64,000 bases of DNA, from assembly GCF_028649655.1 (NCBI RefSeq), contig NZ_JAQSLN010000003.1, positions 434,001-498,000 on the forward strand, given 5' to 3'. The notes below the pieces were generated by a model, which searched no databases, was not told where the DNA came from, and worked only from the letters and a program-made list of their open reading frames with translations. Each line of letters begins with the position of its first letter. Position 1 is the stretch's first letter. Made by a program: the position numbers and the translations under genes. Shown here one piece after another: positions 1 to 64,000 of this stretch. Source of the DNA: Halobacteriovorax sp. GB3 (lineage in GTDB: Bacteria > Bdellovibrionota > Bacteriovoracia > Bacteriovoracales > Bacteriovoracaceae).

Positions 1-891
1 AAGCTCCCATAATTTAGCAGGAACAAGTCTCTGCACATCTTTGGCCCTTCTTGTTCTAAAAGTCGCCCCCATATTGACATTTACAAATGGCGACAGCCCC
101 AAGCTTAACATAGGAGAGACATAACTGTACTTAATATCTTCATCAAGTTTTAAACCCTCATCTGAGTCACTCGCCTTAGAAATAGAAACAGTTGCGCCCT
201 CTAAAGAAAAGCGAATATCTCGTGAGACAACCCAACCAAGAGAAGCTTTTAAAAGTGAGACATTTCCAATTTTCATCTCTTCTTCACTATCAGGAGTACC
301 TGTGAGCCACAATTCATAACCAAAACCAACAGCAAATTGATAAAATCTCTTTGTAGTCTCTACTCCAACAATTTTATCAAGCCTAGAGCTGGCCAGATCA
401 CTAGAAGAGCTACTTCTAATTCCACCAATAAGATCAATTGTCGCCAGATCGGCCACACTTCCAAACTGTAGCCAATTGAAACCAAGTAAGGCCTTACCAC
501 GACCTGCTTGCCAATCACCACTCGTGCCAATTTCTTCATCACTAGATTGATAAAAGTCGTAATCGGCATCGACGAATAAATTATAATGAGTCTGGAAAAG
601 AGCATGAAGTTTCATTTTTTGAATATCAGATTGCCCAGATTCACCTTCAACCTTCATTGAATGATACATTGATTGTATATTAAAAAGGCCTAAGCTAGCG
701 CCATTGGAGCTTGAACTTTGAGCCTGAGTGCTCGTATTTACCTTCGGTGCAATACGTCTTGCTGGTGCCGGCGAATTTCTCTTCACGCGTGGCTGACTTG
801 GTGTCGTCTCAGTATAATCGACCAGTGCTTGCGCTGGAGAAAGTAGAGCTAATGTTAAAGTTGATAAGAGAATAAGGTCTGTTCTTTTCAT
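1..891 (-). CDS. Exported, probably outer-membrane beta-barrel protein (3' end beyond window)
   Basis: The frame is open from the ATG at 891 to the left edge, so at least 297 residues are present and the C-terminus is missing. The product starts with a clear signal peptide (MKRTDLILLSTLTLALLSPAQA). A Pro/Arg/Ser-rich low-complexity linker follows, up to about residue 65. After that come alternating short hydrophobic stretches with aromatic ends (for example LHALFQTHYNLFVDADYDFY), as in transmembrane beta-barrels. A GGAAGA ribosome-binding site lies 5-6 bases before the ATG, inside the end of the small upstream gene, so the two are probably one transcript. I do not recognise the family. Barrel is an inference from residue pattern only. 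Confidence 0.7.
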   Translation of the reverse strand, partial: MKRTDLILLSTLTLALLSPAQALVDYTETTPSQPRVKRNSPAPARRIAPKVNTSTQAQSSSSNGASLGLFNIQSMYHSMKVEGESGQSDIQKMKLHALFQTHYNLFVDADYDFYQSSDEEIGTSGDWQAGRGKALLGFNWLQFGSVADLATIDLIGGIRSSSSSDLASSRLDKIVGVETTKRFYQFAVGFGYELWLTGTPDSEEEMKIGNVSLLKASLGWVVSRDIRFSLEGATVSISKASDSDEGLKLDEDIKYSYVSPMLSLGLSPFVNVNMGATFRTRRAKDVQRLVPAKLWEL

Positions 892-894
892 TTT

Positions 895-1080
895 TCATCT
901 TCCTTGACGATAACGTAAATTCCCCTCTCTAGAGGCATAAATATCATACACAAAGATTGGGTTATTTATCAAATCTAACCAATTCCTGAGGGCTTTAGTC
1001 AAATAAGCCCGATTATAAAAAATACTTACAAAGATTCTAATCGCTTGAAATCTCGAAAATGGAAAGTCTTTCCCTCTCAT
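895..1080 (-). CDS. Small hypothetical protein, 61 aa
   Basis: This short frame has a good ribosome-binding site (AAGGA, six bases before the ATG). It ends three bases before the start codon of the exported protein downstream, and its last codons contain that gene's GGAAGA ribosome-binding site, which suggests translational coupling. The product is basic and rich in Arg, Phe and Ile, with no signal peptide or recognisable domain. The start faces that of the plus-strand gene at 1134, so the gap between 1081 and 1133 must hold both promoters. It could be a chance frame; the ribosome-binding site and spacing are the only support. Confidence 0.45.
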   Translation of the reverse strand: MRGKDFPFSRFQAIRIFVSIFYNRAYLTKALRNWLDLINNPIFVYDIYASREGNLRYRQGR

Positions 1081-1133
1081 GAATAATCCTTAAGTTTAAT
1101 AAAATAATGGAGGACTATAAAAAGGAGAAACAG

Positions 1134-1439
1134 TTGAATATTTTCCAAGCATCGAGACAAGAATCAATCAAAAAACTTATCGAATTCGGAAAGATGGGCT
1201 TCTACCCTCTTTTTGATGAAAGTTGGATGTTGGGTCTCTCTAAAAACAATTCTCCTATGTCACAAAAAGATCAAGAACGTGCTGCAGGTCTTTTAAAAAG
1301 ATTGACTCAACATAGAACGATTGAAAGACAGAAGACGGTTCTTTTCACAATGAAAGAAACTGATAGAGAACTTGTCATGAAAACTCTTATTAAACTCGTA
1401 GAAGGAAAGATTCTCGATGAAACACCTATGCTTCATTAG
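1134..1439 (+). CDS. Hypothetical protein, about 101 aa
   Basis: I prefer a TTG start at 1134 because AAGGAG lies six bases upstream at 1122-1127; the in-frame ATG at 1107 has no ribosome-binding site. The product is a small, charged, probably helical cytoplasmic protein (start MNIFQASRQESIKKLIEFGK) with no motif I can name. Its 3' end overlaps the next gene by 23 bases in another frame. It therefore begins a three-gene operon: this gene, a small exported protein, and a coiled-coil protein with an alpha-crystallin-like end. Function unknown. Confidence 0.6.
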   Translation: MNIFQASRQESIKKLIEFGKMGFYPLFDESWMLGLSKNNSPMSQKDQERAAGLLKRLTQHRTIERQKTVLFTMKETDRELVMKTLIKLVEGKILDETPMLH

Positions 1440-1722
1440 TCTCTTCACTCTGTGTTTATCGGCAAGTGCAGAATATAGAGTCTACCAATATCAAGTTAAA
1501 AGTAAAATGGAGCGTTACTCTAAACAAGGTAACTACCTTGTCACCTCTACTTTAGATCCAGTTAGCTACTTAAGCTATCATGGGGGAAGTGATTCTATTA
1601 GAATAGACTTACTACGCTCGTGGACTTGTAAAGGCTATACTGGTAATAGCTCTGCACTTTGCAAAGCCCCCTTAGAGAATATCGACCCTTTTAAAGAAGA
1701 AGTCGCACTCCAAGGACAATAA
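1417..1722 (+). CDS. Small exported hypothetical protein, 101 aa
   Basis: The product starts with a signal peptide (MKHLCFISLFTLCLSASA) with cleavage likely before EYRVYQ. The mature part of about 83 residues is rich in Tyr and Ser. It contains two cysteines close together (WTCKGYTGNSSALCK) that could form a disulfide in the periplasm. The gene overlaps the upstream gene by 23 bases and its stop codon directly abuts the ATG of the next gene, so the three are almost certainly co-translated. No family recognised. The ribosome-binding site is AAGGA, about ten bases upstream inside the previous gene. Confidence 0.65.
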   Translation: MKHLCFISLFTLCLSASAEYRVYQYQVKSKMERYSKQGNYLVTSTLDPVSYLSYHGGSDSIRIDLLRSWTCKGYTGNSSALCKAPLENIDPFKEEVALQGQ

Positions 1723-2895
1723 ATGAAAGTAACGCAGGAACAAACGGCCAAACAATACCTAAAAAAACTCACAAAGTCGCAAGAAGACCTCGTTAAGGCC
1801 AAAGAGCGTGAAATTAACAAATTAAATACTCACTATAATCAGAAATTAAAAACGCAAAAGCTTGCCAATGATCAAATGATCTACGAACAAAAAGAAATGC
1901 AAAAAGTAGATATCGCCAAGGCCATTGATCAAAAAGAAGAAAGGCTAGCAAGTATTCGTGACTCTCTCAAAGAGAGTGCAACAAAACTTCAAACTGAAAA
2001 AGATAATTTATCAAAAATAAGCCAACTTCAAATTGAAGATATGAACCTCGTGAATGAGGATAAATTTCAAAACCTCTATTCAAATGCTAAAGATAAGTCC
2101 GATGAAATTATTCAACAGACAGATCTTGAAGTCGATCGTCTCCAGTTAAAATCCGACGAACAAATTAAAGATATAAGCCTAAAGGCCAAGTCCAGATCAG
2201 ATGAATTTGCTCGCGATACAAATAAGACTCTTCACGAACAACAAAGATCGTATAATCTGCAAAGAAGACACAATGAAAAAGAATTTAGGGATCGCCTGCT
2301 GATACAAAAACAAGATCACAACGATAAAGTTCACTACGTCGAAGCTAAAAATCAAATTGAAGTTAATCAAAGAAAGCAGTCTTACCAAAAAGAACTTCAG
2401 TATCTCGACCAACACCACAGAGAGATTCTTAAACAGAAAGACATTTCTTTTAAAGAGAAATTTGCCAATATGGAAGAGGCCCATCAGTCAATACTTTCAA
2501 GAGTCAAAGAAAGACTTAGTAGTGAAGTAAAAGGATTAACCGAAAAATACGGTAAATTCAAAGAAGACGTCTCAATGAAATCAGAAGATGACTTTTATAA
2601 TGTCACGAAATTGAACCCAACAATTGAGCCAATGGAAAATGGATACAAAGTCCAACTTGAAGTTCCTTCCTATGAACAAGAAACTGTTTCTTTAACTGCT
2701 GAAGATAGAAATTTAACACTCACACTCACAAGAAGATTTAAAGATACGGCGATCGATCAAGATGGTACAGTGAATAAGTCCAGACGCTCAGAAGTGATGT
2801 CTAAAACGCTCAACGTTAAAGACTTAATCGACCCAAGAAGTGTTCAAAGAAAGTATGAAGACGGCGTTTTAAGCTTTCTCATAGCAAAGCGCTAA
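1723..2895 (+). CDS. Long coiled-coil protein with C-terminal alpha-crystallin (Hsp20)-like domain
   Basis: Residues 1 to about 295 are almost uninterrupted charged heptad-like sequence (Lys, Glu, Gln, Asp, Leu), predicting a long coiled coil with no signal peptide. The last 95 residues look like an Hsp20/alpha-crystallin beta-sandwich: 'NGYKVQLEVPSYEQETVSLT' resembles the core strand pair of small heat-shock proteins, followed by 'NLTLTLTRR' and the terminal 'YEDGVLSFLIAKR', which matches the usual Y-x-(D/N)-GVL motif. The ATG follows the previous stop with no gap, and AAGGAC inside that gene serves as ribosome-binding site. The fusion suggests a cytoplasmic scaffold or chaperone. The coiled coil is clear, the Hsp20 call is by motif, and the function is unknown. 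Confidence 0.7.
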   Translation: MKVTQEQTAKQYLKKLTKSQEDLVKAKEREINKLNTHYNQKLKTQKLANDQMIYEQKEMQKVDIAKAIDQKEERLASIRDSLKESATKLQTEKDNLSKISQLQIEDMNLVNEDKFQNLYSNAKDKSDEIIQQTDLEVDRLQLKSDEQIKDISLKAKSRSDEFARDTNKTLHEQQRSYNLQRRHNEKEFRDRLLIQKQDHNDKVHYVEAKNQIEVNQRKQSYQKELQYLDQHHREILKQKDISFKEKFANMEEAHQSILSRVKERLSSEVKGLTEKYGKFKEDVSMKSEDDFYNVTKLNPTIEPMENGYKVQLEVPSYEQETVSLTAEDRNLTLTLTRRFKDTAIDQDGTVNKSRRSEVMSKTLNVKDLIDPRSVQRKYEDGVLSFLIAKR

Positions 2896-2900
2896 TAAAC

Positions 2901-3641
2901 TTATTCTTCCTCTTCAAGCATATCTTCGTTGACGTGAAATTTTACTTTCTCAACACGAATCACTGTACCAATTTCTTTAGTTAGCTCCTGCATGCGGCGC
3001 GGGTGCAACTTGAAATAGAAATTGAGAAGGCGAGTATCTTGATTAACATCAAGAACTTCTTCACTAACTTTGAAAATATCATCGACATAAGTAAGGATGA
3101 TTTTCTTTGTCGTCGATTTCACTCGACCGCGAGAGAGGATCTCTAAGTGATAAGACTTGTACTCTTTTTTACTTTCTACAAGATTATAAAGAGGATTAAG
3201 AAGTTTTAAGACAATAAGAGTTGTGAGAGTGAAAATTCCTGCAATAAGAGGGTATCCAGAGCCAACAGTCATTCCGATGGCCGCGACAACCCAGATAGTG
3301 GCCGCAGTCGTTAGACCAATGACATTTCCTCTTCCTTGAATGATCGCTCCAGCACCAAGAAAACCAATACCACTAACAATTTGTGCCCCAACACGGTTTG
3401 GATCGGCCATACCTCCAGCATGTTGCTGATTGAGCATTGAGATGGCCGTATACAGTGCAGCACCGATACAAATCATGATATTTGTTTTGATACCAGCAGA
3501 CTTCATTTTCTTCTCGCGGTCATAGCCAATTGCAGCACCAAGAATGAGGGCCGTTACAATTTCTATTCCAAGGCCAATATAGAGGGGCACCTCACCAAGA
3601 AATTCGATTTGAATGCTTGGCATGTTTGCGAGAGTTATCAT
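2901..3641 (-). CDS. MgtC/SapB family inner-membrane protein
   Basis: The N-terminal ~150 residues carry four or five hydrophobic helices with the family's conserved features: 'GAAIGYDREKKMKSAGIKTN' after the first helix, 'RVGAQIVSGIGFLGAGAII' and 'GLTTAATIWVVAAIG'. The C-terminal ~95 residues are a soluble regulatory domain ending in an acidic tail. MgtC-type proteins help cells survive low magnesium, and some inhibit the F1Fo ATP synthase; which role applies here cannot be told. The start has AAGGAAA upstream. The gene converges on the preceding plus-strand gene with only a five-base gap. A copy of ATTTGCACGA lies upstream at 3666-3675. Confidence 0.9.
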   Translation of the reverse strand: MITLANMPSIQIEFLGEVPLYIGLGIEIVTALILGAAIGYDREKKMKSAGIKTNIMICIGAALYTAISMLNQQHAGGMADPNRVGAQIVSGIGFLGAGAIIQGRGNVIGLTTAATIWVVAAIGMTVGSGYPLIAGIFTLTTLIVLKLLNPLYNLVESKKEYKSYHLEILSRGRVKSTTKKIILTYVDDIFKVSEEVLDVNQDTRLLNFYFKLHPRRMQELTKEIGTVIRVEKVKFHVNEDMLEEEE

Positions 3642-3738
3642 AGAGTTTCCTTGTTCTATTGTTTAATTTGCACGAATCAAAAGAAATCTGATAAGATTTG
3701 ATTTTGAATATCTAGTATTATGTTCCAAGAGTTACTCA

Positions 3739-4896
3739 ATGAAAAGACCACATCTCGTTCATTTTTTGGCCATTAAAACAGACGACACGATCGCGTTAAA
3801 AGCATCAGTAACGATGCGCGAGACACTTCTTATGGATAAAGTGGAAGTTGATCTTATCAAACCACGCTTTCCTATTCAGGCCTATAAGCTACTCAATGCC
3901 TATGATTTTACCATGAAGATCGTGTGCTTGGATGAAAATCAGAACGAAGTTTACGTTAAAAGCTATGAGTCAGACTCCTATGGAAACTTTTATTTCAAAA
4001 TTCCTCTTTCAACAGAACAGCGTAAAAAAGTACACGTTCTTCAGATATATGAGACAAGAAAAACACCAGGACTTGAATACCATCTTGGAAGTTTTATCCC
4101 TATCAATGTAGAGGGCCCTAAAAAACTTGTTATTTGCGATTTTGACAAGACTCTTGTCGATACGCGCTACTCGACGACAAAAGAACTCTACCGCTCTTTG
4201 ACAAGCCCTATTGAGAGTTTTCCAAAGATCCCAAAGAGCATTGAAATTTTACAAAATTATACTCAAAAAGGATTTCATCCATTCATTCTCTCGGCTTCGC
4301 CCCATTTTTACGAGGATGCCATGAGAGACTGGCTCTACCAAAATAAAGTTTATACGGCTGGAATTTTTCTCAAAGATTATCGTAAAATCTTCTCTCTCTT
4401 TGAAGATGATTTAACAACCAAAGATTTAAAGATTCAAGGCCTCTATAAACTGAATCATCTTCTCGATATTCTTCATATGACAAGTATTCCAGATGAGATT
4501 GTCCTAATGGGTGATAATTTTGAATCTGATCCGTTAATCTATCTGGGACTAGCACGAATACTTGAAGGAAGAACAGAGCCAAGAAAAATGTGGAGTATAC
4601 TGAAGAGTCTCGATGCCTTTCAATTAACTAAGAAGCAAGAGTCTCAACTTCTTAATAAGATCTATCAGCTCCAATCTCTTATTGCTCAGAGGCAACATAG
4701 AGCTGTCAAAGTGAAAATCTATATTAGAAAAAAAGCAAGTGAAGAGGAATTGATCGTTCCCGATGAATTTCTCCCCTACAAGCATACCATTGAACTCTAC
4801 GAAGGGCTCAGTGAAAAAAGCCTCTTAGAAAAAGACACTCGGAGCAAACAAAACGATATAGCCAATGCTGAAAACGAGTCCCATTCGATGAAATGA
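3739..4896 (+). CDS. HAD-superfamily phosphatase, APP1 (phosphatidate phosphatase)-like
   Basis: Residues 1-125 look like a beta-rich domain. A HAD-type catalytic core follows: motif I 'ICDFDKTLVDT' (nucleophile D134, acid/base D136), motif II within 'FILSASP' near 182-188, and motif IV 'MGDNFESDP' near 258-265. This order and the preceding beta domain match the bacterial APP1 catalytic family (DUF2183), which dephosphorylates phosphatidate or related lipids. The C-terminal ~85 residues are charged and unassigned. There is no signal peptide, so it probably acts in the cytoplasm. The last 72 bases overlap a small membrane gene on the other strand. Substrate is inferred from the family only. 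Confidence 0.7.
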   Translation: MKRPHLVHFLAIKTDDTIALKASVTMRETLLMDKVEVDLIKPRFPIQAYKLLNAYDFTMKIVCLDENQNEVYVKSYESDSYGNFYFKIPLSTEQRKKVHVLQIYETRKTPGLEYHLGSFIPINVEGPKKLVICDFDKTLVDTRYSTTKELYRSLTSPIESFPKIPKSIEILQNYTQKGFHPFILSASPHFYEDAMRDWLYQNKVYTAGIFLKDYRKIFSLFEDDLTTKDLKIQGLYKLNHLLDILHMTSIPDEIVLMGDNFESDPLIYLGLARILEGRTEPRKMWSILKSLDAFQLTKKQESQLLNKIYQLQSLIAQRQHRAVKVKIYIRKKASEEELIVPDEFLPYKHTIELYEGLSEKSLLEKDTRSKQNDIANAENESHSMK

Positions 4897-5064
4897 ATTG
4901 AGATCACTCTTTCCCTGCATTCGCGCAAGACCTTTTGTCATTGGAAGAGAATTGAAATCAAAACCCATAATCTCAAGCCAAATTCTCATGGCCGCAAGTA
5001 AGAGAAGGGCGATATTGATCATCTGATTGCTAGATGAAAGATCACCGTTTATGATATTATCCAT
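4825..5064 (-). CDS. Small membrane protein, 79 aa, antisense-overlapping its neighbour
   Basis: I chose the ATG at 5064 because GGGAG lies eight bases upstream; the longer frame to 5157 would run into the divergent gene. The product has two predicted membrane segments ('MINIALLLLAAMRIWLEIMG' and 'RMGLVFSIGYIVLFAPSVFF') joined by a basic loop (PMTKGLARMQGKSD). The 3' end overlaps the end of the phosphatase gene by 72 bases, and the 5' end is divergent from the C45 hydrolase gene with 27 bases between. No family recognised. The good ribosome-binding site and clean two-helix topology argue that it is real. Confidence 0.55.
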   Translation of the reverse strand: MDNIINGDLSSSNQMINIALLLLAAMRIWLEIMGFDFNSLPMTKGLARMQGKSDLNSFHRMGLVFSIGYIVLFAPSVFF

Positions 5065-5091
5065 ACTTAAACTCCCGCAAATAGGAAGAAA

Positions 5092-6738
5092 ATGAAAGGA
5101 AAACAGAGCTTTCCCGTTATAGATCTCATCGGCGATCCCCTCGAGTGTTTTTACCAATTAGGACTTCGCGACAAAGAAGAGGCAAAAACGATCATCTCTC
5201 ATTTACAAGGAGTTCTTTCAACCCCCTCACCTCAAGCAAATCGACTAATTCACTCGGTTGCTCGAGAGCTCTCCGATCAAGTTTTTGCCAATGGCAATAT
5301 CTTTGATCGCTATATAAGCGCTTACAGTGACGGGCTAAGTAGAAATAAAAAAGAAATCGCTTTTTGCATGCTCATTCCAGAACTGATGTGTTTTATGAGT
5401 AAGTGGATTCCAAGCATTCCTACAAATCTCTTAGGCTGTTCAAGTTTTTTTCACTTCAATGACGATCAATCAATCACACACGCGAGAGTGCTCGATTTTC
5501 CACTTCAAGGAACCTATGACCGTTATGAAAGACTTGTTCGCTACCAGATGAAAGATATGCCTAAGTTTAGCTCCTTCACTACAGCGGGACTTCCCTATCC
5601 CTCTTTGACAACAAAAAGAGAAGATGGACTATGCTTGGCCATCCATCAAAAATTTTCAGATACCTTTTGCAAAGAAGGGACATCTATTTTTCACTACGTT
5701 TATGAAATTCTAAGAAAATGTGAGAGCATTGAAGATATCATCAGCTATTCTAAAAAACATCCAACAATCACGAGTTGGAATATTAATATTGCCACAGCTG
5801 ATTTTCGCGTTTTAGAACTTGATATTCTCGGCAATGAAACTCGTTCAAAAATTCATCAAAAAAAGCCTGGTCAAACACTCTATATCAATAACGACTTGCG
5901 AACAGATATTGAACAAAAGAGTATTCACCTTCCCCTTGGAATTGACTTTTACAATGAAATAAGAACACGGGCTGCAAGCGATAAAATTGAAGTTTATACT
6001 AAGAAAAAGAAGAAAACAGATTACGAATTTATAAAGATGGTGGCCACACCTCTTTATCATAAAAATAAAAAAGAGATCTATCTCGATCCTCTAACACCAA
6101 GTTCAGTGGGTGTTTCCAGTTTTAATACTCATAAAGATGAAAGTTACTATATTGCAGGCTCAGCTCCAAAAGTATATGAAGGAGAAGTTCACTTTTTAAA
6201 AGACCTCTTCTCTTTAAAGCCCCATATCAGCATAAAAAAACAGGCTGCGCCAAAGTATGATAAAAATTTTAAGAGGGCCTACGGCGCTCTCATGCAAGCT
6301 CAAGTGGCCTTTGATTTAAAAGACACACATGGTGCCTATCACAACCTTCAAATGGCCATTAGTGACTTTAAAGACTCTCCTCTTGGGAAAGTATCTACTT
6401 TTTATTTCAATGTTTTGCAGTTTATCCACGACAAGCACACAAAAATTAGAAAAGAACTTCTTGTTGAATTCAAATCACTTGAACAGGAACTTCCTGATTA
6501 CCTGGCCGACCATTGTCGTCTCTTTATTTTTCGTCTTGAGAAAATTTTGAAGATGAAAATATCTGTACTGGCAAATGACTTTAAAAATGAAACTCTTAGA
6601 GAAATTTATGAACTAGAAAAAAAACTTCCGGATTTGTTTTTTCACTCTTTTATTAGCTGGCCGATGAATATCCGTATTGATCTTTTAGATATCATCTACC
6701 CACATGCTAAACTTCTTGGACAAATTAAAAATAATTAA
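5092..6738 (+). CDS. C45 / acyl-CoA:6-aminopenicillanate acyltransferase-like Ntn hydrolase
   Basis: The product has 548 residues and no signal peptide. Around residues 112-136 it shows the family's active-site arrangement: 'NLLGCSSFF', where C116 would be the N-terminal nucleophile released by self-cleavage, followed by 'HARVLDFPL', equivalent to the G-R-N-x-D strand of C45 enzymes. Later Ntn-like elements are 'TTAGLPYPSLTTKREDGLCL' near 173-192 and 'SWNINIATADF' near 227-237. The C-terminal ~170 residues form a helical extension not usual for the family. These enzymes cleave or form amide bonds; the substrate is unknown. The 3' end overlaps the convergent CheX-like gene by 14 bases. Confidence 0.65.
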   Translation: MKGKQSFPVIDLIGDPLECFYQLGLRDKEEAKTIISHLQGVLSTPSPQANRLIHSVARELSDQVFANGNIFDRYISAYSDGLSRNKKEIAFCMLIPELMCFMSKWIPSIPTNLLGCSSFFHFNDDQSITHARVLDFPLQGTYDRYERLVRYQMKDMPKFSSFTTAGLPYPSLTTKREDGLCLAIHQKFSDTFCKEGTSIFHYVYEILRKCESIEDIISYSKKHPTITSWNINIATADFRVLELDILGNETRSKIHQKKPGQTLYINNDLRTDIEQKSIHLPLGIDFYNEIRTRAASDKIEVYTKKKKKTDYEFIKMVATPLYHKNKKEIYLDPLTPSSVGVSSFNTHKDESYYIAGSAPKVYEGEVHFLKDLFSLKPHISIKKQAAPKYDKNFKRAYGALMQAQVAFDLKDTHGAYHNLQMAISDFKDSPLGKVSTFYFNVLQFIHDKHTKIRKELLVEFKSLEQELPDYLADHCRLFIFRLEKILKMKISVLANDFKNETLREIYELEKKLPDLFFHSFISWPMNIRIDLLDIIYPHAKLLGQIKNN

Positions 6739-7594
6739 GAGCAAGTTTAACATAGAATGAGCCCAGATCAGTTTCAACAGGAATAACAAAGATCGGATGT
6801 CCACTTGGAAGTTGTGCCGTTTTATCGGTCACAGGAATGGCCATGTCTAAGTGAACACCAACTTGTTCGAGAGTCTTCTTGGTCTGCCCATAAACCATAT
6901 TGGCCATCTCTCCTGCAAAGTCCTCATTTTGTGCATTAATTTTTTCGTAAAAAGTTCCTACAACTTTTTCATAGAGATTCAAATAAGTTTCCTCTGGAAA
7001 ACTTAAAAGAAGAGAACCATTAAAAAATTGGGACTTAATAATTACTTTTCCACGAATGGCAATTTCTAGCTCTTCACCCTTTTTAATTAGCCTTGGTCTT
7101 TGCACTCTAAGAACACCAAAGGCATCTAGTTTTTCGAATGTCTTACGACATGACTTCATAAGAATCTCAACAAACTCTCGATCAAAAGAGCGTTTATTGC
7201 CCTCTAATTCCATCGGAACAAGTTTCTTTTTTACAATGCTTGAAAAGTCCTCGATCACCATAGGGTGAGAGTACATGAGAAACTCACTTTTAAGTTCATC
7301 AGGGATATTAATTTTTCTCACAAGATCAAAATCGACAAAACTTAAAAAGACGAATTCAGGTTTTTTAATATTCGATGTGAGAAGAGCACGAAAGAGTGTA
7401 TTGATATTTTTCTCACCAAATGAATCTTCAATAATAATGGCCGTATAATTTTTCTCAGATAAATACTTTGTAGCAACAGAGCGAATCCCTGCAACATCAG
7501 CACGAACCTTACTCACTCTGACAAGACTTTCACGCAAATCAAAGGCCCAATCAGTGTTGAGAGATAAAATAAGAACGTTTCTGATAAATTCCAA
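6725..7594 (-). CDS. CheX-like protein with degenerate receiver-like N-terminus
   Basis: Residues ~145-289 match the CheX fold: 'NGSLLLSFPEETYLNLYEKV', then the helix 'NEDFAGEMANMVYGQTKKTL', whose E229-x-x-N232 pair corresponds to the catalytic Glu/Asn of CheX/CheC phosphatases. The final beta strand pair ends at 'LGSFYVKLALNYF'. Residues 1-125 have a receiver-like alternation of strands and helices but no convincing phosphoacceptor triad. CheX proteins dephosphorylate phospho-CheY or other receivers. No che genes lie nearby. The gene is followed eight bases upstream by a small exported coiled-coil gene and probably shares its transcript. Confidence 0.7.
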   Translation of the reverse strand: MEFIRNVLILSLNTDWAFDLRESLVRVSKVRADVAGIRSVATKYLSEKNYTAIIIEDSFGEKNINTLFRALLTSNIKKPEFVFLSFVDFDLVRKINIPDELKSEFLMYSHPMVIEDFSSIVKKKLVPMELEGNKRSFDREFVEILMKSCRKTFEKLDAFGVLRVQRPRLIKKGEELEIAIRGKVIIKSQFFNGSLLLSFPEETYLNLYEKVVGTFYEKINAQNEDFAGEMANMVYGQTKKTLEQVGVHLDMAIPVTDKTAQLPSGHPIFVIPVETDLGSFYVKLALNYF

Positions 7595-7602
7595 TCCGAC
7601 TC

Positions 7603-8061
7603 CTACTTCTTCTGTTGCTCGCCCATGGCCGAGTTCATTTTTTCTATGGCGAGTAGCCTTTGCAATACAACTTCATTTAGTTTTAATTGCTCTTTTTTTT
7701 GAGTTTCGAGCATTGCTTTAATTTCATTTTTAAACTCTTCGTCTTTCTTCTCTCTTTGAACAAGGGCCTTGGATAAGACTTCTTCTTTCAAGGCCAAAAG
7801 CTTCTTTTCGATGAAGAGTTTATCTTCTTTAGTCAGACCTTCTTTTTTAGTTTTCAAATACTTGTCGAAGCCCTGCTCCAAGTTCTTTATTTTTTTTTCA
7901 ACATTATCTCTCAAATGCTTGGACTGACCCTGCAAATAAGATTCGATGTGAGATAATCTCTCCACCTTACCCATGCCCGTATTGTCGGTTTGCTTATAGA
8001 GTTCTAGACCATAAACTCTTGAAATAACGAGAAAACTAACTAAAATATATTTCTTCAACAT
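7603..8061 (-). CDS. Exported coiled-coil protein, 152 aa
   Basis: A signal peptide (MLKKYILVSFLVISRVYG, cleavage before LELYKQ) is followed by about 125 residues of Lys/Glu/Leu-rich sequence with heptad character (from 'VERLSHIESYLQGQSKHL' on), predicting a periplasmic coiled coil. Nothing identifies a family. The gene sits between a small hypothetical gene (stop at 8083, 21 bases upstream) and the CheX-like gene (eight bases downstream), so all three are probably one operon. Confidence 0.6.
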   Translation of the reverse strand: MLKKYILVSFLVISRVYGLELYKQTDNTGMGKVERLSHIESYLQGQSKHLRDNVEKKIKNLEQGFDKYLKTKKEGLTKEDKLFIEKKLLALKEEVLSKALVQREKKDEEFKNEIKAMLETQKKEQLKLNEVVLQRLLAIEKMNSAMGEQQKK

Positions 8062-8082
8062 ATCTCCATTTTACTTGGAAAT

Positions 8083-8322
8083 TCAATACAAGCAATTAAG
8101 GTCTTTTTTCCTCTCTCGCTCAAGTGCTTTAAGCCGAACCATTATATGATCGTGGGCCAAGGCCTGATCAAAGATATAACTCTTCTCCCGCTCCTCTTTC
8201 TGAGGGTCCATGCCTTCACTATCGGGCTTAAACTCCAAGCGCTTTTCAAAACTGACGTTTGTAGGATGCGGCCTTGGATAAAATGGAATTATATTAAGGG
8301 CCATGGCCTTATTATGCCCCAT
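8083..8322 (-). CDS. Small hypothetical protein, about 79 aa
   Basis: The frame is open back to a GTG at 8334; ATGs lie at 8322 and 8304. None has a strong ribosome-binding site, so the start is uncertain. The product is polar and charged ('DPQKEEREKSYIFDQALAHD', 'RLKALERERKKDLNCLY'), as expected of a real soluble protein. The competing plus-strand frame over the same bases is rich in Cys, Phe and Ile and less plausible. It would head the operon with the exported coiled-coil and CheX-like genes. No domain recognised. Confidence 0.4.
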   Translation of the reverse strand: MGHNKAMALNIIPFYPRPHPTNVSFEKRLEFKPDSEGMDPQKEEREKSYIFDQALAHDHIMVRLKALERERKKDLNCLY

Positions 8323-8377
8323 TTTCCACAGCACACCTTCGACTTTTCAGATACTTGTCTTTTTTTATCAGAAGATA

Positions 8378-8405
8378 TTTGCAGACTCGTCTCTTTTTAT
8401 ATAAA
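8378..8405 (+). promoter_or_regulatory. Probable sigma-70 promoter for the secreted protease
   Basis: TTTGCA at 8378-8383 and TATAAA at 8400-8405 are 16 bases apart, about 37 bases before the ATG at 8442. Spacing and -10 are good and the -35 is partial. Confidence 0.45.
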
Positions 8406-8441
8406 TAAGGGCCATAAGTTTTTAAAAAATAAGAGTTTTCT

Positions 8442-9593
8442 ATGAATCATGGGTCTTGGATAATTTTTCTTCTTTTCATCTTTGGGATAACATCATCTCC
8501 AGCTCTCGCTGTCGAAAAAAAGAAAAACCTCCTCACTGCAAAAGATTATGGTCAATATGAACCAATTAAATATCTTTTAACGAATCCTATGGGACAAGGA
8601 ATCTTTGATAAGTTCCCACTCAAAAGAGTCACTAAAACTTCTTACTATCCAGTTAGGGCCATTGGTCGCGTAGGTAGTCAATGTAGCGGTGTCCTCATTG
8701 GCCCATCACAAGTTTTAACAGCAGCTCACTGTGTTTTTGATGTTGAAAAAAATGAGTGGATTGATGACCTGGCCTTTACTCCAGGACTCGATCGCCAATA
8801 CCATCCTTTTCACACTATAGACTGGGTAAAAGTTCACATGCTTGGACTCTACGCCAAAAAGAAAATTCAAGACCTCGACTTCGCCGTGATCTATCTTAAA
8901 GAAGATATTGGTATAAAAACCGGATGGCTAAGTATCAATGATAGCCGCCTTACAAAGAAATCATTTAACGGAAGCCTCTTTGGTTACAATCTTTCACAAA
9001 ATGATGAGCACAAGCACGAACTCGCAAGAACAAGTTGTCCTATGAGTGTTGTGAATATGACAGATCTTCGATTCCATTGTGATGTCGTCAAAGGTATGAG
9101 TGGCGCTCCGATTCAAAAGGGAAAAAAGATTATTGGAATGAGTCTCTATGCAGGAGATAAATTCAATGGTGGAATCCTTTTTAGAAATCACCACATCAAA
9201 ACGATCAATAACTGGCTAAACGATATGGCCGATGAGTTTACCATCGACCACTACAATCTCTCTCCGACAAACTCTCCGGAGTTTGATCAGATTATTTTAG
9301 AAAATAATTGCGACTTCCCTGTCTCTGTTCACATGGCCTACGAGCCCCTAGGAGAGAGTGCGATTAAAACAATTCGCAATATCAATATTCCAAAGAAACA
9401 AAGACACATCGTTGGTAAAACAGTTGATAGAGATTTTTTCATTTATGCCTTTAGTAATAAGGACCCACTTGAAAAAGGACCTTGGCGCTGTGATGAATTT
9501 CAAGATGAATATGGTGACTGCATGAAAAAAGTCCAAATTAAGTCTGCCGGTTGGGGCAGTTGGATTCATTCAATAAGCTGTCAAACTAAGTAG
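8442..9593 (+). CDS. Secreted trypsin-like serine protease (S1/V8 type)
   Basis: A signal peptide (MNHGSWIIFLLFIFGITSS) precedes a chymotrypsin-fold domain. The triad is visible: H96 in 'VLTAAHCVFD', D146 in 'IQDLDFAVIYL' and S220 in 'KGMSGAPI', which is the G-x-S-G-(G/A)-P form of the V8/glutamyl-endopeptidase group. Several cysteines could pair in the periplasm or outside. After about residue 265 an extra ~115-residue domain with four or five cysteines ('ENNCDFPV', 'WRCDEFQDEYGDC', 'HSISCQTK') follows; it is not part of the usual protease and may bind a target. In a predator such an enzyme could digest prey protein, but that is inference. The gene stands alone with its own promoter. Confidence 0.85.
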   Translation: MNHGSWIIFLLFIFGITSSPALAVEKKKNLLTAKDYGQYEPIKYLLTNPMGQGIFDKFPLKRVTKTSYYPVRAIGRVGSQCSGVLIGPSQVLTAAHCVFDVEKNEWIDDLAFTPGLDRQYHPFHTIDWVKVHMLGLYAKKKIQDLDFAVIYLKEDIGIKTGWLSINDSRLTKKSFNGSLFGYNLSQNDEHKHELARTSCPMSVVNMTDLRFHCDVVKGMSGAPIQKGKKIIGMSLYAGDKFNGGILFRNHHIKTINNWLNDMADEFTIDHYNLSPTNSPEFDQIILENNCDFPVSVHMAYEPLGESAIKTIRNINIPKKQRHIVGKTVDRDFFIYAFSNKDPLEKGPWRCDEFQDEYGDCMKKVQIKSAGWGSWIHSISCQTK

Positions 9594-9604
9594 GAATAAT
9601 TTTT

Positions 9605-9722
9605 ATTTGCACCGTGTAAAAATGTCGTTGCCCCTAAAAAAAGGACAATTTTACAAAAAAAAATGAAACTTTGTGCAAATCCTGACTAAAAAAATTAAGA
9701 AATTCATGATATCTAGGGGCAA
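9605..9722 (+). promoter_or_regulatory. Interleaved inverted repeats in the phnD leader
   Basis: ATTTGCAC at 9605-9612 pairs with GTGCAAAT at 9673-9680, and TTGCCCCTA at 9628-9636 pairs with TAGGGGCAA at 9714-9722. The two pairs are interleaved, a pseudoknot-like topology if transcribed. They lie in the 173-base gap before phnD. Whether they are RNA structure or protein-binding sites cannot be told from sequence. Confidence 0.35.
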
Positions 9723-9766
9723 TTTAAAAATTTACATAACTTGCTAAATTTATAAGGGAGTCACGC

Positions 9767-10681
9767 ATGTTAAGAACGATCAAGGCAGCATTGCTTATAG
9801 CAACGCTTGCAACTCTTGGAGTTAGCTGTCAAAAAGATGAGAAGCTAGGAAGCCAGGGCAACCCAATTAAACTTTACTTCACACCATCTGTTGATGCCGA
9901 CACAATTGCATCGAACTCAACTGAGTTTCTCATGTTCCTTGAAAAAGAAACTGGTTACTTTTTCAAATCAGGTATCCCAACAAACTACATTGCCGTTGTA
10001 GAGGCCTTTGGTTCAGAGAGAGCTGACATTGCTGTTATGAACTCTTTTGGTTACCTCATGGCCAACGAAAAATATGGAGCTGAAGCAAAACTTAAAGTTC
10101 TACGTTACGGACACGACTACTACCAAGGTCAAATCATTGCTCACGTTGATAGTGGAATCAACAGTGTTGCCGACCTAGAGGGAAAGAAATTCGCTTTCAC
10201 TGACCCATCGTCAACTTCTGGATACATGTTTCCTCTTAAAATCCTTAAGGACAACGAAGTAAAGCTTGGTAACCAAACTTTCGCTATTAAGCACGACAAC
10301 GTTGTAACAATGATCTATCAAAAACAAGTTGATGCTGGAGCGACATACTACTCAGCAGCTTCTGAAACTGGTGAAATTAGAGATGCGAGAGCTCGTGTAA
10401 AAACTCAATTCCCAGATGTTGAAGACAAAGTAAAAATTATTACAACAACTGAAAAAATTCCAAACGACCCATTCGTATTTAGAAAAGGTCTTGATAAAGA
10501 AGTTACAACGAAATTCATCGCTGCGGTAAAGAAGTTCATCGCAACTAAAGAAGGAAAAGACATCTTCACTAACATCTACAGTGTTGAAGGTCTCGTTGAT
10601 ACAAATGATCAAGAATACGATGGACTTCGTGGAATGATTAAGGCACTTAATTTAAAAACAGCAGACTTGCTTAAAAAATAA
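9767..10681 (+). CDS. phnD: Phosphate/phosphite/phosphonate ABC transporter, substrate-binding lipoprotein (PhnD-like)
   Basis: The product has a lipoprotein signal ending in the lipobox 'LGVSC' with C21 as lipid anchor. It then has a periplasmic binding-protein fold of the PhnD/PtxB family: 'NPIKLYFTPSVDADTIASN' at the start of the first lobe, 'AVMNSFGYLMANEKYGA', and the ligand-contacting 'FAFTDPSSTSGYMFPLKIL'. Length (304) is normal. ATPase and permease genes follow at 14-base gaps, so this is the first gene of a three-gene import operon. It has AAGGGAG as ribosome-binding site and a leader with paired repeats. Family members bind phosphonates, phosphite or phosphate; the ligand here is not known. 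No carbon-phosphorus lyase genes are in view. Confidence 0.88.
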   Translation: MLRTIKAALLIATLATLGVSCQKDEKLGSQGNPIKLYFTPSVDADTIASNSTEFLMFLEKETGYFFKSGIPTNYIAVVEAFGSERADIAVMNSFGYLMANEKYGAEAKLKVLRYGHDYYQGQIIAHVDSGINSVADLEGKKFAFTDPSSTSGYMFPLKILKDNEVKLGNQTFAIKHDNVVTMIYQKQVDAGATYYSAASETGEIRDARARVKTQFPDVEDKVKIITTTEKIPNDPFVFRKGLDKEVTTKFIAAVKKFIATKEGKDIFTNIYSVEGLVDTNDQEYDGLRGMIKALNLKTADLLKK

Positions 10682-10695
10682 ACAAAGAGAGTATA

Positions 10696-11454
10696 ATGTT
10701 TAAGATTGAAAGTTTGAACAAAGTTTATCCTAACGGATGTCACGCCCTTCAGGATGTAAGCTTTGAAGTTCAAAAAGGTGAATTCCTAGTTGTTATTGGT
10801 CTATCTGGATCTGGAAAGTCTACAATGCTTAGATGTCTTAACAGACTTCACGAGCCAACTTCAGGAAAAATCCTCTTTGAAGGAGAGGATGTCACTCACG
10901 TTAAAGGAAAAACTCTAAGATCTGTAAGATCTAAAATTGGGATGATTTTCCAACACTTCAACCTTATTCCAAGAAGAACAGTTCTAACGAACGTTCTCTC
11001 AGGAACTCTAGGAAGAACGGGAATCTGGAATTCAATTTTTGGAGTCTATGCTGAAGAAGACAAGAAGAAAGCTCAAGAGTACATCAAAATCGTTGGACTC
11101 GAAGGGAAAGAAAATGTTCGCGCAGACAACCTTTCAGGTGGTCAGCAACAACGTGTTGCTATCGCTAGAGCACTTATGCAAAACCCAAAAGTTCTTCTTG
11201 CTGATGAGCCTGTAGCGTCTCTTGACCCTGCAACGTCACACTCAGTTATGCAATACCTCAAAAAAGTAAACGAAGAACTAGGTGTTACTGTTATCTGTAA
11301 CCTTCACTTCCTTTCACTTGTACGCCAATACGCTAGCCGTGTAATTGCACTTAAACAAGGAAAGCTTATCTATGAAGGGAAACCTCTAGATATTGATGAA
11401 AACTGGTTTAAAACAATCTACGGTGAAGAAGCTGTAGAAGTGACAATTGACTAA
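10696..11454 (+). CDS. phnC: Phosphonate-type ABC transporter ATP-binding protein (PhnC)
   Basis: This is a typical ABC ATPase of 252 residues: Walker A 'GLSGSGKST', Q-loop 'MIFQHFNLIPRRTVLTNV', signature 'LSGGQQQRVAIARAL', Walker B 'VLLADEPVASLDP', and the H-loop within 'VTVICNLHFLSL'. The 'RRTVLTNVLSGTLG' segment is characteristic of the PhnC family. It sits between the binding protein and the permease of the same system, 14 bases from each, and would energise import from the inner face of the membrane. Confidence 0.93.
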   Translation: MFKIESLNKVYPNGCHALQDVSFEVQKGEFLVVIGLSGSGKSTMLRCLNRLHEPTSGKILFEGEDVTHVKGKTLRSVRSKIGMIFQHFNLIPRRTVLTNVLSGTLGRTGIWNSIFGVYAEEDKKKAQEYIKIVGLEGKENVRADNLSGGQQQRVAIARALMQNPKVLLADEPVASLDPATSHSVMQYLKKVNEELGVTVICNLHFLSLVRQYASRVIALKQGKLIYEGKPLDIDENWFKTIYGEEAVEVTID

Positions 11455-11468
11455 GGAAAAGTGAGAAA

Positions 11469-12548
11469 ATGGATATGAGTACAAATAATACACCTACTTT
11501 AAATCAAGACCCAGGTCTGACTTTCAAAACAGTGAAAGCTTACTTTTGGGCATTGTTTATTGATGTCTTTCTTTGGTCATACACGATCTTGGCCTCTTGG
11601 AAGATTGTTTACGAAAAAATTATTCTTGGGGAGAGATTCCCAGAGTTCAGTTGGAATCAACCACTAATCGCTCTTGGAGCTGGTGTCGTTGTTTCTCTCG
11701 CTCTCTTTATGACGAAAATGTCTGCTGGTAGAGCTTGTCTAGGACTTATGAAAAGAGATGAGAATAAGCCGATTATGAGAGAGCCTGCTTCTCTTTTTGG
11801 GGTCTTCATCCTTATTCTAACATTTGTTTCAGGACTTTTTGTTTCTCAAGTTTCAATCTCTGAATTCCTTTCGACTTCAGGTCTTATTGGAGCAAAGAGA
11901 ATCTTTACAGCTCTTTTAAACCCTAACTTTGGAATTATTTCTGAAGCGGTTATGGCAGCTGTTGAGACAATTTACATGGCCTTCATTGCGACGGCTTTCG
12001 CTATTCCAGTTGCCTTTATTCTAGCTTTCTTCGCTGCAAGAAACCTCATGAATGGTTCAAGACTGACAATGGCCGTTTATTCTTTTGTAAGATTCCTACT
12101 GAACATTTCAAGATCAATTGAACCACTCGTATGGGCAATTATCTTCTCAGTATGGGTTGGGATTGGACCATTCTCTGGTATGCTCGCTCTTTGTCTTCAC
12201 TCTGTAGCTTCACTTTCTAAGCTATACTCGGAGCAAATTGAGAACATTTCAAACGGACCAATCGAAGCAATTACAGCAACAGGAGCTCACCCAGTACAGG
12301 TAATTTGGTACGGTGTTGTTCCTCAGATTATTCTTCCTTACCTATCATTCACAATCTACCGTTGGGATATTAACGTTCGTATGGCGACAGTTATTGGTCT
12401 CGTTGGTGGTGGTGGTATTGGTACAATGCTTATGCAGTACCAAGGTCTTGCCAAGTGGAATGAAGTTGGTCTTCTTGTTATCGTTATCGCAGCTATTGTA
12501 TGGCTTATGGACTACCTATCTGCGAAAATTAGAGAAGCGATTAAATAA
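11469..12548 (+). CDS. phnE: Phosphonate-type ABC transporter permease (PhnE)
   Basis: The product has 359 residues with about six to eight membrane helices. The permease core begins near residue 155 ('ETIYMAFIATAFAIPVAFIL') and contains 'NISRSIEPLVWAIIF' and the EAA-type cytoplasmic loop 'GPIEAITATGAHPVQVIWYG', which docks on the ATPase, followed by 'INVRMATVIGLVGGGGIG'. The N-terminal ~110 residues add two helices and a cytoplasmic loop before the usual core. A strong terminator follows, closing the phnDCE operon. Confidence 0.9.
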   Translation: MDMSTNNTPTLNQDPGLTFKTVKAYFWALFIDVFLWSYTILASWKIVYEKIILGERFPEFSWNQPLIALGAGVVVSLALFMTKMSAGRACLGLMKRDENKPIMREPASLFGVFILILTFVSGLFVSQVSISEFLSTSGLIGAKRIFTALLNPNFGIISEAVMAAVETIYMAFIATAFAIPVAFILAFFAARNLMNGSRLTMAVYSFVRFLLNISRSIEPLVWAIIFSVWVGIGPFSGMLALCLHSVASLSKLYSEQIENISNGPIEAITATGAHPVQVIWYGVVPQIILPYLSFTIYRWDINVRMATVIGLVGGGGIGTMLMQYQGLAKWNEVGLLVIVIAAIVWLMDYLSAKIREAIK

Positions 12549-12571
12549 TCAACAAAGTCATTCTTTAAATA

Positions 12572-12600
12572 AGGCCCCTCTATTGAGGGGCCTTTTTTTT
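12572..12600 (+). terminator. Rho-independent terminator of the phnDCE operon
   Basis: A perfect nine-base-pair stem, AGGCCCCTC / GAGGGGCCT, has a TATT loop and is followed by a run of eight T, 24 bases after the phnE stop. Confidence 0.92.
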
Positions 12601-12660
12601 GTCTTTTTTTTAATCACATTTAGAACAATAAATGATTAGATTTTGGTCAATTTACTATTC

Positions 12661-12666
12661 TATAAT
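12661..12666 (+). promoter_or_regulatory. Probable -10 element for the histidine kinase gene
   Basis: A perfect TATAAT stands alone in an AT-rich gap; the -35 region is weak. It lies about 80 bases before the preferred GTG start at 12745, leaving a leader of about 70 bases. Confidence 0.4.
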
Positions 12667-12744
12667 TAAAGATAACTTTTGTTTGAAACTATGACGATAA
12701 GAGTGAAAATATCTAAAAAGACGGAAGTGTTTAAGGAAAATCTA

Positions 12745-14382
12745 GTGTCAGATGCGCAACGGCCAAATAGAACGAAGCTCCAATACAAGCTTCTTCGCTA
12801 CATTCTCATTTGTAGTACGTTCTTCAGTTTCTTAGGAACGGCCTTTCAGCTATATATTGACTACAAAAAAGATATATCTACAGTCAATCGAACACTCGAT
12901 CAGATTGAATCCATCTACACAAAGTCACTGGCAAATTCGCTTTGGCATCTCGATAAGAAACAACTTGTTATCCAAGCGACTGGAATGAAGAAACTTCCTG
13001 ACATTGAATATATTGGTGTTTTTGAAATAAGAGATGGAAAGAGGTATTCATTCTATGAAACCGGTACCAAAGATTTGAAAAATACTGTATCGAGAACAAT
13101 CCCCCTAACCTATAGAGAGCTCAACGAGGAAATAACATTAGGAAACCTCGTAGCAAAAGTGAATTTGAATAAGATTTATCAGCGTTTATGGGATCGAGTT
13201 CTCATCATTCTTATGACCCAATCAGTAAAAACATTCATCGTCTCTCTTTGTATTTTGATCATCATTAACGTTGTCATTACGAAAAAAATTGAGCGTATCG
13301 CTGATTACGCCGGAAAACTCTCTCCAGGAAGTTTAGATCGTCCAATTGAAGTTGAAAAAATAGATAGTGGAGAAGATGAAATTGATGACTTAATTAAGGC
13401 CATTAATAATATGCGGATAAATCTTAAAAACTATATCGCTATGAGGGATAAGGCCGAATATAAACTACAAGACTACAAAGAGCATCTTGAGGAACTGGTC
13501 CACAAGAGAACTAAAGAACTCCAAAATAAAACGTTTATTCTTCAAGAGAAAATCGATGAGATCAATACTATGCAAGACAAACTCATCGCCCAAGAGAAAC
13601 TCGCCTCCTTAGGGTCTCTAACTTCAGGTATTGCCCACGAACTGAATAACCCACTCAACTTCATTATCAACTTTTCTGAGGCCTCACGTTTTGGACTTAT
13701 CGATCTAAAAGAGATGATTGATCAATCAAATATTGAACAGGAAAAGAAGAAGGAACTTCTTGAAGAAATTTCAGAAATAAAGGCCATGTGCTTAGAGACT
13801 TTTACACATGGAAAAAGAGCTGAATCCATCATCACCAGTATGCTAGAGCACTCACGCGAGAGTAAGTTAAGCTTTAAAGACGAAAATATTGTTGAAGTTA
13901 TCGAAGAAAATATCAACTTCGCATCTCAAGCAATTAAGTCAAAATACGATGGATTTCAGGCCATCATTCATCGAGAGTTCGAAGCAGAACTTCCACTCAT
14001 TTCTATTAGTAAGGTTGATATAGCGACTGTATTTCTAAACCTTTTCACCAATGCTCTTTACAGTATGAAAAAGAAAAAAGACATACTGGGGCTTGAATAT
14101 AACCCTGAACTTCTCGTTCGCGTTTTTAAAAGAGATCATAGCCTCTATTTAATTGTACGTGACAATGGACTGGGTATTAAAAAAGAGGATCAGGCCAAAG
14201 TTTTTACCCCATTTTTTACGACCAAAGCAGCTGGAGAAGGAACTGGTCTAGGTCTTTCGCTGAGTTTCGATATTATTAACAAAGTTCACGAAGGCCATAT
14301 AGAAATTACAAGTAAAGAGAATGAATACGCCGAGTTTACTGTCATACTCCCTCTCATTAGAAATAAGAATCATTTATCTTAA
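12745..14382 (+). CDS. Membrane sensor histidine kinase (HAMP, HisKA, HATPase)
   Basis: I prefer the GTG at 12745, which has AAGGA eight bases upstream; the frame is open to a TTG at 12679 with an ATG at 12691, neither with a ribosome-binding site. From the GTG, a membrane helix ('YILICSTFFSFLGTAFQLYI') leads to a ~110-residue periplasmic sensor, a second helix ('FIVSLCILIIINVVI') and a HAMP linker. A coiled coil follows, then the H-box 'SGIAHELNNPLNFI', N-box 'FTNALYSMKKK', G1 'VRDNGLGIKKED', F-box 'FTPFFTTK' and G2 'GEGTGLGLSLSFDI'. It would autophosphorylate the H-box His and pass phosphate to an unseen receiver; no response regulator gene is adjacent. The periplasmic ligand is unknown. 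Confidence 0.92.
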   Translation: MSDAQRPNRTKLQYKLLRYILICSTFFSFLGTAFQLYIDYKKDISTVNRTLDQIESIYTKSLANSLWHLDKKQLVIQATGMKKLPDIEYIGVFEIRDGKRYSFYETGTKDLKNTVSRTIPLTYRELNEEITLGNLVAKVNLNKIYQRLWDRVLIILMTQSVKTFIVSLCILIIINVVITKKIERIADYAGKLSPGSLDRPIEVEKIDSGEDEIDDLIKAINNMRINLKNYIAMRDKAEYKLQDYKEHLEELVHKRTKELQNKTFILQEKIDEINTMQDKLIAQEKLASLGSLTSGIAHELNNPLNFIINFSEASRFGLIDLKEMIDQSNIEQEKKKELLEEISEIKAMCLETFTHGKRAESIITSMLEHSRESKLSFKDENIVEVIEENINFASQAIKSKYDGFQAIIHREFEAELPLISISKVDIATVFLNLFTNALYSMKKKKDILGLEYNPELLVRVFKRDHSLYLIVRDNGLGIKKEDQAKVFTPFFTTKAAGEGTGLGLSLSFDIINKVHEGHIEITSKENEYAEFTVILPLIRNKNHLS

Positions 14383-14413
14383 CTTTCCTTATATTAATTT
14401 ATTCAATGAATTC

Positions 14414-14463
14414 GCCCATCTATTGCCACAATACGGCTAATAGAGTAAATATTGTGCATGGGC
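14414..14463 (+). promoter_or_regulatory. Hairpin covering the start codon of the downstream gene
   Basis: GCCCAT at 14414-14419 pairs with ATGGGC at 14458-14463, and CACAATA at 14427-14433 with TATTGTG at 14450-14456, making a two-part stem that buries the likely ATG at 14458. Confidence 0.4.
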
Positions 14464-15042
14464 TTAATGTTTATATTTCCTGTCTCTGAAGAAGAGATAG
14501 ATAGAGTTGAAATTAAAGAGAAAAATGGTGCAAAACAGATTGTACTAAAAACCTATGGTCTTCCTCTTATTTTTTGGGGTTACCTCGCTGCAATCTTGAC
14601 AGTCATTGGTGCGATGTACCTGGCCGTCAGCGATCCTCTCACAAGGCTTGCTGCAACTGGGGATCAAATCAATATAGCACTCTCCTACACAGTTAGGGTG
14701 ACAATTATTTTGGTGCCTTTTATCCTTACTTGCTTTTTCTTTTATGAGAAATTTATTTATAAGCAAGGAAAGGAAATCATACTAGAGCATAGACTGTTCT
14801 ATGGACTACTCAAGATCAAATTTAAAAAGACCTTGAAGAATACGGACGAGCTCTACGTAGAGCACTTTATGGACACTCCTAACGTCGCAAAGATGACAGG
14901 TGATCCAAACCTTAGAGGTTTTCAAAATAAAGGTTACTTTCAACTTTGGGCAATTCTAGACGATGATAAGAAAATTGTTATCGACAAAGGTCAAAGAAAA
15001 ATAGACCTTCAAAAAATTTCAGATGTATTAAAGAAATATTAA
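14458..15042 (+). CDS. Small two-helix membrane protein of unknown function
   Basis: The frame opens at a TTG (14452) with ATGs at 14458 and 14467; none has a clear ribosome-binding site, and the first two lie inside a hairpin. The product has about 194 residues: a short N-terminal cytoplasmic part ('SEEEIDRVEIKEKNG'), two membrane helices ('LPLIFWGYLAAILTVIGAMY' and 'VTIILVPFILTCFFFY'), then a ~85-residue cytoplasmic domain. The topology resembles membrane proteins with a PH-like tail, but I cannot name the family. It follows the histidine kinase after a 75-base gap and ends at a terminator shared with the convergent ferredoxin gene. Confidence 0.7.
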   Translation: MGLMFIFPVSEEEIDRVEIKEKNGAKQIVLKTYGLPLIFWGYLAAILTVIGAMYLAVSDPLTRLAATGDQINIALSYTVRVTIILVPFILTCFFFYEKFIYKQGKEIILEHRLFYGLLKIKFKKTLKNTDELYVEHFMDTPNVAKMTGDPNLRGFQNKGYFQLWAILDDDKKIVIDKGQRKIDLQKISDVLKKY

Positions 15043-15046
15043 AAAA

Positions 15047-15068
15047 AAGGCCTTCATATGAAGGCCTT
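15047..15068. terminator. Bidirectional terminator, perfect 22-base palindrome
   Basis: AAGGCCTTCAT and its exact complement form an 11-base-pair stem. It has eight or so A on the left and a T run on the right, so it can stop transcripts from both strands. It starts five bases after the plus-strand stop and contains part of the stop codon of the minus-strand ferredoxin gene. Confidence 0.8.
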
Positions 15069-15801
15069 ATTTTTTTCTCGATTTTCTAAAGTCTTTTTTA
15101 GGTTTTGGAAATCCTGCTTTCTTATCACTTGGATCTCTATTTGGACCTTTGTGACGAAAGCTCTTCTCTCTTTTTTCCCTAAATTCTTTTTTCTCACGGT
15201 GGGCCTCGCGCTCTTCACGCTCTTTTTGAAGTTGCTCATCTAGATTCTCAAGATGATCTGTTCTAAAAAGCTTAGGCTTCTTACCACCACCAAGACGCTT
15301 GATACGAGGAGCACTTTCTCCTTGTTCATCTTTGTCTTTTTTCCAGTGACCTTCCCACTCGTTATCGCGTTTGCGACGCTCATCACGAATGGCCTGTCTC
15401 TCAGTCATAATCTTATCGACATCTTCTTTCTTACGAACTCTTGTCGAAACCGGGGCCTTATTTTTTAAAAAGCCACTCGATTTATTTTGCAATCTTTTTT
15501 CAACTGCTGATTTGTCATGCTCAGAAATATCAATTGTCACTTGACCTTGAACATAAGTCTGGCATGAAAGTCTTTCTTTTGTGATGTGATAGACGTTACC
15601 CATAAGCTGTACTTCTTCAAATGGTGGAGTGTTAATATTGTCATCTCCATCAATGATTTTTACGATACAGTCAGAGCAACTTGCGTGGCCACCACAAGAA
15701 GATTTAACAAAATGACCGTGGGCCTTTAGTGCATCGAGAAGATTTGTCTCTCCATCAACTTCTAAAACTTGACCTGTAGGTCTGATAGTCACCTTATGCA
15801 T
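15067..15801 (-). CDS. 2Fe-2S ferredoxin domain with long basic C-terminal tail
   Basis: Residues 1-95 are a plant-type [2Fe-2S] ferredoxin: 'SSCGGHASCSDCIVKIIDG' supplies three clustered cysteines and 'ERLSCQTYVQG' the fourth. The remaining ~150 residues are an unusual low-complexity extension that is very rich in Lys, Arg, Glu and Asp ('ERQAIRDERRKRDNEWEGHW', 'EKREKSFRHKG', ending in 'KKDFRKSRKK'). Such a basic disordered tail would favour binding to RNA, DNA or ribosomes; that role is inference. The gene is the last of dut, PHA-like gene and this one, with gaps of eight and eleven bases, and is closed by the shared palindromic terminator. The electron partner is unknown. Confidence 0.82.
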   Translation of the reverse strand: MHKVTIRPTGQVLEVDGETNLLDALKAHGHFVKSSCGGHASCSDCIVKIIDGDDNINTPPFEEVQLMGNVYHITKERLSCQTYVQGQVTIDISEHDKSAVEKRLQNKSSGFLKNKAPVSTRVRKKEDVDKIMTERQAIRDERRKRDNEWEGHWKKDKDEQGESAPRIKRLGGGKKPKLFRTDHLENLDEQLQKEREEREAHREKKEFREKREKSFRHKGPNRDPSDKKAGFPKPKKDFRKSRKK

Positions 15802-15812
15802 TTTTATTATCC

Positions 15813-16097
15813 TTAAATCGTCTTTTTGAGCTTGTTCTCAACGGCCTCAAGAACCTTTCCCTTAAGGGGCTTAAGAAACATTGAGAGCTTAATCGCTACC
15901 TTACATTCATTCTCATCAAAGACAAGAGAGAGTGTAAAACCTTTACCAGTGGCCTCCATCTTAGCGCCATCTCTATCATAGGCGATTTCGGCCTTTACCT
16001 TAAATTTTTCTACATATTCAGGTGTAATTTGGGCCTTAGCTAGGTCCCAAGCATTGAATTTATCAGTGGCCTTATCGTAAGATACAACTAAATCCAT
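15813..16097 (-). CDS. Polyhydroxyalkanoate-granule-system-like small protein, 94 aa
   Basis: The size, and the C-terminal segment 'CKVAIKLSMFLKPLKGKVLE' followed by 'AVENKLKK', resemble the family of small proteins once named for polyhydroxyalkanoic acid systems. In that family a hydrophobic strand is followed by L-x-P-x-K-x-x-I/V and an amphipathic helix. The rest is a compact alpha/beta sequence without cysteine. No PHA synthase or phasin gene is near, so the PHA link is only by family name. It sits between dut and the ferredoxin gene in one transcript, with AGAGG as ribosome-binding site. Confidence 0.5.
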   Translation of the reverse strand: MDLVVSYDKATDKFNAWDLAKAQITPEYVEKFKVKAEIAYDRDGAKMEATGKGFTLSLVFDENECKVAIKLSMFLKPLKGKVLEAVENKLKKTI

Positions 16098-16105
16098 TTA
16101 AACCT

Positions 16106-16570
16106 CTATTGTTTACCTGTTGAACCAAAACCACCCTCACCACGGGCCGTTTCAGAGAGAGCTTCACTCTCAATAAGAACTGCTTGAGTAACTGGAGCGA
16201 TTACCATTTGAGCAACGCGATCTCCATGCTCAATCACTTCATCTTGGTCACCAAAGTTTCCTAAGATGATCTTCACCTCACCTCTATAATCGCAGTCAAT
16301 CGTCCCAGGACTATTAACGACGAGAAGTGATGTTTTAAAAGAAAGTCCAGATCTTGGTCGAACTTGAACTTCATATCCTACAGGAATCTCGAAACTAAGA
16401 CCTGTTGGAACAAGCACTCTTGCACCAGGCTTAATGACAAGACTCTCTCCAATTCCAAGTTGAGCACGAAGGTCAGCTCCCGCTGCCCCTTCTGTCTCAT
16501 AAGAAGGAAGAGGATAATTATTATCGTAATGTGGTAATTTTTTAACTTGGAGATTTACCCTATTTGTCAC
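16106..16570 (-). CDS. dut: Deoxyuridine 5'-triphosphate nucleotidohydrolase (dUTPase)
   Basis: All five dUTPase motifs are present in order: I 'AGADLRA', II 'RPRSGLSFK', III '[13 protein letters not shown]', IV 'GDRVAQMVI' and V '[12 protein letters not shown]', the Gly-rich end that closes over the substrate. Length (154) is normal. The trimeric cytoplasmic enzyme hydrolyses dUTP to dUMP and pyrophosphate, keeping uracil out of DNA and feeding thymidylate synthesis. The gene follows the terminator of pnp, so it needs its own promoter or read-through, and it leads into two small genes with tight spacing. Confidence 0.96.
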
Positions 16571-16589
16571 AACAACCTCAACACAAGGA

Positions 16590-16611
16590 AAAACGGGCCC
16601 GAAGGCCCGCT
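16590..16611 (-). terminator. Rho-independent terminator after pnp
   Basis: On the minus strand CGGGCC-TTCG-GGCCCG forms a six-base-pair GC stem with a stable UUCG loop (16594-16609), followed by five T. It lies just past the pnp stop codon. Confidence 0.8.
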
Positions 16612-16615
16612 TTTT

Positions 16616-18829
16616 TTATTCTTCTACTTTTTCTTTCTTCTCTACTTTCTTTTCTTCTTTTGGCTTCGCTTCTTTTTTAGCTGCCTCGGCCTTAGCTTTC
16701 GCTTCAGGCTTCATTGCAACAGGCTCAACCGCCTTACAAGAAAGTTTCATACGTCCCATCTTATCAACTTCAACAACACGTACTTTGACCATCTGACCTT
16801 CAGTTAGGTAGTCATTAACATCCTTAACTCTCTCTTCAGCAATTTCAGAAACGTGAACAAGTCCAGAAACACCATCAGCGATGTCAACGAATGCACCGTA
16901 ATCTTTAATTGTTACAACTTTCGCTTCGTAGTCAGAACCAATTGCTGGACCATTGATTTGAAGAGAAGCTAGTTCGATACAAGCAAAGATTTTGTCTTTA
17001 TCTGTACCAAGAACTTTAACAGTTCCATCTTCTTCAATTTCCATATTAACTTCGAAGTCTTCTTGAAGCTTTTTAATGTTCTTTCCACCTGGACCAATAA
17101 GAGCACCAATTTTGTCTGGCTTAATTTTGAATGTTTCAATTCTTGGAACACCGTCTTTAAGCTCCATTCTTTGCTCAGTAACAGTCTTGGCCATTTCACC
17201 AAGGATGTGCAGACGACCTTCACAAGCTTGTGCAATAGCTTTTTCAACGATCTCACGAGTAAGACCTTTGATTTTAATATCCATTTGAATTGCAGTAATA
17301 CCAGTAGCAGTACCTGCAACTTTGAAGTCCATATCACCAAGGTGATCTTCATCTCCAAGAATATCTGTTAGGATTTTAAATCTTTCACCATCTGTTACGA
17401 GACCCATAGCAATCCCAGATACAGGAGCTTTAATTGGAACACCAGCATCCATAAGGGCCATAGAACCTGAACATACAGAACCCATAGAACTTGATCCGTT
17501 TGACTCTAGAACTTCACAAACAACACGTGTTGTATAAGCAAATTCTTCAGCGCTTGGGATAACTGATTTAAGAGCTCTTTGAGCAAGGTTACCGTGACCT
17601 TGTTCACGACGACCAACACCTCTTACACCACGAGCTTCACCAACAGAGTATGGAGGGAAGTTATAGTGAAGGTAGAATTTGTCGTAGTTTAGACCAACAA
17701 TTCTATCAACCATTTGGTCCCCAGTTGCTCCACCGATAGTAACAGTAGAAAGAACCTGAGTTTCACCTCTTGTAAAAAGAGCTGAACCGTGTGGTGCTTT
17801 AAGAATATTTGTTTCTGTTTCAATTTGTCTTACTTGATCAAGCTTTCTACCACCAATTCTTTTTTCTTCATCAAGGATATCAGCTCTCATCATTTCATAC
17901 ATGAGCTCATCAACACCTTTGTAAGCTTCTTTTCCAAAAGAGCTATCAGCTGTTAAACCAAAGGCCTCTGGAGTTTCGGCCATTGCAGCTTTAACGTTAG
18001 CTTCAATTGCCTTAACAGCTTTTTGTCTTTCCATCTTATCAACAGTTTCAATAGCTGCTCTAGCATCTGCAGAGAAGTCTGCTTTTACTTTTTCTAAAAG
18101 AGTTGTGTTTGGAGCAGCAGAGATGAACTCACGCTTTTCTTTTCCACACTCATCTTGAATACCTTTAAGGAATTCAACAAAACCTTTGATTTGATCATGA
18201 CCATAGAAGATTGCTTCAAGAACTTCTTTTTCAGGTACGATATTAGCTTCACCTTCAACCATAAGAATTGCATCACTTGAACCAGCTACTGCGATTTCAA
18301 GATCAGACTCTTCCCACTGCTCAAGAGAAGGGTTAAGAACCAATTCACCATTAATACGACCAACTTTACAAGTTGCAATTGGTCCTTGGAATGGAATATC
18401 AGAGATTGAAAGAGCTGCTGAAGCACCAAGTCCAGCTAGAACTTCTGGGTCACCTTTTGGATCATATGACATAACTGTACATGAAATAACTGTGTCATAC
18501 ATATATCCTTCAGGAAAAAGTGGTCTTAATGGTCTATCGATTAGACGAGCATTAAGCGTTTCCTGAGTAGAAGGACGACCTTCTCTTTTTAAGTAACCAC
18601 CAAGGAATTTCCCTGCGGCATAGAATTTTTCAGTATATTCTACAAGTAGTGGGAAGAAATCTTGCCCATCTTTCATTTCGCTAGCTGAACATGCTGTAAC
18701 AAGAACTTGAGTTCCTTCGCATGATACAAGAACAGAACCGTCAGCTTGCTTAGCAAGGCGACCTGTCTCAATAGTGACTTCTTTGCCACCGTAGTTAAAC
18801 GTAAACACTTTTTTATTGCTATTCATCAT
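16616..18829 (-). CDS. pnp: Polyribonucleotide nucleotidyltransferase (PNPase)
   Basis: The full 737-residue architecture is visible. The first RNase PH domain comes from the start (MMNSNKKVFTFNYGG, 'FLGGYLKREGRPSTQE'), then a helical linker. The second, catalytic RNase PH domain follows ('SVGEARGVRGVGRREQGHG', 'LGDEDHLGDMDFKVAGT' with the metal-binding Asp residues). Next are the KH domain ('IGALIGPGGKNIKKLQEDF'), the S1 domain ('VVTIKDYGAFVDIADG') and a Lys/Glu/Ala-rich tail. PNPase degrades RNA 3' to 5' using phosphate. It follows rpsO, the classical order. A hairpin directly before the GGAG ribosome-binding site may mediate autoregulation, as the 5' hairpin does in Escherichia coli. Confidence 0.97.
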   Translation of the reverse strand: MMNSNKKVFTFNYGGKEVTIETGRLAKQADGSVLVSCEGTQVLVTACSASEMKDGQDFFPLLVEYTEKFYAAGKFLGGYLKREGRPSTQETLNARLIDRPLRPLFPEGYMYDTVISCTVMSYDPKGDPEVLAGLGASAALSISDIPFQGPIATCKVGRINGELVLNPSLEQWEESDLEIAVAGSSDAILMVEGEANIVPEKEVLEAIFYGHDQIKGFVEFLKGIQDECGKEKREFISAAPNTTLLEKVKADFSADARAAIETVDKMERQKAVKAIEANVKAAMAETPEAFGLTADSSFGKEAYKGVDELMYEMMRADILDEEKRIGGRKLDQVRQIETETNILKAPHGSALFTRGETQVLSTVTIGGATGDQMVDRIVGLNYDKFYLHYNFPPYSVGEARGVRGVGRREQGHGNLAQRALKSVIPSAEEFAYTTRVVCEVLESNGSSSMGSVCSGSMALMDAGVPIKAPVSGIAMGLVTDGERFKILTDILGDEDHLGDMDFKVAGTATGITAIQMDIKIKGLTREIVEKAIAQACEGRLHILGEMAKTVTEQRMELKDGVPRIETFKIKPDKIGALIGPGGKNIKKLQEDFEVNMEIEEDGTVKVLGTDKDKIFACIELASLQINGPAIGSDYEAKVVTIKDYGAFVDIADGVSGLVHVSEIAEERVKDVNDYLTEGQMVKVRVVEVDKMGRMKLSCKAVEPVAMKPEAKAKAEAAKKEAKPKEEKKVEKKEKVEE

Positions 18830-18843
18830 AAATGCACTCCATT

Positions 18844-18868
18844 ACATTAGGGCCCTATGCCCTAGTGT
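18844..18868 (-). promoter_or_regulatory. pnp: Hairpin in the pnp leader
   Basis: On the minus strand ACACTAGGGC and GCCCTAATGT form a stem of nine pairs with one C-A mismatch and a five-base loop. It ends four bases before the GGAG ribosome-binding site of pnp. Confidence 0.45.
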
Positions 18869-19016
18869 TAAATATAGTTTCTGAATATAGTTTGAGATTT
18901 TTTGGATTAGAATTTGGAAGATATTTCAAAATGAAGAAGTTCGTCCTTAATTTTCAAATATCCTTCAAATTCCCCTATTCCTTTTTATCTCTCTTCTATT
19001 CTAATAAGTTTAAATA

Positions 19017-19047
19017 AAAAGGGGAACCCTTAGGCTCCCCTTTTTTT
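19017..19047 (-). terminator. Rho-independent terminator after rpsO
   Basis: GGGGA/TCCCC with inner GCC/GGC pairing and a TAA-containing loop is followed, on the minus strand, by five T. The gap 18869-19016 between it and the pnp hairpin must hold a pnp promoter; it is AT-rich and I see no strong consensus there. Confidence 0.8.
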
Positions 19048-19051
19048 GTAA

Positions 19052-19330
19052 TTACTTTCTTAGACCGAGCTTTTTAATTAAGTTTTTGTACTGGTCTTCT
19101 GAGTTAGCCTGTACATACTTAAGAAGCTTCTTTCTTCTACCAATCATCTTAAGTAGACCTCTGTTTGAGTGGTAGTCATGGATGTGTTTTCCAAAGTGGT
19201 CTTTAAGACCGTTGATTCTTGTTGTAAGAATCGCAACCTGAACTGCTGCACAACCGCTGTCTTTTTCACCTTTACCAAATTCAGTTCCAAATTCTTTAAC
19301 GATTGCTGCGTTTTGTTCTTTTGTAAGCAT
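19052..19330 (-). CDS. rpsO: 30S ribosomal protein S15
   Basis: The product has 92 residues and the conserved S15 features: 'GSTEAQVA'-type motif replaced here by 'SGCAAVQVAILTTRI', then 'LKDHFGKHIHDYHSNRGLLK' with the rRNA-contacting H-x-D-Y-H-S-R-R/N-G-L pattern, and 'MIGRRKKLLKYV'. S15 binds the central domain of 16S rRNA early in 30S assembly. The ribosome-binding site AAGGAG is strong. A terminator separates it from pnp downstream, while rpoH lies 95 bases upstream on the same strand. Confidence 0.97.
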   Translation of the reverse strand: MLTKEQNAAIVKEFGTEFGKGEKDSGCAAVQVAILTTRINGLKDHFGKHIHDYHSNRGLLKMIGRRKKLLKYVQANSEDQYKNLIKKLGLRK

Positions 19331-19425
19331 CTCTAATCTCCTTAGTCTTACAGATCTTATTCCCAGTATTCATGCTAGAGAAACATCAAAACCGAGAGTA
19401 AGACGAATAATATCAATGAGTGTTT

Positions 19426-20490
19426 TTAACCTAAATGGTCACTCATGTAAACCCTTAAATTCTTGAGAAGTCGCTCTTCAATTTGCCTAATGCGCTCTCT
19501 CGAGACCCCATAGTCATCAGCAATGCTTTGAAGGGAGGGAGGAACCTCGCTAAGTAGCCGTTTTTTAAAGATTTCTCTATCTCTTGGCTTAAGGCCCTCA
19601 ATAAAATTCTTCAAATTATCCTGAAGAATTTCAACACTTTCAGAGTGTGCAAGTTTTTCAACGAAATCATCACTTCCATCGTCAATCATATCACTTAGAG
19701 TTGCCCTATCATCTTGATCACCAAGCGGCTTATCTAAACTAATTTCACCTGCATGGCCACTATCAAGTCTTTGATCCATAAGCGCGACGGCCTTTTCAGA
19801 AACGCCAAGATTTTGTGAGAGCGTTTTGGTATCGGGTTTAATTCCCATATTCTGCAAGCGCTCTTTTTCTCTCATAAGATTGTAAAAGAGTTTCTTTTGC
19901 TCATTGGTCGTACCAATTTTTACGAGGCGAAAATTATCTAAAATAAATTTTAAAATATAAGAGCGAATCCACCATGAAGCGTAGTATGAGAGCTTAGCAC
20001 CCTTTTCAGGGTTGTACTTGGAAACGGCCTTCATAAGGCCGATATTACCTTCCTGAATAAGGTCCATGACATTTTGATAAGCGCTGCGATACTCCATCGC
20101 TATTTTCACAACTAATCGAAGGTTTGCTGTTACAAGTTTCTTAGCTATTTCGATATCACCTGTTTCACTGAGGGCCTTTGTCAAGGCCTTCTCTTGATCC
20201 AGTGAAAGAAGCTCATAACGACTAATTTCTTGAATATATTGTCTTAGAGGATCTCCAGGCTTATTGACCTCTTGGAGATCACCCTTTTCATAGAGGGCCG
20301 GAAGATTGGATTCAGCGAGAATCTCTTCTACTTTATTAAGTTGCTCATCTAAAGAAAGAGCATCATCAATTGAGCTAATGTCTATAACATCATCCTCGGG
20401 CCCTTTTGAATGTTTTGATTGTACGAGATCCTCGAGGTCTTCTTTTGGAAGGACTTCTACAAGAACATCATCTTTTTTTCCAGTACTCAT
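19426..20490 (-). CDS. rpoH: RNA polymerase sigma factor, RpoH (sigma-32)-like
   Basis: The product has sigma-70 regions 1.2 ('DPLRQYIQEISRYELLSLDQ'), 2 ('DLIQEGNIGLMKAVSKYNPE', 'LSYYASWWIRSYIL'), 3 and 4 ('LKPRDREIFKKRLL', 'LQSIADDYGVSRERIRQIEE'). The segment 'NEQKKLFYNLMREKERLQ' after region 2 is the RpoH box typical of heat-shock sigma factors and absent from housekeeping and general-stress factors. An acidic ~75-residue N-terminal extension precedes region 1.2, longer than in enterobacteria. The ATG at 20490 has no ribosome-binding site, so the start may be wrong or translation may be regulated. It follows the large exported-protein gene by 40 bases and may be co-transcribed. Confidence 0.85.
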   Translation of the reverse strand: MSTGKKDDVLVEVLPKEDLEDLVQSKHSKGPEDDVIDISSIDDALSLDEQLNKVEEILAESNLPALYEKGDLQEVNKPGDPLRQYIQEISRYELLSLDQEKALTKALSETGDIEIAKKLVTANLRLVVKIAMEYRSAYQNVMDLIQEGNIGLMKAVSKYNPEKGAKLSYYASWWIRSYILKFILDNFRLVKIGTTNEQKKLFYNLMREKERLQNMGIKPDTKTLSQNLGVSEKAVALMDQRLDSGHAGEISLDKPLGDQDDRATLSDMIDDGSDDFVEKLAHSESVEILQDNLKNFIEGLKPRDREIFKKRLLSEVPPSLQSIADDYGVSRERIRQIEERLLKNLRVYMSDHLG

Positions 20491-20530
20491 GCGCAGGCAT
20501 CATAACATGGAGGTATGAGCTTTCCAATAC

Positions 20531-22228
20531 TCACTTTCTCTTTTTAGATTGTCTGATTTTTTCTTCACGCTCTTCTTTTTCAACGGCCTTTTGAGTAAGT
20601 TGTTGATAACGCATGTACCCAAGAGCGAAAGGAGCAAAATTAATCTCAATTGGAATGGTAATGATTCCAGAGTGAGTCCGACTAAAATAGTCTCCACTAT
20701 AATGAGAAATTTGATAGAGGATCTCTTTTAGAATTATCTTTTCTAATCCTTGTGACCAAGGAGCAAAAACAAATTTCTTTTGTATCTTTTGAACTAGCGG
20801 AGCAATTCGAACAAGAAATTGTTTATCGAGTTCTTCTTTTACCTGAGGTTCACGAGGATCATAATTTTGCCAAACTTTTCTCGCCCACTTTAAGAACTTC
20901 AACGTTAACTTTATTTCAAATGAACTTTTCACTTTTCCGGCAATTTGATTTACTCTATCAAACTCTCCTAAGTTAACATCGAAAACAATCTTAAAATCAG
21001 GGCGACTTGGATGATAATATAAATTTCGATCAACAAGCTCCATAGTGAGAGCTTCTTCATAGTAAATATCTTTTCCTAATTTATCCGTGAAGCTTTGGGC
21101 CCATCTCGTCCAGAATTGTTCGAGACTTAAACGCGAGAGCGTTTCAAGATCTTTGAAATCCCTTTGCCACAAAAAGAAATCGGGAACTCCTGTAAGTAAG
21201 GCAATTAAGTGGGAAATCATAAGATTTTTTTCATCAAAACTTGTTGAATCTATGAATTTCTTTAAACGTTGATCCTTAATTTTGAAATTAAAATCCATTT
21301 TAGAGAAGTCTTCACAGTAAAGCCCATTTAAATCGTTTTTTATAGACGAATGACCTACTGACTTTGGAAACTGAATATTAAATTGTTCGAAAGTTTTTTT
21401 GCGACAAATTAAATTCTGACAACCAACTTGAACAGTATCCTCCGAGCGCTCTAATTTAACGCGCGAGTTAAGTTTGTCGTATGTGAGTTTTTTTCCGGTT
21501 AACTGTCTTTCTACAAAACTGTAGAACAGAGGGTTTTGAATTAGATGAACCATAATTCCTAAATCATCAGCATCTCCACTCCATGAGCAAAATGATTTAA
21601 AAAGATTAACTGTATAGTAGAGTTCTCTTCTTCTCTTTTTATCTTCCGTTTGAAGCCCTTCGACTTTTTGAGCGAAGTACCTATTTCCCTTAACTGTTGG
21701 AAGAGCAAGAGCGCCAGAATCATCTTTAAAATGCTTGAACATCACTTTTCGAAGCTGTCTCTTACTGATAACAGAAAGGTTTTCTGAACAATAATTACCA
21801 ACGAGATGATTTGTTAAATTCTCATATTCTTGTTCACTAAACTCAAAAAACTGTCCGTATTTTGCTAGCGCACGAACGGTAATATCAAGGCCTATATACT
21901 GGGCGGTAGAAACAAGTGTTCTCTTAACCTGATCGCGATCAAAAGGAGCAGAATAAATAACGGGCTCCGTTTTTTTCTCACAGAAATTAACTAAGTTTTG
22001 ACCTTCTTCATAGAATCCACGATAGACAACCAAGTGTTCTTTATCTTTGTTAAATTCTTCTTCGTTGCTAGCATAAGAGGCGAAATTATAAATGTAGTGG
22101 AGAGGATCAGAAACAGCGAGATCATATTTTTGACTAAAGTCACCAAGAATTAAACTCTCTAGGGGAACGAGCGCGTTTACATTGATACTGAATAGGAAAA
22201 GGCACAAATAGCCGATCTTTTTAATCAT
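20531..22228 (-). CDS. Exported protein of unknown function, 565 aa
   Basis: A signal peptide (MIKKIGYLCLFLFSINVNA, cleavage before LVPLES) is followed by about 545 mostly polar residues, with many aromatics and no membrane segment or recognisable domain. Cysteines are grouped around residues 105-150, 210 and 270-300 ('VQVGCQNLICRKKTFEQ'), suggesting disulfides in the periplasm. The C-terminus is a basic tail (EKIRQSKKRK). Good ribosome-binding site AAGGATG. It lies upstream of rpoH in the same direction with only 40 bases between, and divergent from the TPR-like gene. I cannot assign a family. Confidence 0.65.
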   Translation of the reverse strand: MIKKIGYLCLFLFSINVNALVPLESLILGDFSQKYDLAVSDPLHYIYNFASYASNEEEFNKDKEHLVVYRGFYEEGQNLVNFCEKKTEPVIYSAPFDRDQVKRTLVSTAQYIGLDITVRALAKYGQFFEFSEQEYENLTNHLVGNYCSENLSVISKRQLRKVMFKHFKDDSGALALPTVKGNRYFAQKVEGLQTEDKKRRRELYYTVNLFKSFCSWSGDADDLGIMVHLIQNPLFYSFVERQLTGKKLTYDKLNSRVKLERSEDTVQVGCQNLICRKKTFEQFNIQFPKSVGHSSIKNDLNGLYCEDFSKMDFNFKIKDQRLKKFIDSTSFDEKNLMISHLIALLTGVPDFFLWQRDFKDLETLSRLSLEQFWTRWAQSFTDKLGKDIYYEEALTMELVDRNLYYHPSRPDFKIVFDVNLGEFDRVNQIAGKVKSSFEIKLTLKFLKWARKVWQNYDPREPQVKEELDKQFLVRIAPLVQKIQKKFVFAPWSQGLEKIILKEILYQISHYSGDYFSRTHSGIITIPIEINFAPFALGYMRYQQLTQKAVEKEEREEKIRQSKKRK

Positions 22229-22256
22229 GATTCATCCTTGAAATCTACTTAAGTTA

Positions 22257-22272
22257 TCGGAAAAGATTCCGA
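22257..22272. promoter_or_regulatory. Short inverted repeat in a divergent intergenic region
   Basis: TCGGAA-AAGA-TTCCGA is a perfect six-base inverted repeat, 11 bases before the GTG at 22283 and 29 bases from the opposite ATG at 22228. It could be an operator or a small leader hairpin. Confidence 0.3.
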
Positions 22273-22282
22273 AATTATTAGA

Positions 22283-23677
22283 GTGAAGACATTTTTTTTA
22301 ACTCTCCTATTCATCTTTTCCCTTATAGACATTTCTCTTGCAAATGAGTCAATTTCCCATAGAAATTTAAAAGAAGTAGAGACCGACTGGTCCCTTCTTG
22401 CCAATCACGAAATCGAGGAGTTTATAAGAAAAGGAGATGTGCAAAAACGAGAGAAAATCATCAAAATTATCAGTGCCGCTAAAGAGATGTTGCTTCGTGG
22501 AGATACTAAAAAGGCGCACTATCTTTTAAGTAAAATTGATATTAAAAGAACAAAACTTCGTCCCATTGTTCTAAGGTTTCAAGCACTCACCTACTTTATA
22601 GAAAATGACTACAACAAGGCCCTAAAGATTTTGTCTCATTACGATTTCGATGATCCTAAATATTACAAAGAAGTTTGTATGTTAAAAATTATCGCTCAAA
22701 TACCAAAGGGACCGAGTAAGAATCTTGAAAAAGATATTATTCTTTGCCAAAATTCGACATTTAAATACACAAACAATGATCACTTTTGGCTTGAGACAAT
22801 TTACTCTTTACACTTTGATAGAGAGAGACTTCTTAAAGGGAATGCTCTTAGTGATTTTCAATGGATTCTCTCAACTAAAGAGTACGTTAGAATATGGCTT
22901 AAAACAGGACTTTTCATCAACAGAGAAAACTATGTAGAGAGTTTCATTCACACATTTCCTGCCTATCTCTATGAATCAGAAGAGCTACGAGAGCTTATTG
23001 GTCTCATGTACTATCGAATGGGGAATAAAGAAAAGGCCATGCAATTTATTGAAGATCTCAATGGACCGAACGCTGAAAATATTAAGGGAAATATCAATTT
23101 AGAAGAAAAGAAATACGAGCTGGCCTTTGGTCACTTTCAGCTGGCCCTTCAAACAAAGAAAAACTCTAAAAACGCCCTAGAAAGAGCAATCCCTCTTGCT
23201 TGGCTTCTTGGACAATGGGAAGAGGGAATCAGGCTTTTGAAAAAATCGATCAACCCTACCCTTGATCAAAGAAAGAAATTCGCACTTGATACGGCCTTTA
23301 AAATTAAGGCGAAAAAATTTGAACAGGCCAATGATCAAATTCTTATACTTAATAATCTCTACGAACTTAAAGCTCCGTTTGAAATTGAACTTATGATCGG
23401 TCATATGAATATGGTGGCCAACGAGAATGAACTTCTTAAAAAGAGTATTGAAAAAACTTGTAAGCTCTATGATGGAATGAGTTGTTGGCTGCAAATGCAA
23501 ACTCTCATTTGGGATAATTTACCTAAGACTTCAAAACGAGAAGACAAGCTTCACCCTGAAATTGAAAACTTCGTCGATGAGCTGAAGTCAGCTCAAGGAA
23601 TCACACCTCTTGAAGAACAAGTCAATATTGACCAAAGAGATATAGAAGAGCTCGATGGCGAACTCCTCTCTCTCTAA
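22283..23677 (+). CDS. Exported TPR-like repeat protein, 464 aa
   Basis: The product starts with a signal peptide (MKTFFLTLLFIFSLIDISLA). The rest is helical with repeated 30-36-residue pairs in TPR style, such as 'LLRGDTKKAHYLLSKI', 'TYFIENDYNKALKILSHYDF', 'LIGLMYYRMGNKEKAMQFIE' and 'NINLEEKKYELAFGHFQLAL'. TPR arrays mediate protein-protein contacts, here in the periplasm or at the outer membrane. The GTG start lacks an obvious ribosome-binding site. The 3' end is one base from the convergent stop of the FecR-like gene; no terminator is visible between. Partner unknown. Confidence 0.65.
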   Translation: MKTFFLTLLFIFSLIDISLANESISHRNLKEVETDWSLLANHEIEEFIRKGDVQKREKIIKIISAAKEMLLRGDTKKAHYLLSKIDIKRTKLRPIVLRFQALTYFIENDYNKALKILSHYDFDDPKYYKEVCMLKIIAQIPKGPSKNLEKDIILCQNSTFKYTNNDHFWLETIYSLHFDRERLLKGNALSDFQWILSTKEYVRIWLKTGLFINRENYVESFIHTFPAYLYESEELRELIGLMYYRMGNKEKAMQFIEDLNGPNAENIKGNINLEEKKYELAFGHFQLALQTKKNSKNALERAIPLAWLLGQWEEGIRLLKKSINPTLDQRKKFALDTAFKIKAKKFEQANDQILILNNLYELKAPFEIELMIGHMNMVANENELLKKSIEKTCKLYDGMSCWLQMQTLIWDNLPKTSKREDKLHPEIENFVDELKSAQGITPLEEQVNIDQRDIEELDGELLSL

Positions 23678-23678
23678 T

Positions 23679-25553
23679 CTAAAATAATCTTGTATAAGAT
23701 AGCTTAAGTCCGTTTGTCGCATGTTTTTGAGTAGAGTTTAAATTATCAGACTCAATATCTTGCTCATAATTCTCACTTGCGATATTGAAATCAAAGTGAC
23801 TCATACGACTAGACCAGTAGCGAATTCCAAACTCTAAATTAAGACCGAAAGTCATATCTGTCGTAAAGTCTCCCGATTCTTTTTCAGGAATAAGAAGAAG
23901 ACCAGCAAGACCTGTTAAGGCAAATCGATTCCACTTAACAATTTCTCCAGTGATATAATTTCGCCACTTAAAAAGAGTGATACGCTTATATTTATTTTCA
24001 TCAAAGCCTTGGGAATCATCAACAGAGTAGAAGAATTCTTGTTCCAAAGAAAGCTTTGAAACCACAAGGTATCTCGAAGTGAGATAGCGACGAAGACCAA
24101 TTCCCATAGTAACAAGCGTTCTTGAATCTTGTGAAAACCCTGATTGATCTTTATTAATATCGACTTTTCTAAATCCTAATTCATTTGTTAATTGCCATGT
24201 TCCATCAGACTTATGATAGTAGTCTAAGAACATTCCTTTTTGACCACCTTCTCTATTTTGAAAATTTGAAGAATTAGAACTACCTGAATTTGTCAATTCG
24301 TATTCAAATCCAAAGTATGTCAGTTTTATTGCTTGATGAGAAATGGCCTCTCTAAGAGATAAGAGAGAGAGCATATGGAGTTCTTCTTCATTTTTCTTTG
24401 GCTTCCAAAGCTCCATGGCACTAGACTCGTTTAAGCCTTCAGACATCGCAAGAAGTTTATCATCACCTTCAACCATAGGAAGAAAGCCTGCTACAGGATC
24501 GAGCTTAAGACCCTTTGGAGCGACATACTCTCCAGTGACAACATCAATTCGCCCTTCTTTTGTTGGAACGTAAACTTTGTTTTTAGGATCGAAAGGAGCA
24601 TCTTTTGCTGGAGGAATATAAAGACCAGAACTTAAATCGAGAAGTCCACCAGACTTTGGAGCATACTTACCCGATTGCTCATCATAATAACCCTCAGGAG
24701 GAGCTGTCTGATCCGCTTGAGCAATTGTCTTAGACTTATCCTTCTCACTAAGTGAGACGACCTTAGCTTTAAGTTCACCCTTTTCTCTAAGTCCAGTGTT
24801 CTTATAGAGAACAGTGAATTGAACGGGAGAAATCTTAACAGGCTCACTGGCCCTTGTAAGAGTTTGAGAAACACCAGAGAATTGTCCCTTTTGCACTTCT
24901 ACAACTTTCTCTGTCGAAAGAGCTTTTTCCAAGTGTTCAGGAGAATCTTCTAATAGTTCTTTTTTATACTGCTTTTTTGATTCTAACTTAGGTCCTTGTC
25001 CCTTTTCTCTAGAAACTTCTTTTTCTTCACGCGCTTTTTCGTAACGAAGGGCCTCTGTTTTCTTATCAACTTTGACCATGGCGACCTTACCTTCGTAAGT
25101 AAGTAGACTTGTCACATTATTTTGAGGGTTAAACACGGTTTGAAAATCAGTTCCTCTCACACCTAGAGCTGCCGTTTTGGTTTTAATGAAAAGCTTGTTT
25201 ATATTTTTACTCTTATCCTTTTCTACTTTAGAACGGATCTGACCTTTTAAAAGAGAGATGACACTAGGGCTATTTGCTTTGACGCTTGCAACAACAAGCT
25301 TACTTGAAGGTCCAAGAGATACTGTGGATTTATTTTCAAATGAAATTCGAACAAAACTCTTGCTCCCTGTAACAATTGATGTGTCTTCAGGAAGACGATC
25401 TCCTACCTTAACTGTATTGGCCCTAATAGCTCCGGGAAGTAACTTTGTGACAGTTCCACGCACCTTTAAGACTTTCGCATACATGAGCGCATGAGAGCTG
25501 ATAGAAAATAAAAATAGAATACTAGTGAAGACTAATTTGTTTTTGACATTCAT
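23679..25553 (-). CDS. FecR-domain protein with tandem repeats and C-terminal beta-barrel-like region
   Basis: After a signal peptide (MNVKNKLVFTSILFLFSISS), residues ~25-160 are a FecR domain: 'VRGTVTKLLPGAIRANTVKV', 'GDRLPEDTSIVTGSKSFVRI', 'FIKTKTAALGVRGTDFQTVF'. A charged linker follows. Residues ~284-362 hold about five degenerate 15-18-residue repeats built on D-x-x-x-G-x-Y-x-P ('YYDEQSGKYAPKSG', 'LLDLSSGLYIPPAK', 'RIDVVTGEYVAPKG'). The last ~220 residues alternate polar and aromatic residues and end in 'NGLKLSYTRLF', as outer-membrane barrels do. It probably links periplasmic sensing or peptidoglycan to the outer membrane. The ribosome-binding site is buried in a 12-bp hairpin, suggesting translational control. 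Confidence 0.75.
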   Translation of the reverse strand: MNVKNKLVFTSILFLFSISSHALMYAKVLKVRGTVTKLLPGAIRANTVKVGDRLPEDTSIVTGSKSFVRISFENKSTVSLGPSSKLVVASVKANSPSVISLLKGQIRSKVEKDKSKNINKLFIKTKTAALGVRGTDFQTVFNPQNNVTSLLTYEGKVAMVKVDKKTEALRYEKAREEKEVSREKGQGPKLESKKQYKKELLEDSPEHLEKALSTEKVVEVQKGQFSGVSQTLTRASEPVKISPVQFTVLYKNTGLREKGELKAKVVSLSEKDKSKTIAQADQTAPPEGYYDEQSGKYAPKSGGLLDLSSGLYIPPAKDAPFDPKNKVYVPTKEGRIDVVTGEYVAPKGLKLDPVAGFLPMVEGDDKLLAMSEGLNESSAMELWKPKKNEEELHMLSLLSLREAISHQAIKLTYFGFEYELTNSGSSNSSNFQNREGGQKGMFLDYYHKSDGTWQLTNELGFRKVDINKDQSGFSQDSRTLVTMGIGLRRYLTSRYLVVSKLSLEQEFFYSVDDSQGFDENKYKRITLFKWRNYITGEIVKWNRFALTGLAGLLLIPEKESGDFTTDMTFGLNLEFGIRYWSSRMSHFDFNIASENYEQDIESDNLNSTQKHATNGLKLSYTRLF

Positions 25554-25604
25554 CCATGAACCTTAAATAGTTTTCAGTTATTTTCTCTAATCTAAGGTTC
25601 ATGG
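25554..25604 (-). promoter_or_regulatory. Hairpin sequestering the ribosome-binding site of the FecR-like gene
   Basis: On the minus strand CCATGAACCTTA (25604 to 25593) pairs perfectly with TAAGGTTCATGG (25565 to 25554). Three further pairs inside give about 15 pairs around a 21-base AU-rich loop. The AAGG ribosome-binding site is in the 3' arm and the ATG follows it directly. There is no T run, so it is not an ordinary terminator of the upstream spoVR operon. Confidence 0.6.
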
Positions 25605-25625
25605 TCAAATATAATTTTATGAAAT

Positions 25626-27116
25626 TTAAAGTTTGATCTGTTGAAACTCTTTACCATTGAAAGAATAGGCCACAGACGCCTCTTCTACGATTGTATGAAT
25701 ATTAACAGGGCGCTTCCAGATTTTATAAATATTGCGCATAGTATCTGCAGCGTAATTAATATCCAAGTCAACTCCCTGGTGAACGTGTTTTAGCATTAGC
25801 TCACCGCGATTTTGAAAGTTTGCTGATTCAACTTCAATAAGAGGAGTCCCAAAATTTGTCAGCTGACTTAAGAGTTTTGATTTGATCTCTTGAAAATCGC
25901 GCGAATCAATTTCATTGCGCCCTGTTCTTGGGTTGTATTTATACGTAAAGAGCTTCTGTCTTTGGCAGAACTCTTCAGTAAAAAACTCATCAATGAAAGT
26001 AATATCATTATGACTCTTTCTCACCTCGAAAATTTTCTCACGCCCAAGATTTGTTTCTTTATTCCAATTCTCTTTGGCATGCATATCAGTGCATTCCAGA
26101 TAGTCTTTACCAAACTTTCCAGTGTCCCAGCGATACTCAATATCTCTAAAGAGTTCAATTCCAATTTTATAAGGGTTGATTTGCTTTTGGCTCATAGCCA
26201 TAACACCTGAGTGAACCTCAGCAAAGTCAATAACCTCGCTGTCACGTAGAGCTTTTTGAGTAAGAATCTTCGAGTGCCAATAGCTGGCCCAGCCTTCATT
26301 CATAATTTTCGTCATACGTTGAGGAAGAAAATAGTAGGCCTCTTCTCTAAGTATTCCGATAATATCGGCCTGCCATTCCTTTATAGGAGCGCAGTCCATG
26401 AGAAATTTCATAATATCTCGAGTACCACGAACCTTTTCATCAATACTCTTTAGTGTTGAATCATCTTCATCTACCTTAGCAGTCTCTTTCGTGTTGCGCT
26501 TATCAAGCTTGCTATTCATGAAAGAGCGAAGGGCCTGAGATCTTTTATCAATAGGCTCGAAGTCATCATCAAGCACTTGTGATTTCTGAGCTCCTGGTCC
26601 TTGAAAGAGAACATTAATATCAAGAAGGTTTTCAAGAGAAAGGACAGTATCGATAAAGGCCTCAACCTTATCGTGACCATACTTTTCCATATAGCGACGT
26701 ATCTTCGTTCCATGGTTGGCCATAACATCCATCATCTTCTTATCAGTATTTTTAAACCAAGAATTATTTTTGAAAAAATCAGCATGGCCATAAACGTGGG
26801 CCATAACAAGCTTTTGATCAACGTAGCGATTTGAACTTAGAAGATAGGCATAGCAAGGGTCTGTGTTAATGACTAGCTCATAGATTTTTTGAAATCCATA
26901 AGTATTACCCTTTGAAAGCTGATCGTAATCCATTCCAAAACGCCAATGAGGATAGCGACTTGGAAAGCCTCCCTGAGCAGCGAGGATACAGACTGTATCG
27001 TAATTGCAAACTTCAAAAACAACAGGATAGAAAGAAAGTCCATAGTCGAGAGCATGACCTTCAATCTCGTTTTTAAGTTCGAGTAGTTCTCCCCTAATGG
27101 CCTTTGTTCTCTCCAT
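25626..27116 (-). CDS. SpoVR family protein (YcgB-like)
   Basis: The product has 496 residues, the normal family length. It carries typical segments: 'LSFYPVVFEVCNYDTVCILA', 'PHWRFGMDYDQLSKGNTYG', 'IYELVINTDPCYAYLLSSN', 'HVYGHADFFKNNSWF' and 'MTKIMNEGWASYWHSKILT'. The last two include conserved His/Glu residues that look metal-binding. In proteobacteria spoVR/ycgB, yeaH and yeaG form a co-regulated stress or stationary-phase set, and here all three are adjacent in the same order. The molecular function of the family is not settled. It starts one base after the YeaH-like stop, so it is translationally linked. Confidence 0.95.
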   Translation of the reverse strand: MERTKAIRGELLELKNEIEGHALDYGLSFYPVVFEVCNYDTVCILAAQGGFPSRYPHWRFGMDYDQLSKGNTYGFQKIYELVINTDPCYAYLLSSNRYVDQKLVMAHVYGHADFFKNNSWFKNTDKKMMDVMANHGTKIRRYMEKYGHDKVEAFIDTVLSLENLLDINVLFQGPGAQKSQVLDDDFEPIDKRSQALRSFMNSKLDKRNTKETAKVDEDDSTLKSIDEKVRGTRDIMKFLMDCAPIKEWQADIIGILREEAYYFLPQRMTKIMNEGWASYWHSKILTQKALRDSEVIDFAEVHSGVMAMSQKQINPYKIGIELFRDIEYRWDTGKFGKDYLECTDMHAKENWNKETNLGREKIFEVRKSHNDITFIDEFFTEEFCQRQKLFTYKYNPRTGRNEIDSRDFQEIKSKLLSQLTNFGTPLIEVESANFQNRGELMLKHVHQGVDLDINYAADTMRNIYKIWKRPVNIHTIVEEASVAYSFNGKEFQQIKL

Positions 27117-27117
27117 A

Positions 27118-28236
27118 TTACTTACCTTTTCCTAGAAAATCTTTGATTGAATCGAGAATTGATTCCTTATTTTTAATCTTACTCAATGTCACTCGTTCGT
27201 GGTTTTCAGTATACTTTGCCGAAAGATCCTTAAAGAACTGGCCAGAACCGTAACGACTTTCAACCTGTCCATAGCAGAACATGTTAGAGTGAGGGATAAT
27301 GTCATTATCAAGTATGTCTAAACAGAGTTTTGTATCTTCTGTTGACCAGTTATCACCATCTGAAAAATGAAATGGATAAATATTCCATTCGTCGGAATTG
27401 TAATCGCTTTGAATAATATCTCGGCACAATTTAAAAGCTGAAGAAATGAGTGTTCCACCACTTTCACGCGTTCTAAAAAAAGTATCTTCATCAACTTCTT
27501 TTGCTGAAGCATCGTGAATAATATAGCGTATTTCAATATCTTTATATTGAGATTTAAGCCACAGGTTGATCCAAAAAGATTCCGTACGAACAATCTCTTT
27601 TTGTTCATCTCCCATTGAACCTGAAACATCCATCATATAGATAACAACGGCAGAGTTTTCAAATTCTACTTTTGATGTCGAAGATCGATAGCGCATATCG
27701 CTTCGAATTGGAATAATAACGGGATTCTTAGCGTTGTAAGTTCCCATTGAAATTTGTCTTTTTAAAGCTTCTTTATAGGTTCTCTTGTAGTGGCGAAGTG
27801 AATCGGGACCGACAGTACCAATGCTTGTGTACTTATCGACAGTCGATTCCATATTCTTTTTGCCTTTAGGCTCAATATTAGGAAGAGAAAGTTCATCACC
27901 AAGAATGTGGGCCAACTCATCAAGAGAAAGATCAACTTCTAATTCTTTATTTCCTTCACCTTCACCGGCCTCACCTTGTCCAGGTTGACCTTCACCTTGT
28001 TCACCGCCTTCTACCGGATCACCTGGTTGTCCTTCTCCCTGACCTGCTCCCCCTTGGCTTTTATCACCAAAACGAAAACGAGGTGTTTCAATTTGGGGCA
28101 TGGGAACTTTGAATTGACCATTGCCCTTAGGAATAGGCATTTCACCTTGAGAGACATATTTTCTCAAATTATCTCTAATTTTCCCTTTAATAATTTTTCG
28201 AAACCTGGCGTGGTCCCTTTTGATAGGATGGTCCAT
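27118..28236 (-). CDS. YeaH/YhbH family (DUF444) protein with von Willebrand A-like domain
   Basis: The product has 372 residues. The N-terminus '[20 protein letters not shown]' is the family's conserved opening, followed by a Gly/Gln/Glu-rich flexible stretch near residues 60-95. A VWA-like domain follows, with the metal-ion site '[12 protein letters not shown]' (D-x-S-x-S) and later 'FHFSDGDNW'. It lies between prkA and spoVR in one operon, 37 bases after prkA, and in other bacteria works with the PrkA kinase. Probably cytoplasmic. The exact biochemical role is not established. Confidence 0.94.
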
Positions 28237-28273
28237 TTACCCTCCGTGGAGTGTATGTGAAACGCAAAGCCCC

Positions 28274-30331
28274 TTAGGACTTCGCGCTATCACCTTTAGC
28301 AAAAATACTAGCGACGTAGTTAAGAGCATCTGTAGCAGAGATCTCATCATAGCCGTAGTTTTTAATTAGACGTGACTTGATAACATCAATCTTCTCTTGT
28401 GTTTCTTTATCAACAACATTCGCAATGATTGATGTAAGCTTAATTGAGTCTTTTTGATCTTCAAAAAGCTTAAGCTCTAGTGCGCGGTGAAGTCTTTCAT
28501 TTGTCTTGTAATCAAAACGTTTTCCTTCAATCGCAAGAGCACCAATATAGTTCATGATCTCACGTCTAAAATCTTCTTTACGAGATTCAGCAATATCAAT
28601 TTTCTCTTCGATACTTCTCATGAAACGCTCATCCGCATCCTCAAGTTTGTTCGTGTACTTGTTACGAACTTTTTCTTTTTGAGTATAGGCCTTAACGTTA
28701 TCAATATAATTTGAACATAGTGTTTCAATAGCACTTTCATCGAGACTGATTGCTTTTTGAACATCGTTTTTAACTGTATCTTCATACTCTTGACGAGTAA
28801 TCGCAAGCATCTCTTTGTAGTGATCAAGCTGATCTGGAGAATTGATCAGAGAGTGATTTTTAAGACCACTTTCAAGTTCATTAAAAACCATGAATGGGTT
28901 TAACGAACCTGTATGTCCATATTTTACAAGAGCATTAGATAGTTTATCTTGGATAAAACGTGGTGATATCCCTTCTAAACCTTCACGAACAGCTTCTTTT
29001 CTAAGTTCTTTAACGTTGTCTTCATTGTAACCTGGAAGAGTTTTTCCATTATACAATTTCAACTTTTGAACTTTTGTAAGGTCAGCTTTTTTTGGTTCTT
29101 CTAATCTTGTAAGGACCGCCCACATTGCCGCCATCTCAAGTGTATGAGGAGCAATATGAACGTGAGGAATTTTTTCAGCGTTAAAATCTCTTTGATAAAT
29201 CTTTACTTCATTATCTAGTCTCGTAATATAAGGAACATCGATTTTAACTGTACGGTCACGGAGGGCCTCCATGAACTCGTTGTTTTGTAGTTTTCTATAC
29301 TCTGGCTCATTTGTGTGACCTAAAATGACAAGGTCAATATCTGTTTGAGCAAATTTCTTAGGTTTAATTGAATGCTCTTGAGAAGCTCCAAGTAGATCAT
29401 AAAGGAAAGCGACATCGAGCTTAAGCATTTCAATAAATTCAATAATACCACGGTTAGCAATATTAAACTCACCATCAAAGTTAAAGGCCCTTGGATCAGA
29501 GTCTGAACCGTATTGAGCGATCTTTCTATAGTTGATATCCCCTGTAAGTTCAGTTGAATCTTGGTTCTTCTCATCTTTAGGTTGGAAAGTACCAATACCA
29601 AGGCGATCTTTCTCATTAAGAGTTAATCTCTTAACTCTTACGTGATTATCCATAACCTTCATCCAATCACCATCATATTTCTTGAGATACTCACTCATAA
29701 TATAACGATCGGCCGGACAAACTTCACCCTTGATTTGAACCTTATGACCATCAAGGCCTTTATTAAGTTCTTCAACAAACTTCTTTCTAATATCAACAGG
29801 AATTAATTTTAATGGCTCTTCATGCATTGGCGAAGGAAAGATTTTCTGACCACCAAGAATGTCTGATTCTTCAGCGTCATACCATTCAAAAGTGAAGAGC
29901 GATCCTTCATCAGTTTTTGAATAGTGCTCTAGTCCCTTCTTTAAAAGACGAGCAATCGAAGACTTTGCAGAACCAACTGGCCCGTGCAAAAGAAGAACAC
30001 GCTTTTCAGTTCCATAACCCATAGAAGCTGACTTAAAGAAGTTAACTAATTTCATTAAGTGAACATCAATTCCAAAAACAGCATCTTTACCATTTTGAAT
30101 TGGGTCATCAAAAAAGTGATAACGAGTTATTTCTTTTTTATATTCTGTATATGTAGATGTTCCAAACGTCATGATCATGTCATAAACGCGTTGGAAGGCA
30201 TTGCGTGAACACTTTGGATCTTTAGAAACGATATCAAGATAATCTTGAAAAGATCCTTCCCAATGAAGATGTGTGAAATCTTCAATCTTATAATTTTCAT
30301 TCATGAAACTTCTAATATCAATCTGGGCCAT
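28274..30331 (-). CDS. prkA: PrkA (YeaG) family AAA+ serine protein kinase
   Basis: The product has 685 residues. The N-terminal PrkA AAA+ domain carries '[20 protein letters not shown]' (Walker A) and family segments '[14 protein letters not shown]', '[20 protein letters not shown]' and '[18 protein letters not shown]', the last at the Walker B position. The C-terminal half ('[19 protein letters not shown]' onward) is the PrkA-specific domain, related distantly to protein kinases. It is slightly longer than the usual ~640 residues. First gene of prkA-yeaH-spoVR; the AAGGATGG-like ribosome-binding site is present. The neighbouring divergent PP2C phosphatase is a natural candidate for reversing its phosphorylations, which is inference. 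Confidence 0.95.
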
Positions 30332-30639
30332 CCTGAATCCTCCATCCTTGAAAGGTTCGCCTATCTACTAATATTATGCCCCGAATTTAAAGATATACAA
30401 AGGAAATAAATAATAAATATAAGAAATTCAAAGGGACAAAAAGACACCAAAACCCTCAATTAATGCCAGTAAAGGGCTATCAGCAGAGTTTAAAAACTTC
30501 TTACACGAAATCATTTGTATTCTCAAAAATAACCAAGCATTAACCTCAGATAACAAAAGGCTTTTTCTTCCCATTTTTGACAAGAAAGCAAGGACTTAAC
30601 AAAATATAAAATATCATTATTAAAGATTCGGAGAAATAA
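30332..30639. other. 308-base divergent intergenic region between prkA and the PP2C gene
   Basis: This is one of the longest non-coding gaps in the window. I see no frame, tRNA or strong hairpin in it. One probable promoter for the PP2C gene lies at 30577-30605; the prkA promoter must also be here. A weak seven-base inverted repeat (TTAATGC at 30460, GCATTAA at 30537) is present and may be chance. Confidence 0.5.
30577..30605 (+). promoter_or_regulatory. Probable sigma-70 promoter for the PP2C phosphatase gene
   Basis: A perfect -35 TTGACA (30577-30582) is 17 bases from CAAAAT (30600-30605), a four-of-six match to the -10. The ATG is 35 bases downstream. Confidence 0.45.
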
Positions 30640-31383
30640 ATGGCCCTCATCTCATCGGGAAAAACTGATATTGGAAGGAAAAGAAAAACAAACCAAGACT
30701 CAATTTTTCTAGACCAAAAGAAATACCTTTTTGTTGTTGCTGATGGAATGGGTGGGCATAATGGTGGAGATATCGCTTCAGCGATGGCCGTAAAATATAT
30801 TCCAGAGCATTTCGCAGATCACAAAAATGACGATGTTCTAAACGTTAGCAGCAACTCCATTTTATATGCCAATGAGAAAATCCAATCTCATTCAAAAAGT
30901 GATCCCAACCTAAAAGGTATGGGAACAACGGTTAACTTGTTGAAGTTCAAAGGCGACACTCTCTATGTTGCAAACGTTGGTGATTCTCGCAGTTACCTCG
31001 TTAACAATGCTCGTATCTATCAACTATCGAAAGATCACTCATTAGTTCAAGAAAAGTTAAATCTTGGAATTTATAATCGTGAGATGGCACAAAAAGACCC
31101 AGAAAAAAATGTCCTGGTTCGCGCCGTTGGTTTTGATACAGATGTTGAAGTCGATGTCTTCACTTATAAAGTCTCAAGAAACGATATTTTTCTCTCTTGC
31201 TCCGATGGACTTCATGGAAAAGTCTCAGACGCTGACATTTTATTTCTGATCAACAAATACATTCCAAGTCCTTCTAAATGCACTCAGGATGATGTTAATC
31301 AACTAACAGATGCCCTCGTTTCTCAAGCGAATGCCAATGGTGGACAAGACAATATTTCTGTTATTGTTGTCGTTGCAAAATAA
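30640..31383 (+). CDS. PP2C-type (Stp1-like) serine/threonine protein phosphatase
   Basis: This is a compact bacterial PP2C of 247 residues with all metal-binding motifs: 'RKRKTNQDSIFL', 'LFVVADGMGGHNGGDIAS', 'MGTTVNLLKF', 'VANVGDSRSYLV', 'LSKDHSLVQEKL', 'FLSCSDGLHGKVSD' and 'GGQDNISVIVVVA'. There are no membrane helices, so it is cytoplasmic. It removes phosphate from Ser/Thr using two Mn or Mg ions. The gene is divergent from prkA with 308 bases between; the context suggests it counteracts the PrkA kinase, though the family usually pairs with Hanks-type kinases, none of which is in view. Confidence 0.95.
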   Translation: MALISSGKTDIGRKRKTNQDSIFLDQKKYLFVVADGMGGHNGGDIASAMAVKYIPEHFADHKNDDVLNVSSNSILYANEKIQSHSKSDPNLKGMGTTVNLLKFKGDTLYVANVGDSRSYLVNNARIYQLSKDHSLVQEKLNLGIYNREMAQKDPEKNVLVRAVGFDTDVEVDVFTYKVSRNDIFLSCSDGLHGKVSDADILFLINKYIPSPSKCTQDDVNQLTDALVSQANANGGQDNISVIVVVAK

Positions 31384-31387
31384 AGAT

Positions 31388-32743
31388 TTAAAAAAGAGAC
31401 CTAAGAGCATCGCCAATTTCTAAGTAAGTAAAACCAAATCCAACGCTCACTTGGTACATACTCTTTATAGAGCGATCAAGTTGTTGTACCTTAACATCCG
31501 AAAGATCAAAGCTTTCAAAATTCCAAGTAAAATAAACACGAGGAGAAAGAAAGGCATAGTAGTTAAGTGCCAGATAAAGGTTTGGAACAACCTTATCAGA
31601 AGACTCATCTAACTCTCTTACTTTATAATGTGAATACATGGCCCCGTAACCCAAGCTCGCAGAGAATTGCCCTACAGGAGTAAACCCTGTTAATTTTAGA
31701 GAATAGTTTAAATAAAAGTCATACCAATCAAAGTGTTGATCGTTAAAGGCGAGAGAATACGAATGCCCACCAATAACTGGAGCGAGGCTTATTTTATAAT
31801 CAAAATTATTAAAACGATTTGGATGATCAATTGAAGAGACACCTAAAAATCGTAAGGCCTGAGGAAGAGCATTGGGATGATCATCGCCAGAGCGTGTTCT
31901 CTCGTCATCTCCAGCGAGATTGCTCGATTGAACACCTGGTTGAGAAGGAAAAGTTACTGTTAATGAATTTGGAAGTAAAATCAAAGAGTCTTTCAAGACA
32001 TCTTTCCATGTTCTCTTTGGGCTTAGAGCATCGACAAAATCTAATCTTGGATTCCTTTTGACTTTCCCAGACTGGAAACTTACTTCATAGGCATCGAATT
32101 TTTTTTGATCTTTACTAAAATAAGTTAACCCACTTGTAGCACTATATTTTTTAGCGACAGGTAGCAACTTAATGACATCCCTTTTTTTTGCATTTCTATA
32201 AGAACCATAGACTCCATTCTTTTCATAGTCTTCGCCAAAATTAATCTTTTCAAATTTTAATTTATTCTTATTCAATTTTTCGTAGGCCATTTTTCTTAGA
32301 TAACTTTCTTTAGAAAAATATTCTGTATCAAAGGGAAGAACGAGATAGACCTTTTCACGATCTAAAAGGGCCTGACTCGAATTATTTGCAAAGTCATTAC
32401 AGTCAAAAAGATGTCCTGTTAGATAATCGACTCCAAGTGCACTAAGTCCAAAAATAACACCTGCCGATAGATTAAATACACTTAAAGCAACATCGGGAAT
32501 AAAAGCTCTTGAGTAATTTATATTACATCGATGAATAACCTCATCTCCGTTACTTAGCTTTAGTTTTAATTTTCTTTGAGGATCAACTTCAACAATGCGT
32601 GGAAGAGTATATAACTTATTTTTGTAAGACAGCTTCAGGTCTCTATCTTTATTTATCGATAGATATTGAGGGTTCTGTCTAAGAGTTCCACAACCAACAA
32701 ATAAAACAGCAACAAGAGTAACAATAAGAGAATTCAACTTCAT
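31388..32743 (-). CDS. Lipoprotein of unknown function with C-terminal barrel-like region
   Basis: The signal ends in a lipobox, 'LVAVLFVGCGTLRQ', with C18 as the lipid anchor. Residues ~50-75 ('QRKLKLKLSNGDEVIHRC') and a hydrophobic segment ('VIFGLSALGVDYLTGHLFDC') resemble secreted proteins that carry a short membrane-like hairpin. The C-terminal ~170 residues have alternating aromatic strands ('YKISLAPVIGGHSYSLAF', 'YHYKVR'-like) as in outer-membrane barrels. No family recognised. It is followed on the minus strand by nothing closer than the convergent PP2C gene, four bases away, and sits downstream of the glycerophosphodiesterase gene. Confidence 0.65.
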   Translation of the reverse strand: MKLNSLIVTLVAVLFVGCGTLRQNPQYLSINKDRDLKLSYKNKLYTLPRIVEVDPQRKLKLKLSNGDEVIHRCNINYSRAFIPDVALSVFNLSAGVIFGLSALGVDYLTGHLFDCNDFANNSSQALLDREKVYLVLPFDTEYFSKESYLRKMAYEKLNKNKLKFEKINFGEDYEKNGVYGSYRNAKKRDVIKLLPVAKKYSATSGLTYFSKDQKKFDAYEVSFQSGKVKRNPRLDFVDALSPKRTWKDVLKDSLILLPNSLTVTFPSQPGVQSSNLAGDDERTRSGDDHPNALPQALRFLGVSSIDHPNRFNNFDYKISLAPVIGGHSYSLAFNDQHFDWYDFYLNYSLKLTGFTPVGQFSASLGYGAMYSHYKVRELDESSDKVVPNLYLALNYYAFLSPRVYFTWNFESFDLSDVKVQQLDRSIKSMYQVSVGFGFTYLEIGDALRSLF

Positions 32744-32769
32744 GTGTACAGCGCACCTAACAGAATAAA

Positions 32770-33546
32770 TTAATAAGTTTTTTCACTGAGATCTAAGCAA
32801 ATATCAGGTCTATCAGTTGTAACAAAATGGACTTTCTTACGATCGATAATCTTTTTAAGGTCCTTTCTCTTATTTACAGTCCAGACACTCACTTCTTTAC
32901 CTCTGCGATAAGGAATGCGACTCATATAACGTGTTTTATGATAAATATTCACACCATAGTCATCAAACAAAGAGGGAAGAAAACGGTAGATGCGAAGCAT
33001 TTTTATCTCTTTCCAAAATGGGCGAACAACGGCATATGCATCAACGGCTTCTAGATAATCTTTTTTAAATGAAATGATACGTAGCGAGTTCATACGGTAA
33101 TAGAAAAATTGTTCTAATAACTCCAACGTATTCACTCTTGGTCTATCTTTGAGTTCGACGAAAAAAAAGCTTTCAACATCAGAACTTCTCTCTAAGACCT
33201 CTTCAAGAAGCGGGATATCCTCACCATTTTTTAACTGGCAATGTTCACGTAGATCTGCAAATGAATAATCCGAGATCCCCTTTTTTAAATGACACTCTTT
33301 GCCCTCTTTCGATTCAACGACTCTCTTTAATGAATCATCGTGAAAAAGCACGGGAAGGCCATCCTTTGTATGCTGAATATCAAATTCAACACCATGGCTT
33401 CCAATTTCAATGGCCGCCAGAACAGATTCCATTGAATTTTCGAGATAAGCTGAGCTAAATCCTCGATGGGCAATACACTGAACATTGGCCATGGCCGACA
33501 ATGAAGAGGTTAAAATAACAAACATCACTGTTATCTTAAAAATCAT
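32770..33546 (-). CDS. Secreted glycerophosphodiester phosphodiesterase family protein
   Basis: After a signal peptide (MIFKITVMFVILTSSLSAMA) the GDPD TIM-barrel motifs appear in order: 'CIAHRGFSSAYLENSMES' (the catalytic H-R-G and E-N), 'GVEFDIQHTKDGLPVLFHDD' (metal-binding E-x-D and catalytic H-D) and the C-terminal 'EVSVWTVNKRKDLKK' with 'VHFVTTDRPD'. Length (258) is typical. Such periplasmic enzymes split glycerophosphodiesters into an alcohol and glycerol-3-phosphate, for carbon or phosphate supply. glpD, which would oxidise that product, lies 8 kb away in the same window but not in the same operon. Confidence 0.9.
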   Translation of the reverse strand: MIFKITVMFVILTSSLSAMANVQCIAHRGFSSAYLENSMESVLAAIEIGSHGVEFDIQHTKDGLPVLFHDDSLKRVVESKEGKECHLKKGISDYSFADLREHCQLKNGEDIPLLEEVLERSSDVESFFFVELKDRPRVNTLELLEQFFYYRMNSLRIISFKKDYLEAVDAYAVVRPFWKEIKMLRIYRFLPSLFDDYGVNIYHKTRYMSRIPYRRGKEVSVWTVNKRKDLKKIIDRKKVHFVTTDRPDICLDLSEKTY

Positions 33547-33640
33547 AGAAACTCCCTTTTAGGTCGTTTCGTCAAATGAGTGACAAATCTAAGTCAGAGC
33601 TCTTTTGAGATCAGCAAAGGCATGTTTTTCCCAAAATCAA

Positions 33641-33662
33641 ATGCATAAAAAATGCATAAAAA
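33641..33662. repeat. Two tandem copies of an 11-base repeat
   Basis: ATGCATAAAAA occurs twice head to tail (33641-33651, 33652-33662) between the divergent glycerophosphodiesterase gene and the gene at 33789. An 11-base period places both copies on one face of the helix, as in some operators. Confidence 0.45.
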
Positions 33663-33706
33663 GATAGTTAGTGTTTAAATACTTGACACCTCTTGCCAAT
33701 GAATCT

Positions 33707-33736
33707 TTTACGCCCTCCCTATTCTAGGGGTATAAA
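33707..33736 (+). promoter_or_regulatory. Probable sigma-70 promoter for the gene at 33789
   Basis: TTTACG (33707-33712) and TATAAA (33731-33736) are 18 bases apart, about 53 bases before the ATG. A separate perfect TTGACA at 33683 lacks a matching -10. Confidence 0.4.
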
Positions 33737-33788
33737 ATCGATTTAGAATGGAAAAGTTTTGGCATAGAAATTGTATTTAGAAACTCTA

Positions 33789-34598
33789 ATGAATAAGCAA
33801 TATTTTCTCTTCACATTCGTTATATTCTTAGGTCTTACCCTTAATTCTTACGCTGGTCTATTTAGCGAAAAAGAAAATGGTGATAAAGAAGTATTAAAGT
33901 CGATCATCAAGTATTCTCGAACGATTGATAAGGCCTGTCCTCAAGAAGACTGCTTTGTTCTTGGAATTGGTAGAAGCCCTACTCCTATTATAGATTTTCT
34001 AAGGTCTATCGACAGAGAACACATAACACAACTTCCTATTTCTAATTTTCGCTATAATAAACACAATGATCATATTCAAGGTCGAAATTTTGGTATGCGC
34101 CTCAACTCTAGTGAAAGAGACCGACTGATTCTTCATTTTGAAAATCACTTATTTCACCAATTAAGTACGGCCATTCGCTCTGGTGTTACAAAGATTAAAG
34201 TCTTAGACTTCTCTATACGAGGCTCCAGTGTCTTTTCAATTATAGGATACTTGAAAGAATATCTTGAGATGTCTCAGATAGATCTAGAAATAGAACCAAT
34301 GATTATGACTCATCTCAACCGAGTAGAAACAATCAAAGAGACAGCGAAGCTTTATCACGTCGATCTAGACCCAAAAAAGCACATCTTGGCCGATATGCAA
34401 GACGAGCTCATCATTAGGGCCTTTGTCGATAGCCGCTTCGATAACCTTGCCCCATTTTTAAAATTCGATTTAAAGGTACACAAGAAACCACTCGAAAATG
34501 ATTCGAAAGCAAGAAATGCATTTGTTAGTGTTATTGAAAAAATGGCGGCAACAACTCAGTTGAATGAAGGCGAAAAAGGAAAGTGTTTTGAAAAATAA
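33789..34598 (+). CDS. Exported protein, 269 aa, weakly phosphoribosyltransferase-like
   Basis: I prefer the ATG at 33789 over the TTG at 33771, because it places a signal peptide at the very start (MNKQYFLFTFVIFLGLTLNS, cleavage after YAG). The mature part has an alpha/beta pattern: 'DCFVLGIGRSPTPIIDFL' then 'KIKVLDFSIRGSSVFSIIGY', which recalls the first strand and PRPP-loop region of phosphoribosyltransferase folds but lacks the D-D-x-x-T-G signature. I treat the similarity as a hint only; a secreted enzyme of that class would be odd. Cysteines are few (C-P-Q-E-D-C near the mature start). No family assigned. It ends at a hairpin shared with the parvulin gene. Confidence 0.6.
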   Translation: MNKQYFLFTFVIFLGLTLNSYAGLFSEKENGDKEVLKSIIKYSRTIDKACPQEDCFVLGIGRSPTPIIDFLRSIDREHITQLPISNFRYNKHNDHIQGRNFGMRLNSSERDRLILHFENHLFHQLSTAIRSGVTKIKVLDFSIRGSSVFSIIGYLKEYLEMSQIDLEIEPMIMTHLNRVETIKETAKLYHVDLDPKKHILADMQDELIIRAFVDSRFDNLAPFLKFDLKVHKKPLENDSKARNAFVSVIEKMAATTQLNEGEKGKCFEK

Positions 34599-34623
34599 TA
34601 GACCTTTCGTTAGAAAGGTCTAT
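34598..34623. terminator. Bidirectional terminator between convergent genes
   Basis: ATAGACCTTTC / GAAAGGTCTAT gives an 11-base-pair stem with a GTTA loop. T-rich sequence on both sides is short. It starts at the plus-strand stop and contains the minus-strand stop codon of the parvulin gene. Confidence 0.65.
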
Positions 34624-34892
34624 TTATAGCGTAAAATAAGGTGATACCCAAATTGTGTTCTTACAATTGGAGAAGTTTGATCGACCTCTAAAGCAAAGGC
34701 AGCCTCTTCAAAAGGCTTTACCATCATTCCTTTAGAAAACTCTCCAAGGTCTCCACCATTTTGGCCAGAAGGACACATCGAAAAGTCTGCAGCAAGTTTT
34801 TCAAAACTCTCACCAGACTCTAATTTTTTAACAAGATCTTTTGCTTCAAATTCTTGAGCGACAAGAATATGTTTTGCAGCGATTTTACTCAT
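34620..34892 (-). CDS. ppiC: Parvulin-type peptidyl-prolyl cis-trans isomerase (PpiC-like)
   Basis: The product has 90 residues, a stand-alone parvulin domain: 'AAKHILVAQEFEAKDLVKKL', 'FEKLAADFSMCPSGQNGGDL', 'GEFSKGMMVKPFEEAAFAL' and 'PIVRTQFGYHLILRYK'. The conserved H8 and H84, C39 and the G-G-D-L-G-x-F motif are present. No signal peptide, so it is cytoplasmic like Escherichia coli PpiC. It catalyses proline isomerisation in folding proteins. It follows the beta-barrel protein gene by 12 bases on the minus strand. Confidence 0.94.
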   Translation of the reverse strand: MSKIAAKHILVAQEFEAKDLVKKLESGESFEKLAADFSMCPSGQNGGDLGEFSKGMMVKPFEEAAFALEVDQTSPIVRTQFGYHLILRYK

Positions 34893-34904
34893 AATCCTCT
34901 TCCT

Positions 34905-35753
34905 TTAAAAAAACATTCCAATAGTTACTTCAAGTGCTACATTAAATGCTGTGTAAGGATTATTCAAGACTGTATCATCTGTTTCAATTTGCTCTGAAAA
35001 AGTAATATAGCTAAAACCAAGCCCACCATCGAAGAAGTAATTCCCCTTCTTATAGCGATATCCCGCCAGAGCACTCGTATAGATGACAGTTTCACTCGTT
35101 TCAAAAGGAAGAATATTTAGCTCTTCTGTCGCCTCATAAGTAACCATTCCCATTCCAAGAACACCACTAACAAAGAAAGTACTCTCTTTTTGCCCATTAA
35201 AAGCATAGCTTCCTTTTAGACCGAGTGAATTATTTTTTAATACTACATCAGAACGACTAATGAGCTGACTTGAGAAGTTGAGCCCATAAGAGAATTTCTC
35301 GCGAAATGTTTTTCCGGCCTCTATAGAAAAAGTTCCCATCAAAGGGCCAGAGGTTCCAAGCTTACCAAAGTAATGTCCCTTTGAAGAAGATGAGCTCGAA
35401 GTGACTTTCTTTTGGCTTTTATTGGCAATATTTGTACTCGCTTTAGCAATTGTGCTCTTTGTCGAACGGACCTTCTTCGCCCCTCTCATAAAAACACTGT
35501 GTCCTTTTGCTAATTGGTAACCCTTTTTACGTCCAACAATCTGTGCAACACATTTTGTCTTCGCACACTTTGTAACTTTTGCTTTTGCAAAGAGACCATT
35601 TTGATCTTTAACAAAAATTACCGCTCCATTAGTCGCTTCAATAGAGTTGGTAAAAACCAGTTTCTTTCCTTTGAAAGCATCAACTTTCGTCGTATTTGCT
35701 TGAGCCTGCGCGATCGCAAAAACACTCAAAAGTAGTAAAGTTAATTTTTTCAT
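34905..35753 (-). CDS. Exported, probable outer-membrane barrel protein, 282 aa
   Basis: A signal peptide (MKKLTLLLLSVFAIAQAQA) precedes a small N-terminal domain ('GAVIFVKDQNGLFAKAKVTK' with two nearby cysteines, 'CAKTKCVAQIVG'). A Ser/Lys-rich linker follows, then about 150 residues of amphipathic strands with Gly turns ending in 'VALEVTIGMFF', whose final Phe is the usual barrel signature. The layout of small domain, linker and barrel recurs in the proteins at 42616 and 43695 in this window. Family not recognised. Confidence 0.65.
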   Translation of the reverse strand: MKKLTLLLLSVFAIAQAQANTTKVDAFKGKKLVFTNSIEATNGAVIFVKDQNGLFAKAKVTKCAKTKCVAQIVGRKKGYQLAKGHSVFMRGAKKVRSTKSTIAKASTNIANKSQKKVTSSSSSSKGHYFGKLGTSGPLMGTFSIEAGKTFREKFSYGLNFSSQLISRSDVVLKNNSLGLKGSYAFNGQKESTFFVSGVLGMGMVTYEATEELNILPFETSETVIYTSALAGYRYKKGNYFFDGGLGFSYITFSEQIETDDTVLNNPYTAFNVALEVTIGMFF

Positions 35754-35908
35754 ATTCCCTCACTTATGTTTTTTACTTCATCGTCAAATTGCCCACCGCT
35801 CAAAAATATTTTTTATCTAATAAATTAATCCCGGTAATAAGCTCCATCGCATTAGATTTTTTTTATATAAATGACCATAATTTTTGCCTTTTTTAACGCT
35901 TATCATTA

Positions 35909-35937
35909 TTGCCATGACCAAAAGGAAGCTCTACAAT
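35909..35937 (+). promoter_or_regulatory. Probable sigma-70 promoter for the M23 peptidase gene
   Basis: TTGCCA (35909-35914) and TACAAT (35932-35937) are exactly 17 bases apart and 29 bases before the GTG at 35966. The rest of the 212-base gap 35754-35965 is AT-rich and shows nothing else I can name. Confidence 0.5.
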
Positions 35938-35965
35938 TTATACCTGATAACCAAACACGGAGTTA

Positions 35966-37102
35966 GTGTTGGAACGTTACGTTACCATTATGTTTGTCCC
36001 AGAAAGAGACAAGGGAGTGCGCTCTTTTCGAATCCCAAAGATTCTCTTTCATGCATTTATATTTATGTCAGTCATTTTCACACTCTTTTCGGGAGTGTTG
36101 ATATACGATTACCTTAAAATCCTAAAGCAAGTTTATCAAAACAAACACCTAAGCTTAGAGAACCGACAATTAAAAGAGCAAATCCAGCTCTTTCACATGA
36201 AGCTCAATTCTCTCACAGGAGATATTGAAAGAATTAAGACGTTCGAAAATAAGCTTCGTATCATTACAGGTTTCCAAGAGGGCTCACACGGAAGTCCACT
36301 TGAAGCACCTAAGACGAATTCCTCGTCACCAAAAGATGTGAACGAGCGCGTACCAAATAGTATTGATGACTCACAGGATGGTGATCATAATCACGATCAC
36401 TCACAGTCAAATGCCAAAGAGATTCCCTCGGTTTTAAATATCTTTAATAACTTCAGGGAAATGAATAATGATTCAAAATTTCTTGAGCTAAAGGATCTCT
36501 ACGAGCAAAAGATCGCAACGAACTTTGGGCTCGTCACTGGGTATGCCTTCACTAAAGAGTGGAATGAGCTTACCAAACAAAGTTTCGCCCTTGCGCGTGA
36601 CTTTGCTGAATTCGATTACAAATACTCAAAAATCAAGTCGCATATTAAAGACCTTGAAGTAGACATTCACCAACTTGATCAATTTTTGCTTGATCGAGAA
36701 TCTTTTCTTAAGGCCACCCCCACCCTTCTACCGACAAAGGGATGGATCACTAGTTATTACGGCCCAAGAATGTCTCACTACTCAAAGAGAGTTAAGATGC
36801 ATGAGGGACTTGATGTTGGAGCCAATATTGGGACGCCGATTATCGCCCCCGCCGATGGAATCATCACATTTTCTGGCCAAAAACCAGGTTTCGGACACTA
36901 TGTTCAGATTGATCATGGATATGGAATCGAAACAGTTTTTGCCCATAATTCGAAAAACACTGTGAGAAAAGGAGACATCATCAAGCGGGGCCAGCTTATA
37001 GCTAAAGTTGGTAATTCAGGTCTTTCAACAGGTCCTCACCTTCACTATGAAGTGAGAGTAAATGGTACACCTGTTGACCCTCTATATTATATTTTAGATT
37101 AG
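35966..37102 (+). CDS. Membrane-anchored M23 family metallopeptidase with coiled coil
   Basis: The start is a GTG at 35966 or the TTG right after it; GGAG lies just upstream. Residues ~25-45 ('ILFHAFIFMSVIFTLFSGVL') anchor the protein in the inner membrane. A coiled coil follows ('LSLENRQLKEQIQLFHMKLN'), then a charged His/Asp-rich linker and further helical sequence. The C-terminal LytM/M23 domain contains 'MHEGLDVGANIGTPIIAPAD' (metal H and D) and 'GLSTGPHLHYEVRVNG' (H-x-H). M23 enzymes cut peptidoglycan cross-links; members with coiled coils act in division or cell-wall remodelling. secA follows 36 bases downstream and may share the transcript. Confidence 0.9.
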   Translation: MLERYVTIMFVPERDKGVRSFRIPKILFHAFIFMSVIFTLFSGVLIYDYLKILKQVYQNKHLSLENRQLKEQIQLFHMKLNSLTGDIERIKTFENKLRIITGFQEGSHGSPLEAPKTNSSSPKDVNERVPNSIDDSQDGDHNHDHSQSNAKEIPSVLNIFNNFREMNNDSKFLELKDLYEQKIATNFGLVTGYAFTKEWNELTKQSFALARDFAEFDYKYSKIKSHIKDLEVDIHQLDQFLLDRESFLKATPTLLPTKGWITSYYGPRMSHYSKRVKMHEGLDVGANIGTPIIAPADGIITFSGQKPGFGHYVQIDHGYGIETVFAHNSKNTVRKGDIIKRGQLIAKVGNSGLSTGPHLHYEVRVNGTPVDPLYYILD

Positions 37103-37138
37103 TAAGGATTATCTTTCTAACCGTTATAGGGAGTAAAA

Positions 37139-39697
37139 ATGTTAAACCCGCTTAAGGCCATTTTTGGCACAAAACATGATCGCGACATTAAAAAGATCAT
37201 GCCCGTTATTAATCAGATCAATGATCTTGAAGAGAAAATGAAGTCGATGAGTGATGAAGAGCTCAAGGCGCAAACTCCAAAGTTCAAAGAGATGATTAAA
37301 AATGGAGCTTCACTAGATTCTCTTCTAGTCGAAGCCTTTGCAACAGTAAGAGAGGCTTCTGTACGTGTTCTTGGAATGAGACACTACAATGTTCAGCTTG
37401 TAGGTGGAGTTGTTCTCTATCAAGGAAAAATTGCTGAAATGAAAACAGGTGAAGGGAAAACCCTAACGGCGACTCTTCCTCTATATCTTATCGCCCTTGA
37501 AGGAAAAGGTGCTCACATTATTACAGTTAACGATTACCTTGCTAGTCGTGATGCTGAGGAAATGGGAGTGCTCTTCAATTGGCTTGGTCTGAATGTTGGC
37601 TGTATTGTTGCTGATATGGAAGACGAAGCAAGAAAAGCGGCCTATAGAGCAGACATCACTTATGGGACAAATAATGAATTTGCCTTTGATTATCTAAGAG
37701 ATAATATGAAATTTTCTTTGGAAGATTACGTTCAAAGAGATTTCCGCTACTGTATTGTCGATGAGGTTGACTCTATTCTTATCGACGAAGCAAGAACTCC
37801 ACTTCTTATCTCTGGACCTAGCGAAGGAAACACTGATGCCTACGCTATGGCCAATACAGTAATACCTAAGCTTACAATAGAAAAGCACTTCACAATTGAT
37901 GAGAAATCTAAATCTGCTATTTTTACAGATGATGGAATCGTAAAAGTTCAAGAGATCATGGGAATTGAAAATCTATATGATATTAAAAACTCTGATCTTC
38001 TTCACCACCTAAACCAGGCCCTAAGAGCACACCATCTGTTTAAAAATGATATCGACTATGTCATTAAAGAAGGGCAAGTCATTATCGTTGATGAATTCAC
38101 AGGGCGCCTTAAAGATGGTTCGAGATGGTCAGATGGACTTCACCAGGCCATTGAAGCAAAAGAAGGCGTTGATGTTAAGTCTGAAAACCAGACTCTCGCC
38201 TCTATTACTTTCCAAAATTACTTCAAAATGTATTCAAGTCTTGCTGGTATGACTGGAACGGCTGATACAGAAGCAGAGGAATTTGGAAAGATCTACGAAC
38301 TTGATGTCGTTGTTATTCCTACAAATGAGCCTATCGCTCGTGTCGATGAAGCAGATGTCATCTACAAGTCAACTTCGGCCAAACACAAAGCGATCATCAA
38401 TCTTGTAAAAGAGCTTCACGCTAAAGGGCAACCTGTTCTCGTTGGAACAATTTCAATTGATTCATCAGTTCACTTGTCAGAAGAATTAGAAAAAGCTGGT
38501 ATCCCACACAATGTTCTCAATGCAAAACAACACGGAAAAGAAGCCGACATTATCAAGAATGCTGGGCAAAAAGGTGCTGTTACTATCGCAACGAACATGG
38601 CAGGTCGTGGAACAGATATCAAGTTAACTGAGGAAACAAAATCCCTTGGTGGACTCTATATTGTTGGTACAGAAAGACATGAGTCTCGTCGAATCGACAA
38701 CCAGCTAAGAGGTCGTTCAGGACGTCAGGGTGATCCAGGTCACTCGAAATTCTTCCTTTCTCTTGAAGATGATCTCATGAGAATCTTTGGTAGTGATAGA
38801 ATTTCAAAGGTTATGAGCACCCTTGGAATGGAAGAAGATGAGCCAATTGAGCATAAGATGATCTCTAATGCCATTGCAAAAGCACAAAAGAAAGTTGAAA
38901 CACATAACTTTGAAATTAGAAAGCACCTTCTCGAGTACGATAACGTCATGAACGAACAAAGACGTGTTATCTATCGTATCCGTCGTGAAATCCTCTCTGA
39001 CAATGACAATTTAGGTTTTGTAAAAGAGATGACAGAAGATGTGGCAAGCTTTCTTGTTGATATTCACAGACCAGACAAGAAAATCCCACTTGAGCAGTGG
39101 CCATGGGAAGAGCTTAAACAAGGTTTTAAAACAACATTCAACACAGACTATGAAATTGATGCTCTTGAGTGTTCTCAAAAATTTGATGGCGATCTCGATC
39201 ACTACTTCTCAGAGGTAGCAAAAGAGCTTCTTGATAAAAAATTCTCTCAATACGATGAAGAACAAATCAAGCTTGCACTAAGAGAAATTCTTCTTTCTAC
39301 ATTTGATAACCATTGGAAAGAGCACCTTCTTGCAATGGACCACATGAAGGAAGGGATCAATCTAAGGGCCTATGCTCAAAAAGACCCGCTGACAGAATAC
39401 AAGCGTGAGTCTTTCTCACTTTTTGAAAACGTAAGACAAGAGGTGAAGAAATCGGTTATCAGAAACATCTTCACAGTAAAACTTTATACTCAAGAAGAAA
39501 TTGAAGAGCTTAGAAGGCAACATGAAGAAGAGCTTGAAAAACAACTTGAAGCCTATAAAAGAGCACAAGAAGAAGCTGAGAGATTAGAAGAGGCCAAGAA
39601 AATGGCCCCTCTAACTCGTGGTAGAAACAAAGTTGGTCGAAATGACCCTTGCCCTTGTGGTTCAGGAAAGAAATTTAAACAGTGCCATGGCGCTTAA
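37139..39697 (+). CDS. secA: Protein translocase ATPase SecA
   Basis: The product has 852 residues with full SecA architecture: DEAD motor with '[17 protein letters not shown]' (Walker A) and '[20 protein letters not shown]' (Walker B), the preprotein cross-linking domain, and the second motor half with '[12 protein letters not shown]' and '[13 protein letters not shown]'. Then come the helical scaffold and wing domains ('[20 protein letters not shown]') and a C-terminal zinc motif '[18 protein letters not shown]', which binds SecB or ribosomes. It drives secreted proteins through SecYEG, apt in a genome with so many exported products. Strong ribosome-binding site GGGAG; a clear terminator follows. 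Confidence 0.98.
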
Positions 39698-39704
39698 AAA
39701 AATT

Positions 39705-39733
39705 AGGGGAGCTCATAGCTCCCCTTTCTTTTC
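39705..39733 (+). terminator. Rho-independent terminator after secA
   Basis: AGGGGAGCT-CAT-AGCTCCCCT is a perfect nine-base-pair stem followed by a T-rich tail, eight bases past the secA stop. Confidence 0.85.
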
Positions 39734-39779
39734 TCTGCTATAATAATAGCTACCAACGAACCTATAGGAAGTAGAGATT

Positions 39780-41234
39780 ATGTCTGAGGATAAGACAAAG
39801 CCAGATTTAACACGAATAGAAGATCTTTCTGAATTTTTGCACCAAGATGATCCTGAAACCGATGCCCTACTCGAGGGCCGAGACGATCAACAAGACGAAA
39901 ATAATGCCATCGCAACTGGAGAAGACCTCTCCTCTATTGACTCTCTCGATGACGATCAAGATGGGGCCGAAGAAGAAATCTTCGCGCTCGGTGATGAAGA
40001 TTCCTTTAACGACGATCAAGAAACACAATCCGACTTTCAAATGCCAGAACTTCCACAAGAGAATGATATGGAAGATGAAGTAGATGAAGAAGAATTTCAA
40101 ACAGACTTTCAAAGTGATTCTTCCCTAGAAGAAGATAGTGGTTTTGAATCTAACTTTGATGACGGCTTCGAAACAAGTTTTGAAGACAATCAAGATGATG
40201 AGACAGAAGATGCCTTTGAAGAGGATGATCAACTAGAAAGTTTCGACCAAGAAGAAACTCTTAACTTTGATCAAGACGGCGAGAGTATTGAAAATGAAGA
40301 TGACTCTTATGAATTTGATGAAGGTCTTGAAGAGGAGCAAGAAGACGATCAAGAAGACGAGCAAGAAGAGTCACTTGCTTTTGAACAAAGTAGTGATAAT
40401 GAAAGTCCCTCTGAAGAAGATTATAATATTCAAGAGAGTGCTAGCGAACAAATCCAGCAAGAGGCACCGGCCCAAAAAGAACGAGAAAACTTCGAAGATT
40501 TAAGGCGCTTTAGTGAAAACATAACTTATGGAAACGTCGCCCAAGGAGGAAATCCTCCTTTTAGTATTGTTCTCAAAAAAATAAAATACCTTGAAGATGG
40601 TGAGCAGATCATTGAGATTCTCGAAGAGCACGGTCTTGTCAACACATCTAATAAAGCAGTTATGCAGCAAAGTATTCAGCATGGAACTCTCCTTCTCTCT
40701 CAACTAAGCGAATACGCAGCGATCTATCTTTGCCATAAACTTCGCCGATTTGACTTAGAAATTTTAATGGGACTTTCTGAGGAGATTCGCCCTTCTAAAT
40801 CATATGAAAATGAAGAAAAGGGACTTATTGCCAAAACCAACCTCAATCAGAACAAAAACATTTTTCAAGAATTTGAAGAAAAAGAAATTGCACCAAAAGA
40901 TATTCTTGTAACTCTTGCACCTCAACTTGAGAATATGCAAATTGTTCGTTACATAGATATTGTTACGTCTCATAAGATCGTATCAGAACATGACTTACGT
41001 CGAAATCAAAATGAAGACGATCAAATGGAAAAATTTGAACTAGACCAGAGTGAAGTTTTTGACCAATTAAAGGAACAGCTTCGCCTCAAGGCCCATGCTC
41101 TTAAGGCCAACGCTTTGATTGGACTTAACTATCAAACACTTCGTCTGAGCGAAGGAGAGCAAAGTGAATTTAAAATCACATGCTCGGCCAATGCTGTATG
41201 GATTATGGACCGCCCGGGGAGCGGAGTTTACTAA
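39780..41234 (+). CDS. Very acidic protein with C-terminal YbjQ-like domain
   Basis: Residues ~1-225 are extremely rich in Asp, Glu and Gln with repeated D-D-Q and E-E-D blocks and no predicted fold. A middle part ('GEQIIEILEEHGLVN', 'LLLSQLSEYAAIYLCHKL') is helical. The last ~110 residues resemble the YbjQ/UPF0145 family: 'ILVTLAPQLENMQIVRYIDI', then 'LRLKAHALKANALIGLNYQT' and a final strand, following the family's A-x-x-L-G-A-N-A-V-I-G pattern. YbjQ proteins form pentamers of unknown function. The acidic half may bind cations or basic proteins, as inference. The stop overlaps the glpD start by one base. Confidence 0.65.
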   Translation: MSEDKTKPDLTRIEDLSEFLHQDDPETDALLEGRDDQQDENNAIATGEDLSSIDSLDDDQDGAEEEIFALGDEDSFNDDQETQSDFQMPELPQENDMEDEVDEEEFQTDFQSDSSLEEDSGFESNFDDGFETSFEDNQDDETEDAFEEDDQLESFDQEETLNFDQDGESIENEDDSYEFDEGLEEEQEDDQEDEQEESLAFEQSSDNESPSEEDYNIQESASEQIQQEAPAQKERENFEDLRRFSENITYGNVAQGGNPPFSIVLKKIKYLEDGEQIIEILEEHGLVNTSNKAVMQQSIQHGTLLLSQLSEYAAIYLCHKLRRFDLEILMGLSEEIRPSKSYENEEKGLIAKTNLNQNKNIFQEFEEKEIAPKDILVTLAPQLENMQIVRYIDIVTSHKIVSEHDLRRNQNEDDQMEKFELDQSEVFDQLKEQLRLKAHALKANALIGLNYQTLRLSEGEQSEFKITCSANAVWIMDRPGSGVY

Positions 41235-42628
41235 TGAAAAAAACATTTTTAGAAGCACCTCTACATTTTAATACTATCGTCATTGGCGGAGGAATTGTTG
41301 GTGCAGGTGTTTTTAGAGATCTTAGTTTACAAGGACAAGATGTTCTTCTCATTGATAAGAATGACTTTTCGTCCCAGACATCGATGTCTTCATCAAAGAT
41401 GTTACACGGTGGGATTCGATACTTAGAGAATATGGACTTCGCACTCGTGTGGGAAGCTCTGCATGAGAAAAACCTATGGCTTAAGCTGGCCCCCCACTTA
41501 TGTTATGAAAAAAAATTTTACTTACCAATCTACAAAGACTCGCTAAGACCAAAATGGATGTTAAGAGTTGGCCTCTTTCTTTATGACTTACTTTCAAGTT
41601 TTCAAAACTCTCCCCACTCAATGGCCAACACAAAAGAAACTATTGAGCACTTTAAAACAATTAAAGGAGATGGATTACAAGGAAGTGGTATTTACTTCGA
41701 TGCCATAGTCGATGATGCCAAGTTAACTCTAGAAGTAATCTATGATGGTTTAGAAGAAAGTGGTTCAATGGCCCTTAACTATACAGAATATGTTAAGCAC
41801 GAACACTTATCAGAAAATGAAATTCGCGTAACTCTTAAAGATGTAGAAACGAACGAAGAAAGAGAGTTCTTTTGCGAAGATATCGTTTTCGCAACAGGTC
41901 CTTTCACAGACAAAGTCTTAAAAGGAAACCACAATATCAACTGGCAAGATCATCTCCTCCCTTCAAAAGGTTCTCACCTATGGATTAAAAAGGAAGATCT
42001 CAATATTAATGATGCAATCGTTCTCACTCCAAATGATGGCCGAGTCATCTTTGTTATTCCACAAAAAAATATGGTTCTTGTTGGAACGACAGAAGTATCG
42101 ATTCAAGATGTCGCCTTTAATCAAAAGGCCGATCAATCTGAAGTAGATTACTTAATAGAAAACCTTAATCAGTATTTCCCTCATGCGAAAGTGACAAGAG
42201 ATTCAATTATTTCTAGTTTCTCTGGGATACGCCCACTTGTAAAAGAAGACAGCTCAACAGATAGAGCAAAAACAGCAAGAGATCATAAGTACTTTCAACC
42301 TCGCTCAAATATGCACATCATCATTGGTGGAAAGTATACAACTTTTAGAATCATGGCCCAAGATGTTAGCCGAATCATTTGCACAAGACATCACAGACTC
42401 TATGACGAAGGAAAAACACTCAGTCCACTTCGAGTAAAAAGTACCGTTCTTCCCTTTTCATTATTAGAGGAAATTACTAATGATCAGATCGATCAAATTA
42501 TTCAAAAAGAACACGTTAAATCAGTTGAAGATGTCATTGAAAGAAGAATCAATAATCCTTTCATTCAAATAACAGACGAACAAAAAGAGTATATCAAAAC
42601 TAAGATTAAGGCCTATCACCAACGATAG
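41234..42628 (+). CDS. glpD: FAD-dependent glycerol-3-phosphate dehydrogenase
   Basis: The ATG at 41234 overlaps the previous stop (TAATG) and has GGAG nine bases upstream. The product has 464 residues: the FAD dinucleotide site 'IVIGGGIVGAGVFRDLSLQG', the GlpD signature 'FSSQTSMSSSKMLHGGIRYL', and 'HIIIGGKYTTFRIMAQDVSR' near the C-terminal end. It is shorter than Escherichia coli GlpD (~500) because the C-terminal cap is reduced. The peripheral membrane enzyme oxidises glycerol-3-phosphate to dihydroxyacetone phosphate and feeds electrons to quinone. The convergent barrel-protein gene overlaps its 3' end by 13 bases. Confidence 0.93.
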   Translation: MKKTFLEAPLHFNTIVIGGGIVGAGVFRDLSLQGQDVLLIDKNDFSSQTSMSSSKMLHGGIRYLENMDFALVWEALHEKNLWLKLAPHLCYEKKFYLPIYKDSLRPKWMLRVGLFLYDLLSSFQNSPHSMANTKETIEHFKTIKGDGLQGSGIYFDAIVDDAKLTLEVIYDGLEESGSMALNYTEYVKHEHLSENEIRVTLKDVETNEEREFFCEDIVFATGPFTDKVLKGNHNINWQDHLLPSKGSHLWIKKEDLNINDAIVLTPNDGRVIFVIPQKNMVLVGTTEVSIQDVAFNQKADQSEVDYLIENLNQYFPHAKVTRDSIISSFSGIRPLVKEDSSTDRAKTARDHKYFQPRSNMHIIIGGKYTTFRIMAQDVSRIICTRHHRLYDEGKTLSPLRVKSTVLPFSLLEEITNDQIDQIIQKEHVKSVEDVIERRINNPFIQITDEQKEYIKTKIKAYHQR

Positions 42629-43683
42629 GCCAAACCAACACGAACTCTCGGTCCACTAACAGTCAAAACACTAGTATCTCCCTCATCAGTATCAAAAGAT
42701 GTAGATGATTGAATATAGTCGACAAGACCAATGGCACTGAAATTATTTGAAAGCAGATAGCGTGTCCCAACTCCAAAAGAGAGAAACTGACTAGATCCAG
42801 TTAAGTCGTTATTAACAGAGTCGGGTACAGAAGAGCCCTCTGCAGCTTCAACGGTGTAACTTGCACTTCCAAGAGCAAATGAGCTTGTGGCATAGAAAAC
42901 AACTTTTTGAACTTCATGAGGTAAATTATAAAAATAATAACTCACACCTGCACCAAACTCAGTCCAATCAACAGTCGTCTCTAACTCACCACCAGAAGTT
43001 GAAGATCTCTTCGTAGCAAATCCGTAAACTGACATATTTTTTAAAAAGCTAGTAGATGTTGGAAAGAATTTCTCTATCCCTGCGGAGAAATCAAGAGAGC
43101 TTGCACTTGTTGTTGTCGTTGCGGTTCCATCATCAAAGTCACCACTCAAACTTGTAAAATTTAAAAGTCCAAAAACCTCTAGGGAACGATCCGACGTTTT
43201 CGAAAATGTATTTGTTTTAGAAGGACCCTCGGCCAAGGATTTTAGCTCATCCATATCATCGCTCGAAAGATTTTCTGCCTGCGCTTTTTCATCCATCACC
43301 ATTTTTACGCGATCAGAACCGCGAGTTGTTTTAACTTCAACCAAGCTCTTTGATGGATCTTCAGTAATTTTCACTTCGCTTGCAATTTTAAGATTCATCA
43401 CTTTATTCTTTTCAATTTCTTCATCGTTAACTAAGCGATAAAATGACCAAACAGATCGACTTGGTGAAGCTTTCACAACAACACCCCTAGCAACAACTCC
43501 AGTTGTTAGAAAGAATTTGGCATGATCTCCAACAACCAGTCCATCTTCTAGACCACGATTAATAAGAGCTGTTTTCTTCGTTGAAGATAATTCTAAAATC
43601 CTCAATGTTAACTTCTCATCAATTTCGAGACCTAATGTTTGCACAGACAAGACGGCCATGATCAAAAGTAAACGTAAGCGCAT
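42616..43683 (-). CDS. Exported protein: small N-terminal domain plus outer-membrane barrel
   Basis: A signal peptide (MRLRLLLIMAVLSVQTLG) is followed by a ~75-residue domain ('ALINRGLEDGLVVGDHAKFF', 'VVARGVVVKASPSRSVWSFY'), a charged linker and a C-terminal ~180-residue region of alternating strands ending in 'GPRVRVGLAYRW', a typical barrel end. The upstream gene in the same operon encodes a longer protein with the same plan and a similar first domain, so the two look like paralogues. The first domain recalls short beta-barrel folds, but I cannot name it. Confidence 0.65.
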   Translation of the reverse strand: MRLRLLLIMAVLSVQTLGLEIDEKLTLRILELSSTKKTALINRGLEDGLVVGDHAKFFLTTGVVARGVVVKASPSRSVWSFYRLVNDEEIEKNKVMNLKIASEVKITEDPSKSLVEVKTTRGSDRVKMVMDEKAQAENLSSDDMDELKSLAEGPSKTNTFSKTSDRSLEVFGLLNFTSLSGDFDDGTATTTTSASSLDFSAGIEKFFPTSTSFLKNMSVYGFATKRSSTSGGELETTVDWTEFGAGVSYYFYNLPHEVQKVVFYATSSFALGSASYTVEAAEGSSVPDSVNNDLTGSSQFLSFGVGTRYLLSNNFSAIGLVDYIQSSTSFDTDEGDTSVLTVSGPRVRVGLAYRW

Positions 43684-43694
43684 AAAAATTACTC

Positions 43695-45239
43695 CTAAAA
43701 ATAAACACTCAATGAAAGGTTCAATTTTATATCATTCAAAGTTTTAGATGTTTCTATTTCGTCGGCCGCTGTTTCAACAGCAGTCCACTTTGTCGTTTCA
43801 CTAACAAGTCGCACATTAAGTCCAACCCCTGTAGGATTATCAATTTCATAACTTCTTGGCTCATCAAAGCGATACTTCAGACCAATCCAAAGAGCCGGCA
43901 AGACGACTTGCTGATAGGTGTAATCCTGAGAGAGATCAATTGAAGTGACATCAGCACTTCCTCTTTTTACACCCCCACCAAGATAGCCAATTACTTTATT
44001 TAATTTCGCAGGAGACTGAAGAAAGTAATAATTGATCCCTCCAAAGAAGTTTCCATAGGTAAATCTTCCATTGATACCACCTAGATCAATATTTGAAACA
44101 CCTCTTTCTAAACCAAATTCCAGCGACCAACGAAAATGATCTGGAGAAACACGAATCAAGTGATATTCATAAGCAAGACCAACTGTGTAGCCATTTCCTT
44201 GGTGATTTGGGTCTTCAGCATTTGCATGAGACACTAGGGATGATGAAAGACTAATATCGACTTCATGTGAGATTTTTTCATTAAGAGCTAAATCCTGCAT
44301 CCTTTTTTCTTTAGCTGCTCCGGTCTTAATGAGATAATTTCTAATTTCTCTATCATTGAGACCAGCACTCCAAAGGGCACCTTCTTTTTTAACTTTAGCA
44401 ACAAACTTTGGATCGATTTTATTTTTGGCCTTCGACTTTTCCTTGTATCCTCTAAAAACATTCACAAAGCTATCTTTCAAAATCTGCCCTTTATCAAGAT
44501 CACGTTCATGTTCAAAATAGAGCTGATTAATCCCCTTTTCCAAGGAATTCGTTTTATCGATTCTATTTTGACTCAAAGACTTTGAAATAATTTCATCGAC
44601 ACCTTTTCTTACCCCTAATGCTTCACTTTGAAATGATTCACTTGGAACAACTCTACGATCAATCATTGAATCAGAAAGCATAACCTTTCCAAATGACTTG
44701 AGCTTCTTTCTTTTAACTGCACTAATATGAGCGCTTTCTTTGGCCTCTTTGGGAATGAGGTTTTTTTCAGAATAATACTCGTTCGAATGGGCCAAAAGCT
44801 CTTTTCTCATACCATGAGTATCTTCATAATCGATATCTTCACGATCGAGACGACTGTCCTCTAGTCGAGTATGACTTCTAACTTCTAGAGTGGCCCTTCC
44901 CTGAACAAGAAAATCATCTTTTTCAATCGTTACTGAGTTATTTGCCCTGAGGGGAATTCGCTTATTTCTCTCAATAAAAACCCAATAAGATTTATTTTCC
45001 TCAGACCTAACGAGCTCGGCCCTACCAATGAGAAAGATTTTTGGTTTATCTAAAGATCCGATTTGAATTGAAATATTGGCTAAATCTTGGGCCTTCAAAC
45101 CATAAAAGCTCCCTTTATCGAGGATAAAGCTCTTACCACTAGCGCTAATTGTAACAACTTTAGCTCGCACCGCAGTATCTGAGGCGAAGCTAATCGAGCT
45201 AAAAAGCTGAACAATTGTAAATATCAAGAGTAATTTCAT
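43695..45239 (-). CDS. Exported protein: small N-terminal domain, long linker, outer-membrane barrel
   Basis: The signal peptide is MKLLLIFTIVQLFSSISFA. The following domain ('GKSFILDKGSFYGLKAQDLA', 'FLIGRAELVRSEENKSYWVF') resembles that of the downstream gene: a residue block on Gly spacing, then a charged strand containing 'SYW', matching 'SVW'. Residues ~120-330 form a long charged, partly helical linker. The last ~180 residues are barrel-like ('HEVDISLSSSLVSHANAED', 'NLSLSVYF' at the end). It is first in a two-gene operon with an 11-base gap. Function unknown; an outer-membrane structural or surface role is plausible. Confidence 0.65.
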   Translation of the reverse strand: MKLLLIFTIVQLFSSISFASDTAVRAKVVTISASGKSFILDKGSFYGLKAQDLANISIQIGSLDKPKIFLIGRAELVRSEENKSYWVFIERNKRIPLRANNSVTIEKDDFLVQGRATLEVRSHTRLEDSRLDREDIDYEDTHGMRKELLAHSNEYYSEKNLIPKEAKESAHISAVKRKKLKSFGKVMLSDSMIDRRVVPSESFQSEALGVRKGVDEIISKSLSQNRIDKTNSLEKGINQLYFEHERDLDKGQILKDSFVNVFRGYKEKSKAKNKIDPKFVAKVKKEGALWSAGLNDREIRNYLIKTGAAKEKRMQDLALNEKISHEVDISLSSSLVSHANAEDPNHQGNGYTVGLAYEYHLIRVSPDHFRWSLEFGLERGVSNIDLGGINGRFTYGNFFGGINYYFLQSPAKLNKVIGYLGGGVKRGSADVTSIDLSQDYTYQQVVLPALWIGLKYRFDEPRSYEIDNPTGVGLNVRLVSETTKWTAVETAADEIETSKTLNDIKLNLSLSVYF

Positions 45240-45328
45240 CGCCTTCCCTAGCGAAAATCAATACATAACTTTCTTTTTATTCTACCACAATGGGTGGATT
45301 TGAAAAGGAGAGCGGAAAGATATGACAT

Positions 45329-45344
45329 CGTGCAAAGTTGCACG
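45329..45344. promoter_or_regulatory. Inverted repeat next to the trxB operon promoter
   Basis: CGTGCAA-AG-TTGCACG is a perfect seven-base inverted repeat, seven bases before the -35 of the promoter at 45352-45380, a position typical of an activator site. Single half-sites occur in the mgtC and phnD upstream regions. Confidence 0.5.
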
Positions 45345-45351
45345 TCGGCCC

Positions 45352-45380
45352 TTGAACAAAGGTGTAAATTCCCTTATAAA
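45352..45380 (+). promoter_or_regulatory. Strong sigma-70 promoter for the trxB operon
   Basis: TTGAAC (45352-45357) and TATAAA (45375-45380) are exactly 17 bases apart, giving a leader of about 30 bases before the ATG at 45417. Confidence 0.65.
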
Positions 45381-45416
45381 TACTGGATAATTATTAAATT
45401 AAGATCAGGAGCCCTC

Positions 45417-45608
45417 ATGGCCAAAAGAAGACAAAAAAAGCAGATTTATCGTTACGAGTGTACCATTACTGGTGAAACTTACAAGACGACTAAGCAAGCA
45501 AAGAATCCAGATGACCTCATCAGTGTTCAGGCCTATTACGAAATGAACCCTGAAGAAGATGATAGACCAGAAGAAATTAAGATCCAATTAGAACAAAGCC
45601 AAGGATAA
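45417..45608 (+). CDS. Small basic/acidic hypothetical protein, 63 aa, upstream of trxB
   Basis: The ATG at 45417 has AGGAG seven bases upstream and follows a good promoter; the frame is open further upstream but that part would overlap the promoter. The product begins basic ('MAKRRQKKQIYRYECTITG') and ends acidic ('MNPEEDDRPEEIKIQLEQSQ'), with a single Cys. The opening 'Y-x-C-T-I-T-G-E-x-Y' looks like half a zinc ribbon or a short beta hairpin, but no second Cys pair exists. trxB starts six bases after its stop. No family recognised. Confidence 0.65.
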   Translation: MAKRRQKKQIYRYECTITGETYKTTKQAKNPDDLISVQAYYEMNPEEDDRPEEIKIQLEQSQG

Positions 45609-45614
45609 TTTAGC

Positions 45615-46544
45615 ATGGAAAAGCGTAAAGTTATTATCGTAGGTTCAGGTCCTGCGGGTTACACAGCTGCCCTCTATACTTCTAGAGCAAATCTTGCTCC
45701 TCTCGTTATTGAAGGACATGAGCCTGGTGGACAACTTACGACAACAACAGATGTAGATAATTTCCCAGGGTTTCCCGAGGGAATTATGGGGCCAGAACTA
45801 ATGGCCAATATGAAAAAGCAAGCTGCTCGTTTTGACACTGAGTTTTTAACGACTCATGTAACGAGTGTTGATCTTTCTAAAAGACCATTCCACGTTAAGT
45901 GTGAGAATGGAAATGAATACCTTGCCGAGTCTCTCATCATTTCAACAGGCGCTTCTGCGAAGTACCTCGGACTTGAAAATGAAAAAGAACTAATTGGTAA
46001 AGGTGTTTCAGCATGTGCAACTTGTGATGGTTTCTTCTATCGCGACAGAGTCGTTCACGTCGTCGGTGGTGGAGACACGGCAATGGAAGAGGCAACATTT
46101 CTTACAAAATTTGCTTCAAAAGTTTACGTTGTTCACAGAAGAGATGAACTTCGTGCTAGTAAGCCAATGCAAGAGCGTGCTTTTGCCAATGAAAAAATTG
46201 AATTTGTTTGGGATAGTGCTGTTACAGAAATTATCGCTGACCCAACTGGTGTTACGGCCATTAAGGTAGAGAATCTTAAAACTGGTGAGATCACAGAGAG
46301 AAAAACTGATGGTCTTTTCATGGGTATTGGTCACAAACCAAATACAGATTTCCTAGATGGTCAGATCAAATTAGATGATCACGGTTTCATTATCACAGAA
46401 GGTAGATATCCAGATACAAATATTCCTGGTGTTTTTGCATGTGGTGATGTTCAAGATTCTTACTACAGACAAGCAATCTCTGCAGCAGGTAGTGGATGTC
46501 AGGCCGCCATAAGGGCCGAAAGATTTCTAGAAGAAAACGAATAA
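45615..46544 (+). CDS. trxB: Thioredoxin reductase (NADPH)
   Basis: This is a classic low-molecular-weight TrxB of 309 residues: FAD site 'IIVGSGPAGYTAALYTSRAN', the redox-active C134-A-T-C137 in 'VSACATCDGFFYRD', the NADPH site 'VHVVGGGDTAMEEATFL' with 'VHRRDELRA', and the C-terminal FAD contact 'GVFACGDVQDSYYRQAISAA'. It passes electrons from NADPH to thioredoxin in the cytoplasm. It is the second gene after the small 63-residue gene and is closed by a strong terminator. The promoter has an inverted repeat beside it, so the operon is probably regulated. Confidence 0.97.
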   Translation: MEKRKVIIVGSGPAGYTAALYTSRANLAPLVIEGHEPGGQLTTTTDVDNFPGFPEGIMGPELMANMKKQAARFDTEFLTTHVTSVDLSKRPFHVKCENGNEYLAESLIISTGASAKYLGLENEKELIGKGVSACATCDGFFYRDRVVHVVGGGDTAMEEATFLTKFASKVYVVHRRDELRASKPMQERAFANEKIEFVWDSAVTEIIADPTGVTAIKVENLKTGEITERKTDGLFMGIGHKPNTDFLDGQIKLDDHGFIITEGRYPDTNIPGVFACGDVQDSYYRQAISAAGSGCQAAIRAERFLEENE

Positions 46545-46550
46545 TGAATT

Positions 46551-46580
46551 AAGCGCTCACACACTGAGCGCTTTTTTTTC
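46551..46580. terminator. Terminator after trxB, shared with the convergent response-regulator gene
   Basis: AAGCGCTCA-CACAC-TGAGCGCTT forms nine base pairs followed by T8. The left arm contains the stop codon of the minus-strand gene. It is strong for trxB and weaker for the opposite strand. Confidence 0.85.
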
Positions 46581-46934
46581 GCTTGTTAGACACGCTAAAA
46601 ATTCCTCAAGATCAAACGGCTTACAAAATGTACGGTCAGCTCCGGCCTTAGCAGCAAGCTTTAAGTACAAATCTCCCGAATGAACGCGACCACCTGAGAT
46701 TGCAATAATCTTGAGTGCCGGATAATCGGCCTTAAGTTTTTGGACAAGAGACACACCATCGAGCTTAGGCATGGCCATATCTGTGACGACGCAGGAATAA
46801 GTTTCATCAACGAGATCAAGGGCCTCTTTTCCGTCACTAGCGCAAACGACGTTGATTCCCTCATCCTGTAAAAACTCGTTGAGTATCTCTCTTAAAAACG
46901 CATCATCATCGACTAAAAGTACTTTATTTTCCAT
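46557..46934 (-). CDS. Single-domain response regulator (CheY-like receiver)
   Basis: The product has 125 residues, a receiver domain only. The acidic pocket is in 'KVLLVDDDAFLREIL', the phosphoacceptor Asp is in 'SCVVTDMAMPKLDG', the switch Ser in 'IIAISGG' and the conserved Lys in 'TFCKPFDLEEFL'. With no output domain it must act by protein contact, as CheY or Spo0F do. No kinase gene is adjacent; the histidine kinase at 12745 or the CheX-like protein at 6725 are possible partners by class only. The gap 46935-47060 upstream is AT-rich with no clear feature. Confidence 0.94.
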   Translation of the reverse strand: MENKVLLVDDDAFLREILNEFLQDEGINVVCASDGKEALDLVDETYSCVVTDMAMPKLDGVSLVQKLKADYPALKIIAISGGRVHSGDLYLKLAAKAGADRTFCKPFDLEEFLACLTSEKKALSV

Positions 46935-47060
46935 AGATAAATTTTAGCAAGGTTTTTACTTAGATAGATAATAAAGATTACCTTAACAAAAAATCAAGGT
47001 TTCTTACCTGAGCTCATTCCAAATCAAGAAAGATTGATTCAATCATGATAAAATATCAAA

Positions 47061-48350
47061 TTAAGGAAGGTAGTCCTTGATGCCCCAGGCCTCTAACTCA
47101 ACAATTGTTGCTTTAGAACGCTCTAAATTAATTGGAACTTTTCGAATCATATAGCCACCACGTATGGAAATTTCAAGAAGTCCTTTTGCTTTTGAGCCAT
47201 CTCTAATTTTACCAGCAAGATAGAAATCAGCACTAGACTTATACCGAGGATCCTTAGATTTCATAAATCGTGTGTAGAATACGTGCCCCCCGCCAAACTC
47301 TCCATGACCATTAATTTCACTTAGGGACAATTTATAGTTTTTAGAATTATCGCTCATTTTATACTTTGAAGTTTTTAGAAAATTTAATCGAACATGAACA
47401 AGAAAACTACTTGAACGTCCATCAATATCACTTTTCTTAGACTGTTCACTTAGAAATTGAAACACTTTCCAAAAGACATCATTTTCACAGACGTATTCAA
47501 CACATTCAATCTCTGCACCAGAGAGCCCCTGTTTTCGTAAAAAATCCATGTGTGGTCTTGTAAAGAAGGCCTGTTCACCGAGTTCGAAATTGAGATATTT
47601 TATACTTCTATTTGATGAGAACGGATCTGGTCTTTCTCTTTCTAAATAGTAATAATAATTTAAATGAGCAGAAGTTACAGGGACCGCCAAATCATCCTGA
47701 AGATAAAAAGAAAGACTTCCTGTATTGGCCAATCGAAAGTTCCCGACGACATTTAAAATCTTCACACTGTGAATATAATCTCTAAGCTTTTGATCGAAGA
47801 AAAAATCATTTCTAAGTCCAACGAGAAAATCTGAGCCAAAGAGCATATCTCTCAATTCTTTTTTTCCAAAGATAAAGTCTTTCACCTTACGAAGATAGAG
47901 AGGCACCTTAGCAATCTGGGTTCCCTGAAAAGGAGTACCCAAAGTTATGATGTGCTCTATACGATTTTTTACAATCTCATAGGAGTGCTGACTTAACTTT
48001 TTTCGAAGAGCAGCTCTAATCCAATTAAATGTAACAAGACCACCTTGAGAGTGAGCAATAACACTAACTTTATCATTCTGTGAAAGATCGAGATTTTCTT
48101 TTAAATAAGAATCTAGCATCTCTGTAAAGTCATTTACATCGTATTGATCTTGTCCAGTAGGATAGGAGAACATATATTTCTTATGGGCCCTTAAGGGATA
48201 CTCATCTCCTAACTTCTTAAGCAGACCCTCATCCATATAGTCAAATGTTCCAGGTCCTGAAGCGATTCCATGGATAAAAATTAAATGATGAACACTCGCA
48301 AGAGATTGGAGCGAAAGAAAAAAGAAAAATAAAATAAATATTTTTTTCAT
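47061..48350 (-). CDS. Secreted lipase/PGAP1-like alpha/beta hydrolase
   Basis: A signal peptide (MKKIFILFFFFLSLQSLA) precedes an alpha/beta-hydrolase fold. The oxyanion strand is 'HHLIFIHGIASGPGTFDYM'; the nucleophile elbow 'VSVIAHSQGGLVTFNWIRAA' has the G/A-H-S-x-G Ser. A Leu/Phe-rich region follows ('IITLGTPFQGTQIAKVPLYL'), which is typical of PGAP1-like and triacylglycerol lipases. The C-terminal ~120 residues form an extra beta-rich domain. Secretion suggests it acts on lipids or esters in the periplasm or, in a predator, on prey; that is inference. It stands alone, downstream of the PilZ-GAF gene on the same strand. Confidence 0.8.
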   Translation of the reverse strand: MKKIFILFFFFLSLQSLASVHHLIFIHGIASGPGTFDYMDEGLLKKLGDEYPLRAHKKYMFSYPTGQDQYDVNDFTEMLDSYLKENLDLSQNDKVSVIAHSQGGLVTFNWIRAALRKKLSQHSYEIVKNRIEHIITLGTPFQGTQIAKVPLYLRKVKDFIFGKKELRDMLFGSDFLVGLRNDFFFDQKLRDYIHSVKILNVVGNFRLANTGSLSFYLQDDLAVPVTSAHLNYYYYLERERPDPFSSNRSIKYLNFELGEQAFFTRPHMDFLRKQGLSGAEIECVEYVCENDVFWKVFQFLSEQSKKSDIDGRSSSFLVHVRLNFLKTSKYKMSDNSKNYKLSLSEINGHGEFGGGHVFYTRFMKSKDPRYKSSADFYLAGKIRDGSKAKGLLEISIRGGYMIRKVPINLERSKATIVELEAWGIKDYLP

Positions 48351-48384
48351 ATCTCTATTTTAGGTAAACTCAAGACCAGTGCAA

Positions 48385-50325
48385 CTAACTGGCTAAAGAT
48401 TCCGATTCCTCTAATATAATGCCAAAGTAATTTCGATATAATTCTCGTCCATGAAAAAGTCGTTCCCTAAAGGCATCAACTTTCATTTGAAACTTATCAG
48501 CGACCTCTTCAAGAGTAAGTCCTTTTTGCAAATGCTTATCCGAGAGAGCTGTTAAATAGAGTGTTTCTAAGTCTGCGTGAGAAAGAGATCTCAACTTCTC
48601 TGGTTCAACACCTTCAAGGATTGATTCAAAGATATGAAATTGTCCTAGGTCAACATCGATAACAGGAATAACATCCGGAGATATCTCTTCGATATAATGA
48701 AAGCTCGAGTTATAAAGAACTAATCGATCAATTGCGGTTTTTAACTCTTGAATATTACCTGGCCAATCGTAGTTTTTAAAAAAATCAACAATCTTAGGAC
48801 CAAGCCTTTTGACATACTGACCTTGCTCGTGACAAACCTTTTCCAAAAAAAGTTTCATGAGTGGAATAATGTCTTCCTTTCTCTCTCTTAGAGAAGGAAT
48901 GTGAATCATTTTCTTAGAGATTTCTTCAAACAAACTCAATTCAAAGTCTGAGCTATTTTTTAAGTAAATCAAACTCTTTGGACTCGTACAAATGAATCGA
49001 ATATCTGCTCTTGATTTCATCAATTTTAAAAGTTCATTTTGACACTCAATTGTAAGAGAGCAAATATCTTTAAAAATAATTGTTCCACCAGAATAGAGAT
49101 CTAGTTTACCTACCTTTTGATCGCCTCCAATGAGTAAATCATTTAGATCTTTGACATCGAGTACATCATGACAATTGACGACCCCACGGCCAAGATCCTT
49201 TCTTTCACTTTCTTGATGAATCATTTCTGCTAGTAGCTTCTTCCCTACACCATATTCGCCTGTAATTAAAACTGTTTCATCTGTAGACTTCACCATATTT
49301 ACAAAGCGCTTAAGGTCATCGTTTTGCTTTGAAACACCGACAAGAGAGAAAGACTGATCTTGAACAAACTCTAACTCACTATCTTTAAGAGGTGTTCGAT
49401 GAAAGTCTCTCCAAATTGATGTAATCGTAAATGAGAGGATTTCACAAAAGAGAATATCTTCTCCAGAAAAGAAGTCCTCTCCTTTTTTATTGGCAAACTC
49501 TAAAATACCAACAATAGAGCCCTGATCATCATATACCGGGATAAGCATCAAACTTGTCGTTTTAATGTCGTAATATTCTGTTAACTCTCGGTAGAGAGGA
49601 TCTGTTGAAAACTTTGTTATTCTTGTATTAATGATTCTTCTTTCGTTTAAAACTTTTTCTACAAGAGAGTGACGAAAAGAGAAAACGTTATCTGAGAGCG
49701 TTTCCTTTTCAAAATCATACAAGACGACTTGAGAACGCTTTCTATTGATCGTATAGAAGTGATATCTTTTGGCCTTAATAACTCTGGCCGTTTCTCTAAA
49801 AATGACTGTTTGAAAACTTCGAAGCTGATCAAACTTTCTCATGTCTTGATAGAGACTTTTAAGAAGTGAGATTTTTTGTAAACTGGTTTGTTTTTTTACC
49901 ATCCCTTCATTACTAATCAATTCAATGAGATGGTTTTTTAATCTCTTAGTAGAAAAGCTAGAAATAAACTTTTCAATGAACTTTTTACTCATCCCCTGCT
50001 GTTCAACATCGAACTCAAGGCCACAAAAATACTTAATACATTCACCATAGTCATTGAGAATTTGATTAACTCTCGTTAAGCGTGATGAGATGAAAAATTC
50101 AACGCCTTTGAAAGAAAGAGCAACATAGTATGTTTGATTTAGCTGCATATTCGTTCGACTATAGAAACCCACTCCCGAGAGAGACAAATTCACTAATTCA
50201 ATCCCACCAATTAAATTTTCCTCAATATTGGAACTGGTAGATACTGAAAATTGGATTTTATCTTCACTCGTCACAGGGATGCGAAATGAACGATGTGACC
50301 TTAACTTGCTAATATTGTTTACCAT
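48385..50325 (-). CDS. PilZ-GAF-AAA+ regulator with degenerate sigma-54 activator module
   Basis: Residues ~8-125 are PilZ-like ('HRSFRIPV' and 'NLSLSGVGFYS', the R-x-x-R and N-x-S-x-x-G elements that bind cyclic-di-GMP). Residues ~160-305 are a GAF domain. Residues ~325-545 are an NtrC-type AAA+ domain with an intact Walker A (GEYGVGKK, 356-363) and 'IPSLRERKEDI'. However, the GAFTGA loop is missing, Walker B reads GGTIIFKDI instead of the usual GGTLFLDEI, and 'WPGNIQELK' has Gln where the sensor-II Arg belongs. The tail has a helix-turn-helix-like stretch (603-625). It is unlikely to activate sigma-54 or hydrolyse ATP. Its divergent neighbour has the same plan. Confidence 0.75.
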   Translation of the reverse strand: MVNNISKLRSHRSFRIPVTSEDKIQFSVSTSSNIEENLIGGIELVNLSLSGVGFYSRTNMQLNQTYYVALSFKGVEFFISSRLTRVNQILNDYGECIKYFCGLEFDVEQQGMSKKFIEKFISSFSTKRLKNHLIELISNEGMVKKQTSLQKISLLKSLYQDMRKFDQLRSFQTVIFRETARVIKAKRYHFYTINRKRSQVVLYDFEKETLSDNVFSFRHSLVEKVLNERRIINTRITKFSTDPLYRELTEYYDIKTTSLMLIPVYDDQGSIVGILEFANKKGEDFFSGEDILFCEILSFTITSIWRDFHRTPLKDSELEFVQDQSFSLVGVSKQNDDLKRFVNMVKSTDETVLITGEYGVGKKLLAEMIHQESERKDLGRGVVNCHDVLDVKDLNDLLIGGDQKVGKLDLYSGGTIIFKDICSLTIECQNELLKLMKSRADIRFICTSPKSLIYLKNSSDFELSLFEEISKKMIHIPSLRERKEDIIPLMKLFLEKVCHEQGQYVKRLGPKIVDFFKNYDWPGNIQELKTAIDRLVLYNSSFHYIEEISPDVIPVIDVDLGQFHIFESILEGVEPEKLRSLSHADLETLYLTALSDKHLQKGLTLEEVADKFQMKVDAFRERLFHGRELYRNYFGIILEESESLAS

Positions 50326-50433
50326 ATTCTTCTTCCTTAAAGATCGCTACACCCTCAACTTATCGGAAAAAATAAAGTCCTCTTTACTAAATCTTCCAGA
50401 CCTTTTGACCGACAAGGACACTAGGAGATTCAT

Positions 50434-52185
50434 ATGGATAAAACCCTTTTAAACTACCAATTTTACAAATCTTTTCGTATGCCAATGGAAGAGAAGGATA
50501 AAGTATTTGTAAAAATAACGAGAAAACAAGAAGGGAATATTGAAGAAGTCTTCAGTGGAAGAATTATCAATATCAATCTCACTGGATTAAATTTATCTTC
50601 CCAAAAGAAAATAGCAGATGGAGAGGATTTAGATATTCTCATTTATACCAAGAGGTTTTTTAACAACTGGGATTTCAATGTTAAAGGGCGCGTTGTTCGT
50701 TCATTTTTCAGCGCCGAAGGAAAAAGTGAAATCGTCTACGGTGTAAAGCTAGAGACTCAAGATAAAGACTCTGAACTTCATTATTTTCTAAAAGACTTTA
50801 TCCATCGCTTTTCAAAGTCTAGACTTAAAAACTATCTCATTGAATCGGCCATAGCTGAAAAGCGCATCTCGTCAGAAGAAGGAATAGAGCTCTACTCTCT
50901 CATGTGTGCTCTATATGTCGGAAGTACAAAAGATCCACTTCAAGAAGAATTAGAAAATGCCTGTCAGATTCTCGATGTAGAAATTGGAAGAATTTATAAA
51001 ATTAATATTAACAATCAAACTCTAGAGAATATAGCAACAACAGAAGAGAAAACGATCAAAGAAAAAGATTACAGAAAGGGACTAACTGGTGCCGTCTTTT
51101 CTAGTTCTTCTCTTTATAATCTAGATTTAAGACGAGTCGACAAGCACCCTTTCAATCAGCCAAATATGAAAACGGCCCTTGCTCACCCTCTCTACAATAG
51201 GGATCATAAAACAATTGGGGTTATTGAATTTATTAATAAAAAATCCTCTAAGAAGTTTTCAATTAATGATGAGCGTTTTGTAAAACTCGTTGCAAGTTTA
51301 GTTTCACACCATTTTGATGACTTTGTCCCTCAATCGAGAGTCACTCAAATTGAAGAACTTAATCCTCTTGATCAAACATTCCAATCTCTCTACGTTGGGA
51401 CAAGTCTTGAATCAATTGAGATTAGAAAAATCATTAACTCTCTTAAAACAAAGTCTGAAAACCTTCTGATCGTTGGAGAAAAAGGGGTTGGAAAAAACTT
51501 TCTTGCCACAGGAATCCATAATCAGGGATGTCAATCAAGTGATGAACTTGTGATCTTAGATTTTCAAAAAGACTCCGTTCGCGAGGAATTTGATAAAGAA
51601 GATTTTCTAGAAAAATTAGGACTAGACTCCCCAGGTACAATTATCATTAAAGAGGTTGGCAATCTTTCAATCTCAGAACAAAAATCACTTTATAACTTAA
51701 TTAATCGATCTCAAAAACGATTTTTAACAACATCATCTAAGGACTTATTGAGTCTTGTTGAAAATGGTCGCTTTTTAAAGAAGCTCTACTTCTTTCTTTC
51801 TAAGGCCCTTTTACACCTAAAGCCACTACGAAACAGAGAGAGTGAAATCATCGACATCGCAGAGTATCTCATCAAGCAAGAGGCTCAAAAGCGTAATCTC
51901 AGAAGGCCAAAACTTGATGAAGAAACAATCGATCGTATCCTCTCCCACTCATGGCCAGGCAATTTCACTGAGCTTCAGAAAGTCGTTAAGAAGTCTATGA
52001 TGAAGTACAATCCTGAGAATGACTTTTATTTAGATCTCTTACCTGATCAAAAAGTCTATGTCCCCACACGCAATAAGAAGATGTATAAGATCATAGAATC
52101 ACTTGCTCAACATAGCGATTCCACAATCTTTTTTGACACTCATAAAAAGATTTTAGAGGAAATTATCAAGAGAAAAGTCTCATAA
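50434..52185 (+). CDS. PilZ-GAF-AAA+ regulator, divergent paralogue, degenerate ATPase
   Basis: This has the same order as the divergent gene: PilZ-like residues ~8-125 ('YKSFRMPM', 'ININLTGLNLSS'), GAF ~150-300, AAA+ ~320-530 with Walker A GEKGVGKN (348-355). Again there is no GAFTGA loop, Walker B is PGTIIIKEVG without the Asp-Glu pair, and sensor II reads 'SWPGNFTELQ' without Arg. The helices after the PilZ domain ('SRLKNYLIESAIAEKRISS') match those in its partner ('KRLKNHLIELISNEGMVKK'). The C-terminus is short, ending in a basic helix. Start ATG has GGAG upstream. The pair probably arose by duplication and may form a hetero-oligomer; function unknown. Confidence 0.75.
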   Translation: MDKTLLNYQFYKSFRMPMEEKDKVFVKITRKQEGNIEEVFSGRIININLTGLNLSSQKKIADGEDLDILIYTKRFFNNWDFNVKGRVVRSFFSAEGKSEIVYGVKLETQDKDSELHYFLKDFIHRFSKSRLKNYLIESAIAEKRISSEEGIELYSLMCALYVGSTKDPLQEELENACQILDVEIGRIYKININNQTLENIATTEEKTIKEKDYRKGLTGAVFSSSSLYNLDLRRVDKHPFNQPNMKTALAHPLYNRDHKTIGVIEFINKKSSKKFSINDERFVKLVASLVSHHFDDFVPQSRVTQIEELNPLDQTFQSLYVGTSLESIEIRKIINSLKTKSENLLIVGEKGVGKNFLATGIHNQGCQSSDELVILDFQKDSVREEFDKEDFLEKLGLDSPGTIIIKEVGNLSISEQKSLYNLINRSQKRFLTTSSKDLLSLVENGRFLKKLYFFLSKALLHLKPLRNRESEIIDIAEYLIKQEAQKRNLRRPKLDEETIDRILSHSWPGNFTELQKVVKKSMMKYNPENDFYLDLLPDQKVYVPTRNKKMYKIIESLAQHSDSTIFFDTHKKILEEIIKRKVS

Positions 52186-52304
52186 AAACCGAGTCAATGA
52201 CGCGGCTATTAATTTTCTTTTGACAGACCAAGACCACCTTGAAAGAATATCTCTAGAGTTCAATGATTGAACTCATGAAGAATCACAAACCGAGGATTGG
52301 TCAC

Positions 52305-53105
52305 ATGGATATCTTTAACTACCAAACGTTTGATACGTCTCTAAGTAAGAAAACAAGAAGTCTCACTCTTACTTTTAAAAGGGAGACCATCAATAGAGAA
52401 ATGCTTTTCGAACTTGAAGGCCTTTTTAATTGGCTAAGTTCAAAGATTGAGATCTCAACTCTCATACTCACATCTCATAGTGATATTTTTTGCCAAGGAA
52501 TTGATTTAGAAGATTGGAAAGATAAAGGGCCATCTGAACTCCAGGCTTTCCTTAAGCGTTTTTCTAAGCTCACAAATGCTCTCACTTACTTACCTCAAAC
52601 AGTCATTGCAGATCTTAGGACAGATGTCGCTGCCGAGGGAATTGAACTCGCTCTCTGCGCTGATATTCGCATTGCTCGTTCAGGCCTTTCATTGAATTTC
52701 AACTTTCTAGAAAGAGGTCTTATGCCGCAGGCGCCAATGTATGAAAGGGCCCACCAACTTTTTGGAATGCAGAATCTAAAAAATTGGATTTACTCTAAGA
52801 AAAAACCTAGTACTGAAACTCTTATTCACAACGGATTTCTTCTTTCAACTTATGCCGCCAATGAAGAAATATCAGAGATCCTCACCTACCTTCGTGATGT
52901 CTCTCCAATTTCACGCTTACAAAGTAAAATGGCCTTCAAAGTTTACGATGTCGACTTTGAAAAAGAGCGCATTGAAAAAATCGACTCATTTCAAATGGCC
53001 ACTCTTAGCATTGAAGACTGGAAAAAAGAAAAAGAAGACTTCACTCCTGCCCGTGAAATTGGCTCAACATTAAAAAGAAAAGAAGTTGAAAAAAATTACG
53101 CTTAA
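52305..53105 (+). CDS. Enoyl-CoA hydratase/isomerase (crotonase) family protein
   Basis: The ATG at 52305 has GAGG nine bases upstream; the in-frame ATGs at 52263 and 52275 have none. The product has 266 residues. Crotonase-fold elements are 'LILTSHSDIFCQGIDLEDWK' (the family's F-S-x-G-x-D-L strand) and 'VAAEGIELALCADIRIARSG' (oxyanion-hole helix, usually G-G-G-x-E-L-A-L-x-C-D). The first Gly residues of that motif are changed to Ala-Glu-Gly, so activity may differ from hydration of enoyl-CoA. The last residues overlap the end of umuC by four bases. No other fatty-acid gene is adjacent. Confidence 0.8.
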   Translation: MDIFNYQTFDTSLSKKTRSLTLTFKRETINREMLFELEGLFNWLSSKIEISTLILTSHSDIFCQGIDLEDWKDKGPSELQAFLKRFSKLTNALTYLPQTVIADLRTDVAAEGIELALCADIRIARSGLSLNFNFLERGLMPQAPMYERAHQLFGMQNLKNWIYSKKKPSTETLIHNGFLLSTYAANEEISEILTYLRDVSPISRLQSKMAFKVYDVDFEKERIEKIDSFQMATLSIEDWKKEKEDFTPAREIGSTLKRKEVEKNYA

Positions 53106-54373
53106 CGGGCCTTAATAATATCGCTCCATCTTGTCGTAAAGTTTTTAGATTTTTTCTCACACAACATCTTCCACATGGGATCGAGACCACAGGCCAAAGA
53201 CTTAATGGTCTCGCTCCCATAGAGTAAATTGATGCGATCGATCTCTTTCATAAGCCTCTCTCTCTTTGGGTCGAGAACAGGTCCAAATAAAGAGAGCTGA
53301 TTTTCTCTTTCATCTCTAAGATCACTTAAAATAATTCCAGCTTTTTTATAACTAAAACCCTCCTCAAAAATGTGATCGAGTAAAGAAAAAGCACAATCAA
53401 TAAGAAAGAGAGTATCTTGTGATCCTGTCGTAAGGGGCATAAAAACTTGATTATGGTATTGAGGAGTGTTTGAAAAAGGATTTGTCGTAAGCCAAAGTCC
53501 CACTTGAAAGCAAACACTCTTTTGTCTTCTAAGTTTTTCACTGGCCCTTGAGACATAATTGGCGATGGCCTCTTTCATCTCACTTTTAAGAAGAATTGGA
53601 CGTCCAAAAGACTTTGAACTAATAATTTGTTTTTTAGATTCGATACCCTCTTCCAAATTGAAACAATGAACCTCTCTAAGCTCTTCTTGAATCTGTCTTC
53701 CGACCTTTGTTAGTAGCTTCTGAATCATTCTTTCATTTTTGTATTCACGAAAATCATAGGCCGATCGAACTCCTTGAAAGATAAGTTTCTCTGCCGATTT
53801 TCTACCGATCCCCCACACCTCTTCAATGGGAGTTCTCTCCAAAGCAAGATCGAGATAGGGAGAATCAACTAAGTTTAAAACACCATTAGCCTTTGGAGAT
53901 TTCTTTGCCAATCTATTAGCAACCTTTGAAAGAACTTTTGTTCGCGCACAACCAAGGCTAACAGGAATCCCGACTTCTTTTTCAACTCGCATTTTTATCT
54001 CATGACAAAAGGCCGATAGATCGTGATGCTCAAGGCCTGTTAAATCTAAGAAGGCCTCATCAATAGAATAAATCTCCATTCCAGGAACCATCGAGGCAAG
54101 AGTCTTCATCACTCTTGCCGACATATCTCCATAGAGGGTGTAATTAGAAGAGAAGGCCTTTCCTCCATGCTTATTTAAAATTTTCTCTATTTTAAAATAA
54201 GGACTCCCCCGTTTAATACCAAGGAGCTTGGCCTCTTTAGATAAAGAAACAACACAACCATCATTATTAGAGAGAATAACGATAGGAATATCTCTTAAGC
54301 GCGCATTAAATAGCCTCTCACAAGAGACGTAATAAGAATTACAATCGACAAGGGCATAAACTTTCTCAACCAT
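53102..54373 (-). CDS. umuC: DNA polymerase V subunit UmuC-like (Y-family translesion polymerase)
   Basis: The product has 423 residues and starts with the Y-family opening 'YALVDCNSYYVSCERLFNAR' (metal-binding D9). 'SNNDGCVVSLSKEAKLLGIK' and the catalytic 'YSIDEAFLDLTGL' follow, then helix-hairpin-helix 'EEVWGIGRKSAEKLIFQGVR' and a little-finger domain beginning near residue 235. The C-terminus carries the UmuC-specific end rather than a Pol IV end. With UmuD' it bypasses lesions during SOS repair. umuD ends five bases upstream on the same strand, so they form one operon. Convergent crotonase gene overlaps by four bases. Confidence 0.95.
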   Translation of the reverse strand: MVEKVYALVDCNSYYVSCERLFNARLRDIPIVILSNNDGCVVSLSKEAKLLGIKRGSPYFKIEKILNKHGGKAFSSNYTLYGDMSARVMKTLASMVPGMEIYSIDEAFLDLTGLEHHDLSAFCHEIKMRVEKEVGIPVSLGCARTKVLSKVANRLAKKSPKANGVLNLVDSPYLDLALERTPIEEVWGIGRKSAEKLIFQGVRSAYDFREYKNERMIQKLLTKVGRQIQEELREVHCFNLEEGIESKKQIISSKSFGRPILLKSEMKEAIANYVSRASEKLRRQKSVCFQVGLWLTTNPFSNTPQYHNQVFMPLTTGSQDTLFLIDCAFSLLDHIFEEGFSYKKAGIILSDLRDERENQLSLFGPVLDPKRERLMKEIDRINLLYGSETIKSLACGLDPMWKMLCEKKSKNFTTRWSDIIKAR

Positions 54374-54378
54374 AAGGC

Positions 54379-54783
54379 CTATCTCTTAAACTCATGGATG
54401 ACAAAAGTCACAACACCCCAAATTGAAAAATCACGATGTTGATCAACATAAATATCTTTAAACTTCTTATTCTCTGAGACAAGAGCGCCCCCCTTGGAAG
54501 TAAGAACAAAACGCTTTATACAAAACTCTCCATCAAGAATACATAAAACGACATCTCCGCTGCGAGGAGAAATGGAACGATCAACAGTAACGAGATCACC
54601 CTCAAAGATCAAAGGCTCCATGCTCTGTCCCTCGCTTCGCGCGAAGAATGTCGAGGACTCTCTCTTAATAACATACTCATCCAAAGAGAGTCTCATCTCG
54701 AGGTAATCATCGGCAGGGCTTGGAAAGCCGCAAGGGATACGCGACAAATAAAGGCCTGCTCCCTTTGGTTTTAGATTCTTCAT
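54379..54783 (-). CDS. umuD: UmuD-like S24 peptidase, SOS mutagenesis subunit
   Basis: I take the ATG at 54783; the open frame reaches a TTG at 54819, which lies inside the 11-base repeats. The product has about 134 residues. The self-cleavage site 'IPCGFPSPADDY' has C18-G19, as in UmuD. The catalytic Ser is S54 in 'SEGQSMEPLIFEGDLV' and Lys K90 in 'DGEFCIKRFV', each 36 residues apart as in Escherichia coli (24, 60, 97). RecA-stimulated cleavage would give UmuD' for Pol V with the adjacent umuC. The upstream region has two 11-base direct repeats near the likely transcription start. Confidence 0.93.
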   Translation of the reverse strand: MKNLKPKGAGLYLSRIPCGFPSPADDYLEMRLSLDEYVIKRESSTFFARSEGQSMEPLIFEGDLVTVDRSISPRSGDVVLCILDGEFCIKRFVLTSKGGALVSENKKFKDIYVDQHRDFSIWGVVTFVIHEFKR

Positions 54784-54807
54784 GAAAGCAATCATATCAA
54801 AAAAACG

Positions 54808-54829
54808 AAACTTACGCAAAACTTACGCA
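54808..54829. repeat. Tandem 11-base repeat at the umuDC promoter
   Basis: AAACTTACGCA occurs twice head to tail (54808-54818, 54819-54829), just downstream of a TATATA box (54834-54839 on the minus strand), so it overlaps the expected transcription start, a good operator position. Confidence 0.5.
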
Positions 54830-54883
54830 CTTCTATATAGACGCAACAAAACGGATTACATAAATATATGGAATTATTATACT

Positions 54884-55801
54884 TTATGGGAAACGAATTA
54901 AGGGGCGAATTTCATGCCCAGAGAGAGAATTTGCCGCTTTATCGAAGTCTTTGGTCATCCCTAAAAGAAAACCACCTCCACCAGCACCACAAAGTTTCAG
55001 GTAGTAATCCTCTCCATTGATACCATTTTCCCAGATATCAACACACAGCTTTGGAATCATAGGAGCAAAGTGTCTGAATTGAAAATCAGACAATTCCTTA
55101 AAGTCTTCATAAAGACGATCCATATCACCACACAAGAAGTGCTCGATACAATTGTCGTTAATAGGCAGAAGGACCTGATCACAGAGTTTAGAGAAAGAGT
55201 CTGTCTTGCACTTTTCTAAAAAGAGATTCACAAGGGGCTCTGTACGACGAGGTCGTCCGGTATTAAGAAGAAAGATCGCTCCCTTTCCCTTTCCTTCAAA
55301 ATTTGGCAAATCAACAAATTCAAGTTGTCCCTTAGAAACAATTTTAATAGGCCTATTGTAATAACTAATAAGGGGGTCAATTCCAGAAGAAGAGCCGTGA
55401 AAATGCGATTCAATTTGAGCAAAAGCGGCCTTCAAATCAACCTCACTTAGCGCTTTAAGATCACTATTGTGGTAGCGATCAAAAACAGCAGCACAAAGAG
55501 CTCCAGAGCTCCCAACACCATAGCCTTGTGGGATTGTTGAATTAAAAGAAAGTCCCTGTGAGATATCAAATTCGAAACTTGTGACATCGAGGTCGATCAA
55601 AAGTCTTTGTTCATTTTTTAATTTCTTTAAATATTGGCAAAGGGCCTTTAACTCAGAATCGATTCGCACGTTCTCTTTTGGAAATGTGAGATGGCCATCA
55701 AAAAGAGAATAAGGAAGACAAAGAGCATCCCCACTTCGAACAACAGAATATTCACCAAAGAGGAGAACCTTAGAGTTAAAGTTTGATTTAGAAGGGGTCA
55801 T
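54884..55801 (-). CDS. mvk: GHMP kinase, probable mevalonate kinase
   Basis: The product has 305 residues. GHMP motif 1 is 'SKVLLFGEYSVVRSGDALCL', motif 2 'TIPQGYGVGSSGALCAAVF' (ATP-binding loop) and motif 3 'LKLCGAGGGGFLLGM'. 'HFHGSSSGIDPLISYY' between them carries the catalytic Asp region of mevalonate kinases. The opening resembles mevalonate kinases I know from Bacteroidota. It phosphorylates mevalonate with ATP to 5-phosphomevalonate. It is the last gene of the five-gene mevalonate operon, nine bases after mvaD; phosphomevalonate kinase remains the alternative assignment because the GYDIA gene is the only other kinase. Confidence 0.85.
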   Translation of the reverse strand: MTPSKSNFNSKVLLFGEYSVVRSGDALCLPYSLFDGHLTFPKENVRIDSELKALCQYLKKLKNEQRLLIDLDVTSFEFDISQGLSFNSTIPQGYGVGSSGALCAAVFDRYHNSDLKALSEVDLKAAFAQIESHFHGSSSGIDPLISYYNRPIKIVSKGQLEFVDLPNFEGKGKGAIFLLNTGRPRRTEPLVNLFLEKCKTDSFSKLCDQVLLPINDNCIEHFLCGDMDRLYEDFKELSDFQFRHFAPMIPKLCVDIWENGINGEDYYLKLCGAGGGGFLLGMTKDFDKAANSLSGHEIRPLIRFP

Positions 55802-55810
55802 AAAAGCCTT

Positions 55811-56902
55811 TTACAGATCCAGAGGACCAGTTCCTACAAAGTCATGAATAACTTGTTGACCTTCACAATGCTCTAAAAGATCAGACTGAATGAACTCTCT
55901 AACTTGCTTCTCCACTGCCTTAGGATAAAGCAGGTGAACATTAGGTCCAGCATCGAGAGTGAAATAGAGAGGACACTTCGTCTGTGCTCTAAACGCTCTT
56001 ACCTTTTCTATGATAGAGAGAGTATTTGGTCTCATTAAAATAAAGCTTGGATTTGAATTCATCATAAGACCATGAAGCTCGAGGGCCTCACGTTCTAAGA
56101 TAACTCCAAACTCATCAAGTTCACCATTTTCTAGCGCCCACGTTAGTTTGTCTAAATTTGCTCTTGCATTTGAAAAGCGTACATCACTAAAAGGATGATC
56201 TTTCATAAGAGCGTGACCCGCTCGAGAAGAGACAGGCTTCTCTCCAGAAGAGACGATTAAAATAGAATCACAGTATGTTTTAAAGACCTCATGTAGCTTA
56301 GTATAAGCAGAGGCGTAAAACTTAGAACTTCCCTCTTGTCCAAATTCTCCCCATGTAGCAGCATGTGGATAAAGTGAACGACAAGCACTTCCTGAGCCAA
56401 GCCTAGCAATATAAGAGGCCTTTTGTAGAAACTCTTGATCAGTCAGCTCACCTGCTTTCCCTTCAAAAATTTCTTTTTCAAGAGAACATAGGCAAAGGGC
56501 CAGGGCACTCATGCTTGAAGCAGAAGATGCAATTCCCGCAGAGTGTGGAAAAGTATTCGTAGAATTAAACTCTAGTTCAAGTTGCTTTAAAAAAGGAAAA
56601 ACATCTTGAATTGAGTTTAAGAAAGCTTCAATTTTTGTTTTAAACTTAGGAGCTTCTTTATTTTCAAAAAAGAAATCGATTTCAATATTCTCACTAGGCT
56701 TATCTTTCATGGCCCAAGAGAGGTCCATCGTAGTTGTTGCTTCACTTAAAGTGAAACTTAGCGAGGGGTTGCTTGGAAGTTGAACTCCATACTTTCCCCA
56801 ATACTTAACAATGGCAATATTAGAAGGACTTCGCCAAGCAAAGCGTCCAGAACCGGCATCACCCTTGATACGTAGGTTCTTATTAATGTAATGTTTTTCC
56901 AT
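55811..56902 (-). CDS. mvaD: Diphosphomevalonate decarboxylase
   Basis: The product has 363 residues with clear family motifs: 'PSNIAIVKYWGKYGVQLPSN' (substrate-binding Lys and N-terminal strand), 'PHSAGIASSASSMSALALCL' (phosphate loop), 'ARLGSGSACRSLYPHAATWG', and 'LYFTLDAGPNVHLLYPK' with the catalytic Asp. It converts mevalonate diphosphate to isopentenyl diphosphate with ATP and loss of CO2. Its ATG overlaps the end of the GYDIA kinase gene by 20 bases and uses GAGG inside it, so translation is coupled. Confidence 0.95.
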   Translation of the reverse strand: MEKHYINKNLRIKGDAGSGRFAWRSPSNIAIVKYWGKYGVQLPSNPSLSFTLSEATTTMDLSWAMKDKPSENIEIDFFFENKEAPKFKTKIEAFLNSIQDVFPFLKQLELEFNSTNTFPHSAGIASSASSMSALALCLCSLEKEIFEGKAGELTDQEFLQKASYIARLGSGSACRSLYPHAATWGEFGQEGSSKFYASAYTKLHEVFKTYCDSILIVSSGEKPVSSRAGHALMKDHPFSDVRFSNARANLDKLTWALENGELDEFGVILEREALELHGLMMNSNPSFILMRPNTLSIIEKVRAFRAQTKCPLYFTLDAGPNVHLLYPKAVEKQVREFIQSDLLEHCEGQQVIHDFVGTGPLDL

Positions 56903-57920
56903 GAAATTCCTCTGAATTGAGTGGTGAACTCAAGATGAGATCTTCATAAGGAAGAATGACATCATGTCCTTTGGACGTGAAGTACTCTTCTGTCTCAACT
57001 TGTGATCGCGTAGAACTAACCAAAGCAAAGTCCCCTCCCCATGCACCGAGAGACTTAACAGACCCCCAGTAATCATCGAAAAGATTCTTTTTGGCCGTCG
57101 TCAACTTTAAGCTGGAGGCAACAATATCTTCATGAGCGTTAATGAGAAACTCAAATTCCTCAAGGCCAGAGCAACGAACGAGATCATCAGTGATACGAGA
57201 TATATTACTAATAACCTCAGGCGAGTGAGGGCGTTGAGCTTTATAGTACTCAATAGCTGTACGTGAATTTTGCTTTTTATTTAAATGAACGAAATAAAGA
57301 TTTTCTTTGAAGCTTGGATTAAATCCAACTTGTGACCACTCTGGACCAGAGCTCTTTTTCTGATACATGATTGGTCCCTGGGACTGAGCACAAGCAATAT
57401 CGTAACCTGAACCACCTTGCGTATTAAAAAGTAATTCAAAAGGTGAAATATAGGCCCACTGAGCAAGATTATAAATAAGAGTCGAACTTGAACCGAGTCC
57501 CCAGTCTCTTGGGAAACCTAGGTGAGTAATAACTTCGACATCGACTTCATCTCTAAGAAAATGAGCATTTTGTTTTCTGGCCTGAATGAGCAGTTGCTGA
57601 AGAACTTGAGCCTCAGGTGTCACCGTATCATTCGTACACTGAAAACGCCAAAACTCAAAACTTGCCTCAAACCAAAGGTTTCCATGGCAATCATAAGACT
57701 TCCACGTGAGCTTAGGATCAAAAGAAGGGCTATAACGAACCTGAAGTGATTGACCAACTTTAGTTGGAAGAGCAAGAGCACTTGCACCATCCATCACAAA
57801 GTACTCGCCAGAAAGGAGGAGTTTTCCGTGTCCAAAGAATTTTTGATCAGTCGTATGCGGATCAAGCATGGCACCACCACTACCAATATATTTTGATAAC
57901 CTTTCGGAATGCGTATACAT
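56883..57920 (-). CDS. GYDIA family GHMP kinase, probable phosphomevalonate kinase
   Basis: The product has 345 residues. 'FGHGKLLLSGEYFVMDGASA' is GHMP motif 1, 'PRDWGLGSSSTLIYNLAQWA' motif 2, and 'GGSGYDIACAQSQGPIMYQ' contains the Gly-Tyr-Asp-Ile-Ala signature of the GYDIA family found in mevalonate operons of Bacteroidota. 'GAWGGDFALVSS' is motif 3. Its place in the operon, with all other mevalonate steps filled, suggests the phosphomevalonate kinase step, or mevalonate kinase if the gene at 54884 is the other. It is eleven bases after the reductase gene and overlaps mvaD. Confidence 0.88.
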   Translation of the reverse strand: MYTHSERLSKYIGSGGAMLDPHTTDQKFFGHGKLLLSGEYFVMDGASALALPTKVGQSLQVRYSPSFDPKLTWKSYDCHGNLWFEASFEFWRFQCTNDTVTPEAQVLQQLLIQARKQNAHFLRDEVDVEVITHLGFPRDWGLGSSSTLIYNLAQWAYISPFELLFNTQGGSGYDIACAQSQGPIMYQKKSSGPEWSQVGFNPSFKENLYFVHLNKKQNSRTAIEYYKAQRPHSPEVISNISRITDDLVRCSGLEEFEFLINAHEDIVASSLKLTTAKKNLFDDYWGSVKSLGAWGGDFALVSSTRSQVETEEYFTSKGHDVILPYEDLILSSPLNSEEFHGKTLH

Positions 57921-57931
57921 TTAAATCCCTA

Positions 57932-59257
57932 TTATTGTAAGTCTCTTAAACTTGCTAGTTCTTCTCTCACGTCTTTATAAGAAACGATGCGATCTTGAAA
58001 TTTGGCCCTTACAATCTCTCTCTCTTGTTCGGAAGCCTCAAGCTGATTCAAAATATTCACAAGGTGCATTTTCATATGACCTTTTTGAATCCCAGAAGTT
58101 ACCAGTGAACGAAGTGCTCCAAAGTTTTGAGCAAGTCCACAAGCAGCAACAATCATCATCAATTCTTTTGCGCTAGGCTTATTTAACATATCTAAAGATA
58201 GTTTGGCCATTGGATGAAGCTTGGTTAATCCTCCAACTGTTCCAAGGGCGAGTGGGATATCTATCCAGAAACGAAAGAGTCCATCTTTTATCTCACAGTG
58301 CGTAAGAGAACGATACTGACCATCTCTTGCTGCATATGTATGACCACAGGCCTCTATCGCCCTGAAATCATTACCAGTAGCAAGAATCAGAGCATCAATA
58401 CCATTAAAGATCCCTTTATTGTGAGTTGTCGCTCTATTGACATCAATCTCGGCAATACGAACAGCTTTTCTCATTTTTGTAGCAAAAAGTTCAGCACTCA
58501 TTCCAAGACTTTTATCTTCTAAATCTTCAACTGGGCACTCAACCATCGCCTTCACACGACAATTTGGCGTGTAATTGGAAAGGATGGCCATGATAACCAG
58601 AAGATCTTTTTCAGTTTCATTGAAACTCTCATTATCACTAACAAGAGTTCTAAATTTTTGACCAAGGGCCTCTAGCACAGAATTGATAAAGTTAGCACCC
58701 ATCGCATCACATGTTTCAAATGTGGCCCAGAGTTGATAGTAGTCATCTTCTCTATCTGTACAATCTTTAAGCTCCAGCGAGTTGAGACCACCACCTCTTT
58801 GTTCCATATTTGTAAGAAGGGGAGCTACTTCATTGAGTAGAAGTTCTTTTGCGCTCTCATTAAAAAACTTAATTAATTTTGAACTCTCACCTTTCCAAGA
58901 AAAGTGAACCTGCCCAACCTTCTCTGTCCCAACAATTTCCGCTTTAAAGCCACCACGGCTTAACCAAAAATTAGCTGAGCGAGCACAAGCTGCGACAACA
59001 GAGCTCTCTTCAATAACCATTGGAACACAGTAGAGAGTTTCATTGAGCTTAAAATTAGGAACCACCCCGTAAGGGAAAAAGAAATTCGAAACAGTATTTT
59101 CAGAAAAGTCATCAAGGATTTGTTGCGCTTGAGCATTAGAGTGCCAAAAGCTTTTAATCTCTTCGAGCTTGTGCTTAGAAGCGTCTAAGTAATTCTCAAC
59201 GATGTAATTTAACTTCTCTACTTTTGTTAATTTAGAAAATCCCTTAATTGGTTTCAA
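57932..59257 (-). CDS. mvaA: Hydroxymethylglutaryl-CoA reductase, class II
   Basis: The start is TTG, with AAGGAG six bases upstream; TTGA overlaps the idi stop, coupling the two genes. The product has 441 residues with class II features: 'VPMVIEESSVVAACARSANF', the catalytic 'CDAMGANFINSVLEALG', 'ATTHNKGIFNGIDALILATG', 'GHTYAARDGQYRSLT' and 'PLALGTVGGLTKLHP' (nucleotide binding). It lacks a membrane domain. It converts HMG-CoA to mevalonate; class II enzymes can also run in the degradative direction, but the operon context points to synthesis. HMG-CoA synthase is not in the window. Confidence 0.95.
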   Translation of the reverse strand: MKPIKGFSKLTKVEKLNYIVENYLDASKHKLEEIKSFWHSNAQAQQILDDFSENTVSNFFFPYGVVPNFKLNETLYCVPMVIEESSVVAACARSANFWLSRGGFKAEIVGTEKVGQVHFSWKGESSKLIKFFNESAKELLLNEVAPLLTNMEQRGGGLNSLELKDCTDREDDYYQLWATFETCDAMGANFINSVLEALGQKFRTLVSDNESFNETEKDLLVIMAILSNYTPNCRVKAMVECPVEDLEDKSLGMSAELFATKMRKAVRIAEIDVNRATTHNKGIFNGIDALILATGNDFRAIEACGHTYAARDGQYRSLTHCEIKDGLFRFWIDIPLALGTVGGLTKLHPMAKLSLDMLNKPSAKELMMIVAACGLAQNFGALRSLVTSGIQKGHMKMHLVNILNQLEASEQEREIVRAKFQDRIVSYKDVREELASLRDLQ

Positions 59258-60267
59258 AGTGAACTCCTTAGGGTCAAAAATTGCTTGGCCATGGAAAGTC
59301 CTAGCAATTGATAGCGGATATATGTTTGTAATGTTTGATAATCTTGATTAGCTTGCTCTAAAAGCGCCTTTGCTTGGCCATAAACAGCATTGCCTTCAAA
59401 TAAGGATGTTAGATAATAACCGTCGAGAAAATCTTTCACCCCACCAGAGATAATGAAATCTTTCACTAAACAATCATCACCAAGACTACGGCGCACTTCA
59501 TTAGCAAGGACGACCATGTCACTAGCGGTATGACCGACTTTTGCAAGTGGTTCGTAAGCTGTTTTTATCCCTTGGTGATCTCTAAGCATCTCAAGCTTAG
59601 AAAAATTAGTTCCCCCAAAAGCAGAAAATTCAATAGCGGCCAATGGCATTGTCATTAAGGCCTTAAGACTTTTAGGCCCCATTCCCTGTCCAACCTCTTT
59701 CACTATAACATTCATCTTAGAGCTAGAAATAAGCTCTTCTAGGATAGAAAGAGAGCTTCTCTCGAGGAAATCTCCTTCAGGCTGAAACCACTCTTGTAAG
59801 GGATTTAAATGGACAAAAACTCCATCGACATCCAAACGTTCTAAAAGATCTTCTAGGCGATGAATTTCTTTTGTTTTTAAAAGCTCGTCTACTTGTACAA
59901 TTCCAATATTGGCATAAAAAGGAACATCTTTTCCAAGAATAGGACGAAGATTAAAGTCTTCAAAATATGTTTCACTCTCTAGCAGAGAGCGACAAGAGCC
60001 AAGTCCCATTCCAAGTCCAAACTCTTTTACGGCCTGGGCAAGGTTTTGATTGATATGTCTCGCAGGTCCTGTTCCCCCGGTCATAGATGAAACCCAAAGA
60101 GGGGCCCCCATCTTCTTGCCGAGAAATGAACACTGCAAATCAATTTCTTTAGGATGATGACCAAAAAGAGGTTCATAGTAAAAGCGCCCATCGACTTGTG
60201 CACTTTCTAATTGGGCCTGAACGGCCAGTTCAATGTGGTCTGTTTTTCGTTTATCTAATACTGTCAT
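59254..60267 (-). CDS. fni: Type 2 isopentenyl-diphosphate delta-isomerase
   Basis: This is an FMN-dependent type 2 enzyme of 337 residues: 'RKTDHIELAVQAQLESA' at the start, 'APLWVSSMTGGTGPARHINQ' (FMN phosphate), 'FGLGMGLGSCRSLLES', 'HLNPLQEWFQPEGD' (the Gln-Glu region for Mg and substrate), 'VIVKEVGQGM' and 'IEFSAFGGTNFSKLE'. It interconverts IPP and DMAPP. First gene of the operon. The ATG lies at the centre of a 12-base palindrome and has no ribosome-binding site, so initiation may be controlled by a bound protein or by structure. Confidence 0.95.
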   Translation of the reverse strand: MTVLDKRKTDHIELAVQAQLESAQVDGRFYYEPLFGHHPKEIDLQCSFLGKKMGAPLWVSSMTGGTGPARHINQNLAQAVKEFGLGMGLGSCRSLLESETYFEDFNLRPILGKDVPFYANIGIVQVDELLKTKEIHRLEDLLERLDVDGVFVHLNPLQEWFQPEGDFLERSSLSILEELISSSKMNVIVKEVGQGMGPKSLKALMTMPLAAIEFSAFGGTNFSKLEMLRDHQGIKTAYEPLAKVGHTASDMVVLANEVRRSLGDDCLVKDFIISGGVKDFLDGYYLTSLFEGNAVYGQAKALLEQANQDYQTLQTYIRYQLLGLSMAKQFLTLRSSL

Positions 60268-60308
60268 GACAGGCAGAACATAACATGTCTGACCCTTTAC
60301 GTCATGAC
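60261..60308. promoter_or_regulatory. Paired GTCATGAC palindromes at the head of the mevalonate operon
   Basis: CTGTCATGACAG (60261-60272) is a perfect palindrome centred on the isomerase start codon. GTCATGAC recurs at 60301-60308, centres 38 bases apart. Two equal palindromes over the start region suggest operators. The rest of the 173-base gap to 60440 shows no other clear signal. Confidence 0.45.
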
Positions 60309-60440
60309 AAAAAACAGATGCTTAAACAAGCCCTGTAAAGGTTCCAAGTATCTGAATTTTTTACTCACAAAGATCTATTTAGCAGAAAAAGTCTAGAATA
60401 TGCCTAGCTATTTGTGAGCTTTCCATGAGATAGATTGGAC

Positions 60441-61571
60441 ATGAACTTCCCTATCATTATTCAAATACCTCTTGGACTAGAAGAACTCGCACAAGCAGAG
60501 CTCAAACTTTTAACAGACACTAAAGTTGAAAAGGCCAAAGGAGTACTCGAAGGTCTCTTCACTTTAGAAGAGATAAGTGCCCTCATTCCAAAGCTTAAAA
60601 TACCTACGCGCATATTACTTAGAATCGATCAATTTAAGTGTCGCGATCTTCCTAAGCTCTATAAAAAAACTACAAAAATTAAATGGAGTGACTATCTCTT
60701 AGGAGAAGTTCCCGCAATCAAAGTCACCTGTAAAAATTCGCGTCTCATGCACACAAAAAAAATTGAGTCCTCAATAATTAAAGGAATCGAAGACTTTTAT
60801 AAAGCACAGGCGCCAAAGAAAAAAGACCTAGAGCTTGCGAGAACTCTGGGGAAATTTCAGTTGAATGTCAGAGTGACTGAAGATCTCGTAAGTCTAAATT
60901 TCGACTTATGTGGAAATAGGCTCGATCAAAGAGGATACAAACTCCACTCTAGTGAAGCCCCTCTTAGAGAGAATCTTGCCAGTGCCTGTTTATTTAGTTT
61001 TCTAAAAGATCAAAATAAAGAAATTGATCTGTATGATCCAATGTGCGGTTCGGCCACCTTTCTCTTTGAAGCATTAAGTTTTGCAAAAGATCAAAAGAGA
61101 TCTTTTCAATATGAGTACATGAAAGCTTTTAAAGCTATTGTACCAAAAGATTTAAAAGAAAAAGTCCCCTTTAAATTAAATAACCTCTATGCCAACGAGC
61201 TGGATGCATCCACTTACCAAGGGCTCATTGAAAATATCAAGGCCTTTGAATCAACATATGAAGACACAACAAAAAGGATTCTTTCATCAAAAGGTGATGG
61301 ACTAGAAAAAAAAGAAATCGACTCCACCAATCTCGCGATCATTTGCAATCCACCCTATGGAAAAAGAGTCAAAATAGCAGGCAATAAAGAAGAGTATTTC
61401 GAATTTCTTTTAAAGAAATGGAAAGAGCTATATGAGCCAATGTTTATAGGTATTCTCATTCCTAAAAAATTTAGAGATCCAAAAGTTAAAGGTCTATTAA
61501 AAGAAAAAGAACTTCTCTTTCAAAATGGCGGAATGGATGTGAAGTTTATTCTCTATAAAAATGGAGAATGA
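60441..61571 (+). CDS. Class I RNA methyltransferase with THUMP-like N-terminus (RlmL N-half type)
   Basis: I prefer ATG at 60441 over TTG at 60435. The product has about 376 residues. The N-terminal half contains a THUMP-like RNA-binding domain ('IIIQIPLGLEELAQAELKLL', 'AIKVTCKNSRLMHTKKIESS', 'VSLNFDLCGNRLDQRGYK'). The methyltransferase half has the SAM site 'YDPMCGSATFLFEALS' and catalytic 'IICNPPYGKRVKIA' (N-P-P-Y). This matches RlmL/YpsC-type enzymes that make N2-methylguanosine in 23S rRNA. It lacks the second methyltransferase half (RlmK) found in gamma-proteobacterial RlmKL. It overlaps the convergent amidohydrolase gene by 19 bases. Confidence 0.88.
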   Translation: MNFPIIIQIPLGLEELAQAELKLLTDTKVEKAKGVLEGLFTLEEISALIPKLKIPTRILLRIDQFKCRDLPKLYKKTTKIKWSDYLLGEVPAIKVTCKNSRLMHTKKIESSIIKGIEDFYKAQAPKKKDLELARTLGKFQLNVRVTEDLVSLNFDLCGNRLDQRGYKLHSSEAPLRENLASACLFSFLKDQNKEIDLYDPMCGSATFLFEALSFAKDQKRSFQYEYMKAFKAIVPKDLKEKVPFKLNNLYANELDASTYQGLIENIKAFESTYEDTTKRILSSKGDGLEKKEIDSTNLAIICNPPYGKRVKIAGNKEEYFEFLLKKWKELYEPMFIGILIPKKFRDPKVKGLLKEKELLFQNGGMDVKFILYKNGE

Positions 61572-62761
61572 AAGGCCTCACTTGTAAGCTTCTCTTTTGT
61601 CTTAGGATGACGAACAGTTCTAAGCATAACGTAATGAAAAAGAAGAGGGTTTACGCCATAGATTTCATTAAGCGCCTCTTTCTCACCTTCTGTTAAGTAA
61701 CCAAGTTCATACAACTGACTCGTTCGATAGATGAAGTTAATTGCAACTAATGGATAATCAGATCCATAACCAATGCGATGATGAACTTCTGGATGCTCAA
61801 TTAATTTATTGAGAGGACGGCCAATTCTCGCGTGAATAAGAAGACCTGACATTTCAGAGAAGAGATTTTTTTCGTATTTTTTTTCTTTAAAAAGTCGCCA
61901 AAATAGATCGAAACATTCCACTTTCACATTTTGATGATCGTAGTCTTTACACTGACCACGACTAGACATGTGGGCCATGATGATTTTGACCCCAAGGTCG
62001 AGGGGGTATCTTAGTTTTAAAGGATTCGCAAGCTCTTGAAAGGCCTCTCCTTCAACCGCCTTCTCCTCACCAGTATGAGTGATCAAAGTCATGTTATTAG
62101 CGATGAGAGTTTTATAATAGCGCTCAAGTGACTGATCAGAAGGGTCCATTCCCATGGCATTTGGGAGCCACTTAACATGGCGAACCCCCATTTCAGCATA
62201 CTTTTCAAGCTCTTCTATCGCCCCCTTTTTATAAGGGTGAACAGAGACAACAGGAACAAAGTATTCAGGATTCTTCTTTGATAGTTCGACAATATAATCA
62301 TTAGGAACATAGAATTCAGAATGATGATAGTCTATCGTTCCATCTTTTTTATAATGATAATCAAAACCAAAAATATGAGACTTAAATACAAAAGGAAGGT
62401 TTTTATGAAGCGATACTAAACGAGTAACATACTCTTGATCGGCCTTATCAATGTCCTGAACACCACTTGCTGATAGATAAACATTAAAACGATTATATTT
62501 TCCAAGGTGCTTCCACCACTTTCTCATATTGGGATTGACCCAAAGACCAGTATTTCCCTTTCCAAGACCAGCAACGTGCATATGAAGATCTTCAATCTTT
62601 TTTAAATCTATATTAGTGAAACTCTCTTTGATCAATTTTTGTGCATCTTGAGATAGAACCTGGTTAATTTCATCTGGTTTATGAGAAAAATCACCACCAA
62701 GTTTTTTGTACATGACAGAACAAGAAGAAAAAAGAAAACAAAGTAAAAGAATAGATTTCAT
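61553..62761 (-). CDS. Amidohydrolase-family lipoprotein
   Basis: The signal ends in the lipobox 'LFSSC' (C14), so the protein is lipid-anchored. The body is an amidohydrolase (amidohydrolase_2-like) TIM barrel: 'IEDLHMHVAGLGKG' (H-x-H), 'GVRHVKWLPNAMG' (candidate metal-bridging Lys), 'LITHTGEEKAVEGE', 'VKIIMAHMSSRGQ' and 'RIGYGSDYPLVAINF' (catalytic Asp). All metal ligands expected are present, so it should be an active hydrolase; the substrate is unknown. It is the last of three genes, its ATG overlapping the stop of the gene upstream (TAATG). Confidence 0.85.
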   Translation of the reverse strand: MKSILLLCFLFSSCSVMYKKLGGDFSHKPDEINQVLSQDAQKLIKESFTNIDLKKIEDLHMHVAGLGKGNTGLWVNPNMRKWWKHLGKYNRFNVYLSASGVQDIDKADQEYVTRLVSLHKNLPFVFKSHIFGFDYHYKKDGTIDYHHSEFYVPNDYIVELSKKNPEYFVPVVSVHPYKKGAIEELEKYAEMGVRHVKWLPNAMGMDPSDQSLERYYKTLIANNMTLITHTGEEKAVEGEAFQELANPLKLRYPLDLGVKIIMAHMSSRGQCKDYDHQNVKVECFDLFWRLFKEKKYEKNLFSEMSGLLIHARIGRPLNKLIEHPEVHHRIGYGSDYPLVAINFIYRTSQLYELGYLTEGEKEALNEIYGVNPLLFHYVMLRTVRHPKTKEKLTSEAFHSPFL

Positions 62762-63522
62762 TAAAATAACCTCAATCCCTTTTTACCATTATAACGAACA
62801 ATAAAAAGAGAGCTTAGATGATCCTTACCAAGAGAAGTTCTAAATTTACCAACTCCTCCTTGAAAACTCCAGCGCTCGATAGTCTTTTGAACGACAAGAA
62901 AATTCATCGAAGTAAAATTCTTGCTATGATGGGCCTTCGAATAGAGATGAAGTGCACCAACAAACCACTGATCTTTTAAATCTCGCCCAAAGATAGTCGT
63001 AAACGAATCAAGCTTATCACTTTGAGTTAAAATAAGGTTTGATAATTCCTCGGCAAAACTTCCTTGCTCATCTTTGTAATGAATTTGCTCTTGGCGAAAA
63101 AAGTGAACCAACTTAAATTTCTTATAAGCGAGGGCAATATTCATTCCAAAAACATTTTTCCTAACAGAGCTTGTGCAATTGACTTCAAGACAATCAAACC
63201 CCTGTAGATTCGTTAATGATCGATGTCCATATGATTTAGCAATATAAAGGCCAATAAATGATACCGGAAAGACTTCAAGCTGCGCTGTTGCATAGTTAAC
63301 GATTGCACTTGTTTTTAGTTGCAAAGAAGATCTTACATATCCATAGAGAATTGGATTTTTCTTCCAAAGAAGCTTTCCGATTCCAAGGTCTGAATCAACC
63401 GCTCCCCCTTGTGGGTAAGAACGAAAGCTCCCTTGAAATCGATAATCCAAGTCTGTTCTTGCAAACGTACTAGTCAAAAGAAACAAAGCAAAAACAAGGA
63501 GAATGCGCAGGGATAAAATCAT
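62761..63522 (-). CDS. Exported protein, probable outer-membrane barrel, 253 aa
   Basis: A signal peptide (MILSLRILLVFALFLLTSTFA) is followed by amphipathic strands with aromatic ends ('GYVRSSLQLKTSAIVNYATA', 'FGMNIALAYKKFKLVHFF', 'FQGGVGKFRTSL') and a terminal 'GKKGLRLF', the C-terminal Phe typical of barrels. One Cys pair (CLEVNC) could form a disulfide in a loop. Overlaps the upstream U32-like gene by four bases (ATGA) and the downstream amidohydrolase gene by one, so the three form one operon. Family not recognised. Confidence 0.65.
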   Translation of the reverse strand: MILSLRILLVFALFLLTSTFARTDLDYRFQGSFRSYPQGGAVDSDLGIGKLLWKKNPILYGYVRSSLQLKTSAIVNYATAQLEVFPVSFIGLYIAKSYGHRSLTNLQGFDCLEVNCTSSVRKNVFGMNIALAYKKFKLVHFFRQEQIHYKDEQGSFAEELSNLILTQSDKLDSFTTIFGRDLKDQWFVGALHLYSKAHHSKNFTSMNFLVVQKTIERWSFQGGVGKFRTSLGKDHLSSLFIVRYNGKKGLRLF

Positions 63523-64000
63523 GCTAAATAGACACTCGACTTCACACTAACGCCACTAACATGAGAAAAGAAAACCACTTGTCCATTTGAAGCTTCCTCT
63601 AAACTTTCGTGCTTAGAGTTTTTAAGTTCGTGAATCACTGTATTTTTCACTTTTCCATCAGGTGTTCTAATTTCGATTTGATCGCCAACTTTTAACTGTC
63701 TTGATTCATTTCGAATGAGAAGGCCTAAGTGCTTTTTCTTATTCACTTCGAGAATATCTCCAAGATAGTTCTCATCATTTCTAAGAGTTCTCTTGTTCTT
63801 AAGTTTAGAGAAAAGAGCATCACTTTTGTTAACTTGATAGTAGCCACGAATGACCTTCGCTGGATACTTCTCTTTGATTGACTTTGCCAGTTCACTATCA
63901 AAAGAATCGTTGAGAGTTTGAATATCTTTTAAAAGATTCGTGTTTTGTTCAACGAATCGAAGATCAATTCGACAATAAGCAAGATTCATCTGCTGCAGTT
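63519..64000 (-). CDS. U32 peptidase family-like protein (5' end beyond window)
   Basis: The frame is open through the right edge, so at least 160 C-terminal residues are seen and the start is outside. 'AYCRIDLRF' resembles the L-R-I-E-x-R core of U32 proteins; 'KVIRGYYQVNKSDALFSKLK' and 'LGDILEVNKKKHLGLLI' then 'LKVGDQIEIRTPDG' match the C-terminal beta-barrel that follows it in U32 proteins. U32 members include prephenate-derived RNA hydroxylation factors (RlhA) and ubiquinone factors (UbiU/V). With only the C-terminus in view the assignment is tentative. Confidence 0.55.
   Translation of the reverse strand, partial: LQQMNLAYCRIDLRFVEQNTNLLKDIQTLNDSFDSELAKSIKEKYPAKVIRGYYQVNKSDALFSKLKNKRTLRNDENYLGDILEVNKKKHLGLLIRNESRQLKVGDQIEIRTPDGKVKNTVIHELKNSKHESLEEASNGQVVFFSHVSGVSVKSSVYLA

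Follow-up and report, generated by a model that had tools for sequence, protein, structure and literature searches.

Two divergent PilZ-GAF-AAA+ genes of Halobacteriovorax sp. GB3 encode predicted non-catalytic paralogues of a lineage-wide regulator

The window analysed here, a 64,000-nucleotide stretch of the Halobacteriovorax sp. GB3 genome, encodes two divergently transcribed proteins, A and B, which on sequence grounds are non-catalytic and devoid of the parts needed for sigma-54 remodelling. Comparative analysis shows that both evolve fast and are paralogous to a third protein, C, encoded elsewhere in the same genome; their substitution patterns indicate purifying selection, and their promoters point to probable production in the swimming, prey-hunting (attack) stage. 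We tentatively propose, as a reading that falls a little short of an even chance, that A and B are inherited together as non-catalytic sensor subunits, descend from a common ancestor with C, are made in the attack phase, and act through protein contact.

Gene Pair and Domain Architecture

The initial annotation placed open reading frames A and B 108 bp apart and gave them a common PilZ-GAF-AAA+ plan; both the coordinates and the plan were confirmed, the latter by Pfam and by alignment of A with B (26% identity, E 2e-40), which spans almost their entire lengths and marks them as homologous. Both proteins match Sigma54_activ_2 (A, 7e-20; B, 2e-23) and AAA_lid_14. Their features are as follows:

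48385..50325, minus strand: gene A, 646 aa; PilZ-like, GAF, dead sigma-54-type AAA+, lid, decayed Fis-type HTH
49990..50304, minus strand: PilZ-like domain of A, residues 8-112 (homologous to B and C; order of the beta strands in the predicted model)
49402..49830, minus strand: GAF-like domain of A, residues 166-308 (alignment to B and C; GAF match in A orthologue L089; model)
48703..49353, minus strand: AAA+ module and lid of A, residues 325-541, lacking GAFTGA, Walker B acids, arginine fingers and sensor-II Arg
49237..49260, minus strand: Walker A of A, GEYGVGKK, residues 356-363 (sequence)
49063..49080, minus strand: Walker B remnant of A, IIFKDI, residues 416-421 (alignment and sequence)
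48424..48579, minus strand: helical remnant of the Fis-type HTH of A, residues 583-634 (C-terminal comparison; model helices; HTH intact in C)
50434..52185, plus strand: gene B, 583 aa; PilZ-like, GAF, dead sigma-54-type AAA+, lid; no HTH
50515..50772, plus strand: PilZ domain of B, residues 28-113 (Pfam PF07238, 24.4 bits, cut-off 22.5)
50938..51306, plus strand: GAF domain of B, residues 169-291 (Pfam PF01590, 28.8 bits, cut-off 22.4)
51394..52047, plus strand: AAA+ module and lid of B, residues 321-538 (Pfam; Foldseek matches to NtrC1, PspF and FlrC)
51475..51498, plus strand: Walker A of B, GEKGVGKN, residues 348-355 (sequence)
51640..51657, plus strand: Walker B remnant of B, IIIKEV, residues 403-408 (alignment and sequence)

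The Pfam PilZ profile has no match in the window's A; it is matched by A orthologues L082 (26.7 bits) and L089 (29.0 bits), and by C. The predicted models of A and B are weak (pLDDT 63 and 62), with fold-search match lists filled by AAA+ proteins; the modelled AAA+ module of A aligns with NtrC1 over 220 residues (Z 21.4, rmsd 2.5).

Loss of Motor Parts

Of the features of sigma-54 enhancer-binding proteins, A and B keep Walker A and the AAA+ fold. The GAFTGA loop, the Walker B Asp-Glu and the sensor-II Arg had been described as missing, and each absence stands: in an alignment with canonical activators from this genome the GAFTGA columns are gapped, and neither A nor B contains a 6-mer that differs from GAFTGA by two changes or fewer; the Walker B acids are replaced (KD within FKDI in A, KE within IKEV in B), with no shifted Asp-Glu pair in either protein; and the sensor-II position reads NIQEL in A and NFTEL in B. 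The arginine fingers, FREDLYYR in canonical proteins, are also gone (FELSLFEE in the window's A, FLKKLYFF in its B), which the initial annotation had overlooked. The spacing from Walker A to Walker B is short, mostly 57 in A and 41-52 in B against a canonical 65.

The view of A and B as a pseudo-enhancer-binding-protein pair that keeps Walker A is thus supported. The window's A and B, in which Walker A is retained, may plausibly bind ATP, but the motif is broken in several B orthologues and two A orthologues; in g35, Walker A, the lid and the HTH were lost stepwise.

A Lineage-Wide Paralogue

A third paralogue, C (651 aa; C3:546511-548463, outside the window), had been overlooked. It belongs to no named family and is a lineage-wide PilZ-GAF-pseudoAAA-Fis regulator, present in nearly all of the 129 genomes of the family, where its gene mostly adjoins cdaA-cdaR-glmM. 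A strict tie of C to c-di-AMP, considered because it sits before cdaA, is weakened by the persistence of C beside glmM where no DAC domain is found; the occurrence of C without RpoN was also considered as proof of sigma-54 independence and is too weak, as few draft genomes have no RpoN match. A literature search for a PilZ-GAF-AAA+ protein of this kind returned no description, and no full-length PilZ-bearing homologue of A, B or C from outside the family was among the matches listed.

The GAFTGA columns are gapped in 75/75 C, 17/17 A and 16/16 B proteins, and none of these carries an Arg at either finger position; with both features missing from every C, both losses must be older than the pair. 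The proposal that the shared losses were fixed before duplication therefore holds for GAFTGA. It fails for the Walker B acids: Asp-Glu is retained by 10 of the 75 C proteins, which rules out a single ancestral loss and means that loss of the acid pair recurred.

A, B and C each form one clade, with identical genus order in the A and B trees. C resembles the pair in domain order, in its missing GAFTGA and arginine fingers, and in its FliA-type promoter; it differs in retaining the Fis HTH and Walker A (75/75), in its slow evolution, and in an operator-like dyad, TGCC-N10-GGCA, that lies just upstream of its -35 element in many genomes and is lacking from A and B. Whole-genome scans of G000, G002 and G042 for this dyad combined with a FliA promoter returned only the C gene itself.

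PilZ Motifs and Cyclic-di-GMP

The model put forward in the initial annotation casts A and B as pseudo-activators with ATP binding but no hydrolysis and with a PilZ-mediated response to cyclic-di-GMP. It would draw on the retained Walker A, on the above-threshold PilZ and GAF profiles of B, on a genome with two GGDEF proteins and ten PilZ places, and on GAFTGA-less relatives such as VpsR, which do sense cyclic-di-GMP (cited in PMC10274813). However, every A, B and C protein examined lacks the first Arg of RxxxR in PilZ, so that cyclic-di-GMP sensing by these proteins is unsupported; the same genome encodes at least six further PilZ proteins that do carry RxxxR. The window's A carries HRSFR, in which half of RxxxR is lost, along with NLSLSG, which fits NxSxxG; B has NINLTG, in which the Ser of (D/N)xSxxG is lost. 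The pair shares with PilZ cyclic-di-GMP receptors of the YcgR type the profile match (B directly, A through its orthologues) and, in A, NxSxxG, and departs from them in these substitutions and in the fusion to GAF and AAA+ domains. Given also the loss of the HTH and the broken Walker A of several orthologues, we consider this model unlikely.

The DNA-Binding End

Loss of the DNA-binding domain had likewise escaped notice. HTH_8 is intact in C (6e-10), and the profile search matched neither A nor B. C-terminal comparison showed that B stops before the recognition helix and that the Fis-type domain is missing from B everywhere; in A it has decayed in g16 and in the genus of the window, and it has been lost by deletion in g15 and g44. 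In the window's genus the modelled A ends in a helical remnant of the HTH, so DNA binding by A may be possible there.

In another reading, A and B are independent transcription regulators (TyrR/VpsR-like), acting alone at sigma-70 or FliA promoters through a divergent DNA-binding end. At sigma-70 promoters, some GAFTGA-less homologues do function without hydrolysis (PMC3162934, PMC10274813), and the helical end of A is kept in the window's genus; against this stand the HTH deletions in B and in A of g15 and g44, and the A/B intergenic regions, which contain no dyads above shuffles and no common dyad. Like A and B, the GAFTGA-less homologues (TyrR, DhaR, HupR, VpsR, and NtrC of Rhodobacter capsulatus and Caulobacter) descend from sigma-54 activators, have a deleted or altered GAFTGA and keep the AAA+ fold. 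Yet they, like C, keep a DNA-binding domain, whereas the pair is further set apart by its PilZ-GAF input, lost arginine fingers, divergent partner genes and FliA-type promoters. Independent action at promoters thus appears improbable.

FliA-Type Promoters

The intergenic region yielded no hit in a sigma-70 promoter scan. It contains two predicted FliA-type promoters, which the initial annotation did not report:

50360..50386, minus strand: predicted FliA-type promoter of A, TAAAGAGG-N11-TCCGATAA
50388..50415, plus strand: predicted, weaker FliA-type promoter of B, TAAATCTT-N12-ACCGACAA

The genome encodes FliA (sigma-28; 272 bits). The promoter of A is one of 19 exact genome matches to TAAA-N15..17-CCGATAA, against 8 for a reversed control pattern; the genes associated with these matches are not visibly flagellar. 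The promoter of B is weak in the window (ACCGACAA), and the element is stronger at most orthologous loci. Promoter scores were 18.8 for A (p 2e-9), 19.5 for B (p 4e-10) and 18.9 for C (p 3e-25), compared with 15.0 for 261 neighbouring genes, and the promoters of the pair are conserved across five genera. The element of A, B and C equals the attack-phase promoter consensus of Bdellovibrio, TTAAG-N16-CCGATA (PMC3627812). The likeness to the FliA attack-phase regulon of Bdellovibrio bacteriovorus thus lies in promoters of the form TAAA/TTAAG-N16-CCGATA(A) and in a related predator lineage (PMC3627812, PMC5430801), with the difference that attack-phase expression of A, B and C is predicted from promoter sequence.

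Selection and Genomic Context

That the pair is kept by selection, as initially suggested, is upheld. In close relatives (G044-G045), pN/pS is approximately 0.2 for A, 0.16 for B and 0.07 for C, raw values being quoted without corrected dN/dS because synonymous sites of A and B are mostly saturated. The pair occurs in only 17 of the 129 genomes, Bacteriovorax sp. BSW11_IV (L014) being one of them; in every carrier both genes are present with open frames. This scarcity, the stepwise decay in g35 and a rate of evolution approximately five times that of C would suit a duplicated regulator that is slowly decaying under weak constraint; the invariable co-occurrence of open frames, a pN of approximately one-fifth of pS and the conserved promoters make such a relic a poor candidate.

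With species distance removed, residual rate covariation was 0.71 for A-B, 0.84 for A-C and 0.62 for B-C, compared with 0.15-0.24 when c1, an adjacent fast gene, was the partner; the control is noisy (c6 reaches 0.34-0.59), and B-C drops to 0.29 under another reference. The genes flanking the pair in the window are:

47061..48350, minus strand: gene 34 bp downstream of A for a DUF676 esterase that bears a signal-like stretch at its N-terminus; it may form an operon with A in the window's genus
52263..53105, plus strand: enoyl-CoA hydratase-like gene after B, which with trxB flanks the site holding the pair

Genes for exported or envelope proteins adjoin the pair in several places: in g1 A is followed by the DUF676 esterase, and in g35 and g44 B is followed by LolA-like and FecR/beta-barrel-like genes. 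A two-protein sensor or scaffold for neighbouring envelope functions, unlinked to C, is nevertheless the least probable of the readings weighed here, since the pair and its promoters are retained although their neighbours change from genus to genus, and since promoter class and residual covariation link the pair to C.

Proposed Role and Significance

As co-inherited sensor subunits, A and B would be expressed under FliA in the motile attack phase. Their GAF (perhaps also PilZ) domains would detect a small molecule or a partner, and their AAA+ and lid surfaces would serve association of A with B, and probably also with C. The pair could then tune C, which would act through contact, with no ATP-driven remodelling, at promoters of the sigma-70 family, those of FliA included; by tuning C, A and B would therefore be regulators of a regulator, and not enhancer-binding activators themselves. 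A more specific version, possible but on the doubtful side, is that A and B, without DNA binding, join C in mixed assemblies and thereby gate it during the predatory attack phase; the result would be a hetero-oligomeric regulator under the flagellar sigma factor, with dead AAA+ subunits that all come from one family.

To our knowledge, few attack-phase regulators of the Bacteriovorax-like predator lineage are known besides FliA. C, which has a recognisable operator-like site, would be a lineage-wide candidate for such a regulator, and its putative accessory subunits would be A and B. The pair would also extend the decay of sigma-54 activators by one step, to members that appear to have lost both motor and DNA-binding parts and are still under selection.

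Domain organization and loss of the motor

The initial annotation described a divergent pair of PilZ-GAF-AAA+ genes at 48385-52185 of the window, and both genes, here A and B, were confirmed there, separated by 108 bp. A third paralogue, C, is encoded elsewhere in the same genome, ~62 kb from the pair. The features are as follows (window coordinates, except for C):

48385-50325, minus strand: gene A (646 aa)
50360-50386, minus strand: predicted FliA-type promoter of A, an exact match to TAAA-N15..17-CCGATAA
50388-50415: predicted FliA-type promoter of B, weaker here than in most relatives
50434-52185, plus strand: gene B (583 aa)
546511-548463 of contig NZ_JAQSLN010000003.1, minus strand: gene C (651 aa)

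A and B share the domain order PilZ-like, GAF, sigma-54-type AAA+ module and lid, and align across almost their full length (26% identity, E 2e-40). The structure models are weak overall (pLDDT 63 for A and 62 for B), and the AAA+ fold is retained in that of A (220 residues matched to NtrC1; Z 21.4, rmsd 2.5). The putative PilZ domain is assigned from Pfam matches in B (24.4 bits, cut-off 22.5), two A orthologues and C.

As initially described, Walker A is intact in A (GEYGVGKK) and B (GEKGVGKN), while the Walker B acid pair (remnants FKDI and IKEV, respectively) and the sensor-II Arg are gone. The reported absence of the GAFTGA loop also held: no 6-mer within two changes of GAFTGA occurs anywhere in A or B, and these columns are gapped when the two proteins are aligned with canonical activators encoded by GB3. 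Both arginine fingers, absent from that account, are lost as well. GAFTGA is missing from all sequences examined (75/75 C, 17/17 A and 16/16 B), none of which has an Arg at either finger position; thus, these losses predate the A/B/C split. The Walker A Lys is retained in 75/75 C, 15/17 A and 13/16 B. Walker B Asp-Glu is retained in 10/75 C and in no A (0/17) or B (0/16), and so has been lost repeatedly. The proposal that the losses were fixed before duplication therefore stands for GAFTGA, and is contradicted or unproven for Walker B. The same genome encodes another degenerate GAF-AAA-HTH activator homologue (locus L010, 1072-2622; near 1235658 of the same contig), with GIVGGA at the GAFTGA region and LNN at Walker B.

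The DNA-binding end

C terminates in an intact Fis-type HTH (HTH_8, 6e-10), and no Pfam match to HTH_8 was found in A or B. In C-terminal alignments, B ends ahead of the recognition helix, and the HTH of A is decayed in the genus of GB3 and in genus g16, and gone in genera g15 and g44. This is the loss that alters how the pair is read: with no motor and, at least in B, no DNA binding, A and B are unlikely to act as enhancer-binding activators. Homologues lacking GAFTGA include TyrR, DhaR, HupR, VpsR, and the NtrC of Rhodobacter and Caulobacter, several of which work at sigma-70 promoters (PMC3162934, PMC10274813). C fits the same kind, whereas A and B are further reduced, having also lost DNA binding.

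Distribution and locus

C is a lineage-wide PilZ-GAF-pseudoAAA-Fis regulator: of the 129 genomes searched in the order, which all belong to a single family, nearly all encode it (43-82% identity). Among the matches listed outside the family, within the same phylum, all are GAF-AAA-HTH only, starting at approximately residue 140. C precedes cdaA-cdaR-glmM in most genomes inspected, and adjoins glmM in those lacking cdaA. The A-B pair is found in 17 genomes, spread over five genera, and neither gene occurs alone (B is truncated by a contig end in one genome). A phylogeny of 85 sequences resolves A, B and C as one clade each (support 99, 99 and 100), and the genus order is identical between the A and B subtrees, which indicates that the pair was inherited together.

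The genes flanking the pair are trxB and one for an enoyl-CoA hydratase; relatives without the pair have the two side by side or separated by other genes. The content of this interval (window 46545-52262) varies by genus and is sometimes empty; it adjoins a conserved mevalonate-pathway cluster, and the surrounding gene order is fixed. A stand-alone response-regulator receiver domain (46557-46934), also conserved in the sister species, is encoded downstream of A and a DUF676 esterase, on the same strand. In g35 and g44, B is followed by a LolA-like gene and by one encoding a large FecR-like/beta-barrel-like exported protein (3557-6443 of locus L089, and g35 counterparts); these neighbors make it possible that the pair serves a local envelope function.

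Selection and rate covariation

One alternative reading is that A and B are free-standing regulators. Compared within the same genomes, A and B evolve ~5x faster than C, and their rates covary (partial correlation controlling for C, 0.86). With metabolic neighbors as the species yardstick, residual rate correlations are 0.71 (A-B), 0.84 (A-C) and 0.62 (B-C), against 0.15-0.24 for the adjacent fast gene c1 and 0.34-0.59 for the neighbor c6. This covariation supports contact among A, B and C, short of proof given the values reached by c6.

Slow decay of the pair is a further alternative. Between the closely related genomes G044 and G045, where synonymous sites approach saturation, pN/pS is 0.20 for A, 0.16 for B and 0.07 for C, indicative of purifying selection on all three, with looser constraint on A and B.

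Cyclic di-GMP

The initial annotation proposed c-di-GMP-responsive pseudo-activators. The messenger may be produced by this organism, given two GGDEF proteins, but the motifs do not support binding by this family. The RxxxR motif of PilZ receptors is half lost, reading HRSFR in A, YKSFR in B and, in most cases, YQSFR in C; its first Arg is missing from every A, B and C examined, and B has also lost the Ser of (D/N)xSxxG. Elsewhere in the genome, at least six PilZ proteins have RxxxR.

Promoters and proposed role

The A/B intergenic regions carry divergent TAAA...CCGATAA elements. Against a sigma-28 consensus (TAAAGTTT-N11-GCCGATAA), the upstream regions of A, B and C score 18.8, 19.5 and 18.9, respectively, versus 15.0 in 261 neighboring genes (p = 2e-9, 4e-10 and 3e-25 in the same order). 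TAAA-N15..17-CCGATAA has 19 exact matches in the genome, including the A promoter, versus eight for the reversed control. Genes downstream of these matches mostly encode lipoproteins and exported proteins; a PilZ gene and a response regulator are each present once, and the set recalls the attack-phase genes of Bdellovibrio. FliA is encoded (272 bits). In Bdellovibrio, FliA is essential (PMC5430801), and among 140 attack-phase promoters mapped there, 92 carry TTAAG-N16-CCGATA, the same element as upstream of A, B and C (PMC3627812).

The C promoter is frequently accompanied by an operator-like dyad, TGCC-N10-GGCA, which lies a few bases ahead of the -35 and is missing at A and B; 25 upstream regions have an exact copy. 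TTGCC-N10-GGCAA with up to two mismatches occurs in 39/72 C upstream regions versus 3.8 in shuffles. In three genomes, dyad and promoter together occur at one site each, upstream of C itself, which suggests that C is autoregulated.

The most likely reading of A and B is as sensor subunits of the attack phase that work by protein contact, with C probably the target. The predicted FliA-type promoters would place their expression in the attack phase, the GAF and PilZ domains would sense a ligand, and the signal would pass to C by protein contact.
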